The notes beneath the pieces are model-generated. The model did no database searches and was not told the origin of the DNA. It saw only the letters and a list, made by a program, of their open reading frames with translations. A stretch of DNA of 64,000 nt from Apostichopus japonicus (taxonomy: Eukaryota > Echinodermata > Holothuroidea > Aspidochirotida > Stichopodidae), in assembly GCF_037975245.1 (NCBI RefSeq), contig NC_092561.1, positions 5,010,001 through 5,074,000 on the forward strand, written 5' to 3'. Of the stretch, positions 1 to 64,000 are shown one piece after another. The first letter of the stretch is position 1. Each line of letters begins with the position of its first letter. Both the position numbers and the translations under genes were made by a program.

Positions 1-1370
1 GTTGAAATACAACAATACATTTTCACCCACAGCATATTGGCTATGAACGAAATACCGTCGTATGCAAGCAGTTATGTTAAAACCCGGTCATAATAGGACG
101 AGAACCAATGTATTTTCACTATAGGGACAGCTTACGTCATAATGTATGCTCGCCGGTAATTATACTATTGTTGATGACTGGGGGGGGGGGGTATGCCGCG
201 GCCCCCTCCCCGATGTTTGGTGCCCTGTACATATAGGAACATGTTGATGATTGGATTTGCTTTGCTTCTCCAATAGCTTCCAAGAATATTGAAAGAGAGC
301 AGTGGATTATCTCTTCCGTTATCATTTGCACGGCTACCTCAGTAAACATCGTATATTTATAGTGATATAGTGCTGATAATGCAAGACTCGCTTCCCTACG
401 AAAGTAGTGGTCAGACTTCCATCGGGGAAATGTAAAAATAACTTTTTCGAACAAACAATACTTTCGAAAGTAATAATTCATACCCAGTGATCCATGCAGG
501 AATGATATCGCTGCCATATTGACACGCAGTAAATTATTTCGACAAACAACCATGAATGTTAAGTTAACTGTAGATATTATCTATCTCGTTATAAACGGTA
601 TGGTTACAATATTAAAGTGATATATATATATATATATATATCGTTTATAGAATGCTAACATAATGTGAAGTGAGTACCAGGCTGATAGACAAGTGCCATA
701 TACACACCCGTAAATGACAATGCAGATATGTCGAGAGAGTGGGAAGGGGGGGGGGGGTTGGGAAGAACGACTTGTTCTCGTGTGCTCGGGTATTTGAGAA
801 GGATGGAAAGAGGTGAGTTAGACAGTTTTTCCCACAGTTATTCGCAATTATTGGTAAGTCAATAAAGTAAATTACTTGTCAATGGACATATATAGAACAT
901 ACGGTAGGGTCCGATTCTCGTATACCGAATAATATGGGAATTTTAGAAAATTTACTCCAAAAAGGAACACTTCAATTGTGTAATCAATTTTAGTTTATTT
1001 TGCCCTCGTAAATGTAAAGTTCGAATTAAACTCATGTGATAGGATATTTTTCTTATGCAGAATCAGAGGCGTCGAGAGGTGGGTAAGACCCCAGGACAAC
1101 TTTGGCACCGGGCCTAGTTTCCTCAATTAGGTATATAATGTAAATGAGAATGATATATTATCCTTTCTTCCATATTTTCATGGGCCCTCTAGTTGACTCA
1201 AATCACTACCTGACGATGATTATCAACTTAAGAAGTAAACCTAGTAAAATCGAGAACATAATCCCCTTTGATGCGTTTTCATATATATCATTTAACCACC
1301 TTAACTAATCCACTTCACAACAACTAATATATCAAAACCAAGACAGGGGTCAACTCATCTGATATATTAT
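1..1370. other. Non-coding stretch, no gene recognised
   Basis: I see no exon-like segment with family motifs here. There is a poly-G/poly-C tract near 180-192, a TA dinucleotide run near 620-642 and a second poly-G run near 747-757. A minus-strand open frame at 137-553 has no recognisable motif and is treated as chance or unknown. Confidence 0.4.
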
Positions 1371-1850
1371 GCGTTTGGTATGCCTTGTTATCTTTTTTAC
1401 CGTGCACCTCATAATAGCTAAAAAATATTAAATCCAAGACCGAGATGATCTTATCTGGATATTATACGCTTGTTATGCATAGTGATGACTTTAAGCACCT
1501 TATAATAACATATAAATACCGAAGTGTGATATACTGACCATTTTGTTATTATTATGCGTTTGGTATGCCTTGTTATCTTTTTTAACCGCCTCATAATAGA
1601 TAAAAATATTAAATCCAAGCCCGAGAAGATCTCATCTGGATATATTATACGTTTGTTATGCATAGTGATGACTTTAAGCACCTCATAATAAGATATAAAT
1701 ACCGAAGTGTGATATATTGACCATTTTGCTATTATTATGCGTTTGGTATGCCTTGTTATCTTTTTTTAACCGCCTCATAATAGCTAAAAAATATTAACCT
1801 AAGCCCGAGATGATCTCATGAGATATATTATACGTTTGTTATGCATGATT
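1371..1850. repeat. Tandem duplication, about 184-bp unit, 2.6 copies
   Basis: The phrase GCGTTTGGTATGCCTTGTTA recurs at 1371, 1556 and 1739, giving spacings of 185 and 183 bp. The sequence between copies is nearly the same, including the blocks TTATGCATAGTGATGACTTT and ATAAATACCGAAGTGTGATA. The third copy is partial and decays after about 1850. It has no coding potential. It is a short satellite-like or internally duplicated transposon segment. Confidence 0.8.
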
Positions 1851-4800
1851 ATCATGTTAATCACGGCATTATAAGTTCCTCTTGGTCTCAACAGGGGTGC
1901 CGATATACCGCACCACGCACGCCGAGAAACATAATGGACTAACAGACAAACAAGGCTATCAGTTGATGGTATCAGTTGATGTGGTGAGGGGTATCTTGTG
2001 ACCAACTTCATCATCTTTTTTGGTGTTACCGGATATCCTTACAAGATAAACTTCAGGCTGGGAAGTTGAATATCGATTTCTATAAATATTTGTGTCATGG
2101 TTAAATTATGTATTAATTCGTATTGTTCTAGAAATAGTTTCTTTATCATTCCAGCTGATCTGTCTTTCTGTAGTTCAGTCTTTGTAAATTTGTAATAGTG
2201 TTATGTTGATCACTTAACCATTCTTACAATCACTGACGTATATATGGGTACCGTGGATTACCAAAGACAGTGTAGATCTCGTACTTGATCCTGCGTATTC
2301 TATTTGGGAATGTCCTATACTATAGTGAGAACCATGCGGTGGAGAATCTACACCAGTGCACGACCCCCCCCCACACCCTTCTTCAAAACTTCAAAACAAC
2401 TCATTTGCTCATTACAATGATTCAAGTTATGTATGATAAACGTAAACTGACCTTAAAGGCATTGAAGACTCGCCCCATACAGCGTGCCGCCATCTTTAGA
2501 AAGTTAACTTTCCGTTGCTTACCTGGGATGTCCATCGCTGTATCGTTTGTACACTGTGCTGTGGGTATTGACCGCAGCTGTTTGTACTGACTGTACACTA
2601 GTGTCTAATTACCGACGGTAGCAAGCTGTGTGTGCATTTTATGGAACGATGGTGGTGTCTAACACTTCTGTTACACCTCATTCGAAACTAAGGCAGATTA
2701 CCGGCATTAGACGCTTCTTTTTGCGCGAGTCTTCACACCCTTTAAAAGGGCTATTTGAGTTGATTTTTTATATACACATAAATTCCATAAATATGTAGAA
2801 CATTAAAAGTTTCACTAGTCATGGGTTAAATTAAAATGATGACGTATAAATGGAACTTTAAGATTGATATCTACCATATAGGTCTACTGTGTGTTCTGCA
2901 TATCACTAATGCTAATTTGAAAACTGTCTGAGGCTAGAAAATGTTGACAGCCAAATGAACTAATTAATGACATTCTCATTAACCTGCTTTATTTAAATCA
3001 TTACACTCTAAGAGGGTTTCTTATTTTAGAACTTGGTAAACTACTCTCCCAAACATATAAAGACAGATTAATATATTACTATATCGTTGTTGTAATATAT
3101 ATAATTTAAGAAAGTTATATACATGAGAATTGCACTTTGAAAGTAAGGGAAATTATTGGGGGCAGAAAAAGGTATTCATTTGTGGGTAACGTGGGATATA
3201 AAACAGAATCTCGATAAACGTTTTTACTCCATGTATTCTATGGATTAATAGAGTCAATCCGAATAGTACAGGAGTCTTTAAATTTTGAATTTATTACTAT
3301 GAACATTGTTTTATTTTCTTTATTGCAGGGAGGGGGTTGGGGGGTCAGGGGTGAGGAGTGAGGAGTGGGCGATGTGGGGATGTTCCCCAGTTTTTGTTAT
3401 ATAATTCCACTAGCGTATCCATGCAGAGTAAACTATTTTACGATGGCGCTAGTCTAATACTCAAGAACATTTTGATAGACAATCCTATGATGTCTTTTAA
3501 AAGCATCCGTACATTCAATATTGGCTGGTCACGTAATTATTTGTCGGTGGCTGCAAACATGCTAGTTAGACCATCTGGCCATAGGCAAGGCTTCACGCAC
3601 GCCACTTATATTGCTTCTGGTCGACCTTTGACCGACCTTATTCTCACCCCCCCCCCCCCACCAGGTTCTTTGCGACAACAAGGAAGACACGGGATCCTAG
3701 GCCACAAAAAAGTGCCATACCACCACTGGAGCGTGATGAACTCTAGTATGCCTTCAACCCTAGTACGATTTAAACGACCAGCAGAGCAAGAGTCTTTTAC
3801 CTGCCCCTTATAGCACTGGCCACCACGTCAGATGTTAAAATATATATTATAAAATTATATATGCATGAAATGCTTTAACTTGCTTACGCAGCTAACAAGA
3901 GAGGTTTACTTGAACCAGTTGAAAAGTGCAAGCATTTTTATGCTGGCATTGTTTAGCTTTAGTCGTTTTACTTGATTTCGACATTCACGGCATATGCAAG
4001 CAACATTTAATGGTTTACTTAAATCTGCTGTCTACTTTAGCTGTATACGGTACCGTACAGCAGTTGCATTAAATTCCAGCCCAGGCCTGCATATATTGTA
4101 ATTTCTCGCTTCGCAATTTGACAGTCATTTTGTTATTTTATTTTAATTAAAGATTTCATCATAATATGTTTTGTACACATTATAAGCATACCACTACACG
4201 CTTCCCTTATACGCGCAAGCCAGCGTATTGTCAGGGTCATGGGCGGCGATCATGGGCGGCGACTGGTGAAAAAACTATTGGGAAAATCTTGGTTCTCAGG
4301 CAAAAGTGTACATCTGGTTGGTCATTTTCAAGCCCGAGAAGTGCCATTTCCGGTGATCTGGGGGGCTATCAAAACCAGAAATTTCCTTGTACGCTGCGCG
4401 CCAACCAATGGTGGCGCTCCTCTTTGATAGTACTTCGCCTGCACCCAAGCAAACCCCCCCCCCCAATATTTGAAACAAATCGCCGCCCCTGGCCAGGGTC
4501 ATTGCGCGTTCCTTTACAAGAGCGCAAGATAATATGCCCAGTTTGACTGAATCCTAACACCTGAAACAACAAAGTAGACAACCTTGTAGCATCCAGTATA
4601 TATATATACAGACGAAGAGTCCAGACATATCTTACATGTATTTTACTATACACAAGGACTGTGGATTCGTTCGCGAGGATTTGTAAGCTAGATATCCGAT
4701 ACACGTTGAACAATTTTTTCTTCATTTCATATTTCACCGATCGAGTGATATCTCGAAATGTCTTAATTTCATTAATTGAACAGATTCCCGAAGGACGCTT

Positions 4801-5164
4801 TTCCGAAGCAAACTAATATTGAGTTAACTGGAGCGAAGCTTTGGAAAGATGTGACGGTATGTAAATTAGTTAAGGAACAATTGTAGCCTTGGACCCATTT
4901 CGAAAGTAAATCTGTACCAGTAAATTTTTTGAGCCATGATTTGACATCACCTCATTCAGTTTCAGTTATCTGTTTGATCTGATTTTACGTATACTGAACA
5001 TATATACACAGGGACGTCGCTAGAGAGGGGGGGGGGGGGTGTGGGGTGTCTCACCCCAATCATGGTCAAACTGAAATATATATATATACACACAAATAAG
5101 AATAATCGAATAAAATGAATAAGAAGAAGTATTCATATCAGTAGGCCTATATTATCCTTATAGT
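1851..5164. other. Intergenic DNA with repeat debris
   Basis: No supported exon. Open frames at 2285-2590, 3358-3813 and 4166-4546 contain low-complexity proline runs or repeat sequence and no domain motif. The block at about 4239-4540 resembles an interspersed repeat also seen near 46.1-46.4 kb in the opposite orientation. Around 5011-5075 is a fragment starting CAGGGACGTCGCTAG with a poly-G run, like the ends of the GC-rich MITEs described below. Confidence 0.4.
4239..4540 (+). repeat. Interspersed GC-rich repeat, copy 1
   Basis: The segment TTTTCAAGCCCGAGAAGTGCC, a following ATCTGGGGGGC and GCGCGCCAACCAATGGTGGCGC match, with divergence, the reverse complement of about 46160-46260. Both copies show the same order of blocks, so they belong to one interspersed family. 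The boundaries are approximate, and I found no convincing target-site duplication. Confidence 0.5.
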
Positions 5165-5179
5165 TACTTGCGTCATTTT

Positions 5180-6087
5180 CTTTTTTCTTTTTCTGACTTT
5201 AGAGAAAAGTATCATATTAATTGTCCTTTCACTGTTTACCATGGTGCAGTTAGTGCTATTCCAGGTCATTGGAGAAGGTCATTGAATCACAGTAATACTA
5301 ATCCTGAAACATTGAACACTCAGGCTATTCAATATCATTCATATTTTCTTCATTATTCATGGTTCATTTATTAAGCAGCTTATTCAAAGAGTAATCACTC
5401 GCCTTAGGTCTATTGTTAAATGGAATGATAAGTTTGATTTTAATGAGAGTCAATGGAATGTTATCTTTCAAATTCCGTTTAAGTCTTTAAGGGAATCAAA
5501 GTTACAGTATTTCCAGTATCGCTTTCTTCATCGTATTTTGGGAACAAATTACTTATTATTTCAAATGAAAATGACAGATAACCCTCGTTGTAATTTCTGC
5601 GGAGTTAATGATGAAACAATAGAACATCTTTTTTTGGGAATGTAATATTAGTGCTAGCTTTATTTTCAATAGACAGTTTGTTTTTTCCAAGAAAGATGTT
5701 TTCTTCGGATATCAACTGTTATCAAAACATCCATTGAACTTTCTAATTTTTTATATCAAATATTACATTTTCAGAAGAAAGTTAACAATGGTTCGTTAAT
5801 TGTAAAGGAATTTTTGTATAAGTTCAAATTTCAACTACAAGTGGAACATCAATTACATAAGAACAAATTACGTGGGCCGTTTCCGTTCCAGACCTTAAAG
5901 GCCACTTTTAGTACGAACCCATTTTTATTTGAAGAATAGTGGTTGCTGTTATGCCATTACTGTTTTGTTTATATGCATAAAGGTTTTAATGCAGAATGTT
6001 TGCGTTTATATACTTTAAGGAAAAATATGTGATGAATGTTGTTGTTGCAAAAGATGAACAATAAATGATGGCTTAAGAAAAAAAAAA
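5180..6087 (+). mobile_element. 5'-truncated LINE (non-LTR retrotransposon 3' end)
   Basis: This is the 3' end of a LINE ORF2. Translated pieces read like the region after the reverse-transcriptase domain, for example VSAIPGHWRRSL near 5250 and LQYFQYRFLHRILGTNY near 5500. A C-terminal Cys/His cluster with CNFCGVNDETIEHLF follows near 5590-5635. The frame shifts twice: once between about 5280 and 5375, and once in the T-run at about 5627-5634, where the final Cys of the cluster falls out of frame. The element ends in an A-rich tail at about 6078-6087. A perfect 15-bp direct repeat TACTTGCGTCATTTT flanks it at 5165-5179 and 6088-6102, the expected mark of target-primed insertion. It is dead but fairly recent, because the duplication is still exact. 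The clade is not determined. Confidence 0.87.
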
Positions 6088-6723
6088 TACTTGCGTCATT
6101 TTAAAAATATATTTTACTCCACCACTTTACATACTAGCGACCCTTAAAAAACTCCCAAGCTGCACCCTAAAATATATCATAAAACGCTTTCTACGGTATA
6201 CATCATAAAATACGTCCTAAAATGCTACCTAATATACATCCTAAAGTAGTCTTACAATACGTACCGAAGTACGTTCTAAATAATGACCTCCTGGTAACAT
6301 ATTAAATTTACATATGCGGGCAAGCCCGGCTTAGTGATAAAGCAAGCCTTGTGTAATTTGAATTTAATATTTTCTTTCTCCCTCCTGCATAGCAGTCAGG
6401 CAAGTGCTTACAACAAGCTGATAATTTTGCCAAACTTGCCATCGGATCATGGTACGGTGGTTGGCGTGTGACGTCACGACATAGTCCCGAAAATTGGCAT
6501 CTCTTCAATCGTTCAAAAGATGTAATAAAGGGATGATGTGTGTCGCTTTGACGGACAATACTGTATCAACATTATGTAGTGTCTTAAACAGCTGATTGAT
6601 CAATATGTAGCAAGATAAACAAACTTAAAAGAATCCTTCAAAGAGCTTTAAGATTTTACTGAAAGTGAAGTAATACAAACAATTTTATTTTTTTCAGCGT
6701 TTAGCAACGTAAAACGGCTAACA

Positions 6724-9700
6724 ATGGTACTTTTGTTGATTGTATGGATATTTCCTCTTTTACTGAAGAACACAATGGCTGACGAACTTACAGAAGATAT
6801 CGGTGAGTATAATGAAGCATTATTATATTCCCCGTTTTTTTGTCTTAGTCCATTCCAAACAGTGACCGCAGTATGTTACTACACCAACAAATTTCATCAA
6901 ATGGTACACAAACACTTCAAACAGCACACACACACACAAAAAGTTGCATTAATCCAAGGAAAATGAAATTGGGAATTTGATTTTAGCCAGTAGATTTTAG
7001 ATGCAACGGCAATATTTAGCTAGTGGCCATGAGGTGGATAGAGAGAGAGAGAAAGAGAGCGGTAAGCGAATCAATCTGCAACACACATTACATATAAGTA
7101 CGGCGTCAAGGCGTTTTAACATTTACCCCTCTATTCTAATTAATACGTATATTAATTTAAAAAAAACTACAATTAAGCAATTTAAGCTTAAGTGAAATTA
7201 GTTCCACTAAAATACAGTTGTAATTTTGTTAAGGTAACTTTTATTTTATTAAAGTAAGCGGCAGTCTACATAAGCTGCACATTTAGTTTTTTTAATTTTT
7301 TTTTGTGGAATCCTATTCAACTTATAATAAGTAGATTTCCATTTCACTATGTGGTACATTGATCAGCATATTGTAATCTATAGGAGAGAAATTGCTTGAT
7401 TGATATTTGTCTTTGCTATTATATTTTGCTCAATTTCTTAGGTTCATGTCAACCGATCTACATTAATACCAGCGGAAGCATGTTATTCTCTCCTAACTAC
7501 CCTGGGAATTACTCTGGAAACAGCCTGTGTGATTACTACGTCACCGCACCCGAGGGACACTACGTCGGTTTCATTGTACATGAAATAGAAATTGAGTTTA
7601 CCTCTACATGCGTAATGGATTCACTCTCGGTAATTTTACGACTCTTATCAATTTAAACTTCAGACGGATTAAGCATCAATCTAATGATGGTATATTTTTT
7701 AACAATTGCTAACAAGATTTAAGACAAAATACGTGTTAACGCTTCTCTTATATTGAGTTAAGTATATAATTCATTGTTTTTAATTCTCAAAAGTCATCAG
7801 GCAACCAGTTTTGATGTTTACCATCCTTTTTGACAAAACACATTAGAACTTTAATAATGGAAGATTTTCCCTTTGTTATATAAATAGTACCATTTCTGTT
7901 GAGGGATTAAGTAACTGTACAGTAATTATGTGGCCTATTTGAGATATCAACCCTCCCCCCTTCTCCACAACCATTTTACTAAGACATGCCAATTTTTTTT
8001 TTAAAAGATTCAAATACTGGAATTTATGGTAAAGATGGTACTTTTGGGTCCATTGCATGGTGTAGTGTTGCGGCCAATTTTGCAAGTTTGGTTTTCTGAG
8101 ATCCAAGATACATGTCCTACTGCATTTTGCCAGGGACCCCAAAAATGGCGAAACTGACTAGCCTAGCAGAGACCATATGGAGACCATACGGTCATGAGTT
8201 CCTATGAAACAGCTGAAAAATAAATAGATAACATATCACCACCAGCAGTTATTTTTACGACGCTTAAGCGACCACAAATGTGGGAGAAACCCGCAACTAC
8301 AACTTAAACGTCGGGTGGCTTCCAATTCAACATTTTTAACTCAAATTTGGAATCTTTCAATTTTAGAAAGTCATTTCAGATGGGAAAACCGTAGATTGCT
8401 CTTGGATGAAAAACCCACCTTACTATGACCCGGCCGGGAATCGAACCCCGAACCTCCCGATTGATAAGCCTCATTGCTTCAAATGCCACCGCCTTTATCC
8501 ACTCGGCCACAGCACCATATAAAGAATAAAATATAAAAATTAATAATACTAGAAAGAGGTTTAATGTCTCATGTCACATTTTACAATGTGATATACAAAT
8601 GGTGCAAAATGGTGAAGACTTTTACGACGCAGAATATTTGAAACAATTGGTTTAACACTGAGTTTCATGCATAATCGTAGGTCTGTAATGAAGTATAAAC
8701 GCTACCGCTGAATTACTTTAATATTCAACGAGCCTTCTAGATATGTATAGCATTTTTCTAAAGGTGCTCAAATTTAATATAGACTGTGTAAAATTTATGC
8801 CCAAGTTATATCTTCTTTTTTGTTACTAAGATAAACGAAATCTTCATTAAAATTCTGTCTAACTTCTTTTAACTCCGCTTAGCCATGAACTCTCTCTCGC
8901 AAGAGTAGACCAATCCACGCCACTTGTTTAATATAAAAATATGTTTAAATGTCCTTTTCAATCCTAAGTGCACTTTTTGTAGGTTTGTTTCTTAATATTC
9001 TTAATTACCTTCACAGATTTATGACGGAGAGTCGACAGCAGACATTCTGCTTGCCAAATTGTGCGGTTATACCATAATGTCACCGGTTTTCAGTGACAGT
9101 CGACATATGACCCTTCGTTTTAAGAGTGATAGCGGCAATGCAGGCTTTGGTTTTTGGGGCCAAGTCTTCTTTAAAAGGGGTAAATATTTGTTTTCTGTTA
9201 TATTTCTGTTGTCTGTGAATAATCAACGTTAGTATGACCTTTAAGAAATTTCAAACTATATACATAACGTTAGTTAGATGTGAAAACAATTTGGTACGAT
9301 CAATACAAATTTGTCTATTTTATTTAGGCCCGGTCACACTATACCGATTTTTTATCGGAATACTATCCGATTTTCCCAGAGGAATCAAAACAGCCAGTTT
9401 TTCGTTCGGGTCTTTTAGCCACAGTGATAAAGGACATGATTTGCTATCTGTTGAGCCATTCCGATGTGGAATAGCCCTCTCCTAACTTTTGATATTGACT
9501 CCGTTTCCTTTTATCGGATAGCTATCCGATTTCTCTTCCGATTTTTATCGTTTTCGATGTGACGTCACTTCATAATGTAGTCCGTTCCAGAACCCCTCGG
9601 ATTTGGAGCAGGTATTCGAATATTCCACTGCATTCATTGCATTCACTACCACAAACCTCAATTTCCCGCCTAAAATCGGAAAAATCGGACCATATTCCGA

Positions 9701-12700
9701 TAAAATATCGCTGTAGTGTCTAACACTATAAAACTAAATATTACACAATCTGAAAGAACAGAGAACAATGAGATCAGCTACTAAATTTAAAAGGAATAAA
9801 CAGAAGAATAAAAACAGATCTCGCCACTTACGTAAGCTAAGCCTACACCCAAGCAAGTGAAGGTTTCCCAAAAGCGAAGTCTTTTGTCACAAACGGTAAT
9901 CTTATAAATAACAATAAATAACACATTCTTGAAAGAAACAAGATACTACCACAATTGGAGTTCCAAAGGAACACTATCAAGATTTGTTATATGGAACCTG
10001 AGGGAAAGCCAGTGTAACTTCAGTCATTAAATGTTATTAGCTGCTTATATATCATCCCTACATGCATGGCAAGCCAAATGTCCAATAACATGTTTTCGGT
10101 CGAAAAACCTGGAATATTGACCGATTAACATGGAGTAGCTACCGATAATCGAAGGTTTTCGACCGATAATCTAGGTTTCTTCCAGGTGGCTGAAGTTAGT
10201 TGTATAGCTTGACAAAATTTCTGGAAACTTAAACAAAAAGTGTTACACTGACAATTATGCACATACCAAAACGACAGTTGTCATTAACTCATATGTGGAG
10301 TATATTGACTGTATGGATGAACTGTTTGAATGAATGCTTTAAAAAGTATTTATTAACCTTACATGTCAAAGGTCATGAGGCCAAAGTTAAGGTTCAAAAG
10401 GGTAAGCCCCCATGTATTTTAATCGCGGTGGGTGGATGACGATGTGCCTCAGTTGTGATGACATCATATTTTTCATGTACCCAAGTTTTGGGATAGATAA
10501 GGGTCTGCAAACTCCATGGATTGCCTACCAACTTATATTTATTAGACATCAGCTATAGCGTTGTCATATTTTGTTTTTATACTTATTACATACAGGCGAT
10601 ACTTGTTCATTGTCTTTAACTGAGAGTGGTGAGATAACGTCGCCAAATTTTCCCGCTAATTATAACGATATGGAAAGATGTACATACACAGTGATCGCGC
10701 CAGACGACAAGTTAGCAGCGATAACTTTCTATGCGTTCAGTGTGGAAAATTCAGAGGGTTGTATAAGCGACGCAGTGACCGTGAGTATAGCTATAGCAGA
10801 TAAACTTACAAAACATTATCAGTTGATTCCAGCAATGTCAACGAATCATCGGGCATTGACTGTACACGTGTAGAATGATAAGTAATGTATACTTAAATGA
10901 TGACTTCAGGCACAAAATTAAGTTTGATACGTTTGAGACCTTTAATAATAAAAATACACTGCTATTAATCTATGGGTTGTATTTCTGTAACCCATTTACA
11001 CCTTGTGAGGAATGACCCTTTAAACCGATGAGGGTAATCACTTAAAGCGACTGGACTATATAGTCTAATACACAATACATTCGGTCAGTTACTCAGATGC
11101 AACACAAGCTTCCTCAACCAGAAAACAGAATCCATTATTGGTCTACAATGGGGTGCAAATTGGTCAACTCAAGGGTGTTATGGTGGTTATATATCTAGAG
11201 GAATGAACATGTTTTGGTCGAATCATTATAAATTATAAATAAATAAATAGACAAACACATTTTTGGCCTGCACCGAGGAGCCGACGCCATCATACAGTGA
11301 TCCGTTTAGGAGCATTCCATTTATTTCAATGTTTAACTTGGTACCTACTTGATACATGAAGCTATATTGTGGTATCTCATGAACGTGTTATATGCATTAT
11401 TAACTGCTAACGCAGATGCAAAATGGTGTTACGTGAAGCCATTATTATACGAAATCAATTGTATATCGATGTCATTATAGTTTGAATCTGCTACTTACTT
11501 GATACATGCAGATATATGGTGGTGACACGAAGAACGTTACAAAGCTAACCAGCCTCTGCGGATCCGTAAATCGACGGACATTTTACAGTGAGGGCAACAA
11601 GATGGTTGTACAGATCACCAGTAATACTCAGAACTCAAGTTTCGGATTCAACGCCTCATTCTCTTTCCACGATCGTAAGTTTTTGTTTCGAGAACACAAT
11701 TAGAAACGAATAAATTTAATCATTACTTTAGGCATCGTTTTACGATGTTCATGATAATCATGTGCCTAATCATCAGACTCTTCTTCGAAAAGTTTAAGCT
11801 AGTTAAAACTTCAGTTTGAGTTTGGTTGTAACTTTGTGTAACTCTCCCAAGCCTGTCTGTTGCGTAGAAACCTCATATAATGTGATTCTTTTGGTGTATT
11901 TTCAGATATTATCATAACTAGTACATTTTTATTGAAAACAGCATAATCTCTTTCAGTTCATCTCATTCCCAGGACACATCTGTAAAAGCGTCGTTGACGA
12001 GAGTGGATCAACGATTACGTCACCAAATTTCCCTGAGAACTATGGTAACTTTCAAAACTGTGAATATCTGATCGAAAGCGGTGAAAATCAAGTAGTTGAA
12101 TTGACATTTTCTTCCTTCGTTACCGAATTCGACGAATGGTGTGCAGTTGACTCTGTTACGGTGAGTTAATCATCTTTAGATATATAACTTATGTTAACGC
12201 TTAATCGGTGCTTTTAAGAAATATTTAGTTTTGATATGCCATAGGCTATTCGAAATAAACTTTCACTGTTGATAACGTTTCTATGAATTCGCGTTTTCCA
12301 AGATATTCAGCTTTAAAATATTCTTAATATCTGGAATGTTTTCTTGATAAACGTGATAGGGATGACTGTCATGAATAAGACTTGATCCAGTCTGAATATA
12401 TACATCAACGAGCCACATGTGCCTCAAAGTTTCTTTATTAATTACAACGTACATGTTCTGTAATGGACACGTGGTTTGCAAATGCTGACTCAAAATTTGC
12501 ACATCTTTAGATGACATAAACACGTGATATTTATCAATGAAACATAAGCTATAATGACTTGTCTTCGGATCACTTTCTACAGTACATAGACTGTGTTAGA
12601 TAGATTTGGACAAAATACTTTTCTTAGGTTGGTGTGATATTTAATTTGCCAAACGGGAGATCACATAATCACTGACTTGATGTTCAGCCATATGAACGTT

Positions 12701-15700
12701 GGTCTGTCATCATTGTCACCAGGTTGAAATAAAATCACACAAAATGACTAATAGGAGCAGACATTACTCATATTTTTGATAGAGTAGGCATTTATACGAA
12801 TTTTGTTGTTTTGACCACTGGTTTGACCCCAAATGACCTTTGACCTAAACATTACTTACAAATGTTATGACCCATCATGTGCTGATAATTGCGATCACGT
12901 TTTGTCAAAACAAGCTTATCTCCAAAGAGGAGGAGGCTCTAATATGTTTTTTGCTTGTAATTGATCTCAAATGACCCTTGATCTGCCAATAGAAGTACAT
13001 CTTTTATGACTCTTCACCTGCTGATTAATACGAACAAGTTTTGTCAAAATCAACGTGCCCTAGGAGAAGGTTTTTTTCATATCACGGTTTGTCCTCCAAT
13101 GGCCCATGCTATAATTATAGGTCAACAACCTATAGTATGAATAAAATATGTTACAATCTCTTCAGATTTATGACGGGTCGACTGACTCCTCTGCAATATT
13201 AGCGCAACTCTGTGGCTCCTCGCTTCCTGGTACCACTACGTCGACCAAAAACCAGCTGTTCGTCAAGTTCACAACGAACGATATCATCACTGCCCCTGGG
13301 TTCAGCGCCCAGGTCAATTTTGTCAAAGGTAAGTGGTAAATTCATATGTCAGCTTTCATGCCTTCGAACGATGAGGTTATATACTGGCTTCATTGCGATA
13401 TTCTAATTGTAACGAAACATATTCAATACCAGCCATTCAGAGGTGTGAATAGCAACTAGAATTAGCATGGAGATGAAAGTAGCTGGTGTGTTTTTGTAGG
13501 TTTTGTGTGCAGATCGATGTCGAGGTACCGTTTTCTTTCAGAGTAGTCACGTCCAACAACATTATGTTGGACACGATTCTAGAAGGTGTTGAACTTTAGG
13601 TAACCGCCCTTATACAGTTCGGTTGGGAATACATGTGGATGCAACGCCATTCAACGTAAAAGTCGCAATATCCAAAATAAGAGTGACTCCCGTTCCCTTT
13701 TGCGCCCACCCTTTCTCTTTCCTCTTGTCCCTTTCACTTCATCACACACCATGTTCATCCACCTTCAAATACATTCCTATATAATCTGTCCCCTTACTAT
13801 CCAAACATTCCTCATCCTCCTTTGCTAACTCCCTTTCTTACAGCCCTCTGTATAGTTTTATCCCCGACAGCCCTTTCATTTCCTGCAGCACTTCATATCC
13901 TGCTTTCGTTTTTATATCAATTGTATTCTGCCTAATCGTATTCCGTTCATCACTCATTATTGCAATTGACGTCGCTGTTTTACAGCAACCATCAAAAACA
14001 ACCAGCTTTGACAATGAGGAAGCATTTGTTGCCCACTGCATCCACTGTATTTGTTAAAGGTTGACATATACCGACTTGAACGTATAAGGTTACAAGACGT
14101 TCTCTTCCTTCTGCATTTCCACAGCACCATGTTTAAAATGCAGTACTAAAGATTTCTATTATGATGAGTGCCCTCCAGACGGACCAGAACCAAGAATGAG
14201 GCAACGATTCGAGCTGCAGCGTTACCCTCCGAAAGGTCTTTTACAGTGTAGATCTGCCCTTGGGAAACTGCCGTCATCGCTATACCATGGAACCTACTAT
14301 TGGATGATCAGTGCATGCCCAAATGGGGCTGATCAGTCTTTGAGTAAAAACTGTACAACTGATTGGAATGTCAGGAACGAAAAAGGCGGAAATGTATTTT
14401 TGGAACCTCCGGTTGTTGCCGGTTTTGATGTCCTCTTCAAAAATCGATATTGTGCGTTGTGTAACAACTTCCCTAGTTACAACGAGATGATGATTTACAG
14501 CACTTGTAATGAATGCCCGTTTGTATATACCTATGAAGTTGAACAGATACTTGAGGATGAATCAGCAAGTTGTAGTCAAGTGGTGAGTCTCTCATCAGCA
14601 AGACAATGCGATCCTCACAAAACGGACGATGAGATAGCATGTCCAGGAGAATGTCAAAGTTGCAAAAGAAAAGTCACGGCACTTTTTGGCCCCTTGGCGG
14701 AAATGCGGAAAAAGGTTAAAAAGAACATTTGTGCCAGAGGCGAAGTTTTACGCGAAGGTAAATGTATGAAGATGTCAAGCATCTGTGCAGAACAGAATTT
14801 CCATTACTACGCGGCTTTGGAAATAGACAAATCGTCGTATGGCTGCAGTTACCTCAAAGAGAGAAGCAAAATATGCTTTGAAGAACATCTGCGGCACTAT
14901 GAATTGAACGCGCATAAAACACTCGACGCTCAGACAGAAGATGTATTGAATTTTTCTTTACCATGGAATGAAACAGAACAAGTGTCATGGTTGAGTACCA
15001 GCGGTGATGACGATACAGTCGTGTTACAGATTCCTGAGAGTTTTACATCAAATGTGAAGTGGAAAGAACATTTGCTTTCGGTATTCGAGGCCATTGTGTT
15101 CTCCAGCAACGTAAGCGCGAAGACGTGCTACTTAAGTTGTATGAAATTAATCCAATTCTGCAAACCGAATGAAACTGAACTTTCACTAGAATGTAACGGA
15201 GTGATTGAAGAACGTACATTAGACAGCTCTGGCGAAGGTTTTGAATCAACGTTTGGTGACTTCTTCGATGGAAATTACTGGATTGGGTTCGCTACCACAC
15301 TGAACGTACTAGATGGTAATAGCTCCAGAGAGAAGATCATTTCATGTAACGCCGTCCAGTCAGTTGATATTGAAGAAACGAAAGGTTCATTATGGAGTAG
15401 TGTCTGCTGTGTGATCGCCATCATTAGTCTATTACTCACGTTTATCATCTATCTTGCTTTCCCACCGCTGCAGAACACATTCGGAATCGTCGTGATGGTC
15501 TTTGTGCTTTCTTTGGCAATGGCCATTCTTTGTTTGGAATTCATCAGCCATCTTGTTACAGATATTCCCTGGTTATGTTCATCAGTAGCAATAATAACAC
15601 ACTGGTTGTGGATATCCGTGTTCGGTTGGATGACAGTTCTCGCTTACGATCTGCGGCAGACATTCAGCGCAAAGAACATGAGACTGGCGGGCAGAATCAA

Positions 15701-16858
15701 CTGCAAGAAATTGTTAATGTATTCACAGGTTGGCGTTTGTCTACCCTCCTTGCTGGTGGGCACTTGCGTCGTCTGCTGGATGACGGGTGCAGTTTCTGTT
15801 GTCTATGGGTCCATCTCGGGTAAGGAATGTTGGATCTACGACGGGATATTTGTCTTAATTGTTGTTAGTGGCCCGCTGTTGTTAGCCGTTGGTGTGAACG
15901 TCGTTCTCTTTATCCAAATCATCAAAGGTATCTTGGCTCATAGGAGAAGTTCGAAAACTGCCAATCTTCATTCGACCCAAGAGAAGGGGCCTTTCCCTGA
16001 GCTAATAGTCTGTATCAAGGTAAATATTTCGTATTTGTTTATCCCCATCCATCCGTACATTCCACACCTCCAAACATGTTGATAAAAGTCTCCGTATTTC
16101 AATCTTGATCTTACATAATATTATAGTAACGATTTAGCGTCTGAAAGCTTTAAGCGCAATGATTATTATATGCAACGTGTATTTGAAATTACAACTTGCT
16201 AAATGACAAATGTAATAAATAGTAGCAAAAGAATAGCTTAGATACAACTATTATCATACAGGAATGCAGGTTATAGGCATTGGAACAGTGTGGGTAAAAG
16301 AGGAAACTACTTCTAACTTGAAATAAAGGACACATGAGTATTACATATATATATATATTTAAGCAAAAAGAGTGCCGGACAAAACAAATGATGAATTGTA
16401 TATTTACCTTTGGTAGCTACCCACGCCACTATTCTAGAATGCACGTAGAAACCACGCACTACTTGAAGGTAACTTAAACGTTGAAATTAGCATAATACGT
16501 TTTTTCTCTAAAGCTAGTCTATGTCAATACAGTACACTTTGGTAGGAATGACTATCATTGCTTATACATTATCATTGGAATTTTTCCTCTGCAGATTTCA
16601 GTCTTAATGGGGTTCATGTGGCTTTCTGGGTACATAGCTCCCGCAACAGGCATACGTTCGTTCGAGTATTTCTTTTACGGTTTGCTTCTTATTCAAGGCA
16701 TTCTCATCTTCTTCTTCTTTGGAGCCAATTGCAACCAAAGGGCGAGGAGACTCTGGTCTCGAAAGTTGAGACTAGACAGGGCGACTTCGTTTATCACTTC
16801 CTCATTAAGTATGACTGTTATGGGTACTACCAACTCGAGTACACAACGTGATAACTAA
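6724..16858 (+). CDS. Three-CUB-domain, Methuselah/adhesion-like 7TM receptor (complete, 9 exons)
   Basis: Exons: 6724-6802, 7442-7629, 9017-9179, 10596-10780, 11512-11674, 11973-12160, 13166-13328, 14125-16019, 16595-16858 (stop TAA). All junctions are GT-AG and phase-compatible, giving 1095 residues. Residues 1-19 form a hydrophobic signal peptide starting MVLLLIVWIF. Three CUB domains follow at about 28-142, 145-258 and 261-375, each with FSPNYPGNY/TSPNFP-type motifs. A Cys-rich ectodomain at about 377-800 includes KNRYCALCNNFPSY, a motif style I associate with invertebrate class B-like receptors. No clear GPS cleavage motif is visible. Seven hydrophobic segments lie near 802-825, 827-850, 858-885, 906-930, 948-972, 1009-1025 and 1031-1053, with HWLWISVFGWMTVLAYDL in TM3. 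The C-tail is about 40 residues. It is probably a plasma-membrane receptor, and the extracellular CUB modules would bind an unknown ligand. The 7TM class is inferred from motif style. Confidence 0.88.
8238..8517 (-). mobile_element. tRNA-derived SINE, copy 1 (intron 2 of the CUB receptor)
   Basis: Read on the minus strand, the head has an intact pol III A box TGGCCGAGTGG (8499-8509) and B box GGTTCGATTCC (8437-8447). They are separated as in a class II tRNA with a long variable arm (Ser/Leu-like). A tRNA-unrelated body of about 190 bp follows. It shares blocks such as TTTTTCATCCAAGAGCAATC and GGGTTTCTCCCACATTTGTG with a second copy at 60085-60410. The body and the lack of an acceptor stem argue against a functional tRNA gene. 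Confidence 0.88.
9336..9719. mobile_element. MITE with 26-bp imperfect inverted termini
   Basis: The left end begins ACACTATACCGATTTT and the right end mirrors it: 23 of 26 bases pair between the two termini. The motif ATCGGA/TCCGAT recurs inside, and a perfect 18-bp palindrome lies at 9513-9530. It is 384 bp, non-coding, and sits in intron 3 of the CUB receptor. No clear target-site duplication was identified, so the superfamily is unassigned. Confidence 0.65.
12799..13085. repeat. Two diverged tandem units of about 142 bp with TGACC motifs
   Basis: The two halves share a common order of motifs: CAAATGACC(T/C)TTGA, a TTATGAC block, TGCTGAT, then TTTTGTCAAAA. They occupy intron 7 of the CUB receptor, between the two half-exons of CUB3. 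They resemble in style the TGACCTTTGGTGACCT-rich units at 17.5-19.3 kb. Non-coding. Confidence 0.5.
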
Positions 16859-17224
16859 CACTGACCCAATCGATACAGGTCTTTCATATAGTAGGAGAGA
16901 CTACATTGACAAAAGGCAAAGCACAGGCTGCGGGCACAAGCGTCAGGTATACTGTAGCAATCAATCCGTCGTCGTCATTGACATGCTCAGCTCATCAAGA
17001 CACCCCTCCCGCTACACCTACTGCTACCTCTTACTGTCTGCTGCTCTCTATACATTGTGTATACACAAGGTCTGGATGGGCATACCGGTTTACGCGCCGA
17101 AGGCGCTGGTCATCTGTTCGCGAAAGGTGCTAGTGTCGTTCGATGTGCTAACTGAACTGAAACTGTTAGAGCCCCAGCGCTCCCTGGTGATTTCTAAATC
17201 GCGCGTAGGAGTGTAGACATACCA
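16859..17224 (+). other. 3' flank of the CUB receptor gene
   Basis: Sequence directly after the TAA stop at 16856-16858, probably 3' UTR. I see no AATAAA hexamer here, so the 3' end is not fixed. The overlapping open frames in this segment lack motifs. Confidence 0.35.
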
Positions 17225-19518
17225 AAACAAGAGCCCAAGGGCACTGTGGTTCCTTGCTTGGGGTATATGACAATACACATAATATTATCGAGCAAGATTG
17301 GGCTCAAATAGTCCAAGTAATTGTGGTCCTACATGTTCCCATAAAGTAACCAACACTATAGCCAACACTTTTGTGATCACAAAATGTGACCGGATTTTTT
17401 ATCAAAAGGCACTTTTGAGATCTAAATATGGCGTCGCAAATGTAAGAAATATAAGAGACCTACAAGCGTGTCAACAGATATGATAACAATGGTGACCTCA
17501 GATGACATGACCTTTAAGTTTCAAAATGTTCCACCACCCCATTCACAACTTGTCCCAAAATATCAACCATGTCACACCTTGGCATTGAGATTTAATTGCA
17601 TTAAATGTCAAAAAATTAACTTTGAACTTGTATGTAACTTCACACACAAAGGTCACCCGGAGGTCAACCAATTGAAATTTTTGATCGGTGAGACCTAAAT
17701 AGAGCATGACTGTAAAAAATTCAAACATTTTTTCTTTGCCCATTTTCTCCCCCATAATACTACTTTTTTAACATTAGCTGACCTTTGGTGACCTTGGATC
17801 ACATGACCGTTAAGTTTGAAAATATTCCCCTATACCATTTGCAACTTGTCCAAAAAAATCAACCTTGTCACACCTTGGCACTGGGAGTTATTGCATTAAA
17901 TGTCTGAAAATTAACTTTGACCTCATATAACTTCGCACACGAAGGTCACACGGGGGTCAACCCATTGACATTTATGATCAGAAGGTACCTTTGACATCTG
18001 AAAATAGCATCAAAACTGTAAAAATCCCTAAAACACTAAAAAGGTCACCAGAGGTCACCAGAGGTCAAATTGAGGTCAAGGGTCACCCAGATGCGGGTCG
18101 ACAATTGGATTACATTGAAGCAACTCCCAACCCTAACGGACAATTTGTTCTCAAGTTATCGCAAAAAATACTAGTTTTTTATCATTAATTGACCTTTGGT
18201 GACCTCGGATCACATGACCGTTAAGTTTGAAAATATTCCCCTATACCATTTGCAACTTGTCTCAAAATATCAACTGTGTAACACCTTGGCACTGGGAGTT
18301 ATTACACTAAATGTCTGAAAATTAACTTTGACCTCATATAACTTAACATACAAAGGTCACCTTGGGTCACCTTATTGACATTTTTGATTGATGAGACCTA
18401 AATTAGAGCATCAAACTATAAAAATTCAAACATTTTTTTCCTTGCCCATTTTCTACCCCCAAAATACTAGTTTTTTGACATTAATTGACCTTTGGTGACC
18501 TCGGATCACATGACCGTTAACTTTGAAAATATTCCCCTATACCATTTGCAACTTGTCCAAAAATATCAATCTTGTCGCACATTGGAACTGGGAGTTGTTG
18601 CATTAAATGTCTGAAAATTAACTTTGACCTCGTATAACTTCGCACACGAAGGTCACACGGGTGTCAACCAATTGACATTTTTGATCGGAAGGTACCTTTG
18701 ATATCCAAATCTAGCATCAAAACCAAACATTTTCCTTTTTGCTCGTTTCCTCCCAAAATAAGCACATTTTTTCTAATGTGACCTTTGACCTTTTGACCTT
18801 GGTTTCAGATGTAGTTTAATCTCCTGATTCCAAAAAACAAAACGAAAAGTCTGTACAACCATCCTAACTCTGACCGAAAAACTTTGACCCCATATAACTT
18901 CGCACATAAAGGTCACACGGGGTCAACCTATTGACATTTATGATCAGAAGGTACCTTTGACATCTGAAAATAGCATTGAAACTGTAAAAATCCCAAAAAC
19001 ACGAAAAGGTCACCAGAGGTCAAATTGAGGTCAAGGGTCACCCAGATGCGGGTCGACAATTGGATTACATTGAGGCAACTCCCAACCCTAACAGACATTT
19101 CGTTCTCAAGTTATTGCAAAAATACTAGTTTTTTATCATTAATTGACCTTTGGTGACCTCGGATCACATGACCGTTAAGTTTGAAAATGCTCCCCTAACC
19201 AGTTCACAACTTGTCCCAAAATATCAATCTTGTCGCACATTGGCACTGGGAGTTATTGCAGTTTTAATATTTTCGGTTTTTGGACCATAACTGACCTTTG
19301 GTGACCTTTGTGGGCACCAAAAACAATAGGGCACACCTTCTCCATATGGCGGATCTATAGTCCAAGTTTGGCCTCAATCTAACATTCCCTTATTGAGTTA
19401 GCGCGTACCCAAGCAAGTGTCACAGACACACACACACACATACACACATACATACATACACACACACACACACACGCCAACCTGACTGCATAGGTTCCTT
19501 TTGCTAAAGCAAGGAACC
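17225..19518. mobile_element. Repetitive element with GGTTCCTTGCTT inverted ends and TGACCT-rich tandem core
   Basis: A 12-bp inverted pair, GGTTCCTTGCTT at 17248-17259 and AAGCAAGGAACC at 19507-19518, bounds the block. Inside are about five diverged tandem units of roughly 300-400 bp, recognisable by TTGACCTTTGGTGACCT at about 17778, 18190, 18485 and 19143. Each is followed by GATCACATGACCGTTAA and later TTAACTTTGACCTCATATAA. The right end holds a CA-rich microsatellite at about 19427-19475. A related, more decayed copy lies at about 51996-54565, with the same left phrase CAAGAGCCCAA and the same CACAGACACACACGCCAAC right end. No coding capacity was seen. It is a non-autonomous element or a satellite-bearing repeat; class unknown. 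Confidence 0.65.
18042..18085 (+). promoter_or_regulatory. Array of five nuclear-receptor-type half-sites (DR4-DR4-DR5-DR1)
   Basis: AGGTCA occurs at 18042, 18052, 18062 and 18073, and GGGTCA at 18080, all in the same orientation. Spacers are 4, 4, 5 and 1 bases. A second copy at 19007-19040 keeps the DR4-DR5-DR1 part. AGGTCA direct repeats are the known binding format of RXR-type heterodimers. Function here is only inferred, because the array sits inside a repeat. Confidence 0.4.
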
Positions 19519-19644
19519 AAAAAAGCAAGACATGATCTCTTCTCGAGTACGGAATATGAGGAGACGTAAGTTAAAAGTCACGTTTATCATTCAAAAAATG
19601 AGATGGAAGCGTTCTTATCTTAATAGTACATTTAACGTATAATT

Positions 19645-22600
19645 CTATGTATCGCCGATGGAGAAGCTCTTCTTTGTTCTAGCAATTATGTAATCCAATG
19701 CAGAAATAGGAGGATACTTATTCGATCCGTCTAAGCATTCAATAATGGCGTCGTCGTCTGGGTTACCAAAGAATGCGATTGACTGCCGGGATAAGTTAAC
19801 TGTCTTTGGCGAAAAGACAACTCGATGTTTCTGTCGAAAAGAAAAGAAACAAGGGTTGTTGAAAAATGAAAACAAATGAAGAAAACGGTTGTTTCACCTG
19901 GAATTTTCTTTTCCACTTATTAAAACCACAATCTGTTGGTATACCATAAAGAACTAGACTGTTGATATGGATGAAGGAAAGATGAATTATCCTGTTACTT
20001 AACATCCACCTATAAGCCCTATCATCATGAAAACAGACTCATTAACGTGCGAATACGGCAGAATGGCATGAGTACGAGTAAAATTAAGTCAATTTCTCCT
20101 TGCGAGTAAGAGTAGAAGGCTTAATTCCCTGGTAGAAGTAATTTATCTTAGTTGCAGTATTATATCAATACTATATTTCCAACAAAAAGAAAGCTCGAGG
20201 TATACGATTACGAGTACAAAAACATAAGGGCAACAATGAGTACAGGCAACTATGCTGGAATACGAACTACCATAACAACCACATGGCTACCATGAAAGAT
20301 AAAAAACAACAGTAAAAAATTCTAACGTCATGCAAATGAATTAGTTATGGTTCATTGCAATGAATGAACTGCTCTTCCGATGACGTATCATAAAGTCGAC
20401 TTTAGCTTTGTGTTTTTTGTGACAGTGGTGAACGTTCCAGTCGTTGGCTGTTGATTGCTATTCTGTTTTGCTCTACGCAAGCAATGCATCTGAGATAACA
20501 TTCATGCTAGCTCTAAGGAATCGTTTTGGAACAACAAAAGTGCTGTTTAGTAATGGACTTGTTAACGAAGGTTTTGTACGAGATATTCCACGTTTTTTTA
20601 CATCCTATGGGTTAAGGGTTGTATAGGTATGCTAAATTAAACTATAGGGAAACAATCAAGTTTGGAGTTTATTGAATCAGAGGCAATAGACTTGAAATGC
20701 TCGGAAAATAACGGAATCTTGCATGCAAAGTTGGCGGATTATTAGCCCCCACCATTGGCTCCTAACATAAACCATTCGTTTTTAAAATGCAACTTTTCTG
20801 GCATATTTTGTTTTTCATTTTTTAGCGATTAAAATGATCAACTTACCGCAGCTCTGTAAACGTCCGATGTCCAGCGTTGCATCAAATCTCCTAAGTTGAC
20901 TAAAACGGTATCCGGTATGTGTTGAACCGGTATCCAACGACCGTCAACGCTGCGTACCTAAAATAAAATATAATAATACAACATATATATATGGTTTTCG
21001 GAAAACGGTAAAACTATATGAAGCATTGAACAAATGCTAAGCCCGAGCGCTTAACCTCCGTATCCCATCAAACAAAATTTGCGATACAGATAAGAACATC
21101 TCATCTCATCGCAAAAGTATGTAAAACGAATTTCTTTAAACGGTCTAAATATCTTCTTATTAAGTGAAGACGAACTATGTTGTGGTATGTCAGGAGTTCG
21201 TAAGTGGCGGTTCGCGGAAGATTTTACATGTCATCCATGCATGGTGCTTCGGTGGTTAAAAATAGAACTTTTGTATTTGCTTGGTTTGCATGTAAGGTTT
21301 GATAAAACACTGAAAGGAACAGTTGCACCATGGACTAAACATTTAAAGGCATATTTGAACGGTGATTATTAATTGCGGTAAGATTTTAATAAATGCATGT
21401 ACAATGACCTATCAACATTCTGTCTACGTTAATTCATTATTCACAAAGGACGATACACTATAAGGTCTTGGCCAAAACAAAAAGGGGTCCTGTGAACTAA
21501 TTGTTCCCGGGGACCGGCCTGGCTTTCGACGCCCCCTGACCCGTGCGTGACTCCGGCCATATCGACACATGGCCTATATATATAGTTCTGTAAATGGAAG
21601 AATCAGGCTTTACTGTCATTAATAGTATTTTAAATGAAATTTGAATTTTTGGGGCATGCAAGTAAAGATACATATATTTGTATAACATTTGTTACGTGAA
21701 AACAAACAGCGACATTGTTTAACTTACCTCCAGGCCTCCTGTTGTATCTTGAAACAATAAAGTAATTGCTCCATAATCAGAATGTTCACCGCATCGCATG
21801 GGCATGTCTTCGATTTCGTCATCAGACTGAAAAGGTGGGTAGTACAGCGTACGGAGAGTGGTACAGTTGCGCTTGGTGCCGATATGTCCACACTTGCTTG
21901 CCAGAGCCATGGTATCCTAAGTGGAGAATACGTCATAGTTATTCAAGAACAAGCTTTTTGGTTTGGGGAGGAGGGGTAAAGGGCAGGGGAGCTGTTCATT
22001 AACCATATGAAAAGGAACATATTAAGCGTTATACATCCTCATAGTGTCTCATCCCATCACCACCACCCCCTCAGGCCCGGGTTCATACTATGTGGAAACA
22101 TGGACCATAAAATCGTTTTGGGTGGCCCTAATCTCCTATGACTGATATATCCATCAAATTAACCTTTTTCTGAATTTCATTTTTGGGGAAAGTCATTAAT
22201 GATGTCATGGAAGACAATGTTTTTCATAATGTGAAAGGTATATGAACTGTTTTGTGTAAGTGCGTGTGCGTGGTTGGGGAATGTACAGTCCATTGATAAA
22301 TACACTTAAAACGTAGATGGATCTCTCCCCAGTGCATGAAGCCTTATCATAATTGCAGGAAATTTGCCTACGCGAAGGGCCCAAAAATTTGCGGGGTTCT
22401 AGGCCATGGCCTACTTGCCTATGCCATAACCTAACATTGCCCACACCCCTCCCATCCCTTACCCTAAAGTCATATCCAAGAACATGATTTGGTTGGAGTA
22501 GGTGCATGGGGCAGGGGAACTTTCCATCAACCATATGAAAAGAAATATATTTGGCGTTACTTATATGCAAATGCACACACCGTTTACAACAGTGTTAACA

Positions 22601-25600
22601 ACATACTCATAGTGCGCCAACCTCCTCCCCTTGCCCCTCCCCCCTTCACTTTGATTGGAAGGAGAACATTTCAGAGATTGTCAGTTTATAAGTCATTCGT
22701 ACCGTACTGTGATAACCACCAAAAATGGCCAAAAGTTTTGGAAAGTAAAGTATTCGTCAAACTGTTAAGATCTACCTGTAATTGATCATTTACAAGAACA
22801 GGACTATTGGTTCATTTAATATGTTAGAATTGTGTCACAAATTGATCAATTCCATACATTTATTACGTACTGGTCACCTCGTAATTCAGTTGCAAAATGG
22901 CAAATATGACTACTTTAACGATTAAATATAAAATAAGTATTTCAACCATTTTCTGCAAGAAAGCTGTTGAAGTGACGTAGAGGATATTAGAGACTTTGAA
23001 TTTACCTTTAACCTCAAACCTTTGGCCATTATCTCCAAAATCCTCTGATGCAGTACCTTGCAATTCTGATAAAGGTCTATTAAACAAGCTTTCATATTTG
23101 GTACGTCTGGAATTTCGGGAAATTCGTTCGAATCCTGGATATAACGCATAGAACAGGTAAAGAACAAAGAAACAAATCAATAAACATATCAACAAGCTCC
23201 GTCTTGGTTCTTTTAATTTAACTTTTAAGTTAACTTTCAAATTACAGAATTTGTTCCGTTGGTTGGAAAATTGAAATTATGATAAGGATATAGTTACTCG
23301 ATATTAAAAACAATTTGATTTTGAAGTGAATTGTTTGCACAATTTACACAAATCAGATCTAAAAAAAAAAAAAGAGGATGCAAACACCGTTTCTTTAATG
23401 ATGGGTCGTAGGTTGAACGATTCCTTCATATCTTTTTGCCCATAGTCCGTATCCAACCTACAAACACAAAAGTAAAAATATAAATATGCAGATATTATAT
23501 ATGCTGAGTTGTCACTAGAGGTGCACCTCAGCAATTGCAATCATTCACCCCACCCCCATTCCCCCCTGCCTTAGAAATTCCAGTCTGTTTTGGCGAACTT
23601 TTACAGACGTATCTATTCATGCTCTGCTTGCATTCCTCCTCACTCATGGGGGGGGGGGTTCTTTTAGGGAACAGCCCTGTCACCGAGGAGGGTTTTTTCA
23701 TGCGCTAGCTACGTCTTCAATGAGGGTGGTTGAGACAGCACAGCCCACCCTCCCCCACCCCAATAAAGTTAGCTTCCATTTCCTTCGGTTGGTTTCTTGC
23801 CAAGATGTGTGCTTCTATTCTGATAAATTGATTGTCTAATCTGCGCCATTTACTCTTATTTCCCCTTTATTACTTCCTTTTAAAACGCTAATCCTGAAGT
23901 AGCTGCTCAGCACATCTGGAACAGGCTCTCCCCCTTCCCCACCTCCTCACTAGCTGTTGAAACTCCCCAGTGCATGATAGAAAGCAGTGGGAGGGGCTGG
24001 GGTAGGGTTACACTGTAGAACAGTGACAAGTGCAGGCTGCAGAAATGTAGAGAATAATTTAAAATTTGCAGAACAGATTGAGTATCTATTATCTTTGTAT
24101 GCTTCGCGTTATGAACATTAGCGAAGACGAACCATGTATGCACTACATAATACTGGAACAACTATAGGTAACAAGAAAAAGCTAGCAATCAACTAATGTC
24201 GCTTAAATGTGTTGGTTACAAAGAATTTGCATACTAAAAGAAGCATTAAGCTCAAGTTGTGCCTGTTGCTCTCCTAATTAAATGAAGGTCGTAATTCCCC
24301 ATGTTTTATATAAGCCTTGCTTGGATTATATAGCGCATTCTATACTTTCAGTATAAACTTCAATTTGTAGACATGTTTTTCTTTTTAATTACTGAATAAA
24401 ATGTCTTTCATGTTGAAAGGAAGTAATAAGAATGCTTCTGTATAAGACAATAACCAAAGAAAATAATTTTACTGTTGAATAGAATCGTGGTGACCAGAAA
24501 CAGCACTTTGGACAACTAACAAAACATGCAATTAGAGGTGACTTTGCCTTGCTAGCACACTTTCGTAAAACACTGAATGATTTACTGCAAAAACATTTAT
24601 AAGAAGAAGGATTTTTATGCTTGTTTACGTTTAGCGGAATCTATGTATTCCACGATATAAATACATAACAGAACATTATGTTTTGAATTCATTTTGCAAA
24701 TTACACCAATCTAAAACTGACCGCACATTCAGTCGTACATTTTCATACGCACATGCGCATAGCTTCAGAATAGTTGAACTTACCCTTCCAGGTCAGGAGG
24801 CACGTAACCATGGAAACTGTCTTTAATCCAGTCACCACTCTTATACTTGGCCTTTTCAGAGGAGCCCAACGAGAAGAAACCTTTCGAAACTTGGAAAGCT
24901 TGTTCAATCTAAGAACGAAATATGGTTCACAAAGCCTAAAAACAAAATAGCACTCAGTAGGCTATATGATGTTACAACTTTAAAACAGTTTCTGGTCTAT
25001 TTCAAGTTCTCATTGTTTCTAAACGTATACCGTGTTATTACTGATATAACATTTACAAAGATCAAGCTAAAACACATATACGTTTGTGGCAAAGACTTGA
25101 CTGAAAAATTGATGAGTTAGTTAAATAGCTTGAATCATTTTAATTCCAACAAATTTCGTCTTCCAAACATATTCATTTATATACTAAAATGTTATAATGC
25201 ATATTTTCAAAGCAAGTTGCCAACAATCAACGTTATTGGAAATGAAATATGTCTTATGAAATGTGATGAGCAATAATGTTATGGTATTAAATATCAAACA
25301 CCATCGAAATGATCAAAATATAATAAAACAGCGTATGTACTGTTTAAGACAAACAAAATGACGAGAATTAGGAATAAATGGTTTAAGATTATAACATATA
25401 CCTCCCCCATCATCACAAACCCGGCTGTCAAAAAAACACGTTCCTAAGTAGAGAAATACGGCGCATTTACCCCAAATGGACATGCTATCAAAAGCAACAA
25501 TTTTGATAAAGAACTTTTCGGGATTGTAATGAAAACGCAGTTTATACTGTCACCGTCTATTTGTTTTGTAAATCAGGCTAGCTAATTAGCAATTATTCTT

Positions 25601-26082
25601 CATTTTAAGACGAGTACAGTTTTTGAATGTGAAACTATGTAGGATGTTTAGAATTTGTAGTCCAGTTACTATAGGGGCATTTTTTCTCATCAAGATTACT
25701 GAATAGGCCTTTTTCCTCAAAATGTGATTACAATTTATGACATTTAACATACTCAGGTACCCCGGTTTGTTTGTATTTTTTCATCACAAAGGGTACCAGG
25801 AACCTAATAGTTATTGAATGTTACTTGATCCTCAATATTTTGTCATGCACCTGCTATGTTTTCACACAAGTAAGAATTTTAATTTGCAACCTGCAGCACC
25901 ATAAATTGATCACTCACCGTTTCGAGAGGGATTCCAACATTTTTAAGATGGACAAATCCAATCGTCACGAACGCCTCGTGGATTTCATCTGCCAGTGTCT
26001 GCAGTTTACTTTCATCCGGTGTTTCTGTATGTAGTCCGTAACCCGAAAAGTCAACGATTGGTACACATTTTGATGTATCCAT
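19645..26082 (-). CDS. 2-oxoglutarate/Fe(II)-dependent oxygenase, isopenicillin-N-synthase-like (complete, 7 exons)
   Basis: Exons in coding order: 26082-25918, 24908-24784, 23457-23388, 23134-23006, 21916-21728, 20957-20847, 19830-19645 (stop TAG). Every junction is GT-AG and in phase, giving 324 residues, the usual length for the IPNS-like family. The N-terminal DIOX_N-type region starts MDTSKCVPIVDFSGY and continues with EAFVTIGFVHLKNVGIP. The double-stranded beta-helix carries the iron triad His208-x-Asp210 (in GEHSDYG) and His265 (in KHRVVF), and the 2-oxoglutarate-binding Arg278-x-Ser280 (RQS). LRTLYYPP and VNLGDLMQRWT are also family-typical. No signal peptide, so a cytosolic enzyme is expected. 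The substrate is unknown; bacterial, fungal and plant relatives include IPNS, flavonol synthase and ACC oxidase. All catalytic residues are present, so the gene appears active. Confidence 0.92.
21957..22630. repeat. Two direct copies of an interspersed segment in oxygenase intron 5
   Basis: The block GGGCAGGGGA, then TTCAT(T/C)AACCATATGAAAA, occurs near 21977-22014 and again near 22509-22545. Both copies are followed by a GCGTTA motif and, further on, by CTCATAGTG. They lie in the intron between exons 5 and 4. No gene was seen in the interval. Confidence 0.5.
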
Positions 26083-27496
26083 ACTGCTTCGAATGTAATA
26101 CAGCAGTAGTGCACTTTAGGCCAGCTATCTTCGAACTTGGAAATTTATTTTGCAACTATACGTACGGTATACCTGTAACATATACAATACAAAACCCATG
26201 AAAGAGACCTACTACAGAATCTGCTATATACCACTAGACAACCTATACATGTGTATAGTCCCAAAGCTATACTATAGCTTACCTATTATAACTTTGAATT
26301 TCGATTAAGGGTCAAAATAATCGACGTCGTGAAAATCAATTTTTCGACCTACTGTGTAGAACCTATACTTCCTGTTCGAAACAGTGAGCCGTTCGTTTGT
26401 TATTCTTGGCCAAGTCGTTTGTAATACTCCTTTTCTCGCGTGTAACTGTATATGCCTTAGAGTCCGTTTCTGTCTACCACGAATGTGCTTGCCCTGGCAC
26501 TGTATTTTACAAGCCCGAGGATCTGTCCGATACAAACTTCTTGGACATTTCTCCAAAGAGGGGCGAGAACTTATGCAAACCACAAATCTTTATTCATATT
26601 ATTTTTACGAAATTGTATCAATCGAAAGCGTTGCCGCTGGCGTCACGTCTCTGGGCAGTGCAGCAAATACAGATACGGGAAAATAGTTTTGTGAAAAAGA
26701 AAGGTACACTATGGGCTGTTCAAAGGGTCTTAACAAGACTACCCGTTTGTTGGCAGAAAGAAAAAAGAAACGCATATAAGGCTGATACAACTTTAATGAA
26801 GGGCTGTCGATATTTACAAAGTGTATGATCGTATATGGAAACTCCGTGATGTTAGAAGCACAAAATAATGTTCCTTTTAAGGATAACAGCAAAGTGACGA
26901 TCAATCTTGTTTTAATGCTTCAGCTTAAATTCCGGCGATATCATCGATACTCTGATGGACCCACCGAGAATGAGTTTATATCGTCGAGACCACAGCTCTA
27001 GCATGGGGATTTTTTGGGCATATAGCGTATGAGCAATTCCGGCAAAATTTGGTAAAATAACTTAACGAGAAACTGCTCCAGATTTCAAAATTGATATTTC
27101 CTTGTCTCATTGATGTCAAGTCGTTTTCGATGAGGTAATGTAGACTAAAATTCCGACTGCCGCCAGGAGGTGGTTGCGATTTTACATTACCAACTCAAGG
27201 CAACTATATACTGACTACACCATGTCAGCAAACTGAACCAAACGCTGCCTGGTATAGCACATCACCCAAGTTTGATAAAATATACGGTAAGCGAGGTAAC
27301 GAGATAGGTATGACATGCAGAAATACATACAGAAATGCACATACACCCGCCACAGTGAGCTGCCTTTTGTGGTTCCTTCATTTGTGTATGGTGTACAGAC
27401 ACATGGTATCAGGTAGGCTATAGTACGCGGAAGACGCCATAGAGATTTATATGGCATGCCATCTGGGACAAACACCGCATAATATGTCCTTTCTTA
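26083..27496. other. Upstream region of the oxygenase gene, no further gene recognised
   Basis: This is the 5' flank of the minus-strand oxygenase and should contain its promoter; no TATA box is convincing. Open frames on the plus strand at 26397-26828 and on the minus strand at 26605-26904 and 27215-27475 overlap each other. They carry no recognised motif and lack clear exon boundaries. Confidence 0.35.
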
Positions 27497-28128
27497 TTAA
27501 AGCAGCATTTTGCGTTGGGTCACTTTTTTCCACCTTTTTATCATGTGCATCGATTTTTTTACATGTATCAATCATAAAACAGCAAACTAAGATACCATCC
27601 AAGTTTCACCCTGCCAAGAGCGTTAATTAGCGAGTAATTAACGATTTAATGTCGATAATGAGAAGAGTGTCCTCGACAAATTCCACAGTTAAAATTAATC
27701 GCATACAATTCCGCCAAACCCACTAGTTTGAATGCAACCAATCAGAGATGCAGGTTTAGTTATTGCCCATTGCTAAAAATAGATTCAAGACTTTGCGTTG
27801 GTACAACCACATGAACCAGGGAGTTGTTATGGAACTCCTTGGTACAACTGCCATATAGACTGTACACAAACAAGCGTGGTGTTATATTACGTATCTGTCA
27901 ATGACGTTCGTAGTGTTTAAATATTCATATTATGGGCGAGGTTTATTGGGTTCCCAACGGAAAATATCTTGGAGAACAACAAAGTTGAAAGTTGCAAATT
28001 TTTCGACTTTTATGCCACCATTTGAAGTAAAATATAAATAGATTAGCTAGTTATGTATGTCGTTATGGCAAAGTGGAATCAGTGAGGTTGAGAAAAATCA
28101 TAGAAAAGGACGCAAAATGCTGCTTTAA
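27497..28128. mobile_element. MITE with TTAA duplication and 15-bp perfect inverted termini
   Basis: TTAA at 27497-27500 and 28125-28128 flanks the perfect inverted pair AGCAGCATTTTGCGT (27501-27515) and its complement (28110-28124). A TTAA target with short inverted ends is the signature of the piggyBac and Kolobok superfamilies. The 600-bp interior has no transposase frame, so it is a non-autonomous copy. Confidence 0.8.
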
Positions 28129-28744
28129 TACGTATATATACGTGTTAATTCGATTATATACGCGTATTAAATCAGACAATAACTTGCATGTCATATAGCT
28201 TCCACAAACGAGTTCCGAGAATTATCACATTGTAGCCTCGCCAGTGTAATAAATGAGAGATTGCAAAGTTAGTCTCTATTGACGTACAACCAAGCCAATT
28301 AAATGTACTTGATCTAAACAATTGCATGATTTAAAACTTGTATATATCCGAATTATTCCTCCTATGTATTCGAATTAATACGTGTTTATATTCGTTTCAA
28401 TACGCGAGTATATATGTATTATAAGCCTTATGATTCGCTAATAATATATACGCATATATTCGAATTATTCGCAGATAAATTCAAAATAATACGCATTATG
28501 CGGTGAGTTTGTCCTACATGGCTTGCCATACATGTAGGGCTTGAGAAGCAATCATATAGGCTACCTGTGATGCAGAGTACGGTAACGGATGCACCTATAA
28601 CGGTAAAGCGCGATCTCTAATATAACAGGGGAGGACCAAAAGGTATTATACCCGCACAGATGCATTTCAAGCATCGACTCCTGTGGTGGTCTATTATATA
28701 GGCTAGCCACACCAACGTTCATCATGACCGCAGCAGGTGTGTAT

Positions 28745-28787
28745 AACCAGGGAGCTGCTACTCTAACAGAGTAGCAGCTCCCTGGTT
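28745..28787. repeat. Perfect hairpin, 20-bp arms, 3-nt loop
   Basis: Left arm 28745-28764 begins AACCAGGGAGCTG. Right arm 28768-28787 is its exact reverse complement, separated by AAC. The phrase AACCAGGGAG also occurs near 27816, where it again forms a small imperfect hairpin with CTCCTTGG, and near 28997. A mobile hairpin unit is likely. Confidence 0.85.
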
Positions 28788-28794
28788 TAACAAT

Positions 28795-28888
28795 CCAAAT
28801 GCCCAATAATGAGATATTCCAGGTTCATCTGTCGACAATTCTGGTTTTTCGACCGATGACTTGGAATATCTAGTTATTGGGCATTTGG
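28795..28888. repeat. Imperfect hairpin, 28-bp arms, adjacent to the previous one
   Basis: CCAAATGCCCAATAATGAGA at 28795 pairs with TATTGGGCATTTGG ending at 28888 (25 of 28 arm bases pair). The loop contains TTTTTCGACCGATGAC. A related arrangement, CCAAATGTCCAATAACATG with TCGACCGATAAT, occurs at about 10074-10175, so this is an interspersed hairpin family. Confidence 0.7.
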
Positions 28889-31800
28889 CTTACCATATAG
28901 GTGTGCATTCATGATGTCCCCAATGGGCTTGGTAGAGGAAGAGATATGATATGGTTGCGTGACTTTTGTATGTAAGGATGATCTCCTCGGCGTCTAACCA
29001 GGGAGTTGTTCTGGTCTAGTAAAGTGTAAGTTATTCGCAGCTTCATCTCGTGCAGCGATCACTATAAGACCGTTAATGGGATATTCCAATCGCAGACAGT
29101 GTGTTACTTATATAACTATCTACATGACATATTTTCAAGTGGCTGGTTAAACTTTTCATTCTTCCCCGAAGTGGACCGCAATACATGTTCTGTGTCGCAA
29201 TGACGATGTGGTAAGGTCAATGTTTCTTCACATAGCTTTATACTAATTTTCATTAATAATGAAATAATATTCATATTGACTTTTGTATCCTATAAACCTG
29301 TTCATTTGAAATATTTGCTTGTATATGTCAAGGTCATTCTTTAGATTTGAATCAAAATGCAACTATATTTTTAGAAATTTGTATTATTTTGCCTTTATGA
29401 ATGAGTGAGTTAAAATTAAAAAGTAAAACATAAACATTTGGAAAAAATGTACAAAACAAAAACAAACCATGTCTTCACCAGTATAGCATGCTGCAAGGAT
29501 GTGGTTTCGACATACAGATGCAGAATAATTCCAACATTTTCCATGATTAAGCAATTAAATTCAGCAACTGGGATATCTCTTTCAACCTATCGATGAAGAC
29601 TTGAGGACTGCATGGATAATCCTCTTTCAATCTGAAACTGATTAATAGCTTGTAAAGTTCAGTTGATAATGTTTATGGTTTCTTTCTCTATAATGACGAT
29701 TTACTGTCAGACTATGGACATTACCTTATGCAAGAGACAAGAATGCACAGGTTTATCCCGTGACAAGGATGTGTAAACGTTTGTCCACATTTAATAGCAA
29801 ACGCACACGTGTATTTGCGTTGGAAATTATTGTAAATTTCTTATATTTCTTCAGTATATCTTCGTGCCAATATGGGTTTAATGTGTACTTTACAGGCTTA
29901 GTACATAGTAGTGAAAGATAAAACGTGTCCTTGGTGACAATATCCTTATACTTGAAAACGAGAATGAAAACTGGTCCCACCCTCTCAAATATGGTAAGAA
30001 AATGTTTTTGTTTTAAACATTCTGTCTGCCCACCCCCTTGGAAAAGCCTCGTCCTCCCACCCCCAATAAAGAAAACAAAATAGAAAAAAAGAAAAAAGTC
30101 CAGCTATACGCCTCTATATCGCCTTGGTCTATTTTATTCGAAGTATTTGATATGTGTCACGCCTTGGAATAATTTATAGGTAAGCGGTTATATTAATGAA
30201 AATTAAAAAAAAAGTAATATTAAAGTTAAAATTTGTTGTAGGCTGATTGACAATGAGCATGATTTGAACAACGTTAATTAATGGCAATCCAACGTTTCCA
30301 TATACCTGGCATTTGCTCATTCTGTGAACTAAGAAAATTAGTTTTCAATGAGCGCCACCACTCAGAATTTCGCCTACGGCATTACAGTAGTGTAATATCA
30401 ATTGAACGAAACATATTTTTCTTGAAGTCCACCAGCCGCAAATATCAATTACTTCAATGAAAGAGTGAGGTTAGAATAATGTTTTTTGTTTTTCGATCAT
30501 ACGAGAGTATTTTGTTGGACAATTGAAAATGCAGGAATATTGATGAGGAAGAATTTATTCCCTCGGAGCATATCATTAGGATATACTTTAACTGTGTAAG
30601 CCTGCCTGTAATGTTAGAGCGTAGGCCTTAGTAAACTTGCTTTGAAAGTTCTAACGTTAAGCCAGCACAGACCACTACTAGCAGTATTATTAGGCTAGTA
30701 CTACAGTAGCCTAGTAGTACTACTGTATCATAAAAGTTAAGCCTTACTCTTACAGTGATACTGGACCTAGGCTAGACTAAGCTACTATTTATCACACCAA
30801 AGTTTGCTAAGGATCACACAGTAAATAAATATATATGGCAAAATATCTTAGAACTTGAACTAAGAAGAAACTGTTGAAGCTGGCATGACCTAAACAAGGC
30901 TTTAAGATTTCAAGGAAGAATTTCAGCAAAGGCCTATGCCATAACTCCAAAACTTAAGCTAGCCACAGCTCTATGTATGGCTTAGCACTTAGTCCAGGGC
31001 ATGCGATCCTAACCACAAAGCAGGCATCAACAATTATTCTAAGAATTACTCGCCATTTGGCGACCGTGACTTAAAGTCCATGCGCTTAAACGTAAAATTC
31101 ACTCGCCACTGTTATTGCTTCATATATGTTTGAGTATGCTTACTTGAAGTATTGTATAAAACTACATGATCATTACTTTCTGAATACTAAAAGTTAGGCA
31201 GATCCATGGTACTCCATAACTGCACATTGGAAAATTATATTTCTGTGCAGTATGAAATTTAAAAAAAATTCATCCAGAAGGTTAGTGATGAACAAATTAG
31301 AACATGTCGCAGACTCCTTAATATGCAGTTTGGCCTATTTTGTCTCAAAAAATTCCAAAACTTAAAAAATTCCTGTATATAATACACGTGCAGATAGGAA
31401 ACTATTTTACACAGTTAATTCCAATTGAGACTAGTCATTGACAAAATTTAGTTTACAACAATATGTAAACTTGCTTATCACTTGTTTATCATTCTGTGAA
31501 ATGTTTGTAATAATAGAACTTTATGCTAATATTGGGGTTTGACTAGTCCACAAGTCACAAAGTGTCGAGTGCAGTGCATTTTGTATTTGAAAAAGCTAAA
31601 ATTCTACTTGCCAATGGCGAGTTTGTGAACATTATTGTCGAGGCCTGTCACACATTAAGCCTTCTAGTACTACAGAAAAACATCAAAATCCAATAATGTG
31701 AGAAGTTTATGGTTATCTTTCATTGGCTTTCAAGTGTTTTTGCATGAACAGCTTAATTTATGTGAATAATAAAATGGACAGAAATTGACTTCTCTAATTT

Positions 31801-33017
31801 GCATGTTATGAATTGTTCGGGATAGAATAGCTCATTCTTGAGACATAACCAGTAATTATAAAGGGAGAACGACATTAGGACCACAAACAAAGGTATGCCC
31901 ACTTTACAAGCTTTTGGATCAGCAGACAAAATTGTGAATAAAAGTTGGGTCACCAGCTTTGAAAAACCAACATACTCACAGGTAATCCGATCATTTTGAA
32001 GAACTTGTAGCAAATATACTGTACATGTCAGGAATTTTTTTTGACAGTTGTCCGGTCCTCTGAGACCACCAAATTTCTTTTCAGACAACCTAATTCAGCT
32101 TTGGTCGTCTAGTCGTTGGCATAAAGTTCAGATTACATTGTACAGTATCTAAGTACCCTCAAGTAGATTAAATGATAAATTGTAATATCAGCCTCTGTCA
32201 CACTTTGTAATAAACAACAAATTATTGGTAGGCCTAGATGGTCCAACCGAAGGAGAGTTTGGCCCAAAGCTGTGTTCTATTCACCAAACATTTAGATAAA
32301 TCTCTCTCCTACAGTATATATAGTACAGATCAGTGATTCCTGTACAGTATTTGCTGCATTGTTCGGACAATCAAATTTGACGTTTCAAATTTGTCCGAGG
32401 GACAATCACAAAAACTCCTATAAAATTTGCCCTGCATGTATGCTACATCCAGTTCCAAGGATCTTGTCTTGTATACTTTTAAATACAGACAGCATAGCAT
32501 TAATTAGTGATTCCACCAAGCATGTACAGTACTTAGTGCTTGTTAGATCAGTACTCTGCAACATTTAGGGCTCACTACCTTGGACAGAGCCACATGACTT
32601 GCAGCCACCTGAACTGATTCTCAGAATTCATGAAAAATGGCTTGAACTATGGACTTGATGTAAGTCTATGAAAACCTGTGCAATCATTTTCTGACGTATG
32701 AATAAATCTGAAATGTTTTCGCTGCCCAATCTTGGATTATGCCCCATAGTTTGCGGACGTTCTCATAAGATGGACCTGTTTGCCAAGACATATGTATGCC
32801 CACCGCATATGATAAATACATGAAGATAGGGTAAGGTCTCTGTTAAAGCTGCCTATTGTTGCATTCAATTTTGATTAGTAAGTGTCATGATGTATGTATA
32901 AGTATAATTAACCTTTACCTTCTTGGACATCAGCAAGGTTTTATTTCAAGACCTACTAATAAGCATCACTGTGGTTATTTTCAAGTAAACTTAAGTTTTT
33001 TGTCTTTTTCTTTCCAG
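28889..33017. other. Long stretch with no coding gene recognised
   Basis: This region precedes the 5' UTR exon of the zinc-finger gene and may hold its first exon and promoter, which I could not place. Minus-strand frames at 29753-29980 and 31753-32088 have no domain motif. Near 30660-30730 there is a small imperfect inverted repeat built on AGTACTAC/GTAGTACT. No transposon boundaries were identified. Confidence 0.35.
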
Positions 33018-33122
33018 GTGACGTTAAGTAAATTATTGAAGGAGACGTTTGTACCATACAACCTAAGGATGAAATGTGAGGGATGTACTGTATTGAAGCA
33101 TCATGACAGAAAATTATTGCAG
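33018..33122 (+). other. Probable 5' UTR exon of the zinc-finger gene
   Basis: A polypyrimidine tract ending TTTCTTTCCAG precedes 33018, and a consensus donor GTAAGC follows 33122, giving a 105-nt exon. It would splice to the acceptor TCTTCTTTGTTCTTGCAG ending at 34258. It carries in-frame stops in the frames tested and no coding motif, so it is best read as leader. Inferred from splice signals only. Confidence 0.5.
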
Positions 33123-33602
33123 GTAAGCTAATATAATATCACATTCTCATAGAATATATAATATCATATATTATATTATTATATATCACACAGTGTTATC
33201 TTAGAAGTTAGAGCTAATATCCTCTCTGTGTTGTGTGAATTTTTAACTTTTTCTATTTTACGTTTGTTATGAAGACATGACTATATTTTAAACTTTTATG
33301 ATTTTTTTTTCTTGGTATATACAGGATGCACTCTTCTCTAGTCATTTGATGCTCAGAAAGTCCTTTTAACTTTCAAATATCTTTTATACCCGTCAGCTAG
33401 TGTACAGTACCCAAGTGTCCCTTTGAACAAAATTCGATCAAGTCAGTAACTATTTAAAAAATAAAATAATTATTGGTCCAACTACAAAACAAATCTGGAT
33501 GGGTTTTGTACCCAAAGGATTGTTAAAGAAGAGGGCATAAATGAATTTGATTTGATCATCGACATTTCATTGCCCAGAACATTGTTTTTGTTAGTAATTA
33601 TT

Positions 33603-33873
33603 CATTACGAGTTCAACCTGGTTAGCCCTCGCTTGGTTTTTACCCAAAGAAAATGGTGATTTTTCCAGGTATCACATTCAAGTAACCAAAGCTGTCAACC
33701 TTATCTTACTCCATTGGAAGTCAATACAATAAATTCACACAAGAAGTGTGAATTTCGCTGGAATAAGATGAGGAAGACAGCTTTGGTTACATCGTAGATC
33801 ACATGATACCCGGAAAGTCACTGTTTATCCGGGTATAAACCAGGCAAGGACTAACCAGATTGAACATGTAATG
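33603..33873. mobile_element. Foldback (long hairpin) MITE in the zinc-finger gene's 5' intron
   Basis: The left half, from CATTACGAGTTCAACCTGGT onwards, pairs with the reverse complement of the right half, which ends ACCAGATTGAACATGTAATG. The arms are about 130 bases with scattered mismatches, both carrying GTAACCAAAGCTGTC. The tip is an exact small stem, AATTCACAC/GTGTGAATT, with loop AAGAA. It is 271 bp and non-coding. If transcribed in the intron it would form a long double-stranded RNA hairpin. Confidence 0.75.
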
Positions 33874-34380
33874 TTCAAATGTACTGTACAAATCAAACTG
33901 AGATATTACACAATTTTGACCCTATATTATTATTTAGTTTAATTAATTGTAAAATATAAATTTGAAGAAAATGTAGACAATTCAAGTTGACAGTCCATTG
34001 CTATGGGAACTTAGTATCAAAAAGAATATAAAACCTTATTGAAGACTCAAAACTCTGCTTAAATTGCCAGACATCTAGACATAACATAAAATACAGTCCC
34101 TAGCATATCAGTGAAATCAAGCTGTTGTGTAGTATTAATGTAATGTACTCTATCTTGAGAATTTTGATAGAGTTTCCCAATCAGTTCACAGACTTAGGAA
34201 CATAACTTTATAGACAAAAATTGATATTCCAAAATATTTCTCTTCTTTGTTCTTGCAGTTGCCGATCACACATAATGTCATCTCACCCGCCTCTTGCATC
34301 GTTTGAATCTTCTCACATGTGAGACATAGGAAGCAACTGAATCACCCCTGACAGGATTTTTGTGGATAATCCAAACATTG

Positions 34381-34518
34381 ATGGCAGAAGAGATTAACTT
34401 TGGTAAAGAAATATGGCAGAAGAATTTGATAATCCAGAACTGTTTACTGGCTCTCCATCAGATGATAGCATTGTCATTAAGATTTATGATGAGGAGAGAT
34501 TTTATCAGATTAAGGTGA
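34381..34518 (+). promoter_or_regulatory. Upstream ORF overlapping the zinc-finger start codon
   Basis: An ATG at 34381 opens a 45-codon frame (+2 relative to the main frame) that ends at TGA 34516-34518, past the main ATG at 34413. Both starts sit in the same 11-nt string ATGGCAGAAGA. Ribosomes that initiate at the first would miss the main start, so the arrangement could restrain translation. This is inference from position. A shorter uORF starts at 34275. Confidence 0.55.
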
Positions 34519-37500
34519 GAGATGAAGAAGGGCAGCAGCAGCAGCAGCAGAGTTTTGACGTGGACAGGAACGATAGAATATTTCCCGAGGAGGACCCAGA
34601 ATCAATTCCGTCTGAAGTTGTAAATGAAAAAACAGGTTCTTCTCCTACCAAAAGAAGAAGAAAATCCAATCTTCCGGTAAGATTAAAGGATGACTTCTTG
34701 AAGCAGGGTTCCTTGCACCCACCTAGGACTACAAGGGGGGAATCCGAATCGAGCGGGAAATGTCAACAGGGGCCAGATGCTGAGGATGTCACAGTGAAAA
34801 GCGAGGCACCAACAGGGGGTTTTGGATCATCAGGAGCCAAGAGAAGGAGTGACAGACTTAGCAATACAGCAAGAATTGTCCAACAGAATTCAAAGAAGAC
34901 CAGGAAAAAGAGACACAACCCCAAAGTTCTGAAAACTCAATCGGTCGTGGGGAATGAAGAGGAAATATCTGTCGATCAAAGGACGGGTGGCGACTCTCCA
35001 CATCAGGATAACAGTGGGAGTAACAGTGGAATCGGTAACAACTCAGATGCAGTTTGTAGCGAAAAGAGTGATGCAGTAGAATTGGCAACTGCAAACAAAG
35101 TGAATGTTGAGGAATCCCCCCTCGCCGAAGGAACGTCCTTTCCGATAGAGCCTTTGGAAAGCAGATTAGACCAGGTGTATGAAGACAAAGATGTTCTTAT
35201 ACAAGTTTCAAAAACAACAAAGTCACGTAGGAATAAAAAGTCAACCTGTAAGAAATGTCATAAAAGCTTTTCCTCTCGGAGCGTCTTGGCCGTACATCAA
35301 ACAAGTTGTCATAAAAAGGCTGTCAGGGTCAGCAAGTTTGAATGTGAATGGTGCTACGAAAGTTTTCGAACCATTCGTCAGAGAAATACACACAATAGAG
35401 AGGAGCACACGGAGAAAAAAGCTTATCCCTGTCGATTCTGCCCTCGTGTATTCACTGAGTCCAGTCATTGCAAGAGGCACCTCAGAAGTCACACCGGGGA
35501 GAGACCTTACTCCTGTGAGATCTGCGGAAAAGAGTTTGTGGACAACAGTTACATTAGAAGACATATGCTTATTCATAAAGGTGTCAAACCTTTCCAGTGT
35601 GATCAATGCGGAAAGACCTTCCGTGAGAAGACCCATCTCTCTCGGCACGAAGAGACCCACAAGCGTGAGCAGGAGACCTGTTCAAAGTGTAACAAGGCCC
35701 TCTATGGAGACCAAAATAGGTGTGCTTGCAAAGATAGGGTGAAACCGCTGAAGATGGAGGAAAAGAAGAATTTCACATGTGATAAATGTGGGAAAGGTTT
35801 TACAAAGGAGGGTAACTTCCAAAGACACCTGAGAGAGCACGAGAAGGGGACCTTACCTCAAGATAATGTATTCTCTTGTGATGTATGTAGCAAAGAATTT
35901 GGTCTGGAGAGGCATTTGTTGAGGCACAAACGTATCCACACAGGTGAGAAACCATTTCAATGTACGGAGTGTGGCAAACAATTTAGGGACAGCAGCTACA
36001 TCAGGAGACACATGAGGATTCATGCCGGTCACAAACCGTTTCAGTGCGATCGCTGTGATAAGACTTTTCGTGAGAGCGGCCACCTCTCTCGTCATATGCT
36101 GACCCACACGGGAGAGAAAAAGTTCAACTGTTCCACCTGTGGCAAAGGGTATCAGGATCGAGTGTGCTTGTTGCGTCACGAATCAAAGTGCGTCATCAGC
36201 ACGATCAGGCCGGACGAAAAGGTGTCGCAGTTGTGCGACATCTGCGGTAAGGAATACCTAGGCAAAGGAAGCTTGAGAAGGCACCGACAAATACACTCTG
36301 GTCAAAAGTCTCATTATTGCACGCTGTGTCCGGCCGAATTTTATGACAGCTCTAGCCTGAAACGGCATCTTGCGATTCATAGTCGTGACCCAGCTACCAT
36401 TAATCAATGTTCAATATGTAAACGAGTGTTTAGAACCCGTAGAGCACTGAATATTCATTACGACACCCACAACGAGAATGCCTCAGCGGACAAGTTTGAG
36501 TGTAATATCTGTAATCTAGAATTTCCGAGCAGTGAGTCACTCGCCCTCCACGCGGGAGCTCATACGCATCAAATTCTACCGACAGACGTCGAAATAGTTG
36601 ATGAAGAAGATGCGGCCGAACCCGAGTCACAGATGGTTCTTCAGGTCGTCAATAACCTTGAGTGTAAGCTCTGCCATAAGCTATTTGCAACACCTCAGAA
36701 CTTGGCGAGCCACGAGTTGACTCACGCCCAGTCCATCCTTGGAGATACATTAACGCCAGCAGCTATCACGGTATCGTCAGCCTCACAGGAGATATCCACC
36801 GAAGTGTTGCTGCCTTCAGCCTTGTTAGAGTCCTCAGTCCCTCACAATGCAGATGATTTTGAAGGCCTCTTCAAACTTTTACAGGTCATCGCCCAAGCCA
36901 ATCAAAACCAGTCGGTCACGCAGACGGCTGGAGGCGTGGTGGAAGTCCCGACGATAAGGGTGTCCGGTGTAGACGTATCGGGGAGCAATACCAGAGAGCC
37001 GACGATCGTCACGGTGGTCGCCGCAGATGGGAGTACCTCCTCTATACCATCTTACATCGGCCAGCCAATGGCTGTTGCAACAGGTGACTTGGAGAGTTCT
37101 CGTCCACTAGAAGGAGACGCTGCCGATCTGAATGGCATAGAAGATCTGGAATTCAACGTGTCTGTGCCTGATCTCACACCAGAAAACGACCTGTCTTCTG
37201 ACAGTGACCAGGATGCCCCCAAATTGCAGTGCGAGTTTTGCATCTTTGAATGTCACAGGAACAAGACACTGGCAATTCACATGGCAAACATTCACCCGAC
37301 GATTGTCTTTGCAAAACAGTTACCCATTGAGAGAGAAAAGCAGGAGAACAGGGTTCTGCAGTGGCAGTGTCCGTTTTGCAATGAGGTATTCGAGGTCGAG
37401 GAAAACATGAGGGAGCACAACTGCAGAGGGGTCAAAGACAAACCCTTCAAATGCTCGAGGTGTGACTTGAGTTTCCCTCGTAAACCCGCTCTCACTCAGC

Positions 37501-38339
37501 ATCTCAAGATACATGAAAATGAGCCACAGTACAGGTGCTCCTTCTGTCAAAAGACCTTCCACTTTAAGAACAGTCTGACCTACCATGAACGCATTCACAC
37601 TCAGGAGAAGCCATTCAAATGTACCACCTGTGAGAAAGCATTCAAAGACAAGAGTCATCTCAGAAGACATGAGAAGATTCATGAAGGAGTGAAACCTTAC
37701 AGCTGTCAGATTTGCCCAAAGTCTTTCCTAGAGCGCTCTCAGTTGGTAAAGCACATCAGAGTACACTCTGGAGAGAAACCGTACCTCTGTGCCAAATGTG
37801 GGAAAAGTTTCGCAGACGCTTCTCATCTCCGGCGCCACAGTGCACTCCACGAATCTGTCCGCGAGAGGAAACACCCGTGTCCGGATTGCAACAAGGCGTT
37901 CCGCACCAACGACGGTCTCCGCTCGCACAAAAAGATTCACGTAAAGGAGAAGGCTTTCAAATGTGACATTTGTAACAAATCTTTCTCTGACAGGACTATA
38001 CTCAAGAGGCACAAACGTTGCCATAGGGAGGAGAAACCGTACACGTGTCAAATATGTGAAAAGCCTTTCCGAGAGAGGTGTCAACTGGTGAAACATTTTC
38101 GTATTCATACCGGGGATAAGCCGTACCCGTGCAAAGTCTGTGACAAGAGGTTCGCAGACACCCCTCAGCGTAAGCGTCACGTAATGACTGCCCATGCTGT
38201 CCCAACACACGCCGCTGGCGAGAAACTTTCAGAACTGTCTTTCTGTCACATCTGTGGAGAAGCTTTCACGGAGAAGGAATTGCTCAAGTCACATTGCCAG
38301 AGCCATGAAGCTAGGACTATGACTGTGACAACCTTTTAA
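34413..38339 (+). CDS. Poly-C2H2 zinc-finger protein, about 27 fingers, single coding exon
   Basis: An uninterrupted 1308-codon frame, ATG 34413 to TAA 38337-38339. Residues 1-275 are acidic and polar, with a six-Gln run at 41-46 and a basic patch KRRRK at 80-84 that suits a nuclear signal. Fingers 1-15 span about 279-772 and fingers 16-27 about 939-1300, many joined by TGEKP-type linkers. A few are degenerate or C2HC, such as the tenth (ending RHESKC). The two blocks are separated by an acidic, Ser/Thr-rich linker at about 775-935. It is a probable sequence-specific DNA-binding regulator in the nucleus; target unknown. No KRAB, BTB, SCAN or ZAD domain is visible. Pairs of fingers repeat (SYIRRHM then THLSRH/GHLSRHM), pointing to internal duplication. 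An upstream exon and an overlapping uORF precede it. Confidence 0.95.
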   Translation: MAEEFDNPELFTGSPSDDSIVIKIYDEERFYQIKVRDEEGQQQQQQSFDVDRNDRIFPEEDPESIPSEVVNEKTGSSPTKRRRKSNLPVRLKDDFLKQGSLHPPRTTRGESESSGKCQQGPDAEDVTVKSEAPTGGFGSSGAKRRSDRLSNTARIVQQNSKKTRKKRHNPKVLKTQSVVGNEEEISVDQRTGGDSPHQDNSGSNSGIGNNSDAVCSEKSDAVELATANKVNVEESPLAEGTSFPIEPLESRLDQVYEDKDVLIQVSKTTKSRRNKKSTCKKCHKSFSSRSVLAVHQTSCHKKAVRVSKFECEWCYESFRTIRQRNTHNREEHTEKKAYPCRFCPRVFTESSHCKRHLRSHTGERPYSCEICGKEFVDNSYIRRHMLIHKGVKPFQCDQCGKTFREKTHLSRHEETHKREQETCSKCNKALYGDQNRCACKDRVKPLKMEEKKNFTCDKCGKGFTKEGNFQRHLREHEKGTLPQDNVFSCDVCSKEFGLERHLLRHKRIHTGEKPFQCTECGKQFRDSSYIRRHMRIHAGHKPFQCDRCDKTFRESGHLSRHMLTHTGEKKFNCSTCGKGYQDRVCLLRHESKCVISTIRPDEKVSQLCDICGKEYLGKGSLRRHRQIHSGQKSHYCTLCPAEFYDSSSLKRHLAIHSRDPATINQCSICKRVFRTRRALNIHYDTHNENASADKFECNICNLEFPSSESLALHAGAHTHQILPTDVEIVDEEDAAEPESQMVLQVVNNLECKLCHKLFATPQNLASHELTHAQSILGDTLTPAAITVSSASQEISTEVLLPSALLESSVPHNADDFEGLFKLLQVIAQANQNQSVTQTAGGVVEVPTIRVSGVDVSGSNTREPTIVTVVAADGSTSSIPSYIGQPMAVATGDLESSRPLEGDAADLNGIEDLEFNVSVPDLTPENDLSSDSDQDAPKLQCEFCIFECHRNKTLAIHMANIHPTIVFAKQLPIEREKQENRVLQWQCPFCNEVFEVEENMREHNCRGVKDKPFKCSRCDLSFPRKPALTQHLKIHENEPQYRCSFCQKTFHFKNSLTYHERIHTQEKPFKCTTCEKAFKDKSHLRRHEKIHEGVKPYSCQICPKSFLERSQLVKHIRVHSGEKPYLCAKCGKSFADASHLRRHSALHESVRERKHPCPDCNKAFRTNDGLRSHKKIHVKEKAFKCDICNKSFSDRTILKRHKRCHREEKPYTCQICEKPFRERCQLVKHFRIHTGDKPYPCKVCDKRFADTPQRKRHVMTAHAVPTHAAGEKLSELSFCHICGEAFTEKELLKSHCQSHEARTMTVTTF

Positions 38340-38392
38340 TAACCTCCTACCCCCCTCCACCAACAAGAAAAGGCCTCCCACATCCAGGTTTT

Positions 38393-38398
38393 AATAAA
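38393..38398 (+). terminator. Poly(A) signal AATAAA of the zinc-finger gene
   Basis: AATAAA lies 54 bases after the stop codon in TTTTAATAAAGTGGG, followed by GT-rich sequence. It is the nearest hexamer and gives a very short 3' UTR. Later signals may also be used. Confidence 0.6.
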
Positions 38399-38619
38399 GT
38401 GGGTTAGTATATGAGAGCATAGTGTGGTTAAAAATGGTTTGAACTATAGGTAATCTTATAAGAAATGAGTTGTTTCATACTGGTTTCATACTGAGTTTGT
38501 CAGTTCACAATTTCCCTTCCACCCGTCCCGGAAGTTTAAAAAATGTTAGTTGGTTAGTCTATAGCAGCACGGTCAAGTTAAAAGTAGTTTGTATTTCAAA
38601 TTGGAAAGCAATTTTTTCA

Positions 38620-38790
38620 TTTTATAGAATAATAATAATAAATGAGACTTATATAGCGCCAAATCAGTAGACAAAAGCCACTGCTCAAGGCGCTTTACAA
38701 AGAAAACAGATTAATTTACAAAAGAACAAGTGAAAAGATGGGTCTTAAGTAGACTTTTGAATTTTGGGTGTATTAGTCAGGTAACCAAAT
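38620..38790 (-). mobile_element. 3' end of an ATT-tailed retroposon
   Basis: On the minus strand the segment reads GTAAAGCGCCTTGAGCAGTG, then GGCGCTATATAAGT, then an ATTATTATT tail at about 38627-38642. This layout (GTAAAGCGCC, GCGCTATATAA, trinucleotide tail) is very common at retroposon 3' ends in invertebrate and fish genomes. The family is not assigned. Confidence 0.55.
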
Positions 38791-41274
38791 ATCTGAGTAT
38801 TTAATTACTTTTCACTTACCTGTCACCAGATGACCGATGCCTACCTCCAGTATCCAGAGCAGGACTTTTAAATATGAGACCCCGGGCCATTGTGGTCTGT
38901 GAATGATTTCAAAACTGCAAACGAATCTTGCACTAGTCGGGAAAGGCCTCAATTGAGCCCACTCCTGGCCTACCCTGTACATTGCTCAGTGAGATGTTCA
39001 TTTGCTCTGGCCCTCATTGAAAATTAATTGTGACCACCTGTTCTAGAGAGTTGATACTATCCGTTAAAGTCTCAGTGGCTTTTATGAGAGGAGGACAGTA
39101 GAACATAATTCAGTCAGTCATTGTTTTGTGCTTTTTACCTTCAGTTTTGTCCAGCTTGTCCATCTTGCATGGCGTTTGGGAATCAAAACCCTGGATGCCA
39201 CTTTAGCCTATGAATGTATGAAATTGTTATGAATACAAAAGATTACATAGAAGTCAGGTTTTTCCTTACAATTCGGCAGGTATTGAGGTTTACTTTTAGA
39301 TCATTTGTATTTTTTTTTTTATTTGCCTGTCCTTTAAACATACTTGTCTTGTTTTAATTACTTCAAATGTATCATGAAATTTGAGAGGATTTAACCTTGG
39401 GGGCAAAGTATTTCAGAAAATCTTTAATATATACTTAGTACTACTTAGTAGTAAATCTTATGATGATAAGCTCATAACTCAAGCCAGTGCTGGGGTGGGG
39501 GGGGGGGGGGTGGGGTGGGGTAGGGGTGAGGATGTGCCAGTGAGATGTCACAGTACCTGATAATAACATGTAACCAGATAATGCACTCTAGCTTCATTTG
39601 ATACAACTAAGAAATTGGCGTGGAAGAAATTTTCAAGAGAAATTTGGATTTCCAAACTGTTCAGGGAAGCCCCCAAAAAAGAAAAAGATAACTAACAGCA
39701 TTAAGGAAAACGGTGTATGGAAATTGCTGCCTTTGGGCATCATATGCTGTTAATTGCAATATTATTTAAAATCGTAGGGGAGGTTTTAGTGGAGGGGGGG
39801 GCAGGAAGCTTCCAAAAAGTGGGGGGCACAACATAAGAGGGGCACTTTCTCATCCCACAACCACCACTCGTTATGCTATAAACTGATACACACCGGCCAT
39901 ATCACTTAAATATATGTGATGTGTTAGTATGTCTATCAATACTATTTATTGAGATTGTTTATTGTTAACCGTGCTTCAAAAAGAGATGGGATGCCATTTT
40001 AAAAATAGCATGTACAGGCTAAAAATAAATAATTAATTATAATAAATATTAAAATTAACAAAGGCTTAAGATATCCAAAATACAGTTCTTCATCGTAGGG
40101 GGACATTTTATTTGCCAGTAGGGCACATTTGCTATTTTGGAAAAATGTGGTGGGGGGATGTGCCCCCGGTTCCTACCCCCCTGGGTGTAGGTAACTTCAG
40201 TTGACAGCTTCACAGCAAGTGCTTGGAAATGAAAATCTGGCGACAATTTGAGCAATGTAGTGCAAAACCGCCATGTCGTTCAGTCTCTGGGGCAATTAAT
40301 GAAAGAGTGAGGATCAACAGATTGCACAATGGTATCATATGGTGCTTGTTCTTGGCCAATGTGTTAAGGTTGGGGCTGGGTCAGGGGGATTGAGTTGCTG
40401 TCACTCAGCGAGACCACAGTTTTATCTTTGATAGGTTTCAGCTGAAGTTGCCCATGGCAGGAAAGAAACCCATAGTTTGTGTAAGATTCAAGACGACTGA
40501 ATTTATTGGAGCTGATTGATATATATTTCCACAGGCATCTCTTACTTTCTGACTCTGACCAGAAAGAGTAAATCATTGCACTTTGGAATATTATGGTTAG
40601 TGAGTAATTAACTCAAGTAAACTTGTGGTTTACTTTCAGTTTTGGGGAAATTTTGTCTTTTGTGTGTTGTCTGTACATATACTTTGTCACTAATGGTAGT
40701 ATTCATTAGTTCTGTATTATCATACAATAGAGGAGATCCAAGATAAATATTGCAAGTCTAAAATCTCTCTTCTTCCTTTGTAAATGTGCTGTACGATAAT
40801 ATAGATATACATTCAGAAACATCCAATTATAACCACACTGGCATGGTTAGTGGTTATCATCATATTTCAGATACCTGCCACTCCGTGGCATGTGCAAGGG
40901 GAGGTGAGGAGGGGGTGTAGTTCAGTCTGGGATCGTTTATTTAAGTTATTCTGGTTTTATTGCAATATTAATACGTAGTATGAACCCCAGATCTCTCCTC
41001 CATCCGTTCAGGCCTACATGGGAGTTTTGCCATCAATTACCAAAGGGCCACACCTCCCTTAATGAAATCGTTCATTCTCCCATCAATAGAAGGTTAGGCC
41101 CCATCAAAATCAGTGAGAGGAATTTGGGATCTACCATACCTCCCCAACCCCTCAGTGCACTGAATTATCCATATCTTGCACGGGGGTTGACGCTAATGTA
41201 TTTTGGGTTTTTTCTCCACCTGAGGGTAGTCTGAAGCTCCGCCTATTTTCTGTAAGACCCCGCCTTTTTAAAAC
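38791..41274. other. Intergenic DNA, no gene recognised
   Basis: Contains a poly-G tract at about 39495-39515, GC-rich fragments near 39785-39845 and 40090-40200 that resemble ends of the GC-rich MITEs elsewhere in the window, and otherwise unremarkable AT-rich sequence. No exon with a motif was found on either strand. Confidence 0.4.
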
Positions 41275-41650
41275 CCAACGGGCTACGAAGTCAGAAGTGG
41301 TGGAATGGGGGATTGAAGTATTTAGTGGCGACGAACCAACGGGCTACGAAGTCAGAAGTTGTGGAATGGGGGTTGAAGAATTTAGTGGCTACGAGCTGGC
41401 CAACGGGCTACGAAGTCATTCTTTATAGTAAAGTATACACAAAAATGATTTTATAAAGTAAAACGCAAGGTCTGGGGCGACATCCAACGGGCTACGGTTA
41501 CCCTAACCCTATATTGTGAAGAATTTAGTGGCTACGAGCCAACGGGCTACGAAGTCATTCTTTATAGTAAAGTATACACAAAAATAATAAGTTAGCGCCA
41601 TCTATCATTTATCCACTTTTACCTCGTAGCCCGTAGCACCTATTTTGGTT
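41275..41650. repeat. Cluster of CCAACGGGCTACGAAGTCA direct repeats
   Basis: The core CCAACGGGCTACG occurs at 41275, 41336, 41400, 41484 and 41539, mostly followed by AAGTCA and by shared text such as GGAATGGGG or TTCTTTATAGTAAAGTATAC. An inverted echo, CTCGTAGCCCGTAGC, lies at about 41625. Two telomere-like CCCTAA units sit inside at about 41502-41513. Non-coding. Confidence 0.75.
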
Positions 41651-41875
41651 AAGTTTCAATAACGCGGGGCATTCGACAGCTATGCCGGAAATTACATGAA
41701 ATAATACATACATGAGAGCAGGGGCGCACATCCGGGGGGGATGGGGCGATATTTCCCCCACTTTTTGGTCAAGGGGGGGGGTGGTCCACACAATCATCCC
41801 CCCGCCACTTTCCAGTCCGATATAAAAAAAATAAGTTCAAATGAAAATAAAGTTAAGTTAAAATTAGGTTAGATC

Positions 41876-41905
41876 AAAATACTGAGGTTGTAACCTCAGT
41901 ATTTT
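41876..41905. repeat. Perfect 14-bp-arm hairpin
   Basis: AAAATACTGAGGTT (41876-41889) pairs exactly with AACCTCAGTATTTT (41892-41905), with a GT loop. No U-run or gene context suggests a terminator. Confidence 0.7.
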
Positions 41906-42227
41906 TGCAAGCTGTTCTCACTCGAGTGATCGACCCTGCAAACCTCATCTTCAAATTATGTTGATGTATAAGAAGGAAAAAAACAGAACATTACGATACG
42001 CTACGCTATGATAGCAGCGGGTCACCCTCACAAATTGAGAGTTTGTCGGGTAATCCTGGATAAAAATTGATAACTATTATTGGATTTTGTCGATTGGAGT
42101 ATCGGTGTCGGGGAGTAACGGCGCTCACTGATAGCCATTAGCCGTTAGGAAGGGATTGTTACAGAGAACGGACTATATAGACCACAACACCGACTATGGA
42201 CGGTGAGGCACTTGAGTAATGAACATG

Positions 42228-43014
42228 GGGGTTAGGGTTAGCCTAGGGTTAGCTATGGGTTAGGGGTTAGGGTTAGGTTAGGTTAGGGTTAGCTTAGTGT
42301 TAGCCTAGGGTTAGGGTTAGCCGCAGTAGGGGTTAGGTTAGGGTGAGCTTAGGGTTATTGTTAGCCTAGGGTTAGGGTTAGCCTAGGGTTAGGGGTAAGG
42401 GTTAGCCTAGGGTTAGGGTTAACCTAGGGTTAGCCTAGGGTTAGCCTAGGGTAAGGGTTAGCCTAGGGTTAGGGTAAGGATTAACCTAGGGTTAGGGTTA
42501 GGTTAGGGTTAGCCTAGGGTTAGGGTTAGCCTAGCTAGCCTAGGGTTAGGGTTAGGGTTAGCCTAGGGTTAGGGTTAGCCTAGGGTTAGGGTTAAGGGTT
42601 ACGGTTAGGGTGAGGGTTAGGGGTTAGTACGTTAGGGTTAGGGTTAGGGTTAGCCTAGGGTTAGGGTTATCCTAGGGTAAGGGTTAGCCTAGGGTTAGGC
42701 CGGGTTAGGTTAGGGTTAAGGGTTAGGGTTAGCCTAGGGTTAGGGGTTAGGTTAGGGTTAGGGTTAGCTGTTAGGGTTAGCCTAGGGTTAGGGTTAGCCT
42801 AGGGTTAGGGTTAGGGGTTAGGGTTAGCTTAGGGTTAGGGTTAGGGTTAGCCTAGGGTTAGGGTTAGCCTAGGGTTAGGGTTAGCCTAGGAATATGGTTA
42901 GCCTAGGGTAGTAGGGTTAGGTAAGGGTTAGCCTAGGGTAAGGGTTGGCTTAGCTAGGGTTGTCTAGAATTAGGGTAAGGTTAGGGTTAGTTTAGTGTTA
43001 GGTTAGGGTTAGGA
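42228..43014 (+). repeat. Degenerate interstitial telomere-like array (TTAGGG / TTAGCCTAGGG)
   Basis: About 790 bp of irregularly alternating TTAGGG and TTAGCCTAGGG units, with occasional GGGTAAGG, TTAGTG and TTACGG variants. The G-rich strand is the plus strand, so it is oriented as if a chromosome end lay to the right. Ordinary sequence continues on both sides, so it is interstitial. TTAGGG is the usual metazoan telomere unit; the mixed unit is unusual. Confidence 0.9.
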
Positions 43015-43159
43015 GAGTTGCACATCATTCCCGCCTCTTTCGATGTGGCGACAATTGCTACCATGGTAAATTGTTCATGTCTAGTGTTTCATGATTTTCG
43101 TGACTTTCATAATTTTCATGATTTAGATTTACCTTGTCTTTCATTTTCATTACATTTCA

Positions 43160-43291
43160 CTTTCATTGTCAATGTACTTTCATGGCTATATAGCCATGAA
43201 AATACATTGACAATGAAAGAGCAGCGATATCGAATCAATGACAAGGTGCAATAATATTATTGCACCTTGTCATTGATTCGATATCGCTGCT
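43160..43291. repeat. Two abutting long palindromes (60 bp and 72 bp)
   Basis: Palindrome 1 spans 43160-43219 with its centre at 43189/43190 and a single mismatch (43177 against 43202). Palindrome 2 spans 43220-43291 with its centre at 43255/43256 and is perfect over all 72 bp. The second starts on the base after the first ends. Neither has a spacer, so both could form cruciforms. They lie about 150 bp past the telomere-like array. Confidence 0.95.
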
Positions 43292-44263
43292 GCCGAAATA
43301 GGCCTTGCCTGCTGGCTAATAGAACCGCTACGATTGTCATGAAAACGAAAGAATAATGTTCGTTACATTAAGTTATGATGGTCATTCGATGGCACAACAA
43401 ATTTTGCTGGGTTAAATTAAACAATTTATGGGAACTGTCTATATAATAATCTCAATTTAACATAATTGGACTATATATGTAAATATTTTTTCCCTTTTTC
43501 TCAGGCTTAAACTGTCCGAGTGTCGTGATGAAAAAAAATCACTGTTCGAAAGATAAATGTAGTTTTCGTTTTCTTTTTTATTGAAATGAGCAATGAGAAA
43601 AGTATGAAATAAATTTGAAATTAAAAAGGCTTTAATGACCGCTAAGTTGTGTTGAAATTCTTGAATACTTAAAGAGGCATGGCTGCCTTTGTAATATATT
43701 TAATCCAGAATGCCACACTGTATTGATGTTTGATGGATGACTTCATCGTAACAGGGTATCAGCCAATGTTACCCTTGGAAGATATCATGAAAAAGTTTTG
43801 TTATATGAAGTTCTGCAGATACTGTTGACCCTTTGATGAACTTTGACCTTCACACAAAAATCAATACATTTTTAATCAAAATGATACCTTCTCATAGAAG
43901 TAGGAGACTTATCAATGCTGCATTTCCTAAGCTATGGTGGTCACAACGTCTTCACATTTGAGCTAGTTGACGTCAAATTACTTTGGCATAAATCAAGGGG
44001 TTTGTCCAACTCATAATGGGTAACCTATATGTTTTCGTTCTTGAGATAAGGTAGGTACAATTTTTCCCCCTAAACAACTTTGGTTCACCACCATTGAAAA
44101 TTGATATCCACATTTCAGCAAATTTAGACAAAAAAAAACTCTAAAAGTAGCATTTTAATGTTTTCAGAAAATGATCTCTCGTGACCTCAAATGACGTTTA
44201 AAATTGATAAAAGATGATTGCATGTACTCAGCCAAATCGAAGAAAGATGAGGAAATGGCAGTC
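43292..44263. other. Intergenic DNA, no gene recognised
   Basis: AT-rich sequence without exon-like features. A TTGACCCTTTGATGAACTTTGACCTT phrase near 43826 is again of the TGACC-rich style seen at 12.8 and 17.5-19.3 kb, hinting at a further decayed copy. Confidence 0.35.
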
Positions 44264-44271
44264 ATTCAAAC

Positions 44272-44589
44272 CAAGGGCGTAAGAACCGGGGAGGCTGGGG
44301 CGCCAGCCCCCCCCAGTGAAAAATGTGGAGGGGCGGAAGTATCATTCCGCCCCCCCCCCCCCGCTTCGCAAGTCAGAAAACCCCTTTTTCATTTTCAAAT
44401 GAGAAAAAAAATCTCATTTGGAGCACCAAATTGAATCTAAGGCCAGGAGAAATTAAGTTTACAAACTGGAGTGGGTGTTGAAGTGTGCTATATTGCACCA
44501 AATTGCATCTGAGGCCACCTGGAGACCCCTCCCCCAGGCCGGCCATCAGTCTTCAGCCCCCCACTCAAAAGTACCTTCCTACGTCACTG
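44272..44589 (+). mobile_element. hAT-like MITE, copy A (8-bp TSD ATTCAAAC)
   Basis: Starts CAAGGGCGTAAGAACC and ends CCTTCCTACGTCACTG. The target duplication ATTCAAAC is exact at 44264-44271 and 44590-44597. The interior shares GTGAAAAATGTGGAGGGGCG and CACCAAATTG with copies at 47060-47408 and 49520-49886. There is no transposase. Eight-base duplications and CA-starting ends are typical of hAT transposons. Confidence 0.87.
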
Positions 44590-44639
44590 ATTCAAACACG
44601 GTGGCAAAGAGTGATAGAAATCGCACGATAGCTTTACTT

Positions 44640-46720
44640 CAGCTGAGCTAAAAATCACGGACAGGAGAGAATCCTTATCCTGTGACCAAAGGTTTTCTGA
44701 CAAAGACAGTTGTAAGTTACATGACAAAATACATACAGGCTTGAAGTCTCAACAATGTAGTTATTGTGGCAAGATGTTTTCTACTCAATGTGAGAATACA
44801 ATAGCGTATTGTTATGAAATAGTAATACTGCCTTTTTGATGTTCCCGAAAAAACTCCTTCGAGACACCGTACAGGCCCTTTAAATATTTATTTAGGTCGA
44901 GGATTCAGTTTTCCCACGAGAAGTTTTAACTATCTGATTGAATCATGTTACAGGACCTTTTCCCAAAATAGATTCGATGTGTCTGTAGAACATGTGAGAA
45001 AGTTCTTCTCACGTGATATGGAAGTTTCCATAAAAAAGGGGTGGACTCCCAACCAATCAGGGCAGATCAGTGCTTATGGACTGATTTTTATATCGTTACG
45101 TTAATGCAGGATGAGCAGGTTATTGGCTGCCTTCTGACTATACGCAGTGGGATTTTCGGTAGAGTTATCTAGAAAAGGCGGCATGGGTCCCACAAGTTCA
45201 TCACTTCGTCATCACTTCATCACTCCTTCGAATTGCGTAATTGACGGAGTCGGATCATTGTAATTTTATTAGAGGAGAGAATCGACAGAGAAGAAATTAT
45301 AACGAATCACTAATCAAATCATATCTCGTCAACTTGTTTTTTTCTGAGAACTCATTGTTTTCTTCTATCTTCCGTTCGAGACGTATCCTGAAGAAGCATA
45401 AAATACGGCATCAAGATATCCCAGTACCTCTCTCTCGCGAGTCCCGACATAATATTACATGTCGGAGGAGCCGGGTTTGTTATAATATTACAGTATACAC
45501 AGAGCAGAAAAAAAAAACGTTTAAATGCACGAGCTGTGATAAAAATTTCTCCCAGCGCTTCAAACATAAAAACACATGAAAGATCACACGTAGAGGAGGA
45601 GCCTTATACGAGTGTGACTATTACCCCACCAGAGTGACTATTGCAACAGGTTTCTACAAAGAAGCACTTATAGAGTTGCACGAAAGAACGCAACCACTGG
45701 AGCGGAGACGTATCAATGTCCATATTATCACAGAAAGTTTGTCGAAACTAAAAGTCTGAAGTTGCATGGAAATTTACATACAGAAGATGAAGTCATTTCA
45801 ATGCAAGTACTGTCGAAAGAAACTTGTGCACAGTCTTCAAGTAAGATAGAGCACAAACGGCGGATACATACAGGAAATAAACCATACCAATGCAAGTATT
45901 GTGAACCGGCATTTCCAAGGTCTTCATATAAACATGAACTCGATGAATACGCACTGGAGAGAAGTCATTTCGAAGTGAGTATATTGCTCAAAGAGGTTTG
46001 TTTGCCCGGAAGAAGGAGAGACCATGAAACGATACATACAGGAGAGATACCTTTTCAATGCAAAGATTGCGATCAGGGCGTCGGAAGCTATTTGGGATTG
46101 GTACGGCAGATCAGAGTGTGGCCATCTATCATAATTATCGGGGGATGTTTGGTAGGTCAAACTATACGCCACGCGCCACCATGGTTGGCGCGTAGCGTAA
46201 AGGAGAAAATTTTGAAAAGTGCCTCCCAGATTGCAAAAAAAGGCACTTCCCGAGCTTGAAAACAAGACCCGATTTATCTTCTGAAACACATTTTTGAAGT
46301 ATGTTTCATTTTGGTTCTTTATTTTTCGCCATTTTTTTTTAAGTCCTACATTTTTTTTGCGCCGTGGATATTGGTCCGGCCTTCGCCGGACCTGCCGTAC
46401 CGGCTCCGACGCCCCTGCCGATAAGACGTTTACTCGGCTGACAGGAATGAAAAGATTAATGTACAGCAGAGAACAATTACACCAGTGCAGTTACTGTGGT
46501 AAATTATTCCATCTTACAGGAAATTCGACTAAACATGAAGGAATACATACTGGTGAAAAGCCTAATGAATGTAAACACTGTAATACAAGTTCTCTCAAAA
46601 TGCCAACTTGAAATTACATACTTGAAAGCACAGAGGAACCGTATCAATGCACATACTGTGACTAGAGGGTTGTTTTAACGTGGAAATTTTAAATCGCATG
46701 AAAGAGTTCACACATGTCGT
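44640..46720 (+). pseudogene. Decayed C2H2 zinc-finger pseudogene
   Basis: Finger fragments occur in several frames: RFSDKDSCKLHDKIHTGLK and CSYCGKMFSTQC near 44680-44800, FKCTSCDKNFSQRFKHKNT near 45520-45578, KPYQCKYCEPAFPRSSYKH near 45880-45935, then FQCKDCDQ, and QCSYCGKLFHLTGNSTKHEG near 46484-46540. Stops and frameshifts separate them, and an inserted repeat at about 46130-46430 interrupts a finger. It could not yield a working protein. The finger spacing and linkers (HTGEKP-type) resemble the intact zinc-finger gene at 34.4-38.3 kb, but there is no evident near-identity, so it is probably an old paralogue rather than a recent copy. Confidence 0.8.
46130..46430 (-). mobile_element. Interspersed GC-rich repeat, copy 2, inserted in the zinc-finger pseudogene
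   Basis: On the minus strand it opens CAGGGGCGTCGGAGCCGG, a hAT-style end. It contains TTTTCAAGCTCGGGAAGTGCC and CGCGCCAACCATGGTGGCGC, matching about 4328-4420 on the plus strand. A small perfect hairpin GGTCCGGC-CTTC-GCCGGACC lies near 46372-46391. Boundaries are approximate and no exact target duplication was found. Confidence 0.55.
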
Positions 46721-47059
46721 ATAAAATCGATCACTAACATGCTGTTGAAAGAAATTGAGTTAGTTCGACTTAGGATAATTATCGGGATAAATAAAATAAG
46801 ATTAATTTGTTAAATAATTGGTTAAATTATTTGACAAGATAAGAGCCATATTTAATTTTGTTTTAGCTAAATGGTATTATTGGCCAAAGGTAGCTGACAT
46901 TCTCAGAGTGATTTTACCCTTTTTTCCATGTTATTGTTGCCAAGGGAAGTACAGTATGTGATGCGTAAAAGGCTGGCTTAATGTAAAAGTATTTCTTAGG
47001 GATTTAAAATTTACTTTTCTGTTTGTACCAAACTCAAACTTGAAGCAAGTAGTTGTGAT

Positions 47060-47408
47060 CAGTGGCGTAGGAAGGTACTTTTGAGTGGGGGGGGGGGGCT
47101 GAAGACTGATGGCCGGCCTGGGGGAGGGGTCAAAGGGGAGGGGGACATTTCCAGGGGGCCTCAGATGCAATTTGGTGCAATATAGCACACTTCAACCCAC
47201 CCACTCCATTTTGTATATAATTTTGCATTTTCACCTGGCCTTAGATGCAATTTGGTGCTCCAAATGAGATTTTTTTTCTCATTTGGAAATGAAAAAGGGG
47301 TTTTCTGACTTGTGAAGCGGGGGGGGGGGGGGCGGAATGATACTTCCGCCCCTCCACATTTTTCACTGGGGGGCTGGCGCCCCCAGCCCCCCGGTTCCTA
47401 CGCCCTTG
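47060..47408 (-). mobile_element. hAT-like MITE, copy B (8-bp TSD GTTGTGAT)
   Basis: Inverted relative to copies A and C: it starts CAGTGGCGTAGGAAGG and ends GGTTCCTACGCCCTTG on the plus strand. GTTGTGAT is duplicated exactly at 47052-47059 and 47409-47416. The poly-G and poly-C rich terminal stretches match the other copies. Confidence 0.9.
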
Positions 47409-48458
47409 GTTGTGATTAAATATATTGGTCCACTGTCAAATTTGATTTTCTTTATTACAGTTAAGTTTCTTTAGGGACGCACTTTGTATCTCACAAGGGA
47501 ACCATTGAAGAAGTTCAAACAAGTTAAGTTTTGACATTTGTCTTCAACCAAACACTGTACGATGGATCCATATGCCAATTATGCAGGATGTATAATCCCA
47601 TGCTGTACTTGGGAGTTGTTTCCAAGGTTTCCCGACTTCGACCTCTGGTGACCTCCTTTGGTCTAACACAACCTGCTCAAAAATCCTTTCGTCTCCCGAG
47701 GAAAATAAAAATGCTCTGATTTATTCAAATAAAATTGAACAAAACATTGTTTTTTTCTTCTCATTTTCAATATGATTAAATCGTTGAAATATGGTATCGT
47801 ACAAAATAATACATGCAGCACATAGCATGCTTTAATTTGAACTAAGAACAGTAACATATATTTGACATATATTTTAACATATATTCAAACATATTAAGAA
47901 TAGTAACATATATTTGACAATGATGAAAACTTGAGTTTATATAGTAAGATGCCTGTTAATAGTGTATCAAGTGTTCATGGGCCAAATTAATTAACTACTG
48001 GCAAATTGATTTAGCTTGATCTTAACCGAACCATACTCCCCTTCCCCCCCGTCCCCTTCCAATACACTGAATTTTGAAACCATATCTTTTCTATTTCCAA
48101 GATTCCCAGTTGTTCTGGTGATCTGCTCCAGACACAAGTCAAATAGATATTATTAGCAAATATACATATTACAAGAGAAAGTAAATAAACAATGCATGTA
48201 GGTGTTAAATTAAAAAAAAAAACTAGTTTCTTGTTTAGCCAACTTTTAAATGAGTGTCAACATGATTATGCAAACATTACCAAAAAAGAAATTTCATTGT
48301 ATAATTATATCTGTCCTATGCTATCTACTCAGCTCCCCCCCCCCGCCCCCCTCTATTTATAGTTTGTTGCTTTGACAATAAATGGAATGGAATACGGCTC
48401 TTAGTTTCTAGCAATTTCCATTATTGTCATGTCATCATGCAAAAAATGGAAGGAAAAA

Positions 48459-48575
48459 AGAGTATGAAGAGTATGAAAACCAAAGAGTATGAAAACCAAA
48501 GAGTATGAAAACCAAAGAGTATGAAAACCAAAAAGAGTATGAAAACCAAAAAGAGTATATAAACCAAAAAGCACC
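48459..48575. repeat. Short minisatellite, 16-19-bp AGAGTATGAAAACCAAA units
   Basis: About six head-to-tail units of AGAGTATGAAAACCAAA with small length differences in the A-run. Open frames here on the minus strand are produced by the repeat itself. Confidence 0.85.
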
Positions 48576-49519
48576 ATTCTGATTTGTAGCAATCAGCTTC
48601 ACAAATCATATCCAAAGCTTTCTAAGCATATTCTAAAGTGGCTTGCAGCCAGGGCATCGTAAAATATCATTAGGAATGTTAGGAAGCATACACCACACAT
48701 CAAACCATATATCTTAAAGGCATTTAAAAAAAAAAAAAAAATCCAGAATTCATTCAGCTTTCAATTCCATGCTAGGAAGCATAGGTAGTATTACTGACCA
48801 TATCAAAGGGGGGAAAATAATATTCTAGAATGTTCCTTTAAACTTGCGGCTAAGAATACTTTTGTTTGATTGCTGCCATTAAACCTTACAAATCAAAGTC
48901 GTTGAGATACTGTACATGGCACTTGAAAGCTACTTTAGAATACATTTGTACCAATTTTTCCTTTGACCTACCCGCTCTTTGCCTCAATTTTCTAATACCA
49001 GGAGCGTGCACACTGTACCACTGGTAGTACAAACAGTAGCCTTCGTAGAATAGTTAGCAACCACGGTAGATCGTGCCTTAATTGTCACCCCAGTCCCAGG
49101 GGTATGGCATCCTGGGCCAGAGGTCTAAGGGAAGGGGTGTCCCCATCCCCTTTTAGAAAAGTTAAAAATGTGTTTACGTAAGGTGGATAACATGCAAAAT
49201 GGTGCTATCTTTGAACTGATTACACAATGATTTACAAAAAATAGGGAATTTTCTGGAAGGGGAAATGTGGCATGGCACTCCCTGACTGGTACCCGAGCAG
49301 ACCACCCCACCCCCCCCCCCACGTAGTACATCACTGAGTACACACTAATCAGTTATAACAATCAATATCAAATACATTATATGTAAAATTGGTGAACAAT
49401 TTTTACAAAAGGTATTATATTAACAGTGTTTTACATTCTTCTTCTACACAACAATGAAATGTAAAATAATCAATGGTACAATAGATCTATAAAATGGAAT
49501 TAACCATGTTAGCCCATGT

Positions 49520-49886
49520 CAAGGGCGTAGGAACCGGGGGGCTGGGGGCGCCAGCCCCCCCAGTGAAAAATGTGGAGGGGCGGAAGTATCATTCCGCCCG
49601 CCCCCCCGGTTCGCAAGTCAGAAAACCCCTTTTTCATTTCCAAATGAGCAAAAAATCTCATTTGGAACACCAAATTGCATCTAAGGCCAGGTGAAAATAC
49701 AAAATTAAGTTTACAAATGGAGTGGGTGTTGAAGTGTGCTATATTGCACCAAATTGCATCTGAGGCCACCTGGAAATGCAAAAAAAATCCAAAGGGGAGG
49801 GGGACACCCCCTCCCCTTAGACCCCTCCCCCAGGCCGGCCGTCAGTCTTCAGCCCCCCCACTCAAAAGTACCTTCCTACGCCACTG
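49520..49886 (+). mobile_element. hAT-like MITE, copy C (8-bp TSD GCCCATGT)
   Basis: Starts CAAGGGCGTAGGAACC and ends CCTTCCTACGCCACTG. GCCCATGT is duplicated exactly at 49512-49519 and 49887-49894. At 367 bp it is the longest copy and probably closest to full length. Confidence 0.9.
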
Positions 49887-50256
49887 GCCCATGTAGCTAT
49901 TTATTGTAGTAGTATCACAATGTAGTTCCCCCCTCCCCAGAAAATTTCCAAAAAAAAGCTTGGCTGGTAGCCATAACAAAATTCAATGAAAAATACAGTA
50001 TGCTGAAATAAAGTGGAGAAAAACAGTATATTTCAGTTGTGAATGAATAATTAAACTTGCTCAAATCTCCTGAAACCTGAACAGCTACCCAAAAGTACAA
50101 ACAAAAGTGTTAAAAAAGAGTTAACAAGGATAACTACTTAAGGCTATGGATAACAATGCCTGATGTTTTAGGAAACATGAGCTGTATGCATCATCCATGA
50201 CAACAGGAGCTAACGGAAGAAGATTTACACTTCAGTCAGGAAGATTGCAATTCAGT

Positions 50257-50700
50257 AGTGGGTAGTGCTATAGCTTTTATACTATAGTACTGTAGAGCCT
50301 AACCAAATAAATGCACTCCCTAACATAACTAGTGGGTAGTGCTATAGCTTTTATACTATAGTACTGTAGAGCCTAACCAAATAAATGCACTCCCTAACAT
50401 AACTAGTGGGTAGTGCTGTAGCAACTATACTATAGTACTGTAGAGCCTAACCAAATAAATGCACTCCCTAACATAACTAGTGGGTAGTGCTATAGCTACT
50501 ATACTATAGTACTGTAGAGCCTAACCAAATAAATGCACTCCCTAACATAACTAGTGGGTAGTGCTATAGCTTTTATACTATAGTACTGTAGAGCCTAACC
50601 AAATAAATGCACTCCCTAACATAACTAGTGGGTAGTGCTGTAGCAACTATACTATAGTACTGTAGAGCCTAACCAAATAAATGCACTCCCTAACATAACT
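50257..50700. repeat. Tandem array, exactly 6 x 74 bp
   Basis: Unit starts at 50257, 50331, 50405, 50479, 50553 and 50627; every unit is 74 bp with no indels. Differences cluster in one short window after GTAGTGCT: units 1, 2 and 5 read ATAGCTTTTAT, units 3 and 6 read GTAGCAACTAT, and unit 4 reads ATAGCTACTAT. All units contain TATACTATAGTACTGTAGAG and AATAAATGCACTCCC. It lies between the MITE and the helicase 3' end. Not CRISPR: there are no unique spacers. Confidence 0.95.
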
Positions 50701-51083
50701 TTGAAAGAATACTCACAGGAAATACAATATGGAAGCAAAATTGATATAAAATTAAAAAAATACATCATAAAATTATGTAACAACAGCTGCTTAAAGTTAC
50801 TCAAATTAAAGCAATATATTCAAGGATGTTTACTTGGTGGGTCGCCTATCGCCAGTCTTTGGGATTTCGATGTTTGGACTGTTCCTTCAACCAGAATGGT
50901 CAAGAATTTACTTAATAGTAATCATTGTTGCAGGTTTGCAGTTTGCTCTAGCTTGTCTAAGTGTTTGGGCTCTGAATGTCTGGAAACTAGTCCTTCAGAC
51001 ACCAGGACCAGGACAATTTATTGATGAACTTTTGACTTTACAAACACTGTCTCCTCTGTTAACATCATGTTAAACAGTGTTTA

Positions 51084-51420
51084 TTGACTAGATTGCCTTC
51101 TCTGCATATATTGTGGGCTTGCAGCAGCGTTTGTAACCTTCAACAAGAAAGGCAAATAAATGTCATTGTCTCCTTGGACTTGACCAAGTCTTCTTCCTCC
51201 TCCTTTAATCCTTTGTCTACAAATCCCATTACATCTATCTTTTTGTGTTCACCAAACTCATTAACCTGTCTGTATTCTGTGCGTGTTTTTGTCCCTTCTG
51301 TTAACTGCTACTTGCCACTTAGCCTTTGAAGAAGATCCTGCTAGGATCGAAATGTCAGTCATTTAGCCTCTGAAGATCCTGCTAGGATCGAAACGTCAGG
51401 CCAACTTACTTTTACACATC
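51084..51420 (+). mobile_element. Possible Penelope-like retroelement remnant with paired hammerhead-like motifs
   Basis: Two near-copies of GAAGATCCTGCTAGGATCGA followed by AA(A/C)GTC occur at about 51330-51352 and 51369-51393. GATCC/GGATC can pair around TGCTA, followed by GAAA and then a GTC, like stem II and the 3' core of a hammerhead ribozyme. The 5' core is imperfect in both (TTGAAGA and CTGAAGA overlapping the stem). Penelope-like elements are known to carry such motifs. No reverse-transcriptase frame was seen. Confidence 0.35.
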
Positions 51421-51651
51421 CTTGACATCCTGGCAGGTTGTTGTTTACCAAAATTGTCTTCACCAACCATTGTTTTTTTTCTATCGGTCTCCCTTTAAGT
51501 TGGATTATGATGGGGTTTTCCCTTCAACCAGAAAGGTCAAATAATTTTGAAATGTGCTTTTCAACTTTTTAAATCCAAGAATTCCTCCTTCTTTACATCC
51601 TGGTGGCCCGGGGGATTATTATTCTTTGTAATTCCAAACTTGTCTCCCTCC

Positions 51652-54600
51652 CTAAATGTCAGGTTTGGTTTTCGCAGCCTCCTTTCTTTGGATTCTGACC
51701 TCTTTGTATTCCTGGAATTTTTCTTTCACGCAATAGGTGGATAATTTCTTGATGTACTCCTTAAATACGTTTACGTACAGGTCTCTCTCTTTGGCATCTA
51801 TAAAGAGGTCATTCCATAATCTGTTGATTTTTGGCTGCGGATCAAAGAATGGACAATTTTTTTATGCTAATTCAGTCGACAGAAAAAGGCATAGACGTTT
51901 ATTTATACAATGTAATTTTATGCCATGTGATGTTAAATCAAAGTCATGGGATTAATTGCAAGAAGTGCAGCCTACATTGGATTCAAGTATTATTAAAAAA
52001 TAAAACAAGAGCCCAACAAGTACTTTGGTCCCTTGCTTAGTGTATTATAAGAGTGTTGTATGTCATCACACAATATCATATTTATGCCTACATGTACCAG
52101 CCATTAACCGACATCTGTATTCCAAGTTTGGATACAATCTGATGTGAGGTTGTGGAGTTATTGCAATTTTAAAATTTTGGCTCCTCCCAAAAAATTGGGC
52201 GAATCAAAGTTTTGCGCCTAAATGGTCCCGAAAATATTTGGCCAAACAAAGTGGCTCAAAAATATATTTACCCCCTCCCCCCAAAAAAAATTGAACCCCC
52301 AAAAGTGTAGGCCCAAGTGGTCCCAAAACCTTTTGGGCCCCACAAATTCGGACACAAAGAATGTGTCCCAAGATGTATTTCAGGTAGAAACAAGAGCATC
52401 AATGACGCAGTATCTCAATACTGGAAGTTTTAATTTTGATTCCTAATTTCAAATCTTTGCTCTGTCTCTACAATTATCAATATCAATCATGGTACAACAA
52501 ATATATAACTTGCATTTTTGCTACTTTGCCACGAATAGTCTCTGCAGGTTACACTTTATCCTGCTAGTCTTGCCTTTAGCGCTCATTGCCTGTTAGTCGA
52601 AAGAACGACGTTGCAAGGTTTAGTAATGTCATAGAATATTTAAGAACTTGTTTTTTATGTGGTATCCTCCATCTTGGGTCAGTCTCTGTTGGACTTTTTG
52701 GTCATATAGTTTATAGTTTGACGTCAATGACAACGGCCAAATTAGAAGAGGTGAACAACTCGACCATATTCTTGATGCCTGCCTTGAGAGCTAGGCCTAT
52801 TGACCTACTGTATGTTACTGTAGACTGTAGTGGTGACTACCATCAAAACTGTGTCCACTTCTAGATATCAAAACAACCCACGTTTTTCCATCTCAATTTT
52901 TCTGACATGAAGATTTCATGGATTTATGACTTGGAAAAAATAATGTAAAAGAAGATTACAAGTTTTTATATGCAAGTGATGGGTGGCCTCCTCCTCCCCT
53001 AATAGCCACCTCAGTTCCTCTCCATTTTGTTATTTTATTTTAATTCTTTGTACATTTGATGTCAAACATTACAGGTTCAAAAGAAAGCTAAACATACTTC
53101 TTATAACCTTATACATCTTATATCCTTATAAATAAAACATAACCTTATACAATTTTTATAGTCTTATAAAAGTTGTGATGCTATGGCCGGCTCCTCTTTT
53201 ATACGTACCCATCAACAAACTTACCCTGGTCCTTCCTAGGAAAAGCTGTCTGAACACCAGTACAATGCTAATGTGGCTATCACTGAAAGCCTAATAGACC
53301 TAGGGGGCCTAGGCCTATATATATATATTTTTAAATGCACTAGGCCTACAGTAAGTAGCCTTCAGAAATACAAGAATGTGTATACGTAATTATACAAAAT
53401 ACATGAAGGGCAATCAAACAAACTTATCATGGCCCTTGCTCTGAAAAGCTACCTGAACACCAGTACTATCCTTAAATGGATGTTACAAAAACGAAGGCCT
53501 AATATAAATTAAATGCACTACGTAGAATTCAGCAGTACAGAATTTGTATATGTAATTAGCATGCAATACACTACACCTGGCGTACCTAACTACAATACAG
53601 AAAATTGGTCGCGAGGGTAGCCATTTTCGTATATCTAACATGTAGCTGCCATGAGTCATAGCCAATCTGCTACAAAACAGACTTGGGGGCGGGGCTTAAT
53701 CATCAAAAACGGACCTTTTTACTAAAAGTAGGGGCGGCAGCTCAGTGTTGTTTTAAGAAAGAAAAATCATTTAAACATCAAATAAAGCAAATAAAAGCCA
53801 TAAAATGTCATATACAGCTGGTAAAATTCTTATTAATACCTACCTGTAAACAACAAATGAAAGTTTAAAATGTTAATAAAATATATAATACATAGGACCC
53901 TATCTTAGACGATACCACTGTTGACAGACAATTCTATTCTATTCTCTTTCATAAAACATAAGTTTTGGAGCGTGTGCAAAAATGGGTTGTTTAAACTGTA
54001 TTTCAGACCAAATTGGCCCGATTTGGACATAAATCGGTGAAAAAGTCATAGAATGAGATAAAATTCTGGAATAAAAAATAGTAACTTTTGTTGGCCTATA
54101 TGATATATGCTTGCTCTGAAAATTCCAGAGAAAAAGAACTTTATATGAAGACGCTGAAAAATTTTTAAGAGAGGAGAGAGTCCCACTTACTGTTACAATA
54201 TCTCTATACATGTAATGTATTGAGATAATAAAATTTAGGCCCAAAAATGGATCCGGAATTTTTGGGGCCGAGATGGTCAAAAAAATTAGGCCTACATGTA
54301 CCAGCTATTAACCAACAACTGTGTACCAAGTTTGGCTACACGAGGTGCAGGTTTATTGCAATGTAAATATTTTAACGTTTGACCCCATAACCTAGTCACA
54401 CCAAAAACAATAGTGCACATTTTTCTCACTGTAGTATATGTATATAGCAAGTATGACAAATATACATCACTCCGTTGTTGATTTATACTGGACCCGAGCA
54501 AGTATCACAGACACACACGCCAACACGCTAAACTGCATAGGTTTCTTTGCTTCCAGCAAGGAACCATAAATTGAAGTAACGAAGTTGAACTATTTACCAA

Positions 54601-57600
54601 GAACTCAAAGTTGCCGATGATGAAGACGGAGTACGCTGCTCTGGTGAGGGCGACATTCAGCTCATTGTGATTATCAAGGAAGCTGTAGTAGGATAACAAA
54701 AGGTTTTTTTTTGGAAGACTTCTTGTAGTAAGAATATTTTTCAGATATAGGACATGAAATATCATAGATATGAAGTGAAATTTCCGTCATGTAAAGACGT
54801 ACAACCATATCAGTCAGTTGAAAACAACTGCTGCAGACGACAACAAACATGATCGAAAGAATAAAATTCTGTGTTGAAATTTTACCCCAGATATTGAGAA
54901 TACGGTTGTGTCTTAACACAGGAGATGATCACAATATCCTTCATCTTCCCTTGAAGTCCTTTGATATCGCCTATGTAGGGTCTAGGGAACAAACAGACAT
55001 TAACAAAAACAAAATGAAGCCACCAAAAAAACACAAAATCGTCTCCAAAAAAAACAAACAAAGCAAAATGGATTTTACACACCCCATCATTTACAAACCG
55101 GTATCTTTCAAAGATCACTTAGTTTTGGTTTAGTGCTCCTCAAAATGATGATTTCAATAAGATATTCCTTTTTGTTCAATGGTTGCATTCCTTTTCAGTG
55201 ATTTTATTCCTTAGCCAATGGCGGAGCGTCCATACAGTCAGAGGGGGCGCATGCCCCCCCCTGACGGACTCGAATGGACTGCTGGCGCCCTTTTCAGCCT
55301 TTCACCACTTTTTACTTATTCACGATTATTGACTTTTTTATTGCGCTCTCAAATACCTATTGATATTTGTCACATTTTGTTGGTGTAATTTTCTGACAAA
55401 ATGGCGATGACACCTATTTATCCTTCGTTTATCTGCAAATTAGCAAGGCCCGGAAAGGGTAATGTCCGGCGATCTAGGGAGTATCTTTACTCAAAAAATT
55501 CATGAAAAGGTTGGCTTCTCTAGGGAGGGGAGTCACGTGCCTCCTGCCGCCCCCCCTCCCCCCCTCCCTTCTTATCCAGCTAGGACGTCTCTCTTGCTCT
55601 CACTTACCCAGCACGATTATTAATCTTCTGTTTCAGCCGTCTGACTTGTTCCCGGTACGGTGCTATGATCGCTAGACTAATGTTGTGACCAGAGTGCCGA
55701 AAGATAGTGTCAACCAGATTCTGCACCAGATCAATCTCTGCTTCGTTGATCAAATCACTTTAATTGTTTCAGAAATATCACAATAAATTACATACAATAT
55801 CAGAAAATTATACTGTCTGTCAGAAAGTGAAAAATCCTTGGAACCATATTCACAGGTTTATAAAGCAGGCAGATCACTTAAACCAAACTGACTTCTATGT
55901 TGTTTGGAATTGTTAAGGTGCCATCAAAACGAATCAATCAATTTCTGCAATTTTGTTCCAATATATCCATTTGCTGCCAAATGTGGAAATGATGACCTTT
56001 CTGATGCGAGCAAATTTAAAATTTTGAATTTTTTTGGAATTCTGGTGATGCCTACATGTAAAATGGTGGCACTTAGAAAGGCTTTTGTCACCCAATATTT
56101 TCTGAGAAATATGCATTTTTTTGTGTGTAACATCAATAAATTGAATAGTAGGTGATAATTCATTCTTTCCCGTGGCATGAAAATGTTCGCTACTCGCCCC
56201 AATGAAAAGAAATATAGGCTAATTTAAGGTTCAAATGATGCTGTAAAGGAGGTTTTATACTCTACTATGCTAAATGCTAAAGAAATGATGGTTGCTAAGT
56301 CAAAATTTGATGCAATTTTTTTTTATGTATACTTGACAATTACAATGCGGGTTTTCGGACGCTTGCGCGGGTCAGCGGGTTTGGGTGTTAGAATGCGGGT
56401 CCAACCCGCGAAATGCGGGTCAGTTGGGAGCTCTGATGTTGAATTTTGAAACGACTGAGTTCATTTCCATACAATATAACTTGATACAATGAGACATATA
56501 CATAAATACAATAACTAATGATATTGAATTGTACCATCCAACCAATGATACCCAACCATACCATATAAATACAATAGATGCATACATATACACATACATA
56601 CACACACCTATAGATACATACATACAAGGATGTGTAGGAGGCCTGAGAAATTGAGAGCATTCTAATTATGTATGAATATTACAAGCCTTGACAAGAATGG
56701 TTTAAAGTTAAGAATCCAATGCAAAATGCAGTTTTAATGTACATAGGCTTACCCACATAAAATAACATTATGTTCAATAGAAAGTGGGGTCTCTTAAGCA
56801 AAAACCCAGTTGGGACAATTTTTTTCGATACTGTTCATTCAAATCCTGCTTCCGAGCACTCGGAAAGACAGTATGAGTAGTTTGTTGCTATCAGATAAAA
56901 GTTGGGAACTGTTCATACTGTCAGAACGAGTGCTTTGAAGCATGAAATAGGATGACAGTATAGTGTGGTATTAGCATTACAAACAGAGTAAAGGTTAGGA
57001 ACTGTTCATACTCTCAGTACGAGTGCTTTGAAGCATGATATAGGAAGACAGTATAGTGCTATTAGCATTACAAACAGAGTAAAGGTTAGGAACTGTTCAT
57101 ACTGTCAGAACGAGTGCTTTGAAGCATGAAATAGGATGACAGTATAGTGTGGTATTAGCATTACAAACAGAGTAAAGGTTAGGAACTGTTCATACTGTCA
57201 GAACGAGTGCTTTGAAGCATGAAATAGGATGACAGTAGAGTGTGGTATTAGCATTACAGAGTAAAGGTTAGGAACTGTTCATACTCTCAGTACGAGTGCT
57301 TTGAAGCATGAAATAGGATGACAGTATAGTGTGCTATTAGCATTACAAACAGAGTAAAGGTTAGGAACTGTTCATACTGTCAGAACGAGTGCTTTGAAGC
57401 ATGATATAGGATGACAGCATATAGTGCTATTAGCATTACAAACAGAGTAAAGGTTAGGAACTGTTCATACTGTCAGTACGAGTGCTTTGAAGCATGAAAT
57501 AGGATGACAGTATAGTGTGGTATTAGCATTACAAACAGAGTAAAGGTTAGGAACTGTTCATACTCTCAGTACGAGTGCTTTGAAGCATGATATAGGAAGA

Positions 57601-60600
57601 CAGTATACAGTGCTATTAGCATTACAAACAGAGTAAAGGTTAGGAACTGTTCATACTGTCAGTACGAGTGCTTTGAAGCATGATATAGGAAGACAGTATA
57701 CAGTGCTATTAGCATTAGGAAGTATTGTCCCAACTGGCTGCATGAAACATTCATAAGGATATTCATACCCATCAGATGTGGCTTTCTCTTCACTGTCTTT
57801 GAGGTTGAATATGAGGTACGGCGTCAATTTGAAGTTCTCCCTTCCATAAATGGGGCTAAGAGGGTGAGAAAAGATGATTCAATAACTGGACGAGAGTGCA
57901 AGCTACAATACACGAAGTAACTTCTAATGGATGCTAAATTGAAAATAAAGCCATTCTCAATTATTTAATTTCCTATTAGGGCCAGGGGGAAAAAAATGGT
58001 TGCAGGAAAGTCTCCTCTTAGGGCCAGGGGGAAAATATTGCTTGCAGCAAAGGGTTTGAGGGAATCAGAATGTTACCAAAACTAGACAGCAATATCCAGG
58101 GTTGTATTTTATGTGTGTTTAGGGGGGGGGGGGGGTTTGATGCAAGATTGAGGGCAGACTATTGTTTTTTTCCCATATTTTTTAGTCGGCCTGATTTGGC
58201 ATACAAGCAAAGAGCTTTTTTTCACAGCTATATCAATTATTGTTAATGATATAGCAACAGCACTCAACAACAGAATATAAAATTAATTAATGGTATAGTG
58301 TTACTATCATTCTAACTAACATTTAACAATTATATAACAATATGTACCAAACATAATGATCTACTATTGACCTATTCAGTATGATAAGCCATAACTAATG
58401 ATATCCAATCATACCATAAAACTAATGATATCCAACCATACCAACAAACTAATGATACCCAACCATACCAACAAACTAATAATATCCAACCATACCAACA
58501 AACTAATGATACCCAACCATACCATCAAACTAGTTATAACCATACCAAACTAATGATATCCAACCATACCAACAAACTAATGATACCCAACCATACCAAA
58601 AAACTAATGATATCCAACCATACCAACAAACTAATGATACCCAACCATACCAACAAACTAATGATACCCAACCATACCAACAAACTAACGATACCCAACC
58701 GTACCATCAAACTAGTAATAACCATACCAAACTAATGATACCCAACCATACCAACAAACTAATGATACCCAACCATACCATCAAACTAGTAATAACCATA
58801 CCAAACTAATGATATCCAACCATAACAACAAACTAATGATACCCAACCATACCAACAAACTAATGATACCCAACCATACCATCAAACTAGTAAGAACCAT
58901 ACCAAACTAATGATATCCAACCATAACAACAAACTAATGATATCCAACCATAACAACAAACTAATGATACCCAACCATACCGTCAAACTAGTACTATCCA
59001 ACCATACAAAACTAATGATATCCAACATACCATCAAACTAATGATACCCAGCCATACCATCAAACAAGTTATAACCAACCATACAAAACTAATGATACCC
59101 AACATACCATCAAACTAATGATACCCAGCATACCATAGAACAAAATGATTCCCAACCATACCAAAAAGCTAATGATACCCAGCCATATCATATGCCTAAT
59201 GATACCCAACCATACCATTAAACTAATGACACTCAACCATGTCATCTCACTAGTCATCCCTAATAAGTGATACTCAACCACATCAAATGATATCAGTCCA
59301 TACTTGTTCCTGATTCTGTTGTGGTAAAAAATTTTGTTCGGAAAGCTAAATATTTCTGGATGGCACCAACATTGATCTGTGAGCCTTTGAACCGGATGAG
59401 AACTACTCCCTTGGAAGTTCATCCAGAGACGAGTGAAGAGAGACTGGGAGAGTTTTAACCGACTCGGAATCTGAGCGGAAAAGAAAAACAATTATTAGAG
59501 TTAAGCAATTCAAACAGGAGTCCAGATGTTTCTTGATTTGTTGATCAGCAAAAGGGGAACATAATAGAAAGAATCATGGTGGCATTGAACAACATGAAAA
59601 CAAATGCAACTCTTGCAAACATTGAACATTAAAGGAACTCCACATCCTCCCTTCTTTCCTCCTCTTCCACCCCTCCCCCTCTCCAAAATATCATTGTTTT
59701 GGTTGTCACACCTGTGGAAATGCCTTTGGTTTCAGCTCCTTTGGGTCTCCAGCAAGTACTAACTTAGTTATAGTACTGTACAGGGGTAATATTGTGTCCA
59801 CTTCCAGACACTGACATGCCTGCAGAAATAAAAGAAATGAAAAAATATGATACAAGGATATTAAAAACAAAAACATCAACTTAACATAACATCTGGGACT
59901 ACCATCAATTCTGCTCTTAATGATTTTCAATGATGACACAACATAAATATTGACATTGATATGTTGTAGACCATTCAATGGCACTGCTATCAGGTTAGGT
60001 TTGTATCTTTACGACACATTTAATTATTGAGAAATGCCTCGTTAAACATCTGAGGTTCTTTGATAAAAGTGGCTGGTTTACATAATGTGCTACCGGTACT
60101 GTGGCCACTGAGTGGATAAAGGCGGTGGCATTTGAAGGAATGAGGCTTAGCAATCTTGAGGTACCGTGTTCGATACCCTGCCGGGTCATCGTTAGGTGGA
60201 TTTTTCATCCAAGAGCAATCTATGGTTTTCTCATATGAAATGACTTTCTAAATTTGGAAAAGATTCCAAATTTGAGTTAAAATGTTGAAATGGAAGACAC
60301 CCGACAAGTAATTCGTAATCCATAAGCCCTTGCGGGTTTCTCCCACATTTGTGGTCGCTTAAGATGTTGTAAAAATAACTGCTACATGTTATTATTATTA
60401 TTATTATAATACACAGACCATTAGAACAGTTTGTTAGAAGCAGCTGGGAAAAAAAAAACTCAATTGGAAAACAGAAGACTTTTATGGCCTCAAATGAAAT
60501 GTTGATGATGTAGTTTGAGTTTGATTGATTTCCACATAATATAAATACAATAGTGAATAATTAAATTACAAGGAGGTGGAGGAGGACTGAAGAAGCAGAG

Positions 60601-63600
60601 CTTTTACAAGCAGTGCCCAATTACAAGAACAATAAACGAAAAAGGACACGTGGTATTAAATGTCGTCCAAGGATGCTCTGTTGTTTATATGAAGTTACAA
60701 AGAACATGTTTTTGGTTTAGGTATTTGCTTTCACAAAACGATGGATTGACGTTAACATTTAGGTTTGCACTAAGGTAGGGTTACCATATTTGTTTTTGAA
60801 AAACCAGGACACCGATCCGCGTCCTACACTGATCCGCGTCCTGGGGGAGGGGTCTAAGGGGAGGGGGTGGAAAATTTTTCGTTTTTCAAAGGTGCCTAGA
60901 TGCAAAATGGTGCAATCTAAATCACTCTAATGGGGACTCAGGGAGGTCCCCAACTTGAGTGAATTATGGTTTGGCTCCAAGTCTAGTAAAAATTAACAAA
61001 AAGTGTACTGTGCCACAGGGCAGATTGGAGTCCAAAAAATCTCCTCTGAATTTATGCACCTAAGCATACTTCTCTGAGGATCTGATTTTCCTCAACAAGG
61101 AAGGCCGCCGATGTTCAATCACAGATTCACAACACTTCATACTTCGGATTGGCGCGCGTGATACTCTGCCTAAAACTGACATTATGTTAGATAGGGCAAT
61201 ACTCATAATTACGGTGTGTTCACGCTATTGACTGCGTTCTACTATACTTTGTGAGAGCCCGTCTACGTGCAGGAAAGTGGTGTGTGTCTCTACTGCTGTC
61301 CGTATATGGTATATAATATATTATAGGTAGCAGACGACGCGAGTACGCGTTTATTGCGTATAAATTTAGTTGGAAATCATTTGCTCGTGACTTGTGAGGT
61401 TAAATTAGGGAAAACCTGTCAATTCCTGTGTGAAATTCTTGAAATCCGGATATTATTGCCAAATTGGAAAATCCACCTGGACGCCCGCGTAAGTCACGAA
61501 AAACCGGACATGTCCGGGTAAAACCGGACGTCTGGTAAGCCTACACTAAGGAGACGACATCATTCTCACTTGAGCCTACTTTCAAGGTGGATATCGTGAG
61601 AACCGAAATAGCTACAGAAACATTACTGGAGGGGTTAGCCTGGTGTAAAACAAAAAAATCACGGAACTTTGCAAAAGTTGCGGTATAGGCTCCAGTTTGC
61701 TTATGCTGCAGTGTGTTAGGATAATAGTTTTTGTCCCCGAGGTAGAAAAGGAATCACAGATATTCTGCGAATTCACGGAAAAAGCTTATGACTGTTACTG
61801 TCACTCATTTTTTTTTTTTCGTTTTTCTTTAACTTCTTTTAAACACTGTAGGTTAACACTGAGACAGGTATCGAATGTAAAAGAAAATGTCACCTCGTCA
61901 ATAATTGCGCACGAAAAGGTGACCTTTAGTGGATCGTTGGCTGGCCGTCTGAGCAACTTCTGCAAGACCTGTAAATTATAAAAGGAGACAGCTAGCTATA
62001 AGAATAAAGCGATCCCCTGACGTCACTAGCGATTAAAATGAATCATGTAAGAAATATTAAAGAATTATTGCTCAACATTCATATTCGTGTCTAAAACTTA
62101 CAAGTTTGCCAACATATATTTGCTATTGTCCAAATAGTCTTGTGTCAACATATCATCGTTGTCCTACATTTTTTTCCGGTCTAATATGTTGCTGTTATAC
62201 TGGCCAACGATACTGTTATTGTCTAAAATAGAGCAATCAAATCAATCAAAACGTTGATCCAAGATTAGTTCAATATAACAGCAACAGAGACGGCGACAGA
62301 CAAGAAAAGAACAAAATTGCTCGATTTTCTTTTCGTTTTTTGGATGAATATAGATGGAATGCAGAGTGCCTAGAAATGTTGGTAACCCACCGGAGAACTG
62401 ACATCGCTGACTCTGCAGCAGATGACGTCTGCTTTCACAATCAATTCCTCTCTTGTCTTGTCAGGATTAAACTCTGCTTTGAAGTCATTTTCCAGCTTCT
62501 GTTCCACCTCCCTATTGGATCGAAGTGCCGTCTTCTCCTTCCGTAGTTTTTCAATCTTGGAATTGAGAGGAAGGTTTATAACCAATCAACTAGTAATGCA
62601 ACTTACAGTCCTGTGTGTAAAACTTGTCATTCAATAGCAACGTTACTCACATTGCCTATTTATCATTCAAATAGCATCATAACTCACATTGCCTATTTAT
62701 CATTCAAATATCAGTGTAGCTCACATTGTCTATTTATCATACAAATAGCAACATAACTCACATTGTCTATTTATCATTCAAATACCAATGTAACTCTCAT
62801 TGTCTATTTATCATTCAAATAGCAACATAACTCACATTGCCTATTATTCTTTCAAATTAGCAGTGTAGCTCACATTGTCTATTTATCATTCAAAAAGTAG
62901 TGAAGCTTACATTGCCTATTTATCATTCAAATACCAATGTAACTCACATTGCCTATTTATCATTCAAATAGCAGTGAAGCTCACATTGCCTATTTATCAT
63001 TCAATAGCAACGTTACTCTCATTGTCTATCTATCATTCAAATAGCAGTGTAGCACACAATGCCTATTTATCATTCAAATAGCAGTGTAGCTCACATTGCC
63101 TATTTATCATTCAAATACCAATGTAACTCACAGTGCCATATTTCTTTGGAATGCTGTTGTATTGGATACTGGCGTCTAAATCTTGTTCCCTCATTTCCAG
63201 CATCCCAATACGTTTTCGTATCTGCTTCAGTGTGTTATCATGTTTGGCTGTTCGGGGAGGGGGGCAAAAATGTATGCAGATTTTTAGATGAATTGTGGAC
63301 TATTAAACTCTTTATTCAATCAAAATTTGAACTGAAAAAAATATTAAAATGAAATGGAATATTTGTCAACAAAATTTCATTCCTTGCCTAATGATCGAAG
63401 ATTGTAAACACCAGGAATGATAGAGCCCTGGTCGTCGTCATTCACATTTTGAGCAAGAATGTAATCGTACAGACATAGGACATACATAAAGGTTGACACA
63501 ATTATTATCCATAATGGAAGACATGCGTAAATTAATACGCTGGGCTTTTGTAACAATGCAGACTCCATAAAATCCAATACCTTCTGTGTCCTTCACAATT

Positions 63601-63685
63601 TTCTCCATTGAAAATTTATGGTACTTTCTGCCAATATCCGCAACATCACCTAATCGGAGTATGAAATGAGTAAGACCAGCGGGAG
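51652..63685 (-). CDS. Senataxin-like SF1B helicase, 3' part (11 exons; 5' end outside window)
   Basis: Exons in coding order: 63685-63581, 63247-63132, 62555-62391, 61959-61894, 59819-59712, 59470-59304, 57855-57769, 55757-55608, 54981-54886, 54682-54598, 51834-51652 (TAG). All are GT-AG and phases agree at every junction, giving 441 residues plus stop. Order and spacing match the senataxin/Upf1-type core: RLGDVADI, a coiled-coil insert (IEKLRKEKTALRSN), KADVICC, motif II split by an intron (IIDE|ACQ), motif III GDPKELKP, motif IV QCWCHPEIFSFPN, PYLIFNLKD, IIAPYREQVRRL, motif V LQGKMKDIVIIS, motif VI LNVALTRAAYSVFIIG, and C-terminal LWNDLFIDAKERDLY. The family unwinds RNA or RNA-DNA hybrids in the nucleus. 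Motifs III, IV and V depart from consensus, so activity is uncertain. Walker A is not in the window. Confidence 0.87.
51996..54565. mobile_element. Decayed second copy of the GGTTCC-ended element in the last helicase intron
   Basis: The left side reads CAAGAGCCCAACAAGTACTT then GGTCCCTTGCTTAG. The right side reads CACAGACACACACGCCAAC, TGCATAGGTTTCTTTGC and AGCAAGGAACC, matching the element at 17225-19518. The sentence GCCTACATGTACCAGC recurs inside at about 52087 and 54291, so the copy is itself duplicated or nested. It fills most of the 2.76-kb intron between the last two exons. No coding capacity was seen. Confidence 0.5.
56904..57716. repeat. Minisatellite, about nine units of 89-94 bp, helicase intron
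   Basis: Units begin GGAACTGTTCATACT at about 56904, 56998, 57089, 57182, 57271, 57364, 57457, 57550 and 57643, and contain CGAGTGCTTTGAAGCATGA. The array is bracketed by a perfect 14-bp inverted pair, CCAGTTGGGACAAT at 56806-56819 and ATTGTCCCAACTGG at 57724-57737. The right end is only about 30 bp from the 5' splice site at 57768. Confidence 0.92.
58394..59230. repeat. Minisatellite, 27-bp unit, about thirty copies, helicase intron
   Basis: Units read ACTAATGATA(T/C)CCAACCATAC followed by CA(A/T)CAA, with 27-bp spacing (for example 58447, 58474, 58501). Some are shortened or altered to AGTAATAACC. Because 27 is a multiple of three, spurious repetitive open frames run on both strands. It lies in the intron just after the motif-IV exon. 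Confidence 0.92.
60085..60410 (+). mobile_element. tRNA-derived SINE, copy 2
   Basis: Same family as the copy at 8238-8517, opposite orientation. The head at about 60100-60190 retains GTGGATAAAGGCGGTGGCAT and GTTCGATACCCTGCCGGGTC. Its A box is damaged (TGGCCACTGAGTGG carries an insertion), so internal pol III initiation is doubtful. The body is colinear with copy 1 and ends in an ATT-repeat tail at about 60390-60408. It lies in the helicase intron after motif II. Confidence 0.87.
60776..61543. mobile_element. hAT-like element with 8-bp TSD CACTAAGG
   Basis: CACTAAGG is exact at 60768-60775 and 61544-61551. Termini are TAGGGTTACC at the left and GGTAAGCCTA at the right (9 of 10 bases pair). 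The interior, about 768 bp, has no transposase frame. It contains a piece of another GC-rich repeat (GGGGGAGGGGTCTAAGGGGA), so it may be composite. Located in the helicase intron between the two halves of motif II. Confidence 0.82.
62621..63130. repeat. 37-bp minisatellite containing repeated 5' splice-site copies
   Basis: Thirteen units of about 37 bp (62651-63131) plus a partial one from 62621. On the helicase (minus) strand each reads GGCAATGTGAGTTAC and so on. The last unit meets the end of exon 63132-63247, where GGCACT|GTGAGTT is the real donor. Of 14 unit ends, 11 keep GTGAG or GTAAG. Confidence 0.9.
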
Positions 63686-64000
63686 CTAGTGAAGACAAAA
63701 GAAAGATCAAAAACAAATCAAAGAAATATTTCCTGAGATTTAACTGTACACAGCACATTATCACAAAAAAAGATTATCTCCCATGGAGTGTATGACTTTT
63801 TGACACATTGCTGTATAAATAAGAGCTACAGTCCATTCAAGTAATGGAACATATTGAATTGAAAGCTGAAATGGATTGAACGGAATACTATATCAAAAAC
63901 TTTGGGAAAAGCCACAAGAGGGGAGGTGGAGGGATGGGGTGATAAGTACTGTTTGGATGATCAGGATCGAGGTTGTCTCTTGGCAGAATATTCCAAACGT
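63686..64000 (-). other. Helicase intron or further upstream exon, undetermined
   Basis: This lies upstream of the first helicase exon that I can place. Senataxin-type order predicts the Walker A exon further upstream on the minus strand, outside or at the edge of the window. A minus-strand frame with VLITPS at about 63945 is suggestive but has no convincing boundary. Confidence 0.25.

What the first reader, a model, noticed from the sequence alone, without database searches (positions are those of the whole stretch)
62621..63131. A minisatellite that multiplies the helicase's own 5' splice site
The exon ends GGCACT|GTGAGTT, and the intron continues as about 13 tandem 37-bp units, each reading GGCA(A/C)AT-like text then GTGAGTT or a close variant; 11 of 14 unit ends keep a usable GTGAG/GTAAG. 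The repeat begins within the exon's last bases. Alternative donors every 37 nt would add 37-nt steps, shifting frame and probably exposing stops, so the array may act as a splice-site decoy ladder or regulatory poison series.
Basis: partly seen in the sequence, partly recalled or inferred. Interest (0 to 1): 0.7.

Follow-up and report, generated by a model that had tools for sequence, protein, structure and literature searches.

The report
Repeat array copying a splice site
In an echinoderm genome, probably a sea cucumber's, the spot where one exon of a senataxin-like helicase gene ends has been copied about 13 times in a row into the following intron; similar arrays are known in lancelet genes and in a human clotting-factor gene, so this is most likely a tolerated repeat rather than a switch.

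Summary
On the minus strand an exon (63247-63132) of a Sen1/senataxin-type helicase gene ends ACT|GTGAGT. A 37-bp tandem array begins in its last ~12 bases and fills most of the 576-nt intron (63131-62556). Counting the real donor, 11 of 14 unit donors are GTRAG. The exon edge belongs to the repeat register (edit distance 2; 22 of 20,000 random anchored sites reach that).

The regulatory reading is not supported. The donor letters are no better kept than the rest of the unit, and the unit hairpin shows no compensatory change. Every alternative donor would retain the same in-frame TGA after six intron codons, so 37-nt frame steps are irrelevant.

The best explanation is a neutral minisatellite seeded by tandem duplication across the exon-intron junction, tolerated because the most upstream donor is used. 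This architecture is published: lancelet 'mirages' (Adh, troponin C, globins, PGBD5) and human F7 intron 7, whose repeat is also 37 bp.

The genome is an echinoderm (mitochondrial gene order and code), probably a sea cucumber. I found a second boundary-spanning array in an acid-phosphatase-like gene there, and a second intron of the helicase gene whose array runs back to its donor. My searches found no echinoderm report. Splicing itself was not observed.

The parts
63132..63247 (-). Exon of the Sen1/senataxin-type helicase gene upstream of the array (116 nt, ends in phase 0, ...IPKKYGT|)
   Evidence: Acceptor AG at 63249-63248, open frame, and frame-preserving junction with the next exon; the 128-aa peptide built from this exon and its neighbours matches Pfam AAA_11 weakly, below its cut-off
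62556..63131 (-). Intron, 576 nt, GTGAGT...CCAAG; about 508 nt of it is the repeat array
62624..63143 (-). 37-bp tandem array: boundary unit (last ~12 exon bases plus real donor) and 13 internal units of 36-38 nt, 10 of them with GTRAG
   Evidence: TRF, wrap-around alignment, unit check
63126..63134 (-). Real 5' splice site ACT|GTGAGT (G+1 at 63131)
   Evidence: lowest matrix score of the 11 GTRAG donors in the array (recalled human matrix)
62391..62555 (-). Next exon (IEKLRKEKTALRSNREV...ADVICCRVSDVSS); the 3' end before GTGGGT is my estimate
   Evidence: Phase-0 join stays open; GTGGGT at 62390
58393..59303 (-). Second array of the same gene: 27-bp units with GTATGG (24 copies), running back in degenerate form to the donor AACAA|GTATGG of another exon
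   Evidence: TRF 58393-59240; the stretch from the donor to the TRF start aligns with the tandem unit from G+1 on, score reached by 1 of 2000 shuffles; donor -10..+20 alone, 31 of 2000; 24 GTATGG; exon joins the next one in frame
56892..57717 (-). Third array of the same gene (93 bp x 9), starting 51 bp after the donor at 57768; similarity to the donor region not significant
   Evidence: TRF; donor -10..+20 score reached by 280 of 2000 shuffles, longer region by 1050 of 2000

Best explanation
A short stretch spanning the exon-intron junction (about 12 exon bases plus about 25 intron bases) was duplicated in tandem and grew by unequal exchange or slippage into a minisatellite inside the intron. 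The outermost unit keeps its exon part because it encodes protein. Splicing most likely uses only the most upstream donor (63132|63131). The downstream copies are latent pseudo-donors that would be used mainly if the first were damaged, and any such use retains a stop codon six codons into the intron. Shown: the array, its register across the exon edge, the donor copies, the shared stop, and the lack of extra donor conservation. Inferred: the order of events, exclusive use of the first donor, decay of leak products, neutrality.
For: Exon flank in register. Boundary region against unit: 0 of 2000 shuffles reach the score. The unit at 62959 repeats the intron part of the boundary unit letter for letter, 25 of 25 (rows). 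Donor columns no better kept than others; GTGAG 9 of 13, middling among 37 windows. All array donors give the same TGA. Minisatellites are common in this genome: 32 arrays (unit 12 bp or longer, at least 3 copies, at least 100 bp) in 264 kb. Units are not generally donor-like: 5 of 28 with GTRAGT against 3.2 expected, P 0.20. A second array spans an exon's 3' end in an acid-phosphatase-like gene. Published analogues are reported to splice normally or from the first donor.
Against: By a recalled human matrix all 10 internal GTRAG donors score above the real one (3.5-4.8 against 2.6 bits), so if strength alone decided, the array would win. U1 pairing energies: four internal donors tie with the real one, one is better, five are weaker. 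In two introns of one gene arrays begin at the donor, and in a third one begins 51 bp after it, which hints that donors may attract arrays. No RNA or relatives were available to show which junction is used.
Confidence: 0.76

Rival explanations
1. Regulatory poison ladder: the array donors compete for U1 and divert a tuned, copy-number-dependent share of transcripts into products with a premature stop, lowering helicase output.
For: Ten internal GTRAG donors, all scoring above the real one by a recalled matrix, and all giving the same stop.
Against: Donor letters not preferentially kept; 3 of 13 internal units have lost GTRAG; lancelet Adh3, globin and troponin C arrays are reported not to disturb splicing and F7 uses only the first donor in normal condition.
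Confidence: 0.1
2. The minisatellite came first and the exon end later moved into it: the donor was recruited from an array unit, so the last exon bases derive from the repeat.
For: The same sequence similarity across the boundary fits either direction.
Against: The frame on both sides fits the helicase, but no relative could be compared; direction is undecided by sequence alone.
Confidence: 0.1
3. The unit is propagated for its structure (a near-palindrome that puts the donor in a hairpin), hiding the copies or driving instability.
For: The unit consensus contains a 12-bp imperfect inverted repeat around GTGAGT (structure counted). In a predicted fold of the transcript the real donor (9 nt) is more open than 7 of the 10 GTRAG copies, though less open than the median 9-mer.
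Against: No pair with change on both sides; 86.9% of cells paired against 87.5% in shuffles; 8 of 14 units break pair 12-24. Fold z-scores of single units vary from about -3.2 to +1.2; over 6 nt the real donor is more open than only 5 of 10 copies.
Confidence: 0.04

Closest known systems
Lancelet 'mirages' (Adh3, globins BflGb6 and BflGb9, troponin C, PGBD5; PMC3087553 abstract and passages, PMC3902484 passages)
   Same: Minisatellite-like tandem duplication across an exon-intron boundary with splice signals in many units; Adh3 units 10-72 bp; the outer unit is part of the gene.
   Different: Here in an echinoderm genome and a Sen1/senataxin-type helicase; about 14 units; length variation and splicing not tested.
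Human coagulation factor VII intron 7 repeat (PMC6627357, passages)
   Same: The 5' splice site lies in the first of several 37-bp repeats; further donors downstream.
   Different: Unrelated gene; no sequence comparison was made, so the equal 37-bp length is taken as coincidence. F7 copy number is variable and its splicing was tested; here neither was possible.
Introns embedded in tandem repeats with dual-specific sites, such as human polyubiquitin UBC (PMC10809524, abstract and passages)
   Same: Splice signals repeated by a tandem array.
   Different: UBC uses AGGT as donor and acceptor and repeats coding units; the array here has no AGGT and is intronic.

Membership tests
Boundary-spanning minisatellite ('mirage') | Tandem repeat whose register crosses an exon-intron boundary | tested here: met
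Boundary-spanning minisatellite ('mirage') | Many units keep the splice signal | tested here: met
   11 of 14 GTRAG, real donor included
Boundary-spanning minisatellite ('mirage') | Regular splicing undisturbed | not testable with these tools
   No RNA data
Boundary-spanning minisatellite ('mirage') | Length instability between haplotypes | not testable with these tools
   One assembly only
Boundary-spanning minisatellite ('mirage') | Occurs in a cephalochordate (where the name was coined; a matter of host, not of structure) | tested here: not met
   Mitochondrial contig reads with the echinoderm code and has COX1-ND4L-COX2; gene-order rule recalled
F7 intron 7 type | Real donor in the first of several repeats with donors downstream | tested here: met
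F7 intron 7 type | Only the most upstream donor used | not testable with these tools
   No RNA data
Dual-specific splice-site repeat (UBC type) | AGGT usable as donor and acceptor in each unit | tested here: not met
   No AGGT in 63143-62624, minus strand
Sen1/senataxin-type helicase gene | SF1 helicase motifs and nearest solved relatives Sen1-like | tested here: met
   Pfam AAA_11 and AAA_12, one exon peptide each above the cut-off; PDB 8ftm (a Sen1 by recall) and Sen1 5mzn among the top three. Sen1 against other UPF1-like members was not resolved by a tree

The most novel reading that the evidence does not exclude
The array is a copy-number-tunable U1 landing platform: each unit carries a U1 site close to a GATAAA poly(A)-signal variant (11 copies in the array; its role as a variant signal is recalled), so U1 on the array suppresses premature 3' ends or throttles donor choice, coupling output of a termination-type helicase to U1 supply.
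Probability: 0.04. Interest if true: 0.65.

Novelty: new member of a known kind. Interest (0 to 1): 0.3.

Why it matters
It extends boundary-spanning minisatellites, which the papers I saw describe for lancelets plus a human F7 case, to an echinoderm genome and to at least two genes there. Such arrays are natural tests of how the spliceosome picks one donor among many near-identical copies, and a proposed raw material for new introns (PMC3087553). The case itself is probably neutral.

Tried and rejected
Donor conservation as a sign of selection: not found. Hairpin covariation: not found. Real donor more accessible than the copies: mixed, more open than 7 of 10 GTRAG copies over 9 nt and 5 of 10 over 6 nt. 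General donor enrichment in this genome's minisatellite units: 5 of 28 against 3.2 expected, P 0.20; without the finding's array 4 against 3.2, P 0.40, and combined matrix test P 0.97. For this test five arrays of one satellite family in L019 were collapsed to one (32 to 28), and L001-L003 were left out. Array C as a boundary array: not significant. L010 8780-9125: donor-like units in an intron of a gene matching Pfam Suf, but TRF starts it about 250 nt after that exon's donor, so not a boundary array. L004 2685-2948 and L007 8204-8613: no exon seen at their edge by eye. Lancelet origin: rejected by mitochondrial code and gene order. Paralogue copies of the gene and copies of the unit elsewhere in the genome: not answered, because the whole-genome search was unreachable after (13 calls). 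alone, with 701 bases around the array, found only the window itself, but that search skips simple repeats.

One search was a 240-s wait. Borensztajn 2006 and a DOI that I recalled for the Adh paper are not held. Searches were rejected for characters in the search terms and reworded. PMC3778950 and PMC2206037 (passages) and PMC4039745 (abstract and outline) gave nothing on this structure. One search translated a wrong frame. The script joined exons of the second array with 4 intron bases too many; one search repeats it correctly. One search was a report whose fields did not fit the schema.

Full report
What is there. On the minus strand an exon (63247-63132, 116 nt, phase 0 end) is followed by a 576-nt intron (63131-62556) and an exon starting at 62555; the frame runs on across the join. 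TRF calls a 37-bp array of 14.0 copies at 62627-63143. A wrap-around alignment resolves a boundary unit from 63143 and 13 internal units of 36-38 nt. The real donor is ACT|GTGAGT; 10 of 13 internal units have GTRAG, one has GTGTG and two GAGAG. In the 508-nt array GTRAG occurs 11 times against 0.76 expected.

The boundary. The exon flank before the donor is at edit distance 2 from the 11-nt unit flank; 22 of 20,000 random anchored places in the window are that close, and the best of 16 GTGAGT sites outside the array is 5. The boundary region as a whole scores above all of 2000 shuffles against the unit. The unit at 62959 carries the same 25 intron letters as the boundary unit, including a G found at that column in only 3 of 14 units (rows), so the array and the boundary have probably exchanged sequence.

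The gene. Of 6 exon peptides scanned against Pfam, two pass the curated cut-off (AAA_11 and AAA_12), three match AAA_11 below it and one matches nothing. The joined helicase peptide's best solved relatives are a 5'-3' RNA helicase-like protein (8ftm), which I take from recall to be a fungal Sen1, and yeast Sen1 (5mzn), with SMUBP-2 and UPF1 behind. Sen1/senataxin type is therefore likely; no tree was built.

Function tests. (a) Over 13 internal units the donor columns are kept at 0.872 against 0.908 for the rest; GTGAG is intact in 9 of 13 units, and 20 of 37 windows, itself included, do as well or better; with GTAAG allowed it is 10 of 13, and 16 windows reach 10. (b) Any array donor would retain the same TGA, six codons into the intron, so frame steps do not matter. 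(c) All 10 internal GTRAG donors score above the real one by a recalled human matrix; U1 energies are -5.5 for the real donor and -4.3 to -7.1 for the copies, four tied, one better, five weaker. The matrix result goes against a strength-only choice of the real donor; the neutral reading needs a position rule. Such a rule is reported for human F7 intron 7, where the donor lies in the first of several 37-bp repeats and only the most upstream is used in normal condition (PMC6627357, passages). (d) The unit contains an imperfect inverted repeat, but no pair has changes on both sides and pairing is not above shuffles. In a predicted fold the real donor is more open than 7 of 10 copies over 9 nt and 5 of 10 over 6 nt.

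Surroundings. Two other arrays lie in introns of the same gene. The 27-bp array at 58393-59240 runs back, in degenerate form, to the donor at 59303 (1 of 2000 shuffles for the whole stretch, 31 of 2000 for the donor's -10..+20) and carries 24 copies of GTATGG; the exon before it joins the next one in frame. The 93-bp array at 56892-57717 starts 51 bp after a donor, with no significant similarity to it. In 200 kb of C1 (20 pieces of 10 kb) plus the window there are 32 arrays, 28 after collapsing one family, 5 with GTRAGT in the consensus against 3.2 expected, P 0.20. I looked by eye at the four of these five that are not the finding. One of the four, L007 9041-9210 (45 bp x 3.8), spans the 3' end of an exon matching prostatic acid phosphatase (E 1.5e-5) with donor TACT|GTAAGT; the exon part scores above all of 1000 shuffles, and of nine joins tried one runs open into a membrane-segment exon. 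Its Pfam scan gave no match. Of the 28 arrays I thus looked at seven (three in the helicase gene, four); 21 were not checked for exons, so 2 of 28 spanning is a lower bound.

Organism. The assembly has 671.6 Mb in 35 contigs. Of the 20 contigs sampled, C2, C10 and C18-C23 are 18-36 Mb, C24-C34 are 10-130 kb and C35 is 16,099 bp. The first 6000 bases of C35 hold COX1, ND4L, COX2, ATP6, COX3 and ND4-like frames open under the echinoderm code (gene names by my reading). From recall, ND4L after COX1 is the echinoderm order, and genome and mitochondrial sizes fit Apostichopus japonicus; the species is a guess.

Known or new. [quoted passage not shown] They were reported in Adh3 (10-72 bp units) and globins, with splicing apparently undisturbed (PMC3087553, abstract and passages), and in troponin C and PGBD5 (PMC3902484, passages). 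The structure here is the same kind. Ten paper searches were run. The two that named sea cucumber or echinoderm listed 20 of 72 papers and 19 of 19; from titles and abstract starts none describes this in an echinoderm.

Verdict. The finding is a real example of a known kind, in a new phylum as far as my searches show, most likely neutral. The regulatory idea stays untested for lack of RNA.

Noticed in passing
L007:9041-9210 (minus strand; G000 C1:809041-809210): 45-bp x 3.8 array spanning the 3' end of an acid-phosphatase-like exon and its donor TACT|GTAAGTA: a second boundary array in this genome.
   Followed up: partly
window 58393-59303: 27-bp array in another intron of the helicase gene that runs back to its donor, with 24 GTATGG copies.
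   Followed up: partly
window 56892-57717: 93-bp x 9 array starting 51 bp after a third donor of the same gene; no significant similarity to the donor.
   Followed up: partly
window 42229-43013: Degenerate interstitial telomere-like GGGTTA/TTAGGG array of about 780 bp.
   Followed up: no
window 50256-50700: 74-bp x 6 array, 96% matches, possibly recent.
   Followed up: no
L010:8780-9125: Array with many GTGAGTAC-containing units inside an intron of a Suf/CstF77-like gene, not at the boundary.
   Followed up: partly
window 61612-61785 and 66572-66748 (by window numbering, in L002): Two related minus-strand peptides (...LTHC.I.KLEPIPQ.LQSSVI...) in introns of the gene, perhaps pieces of an interspersed repeat.
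   Followed up: no
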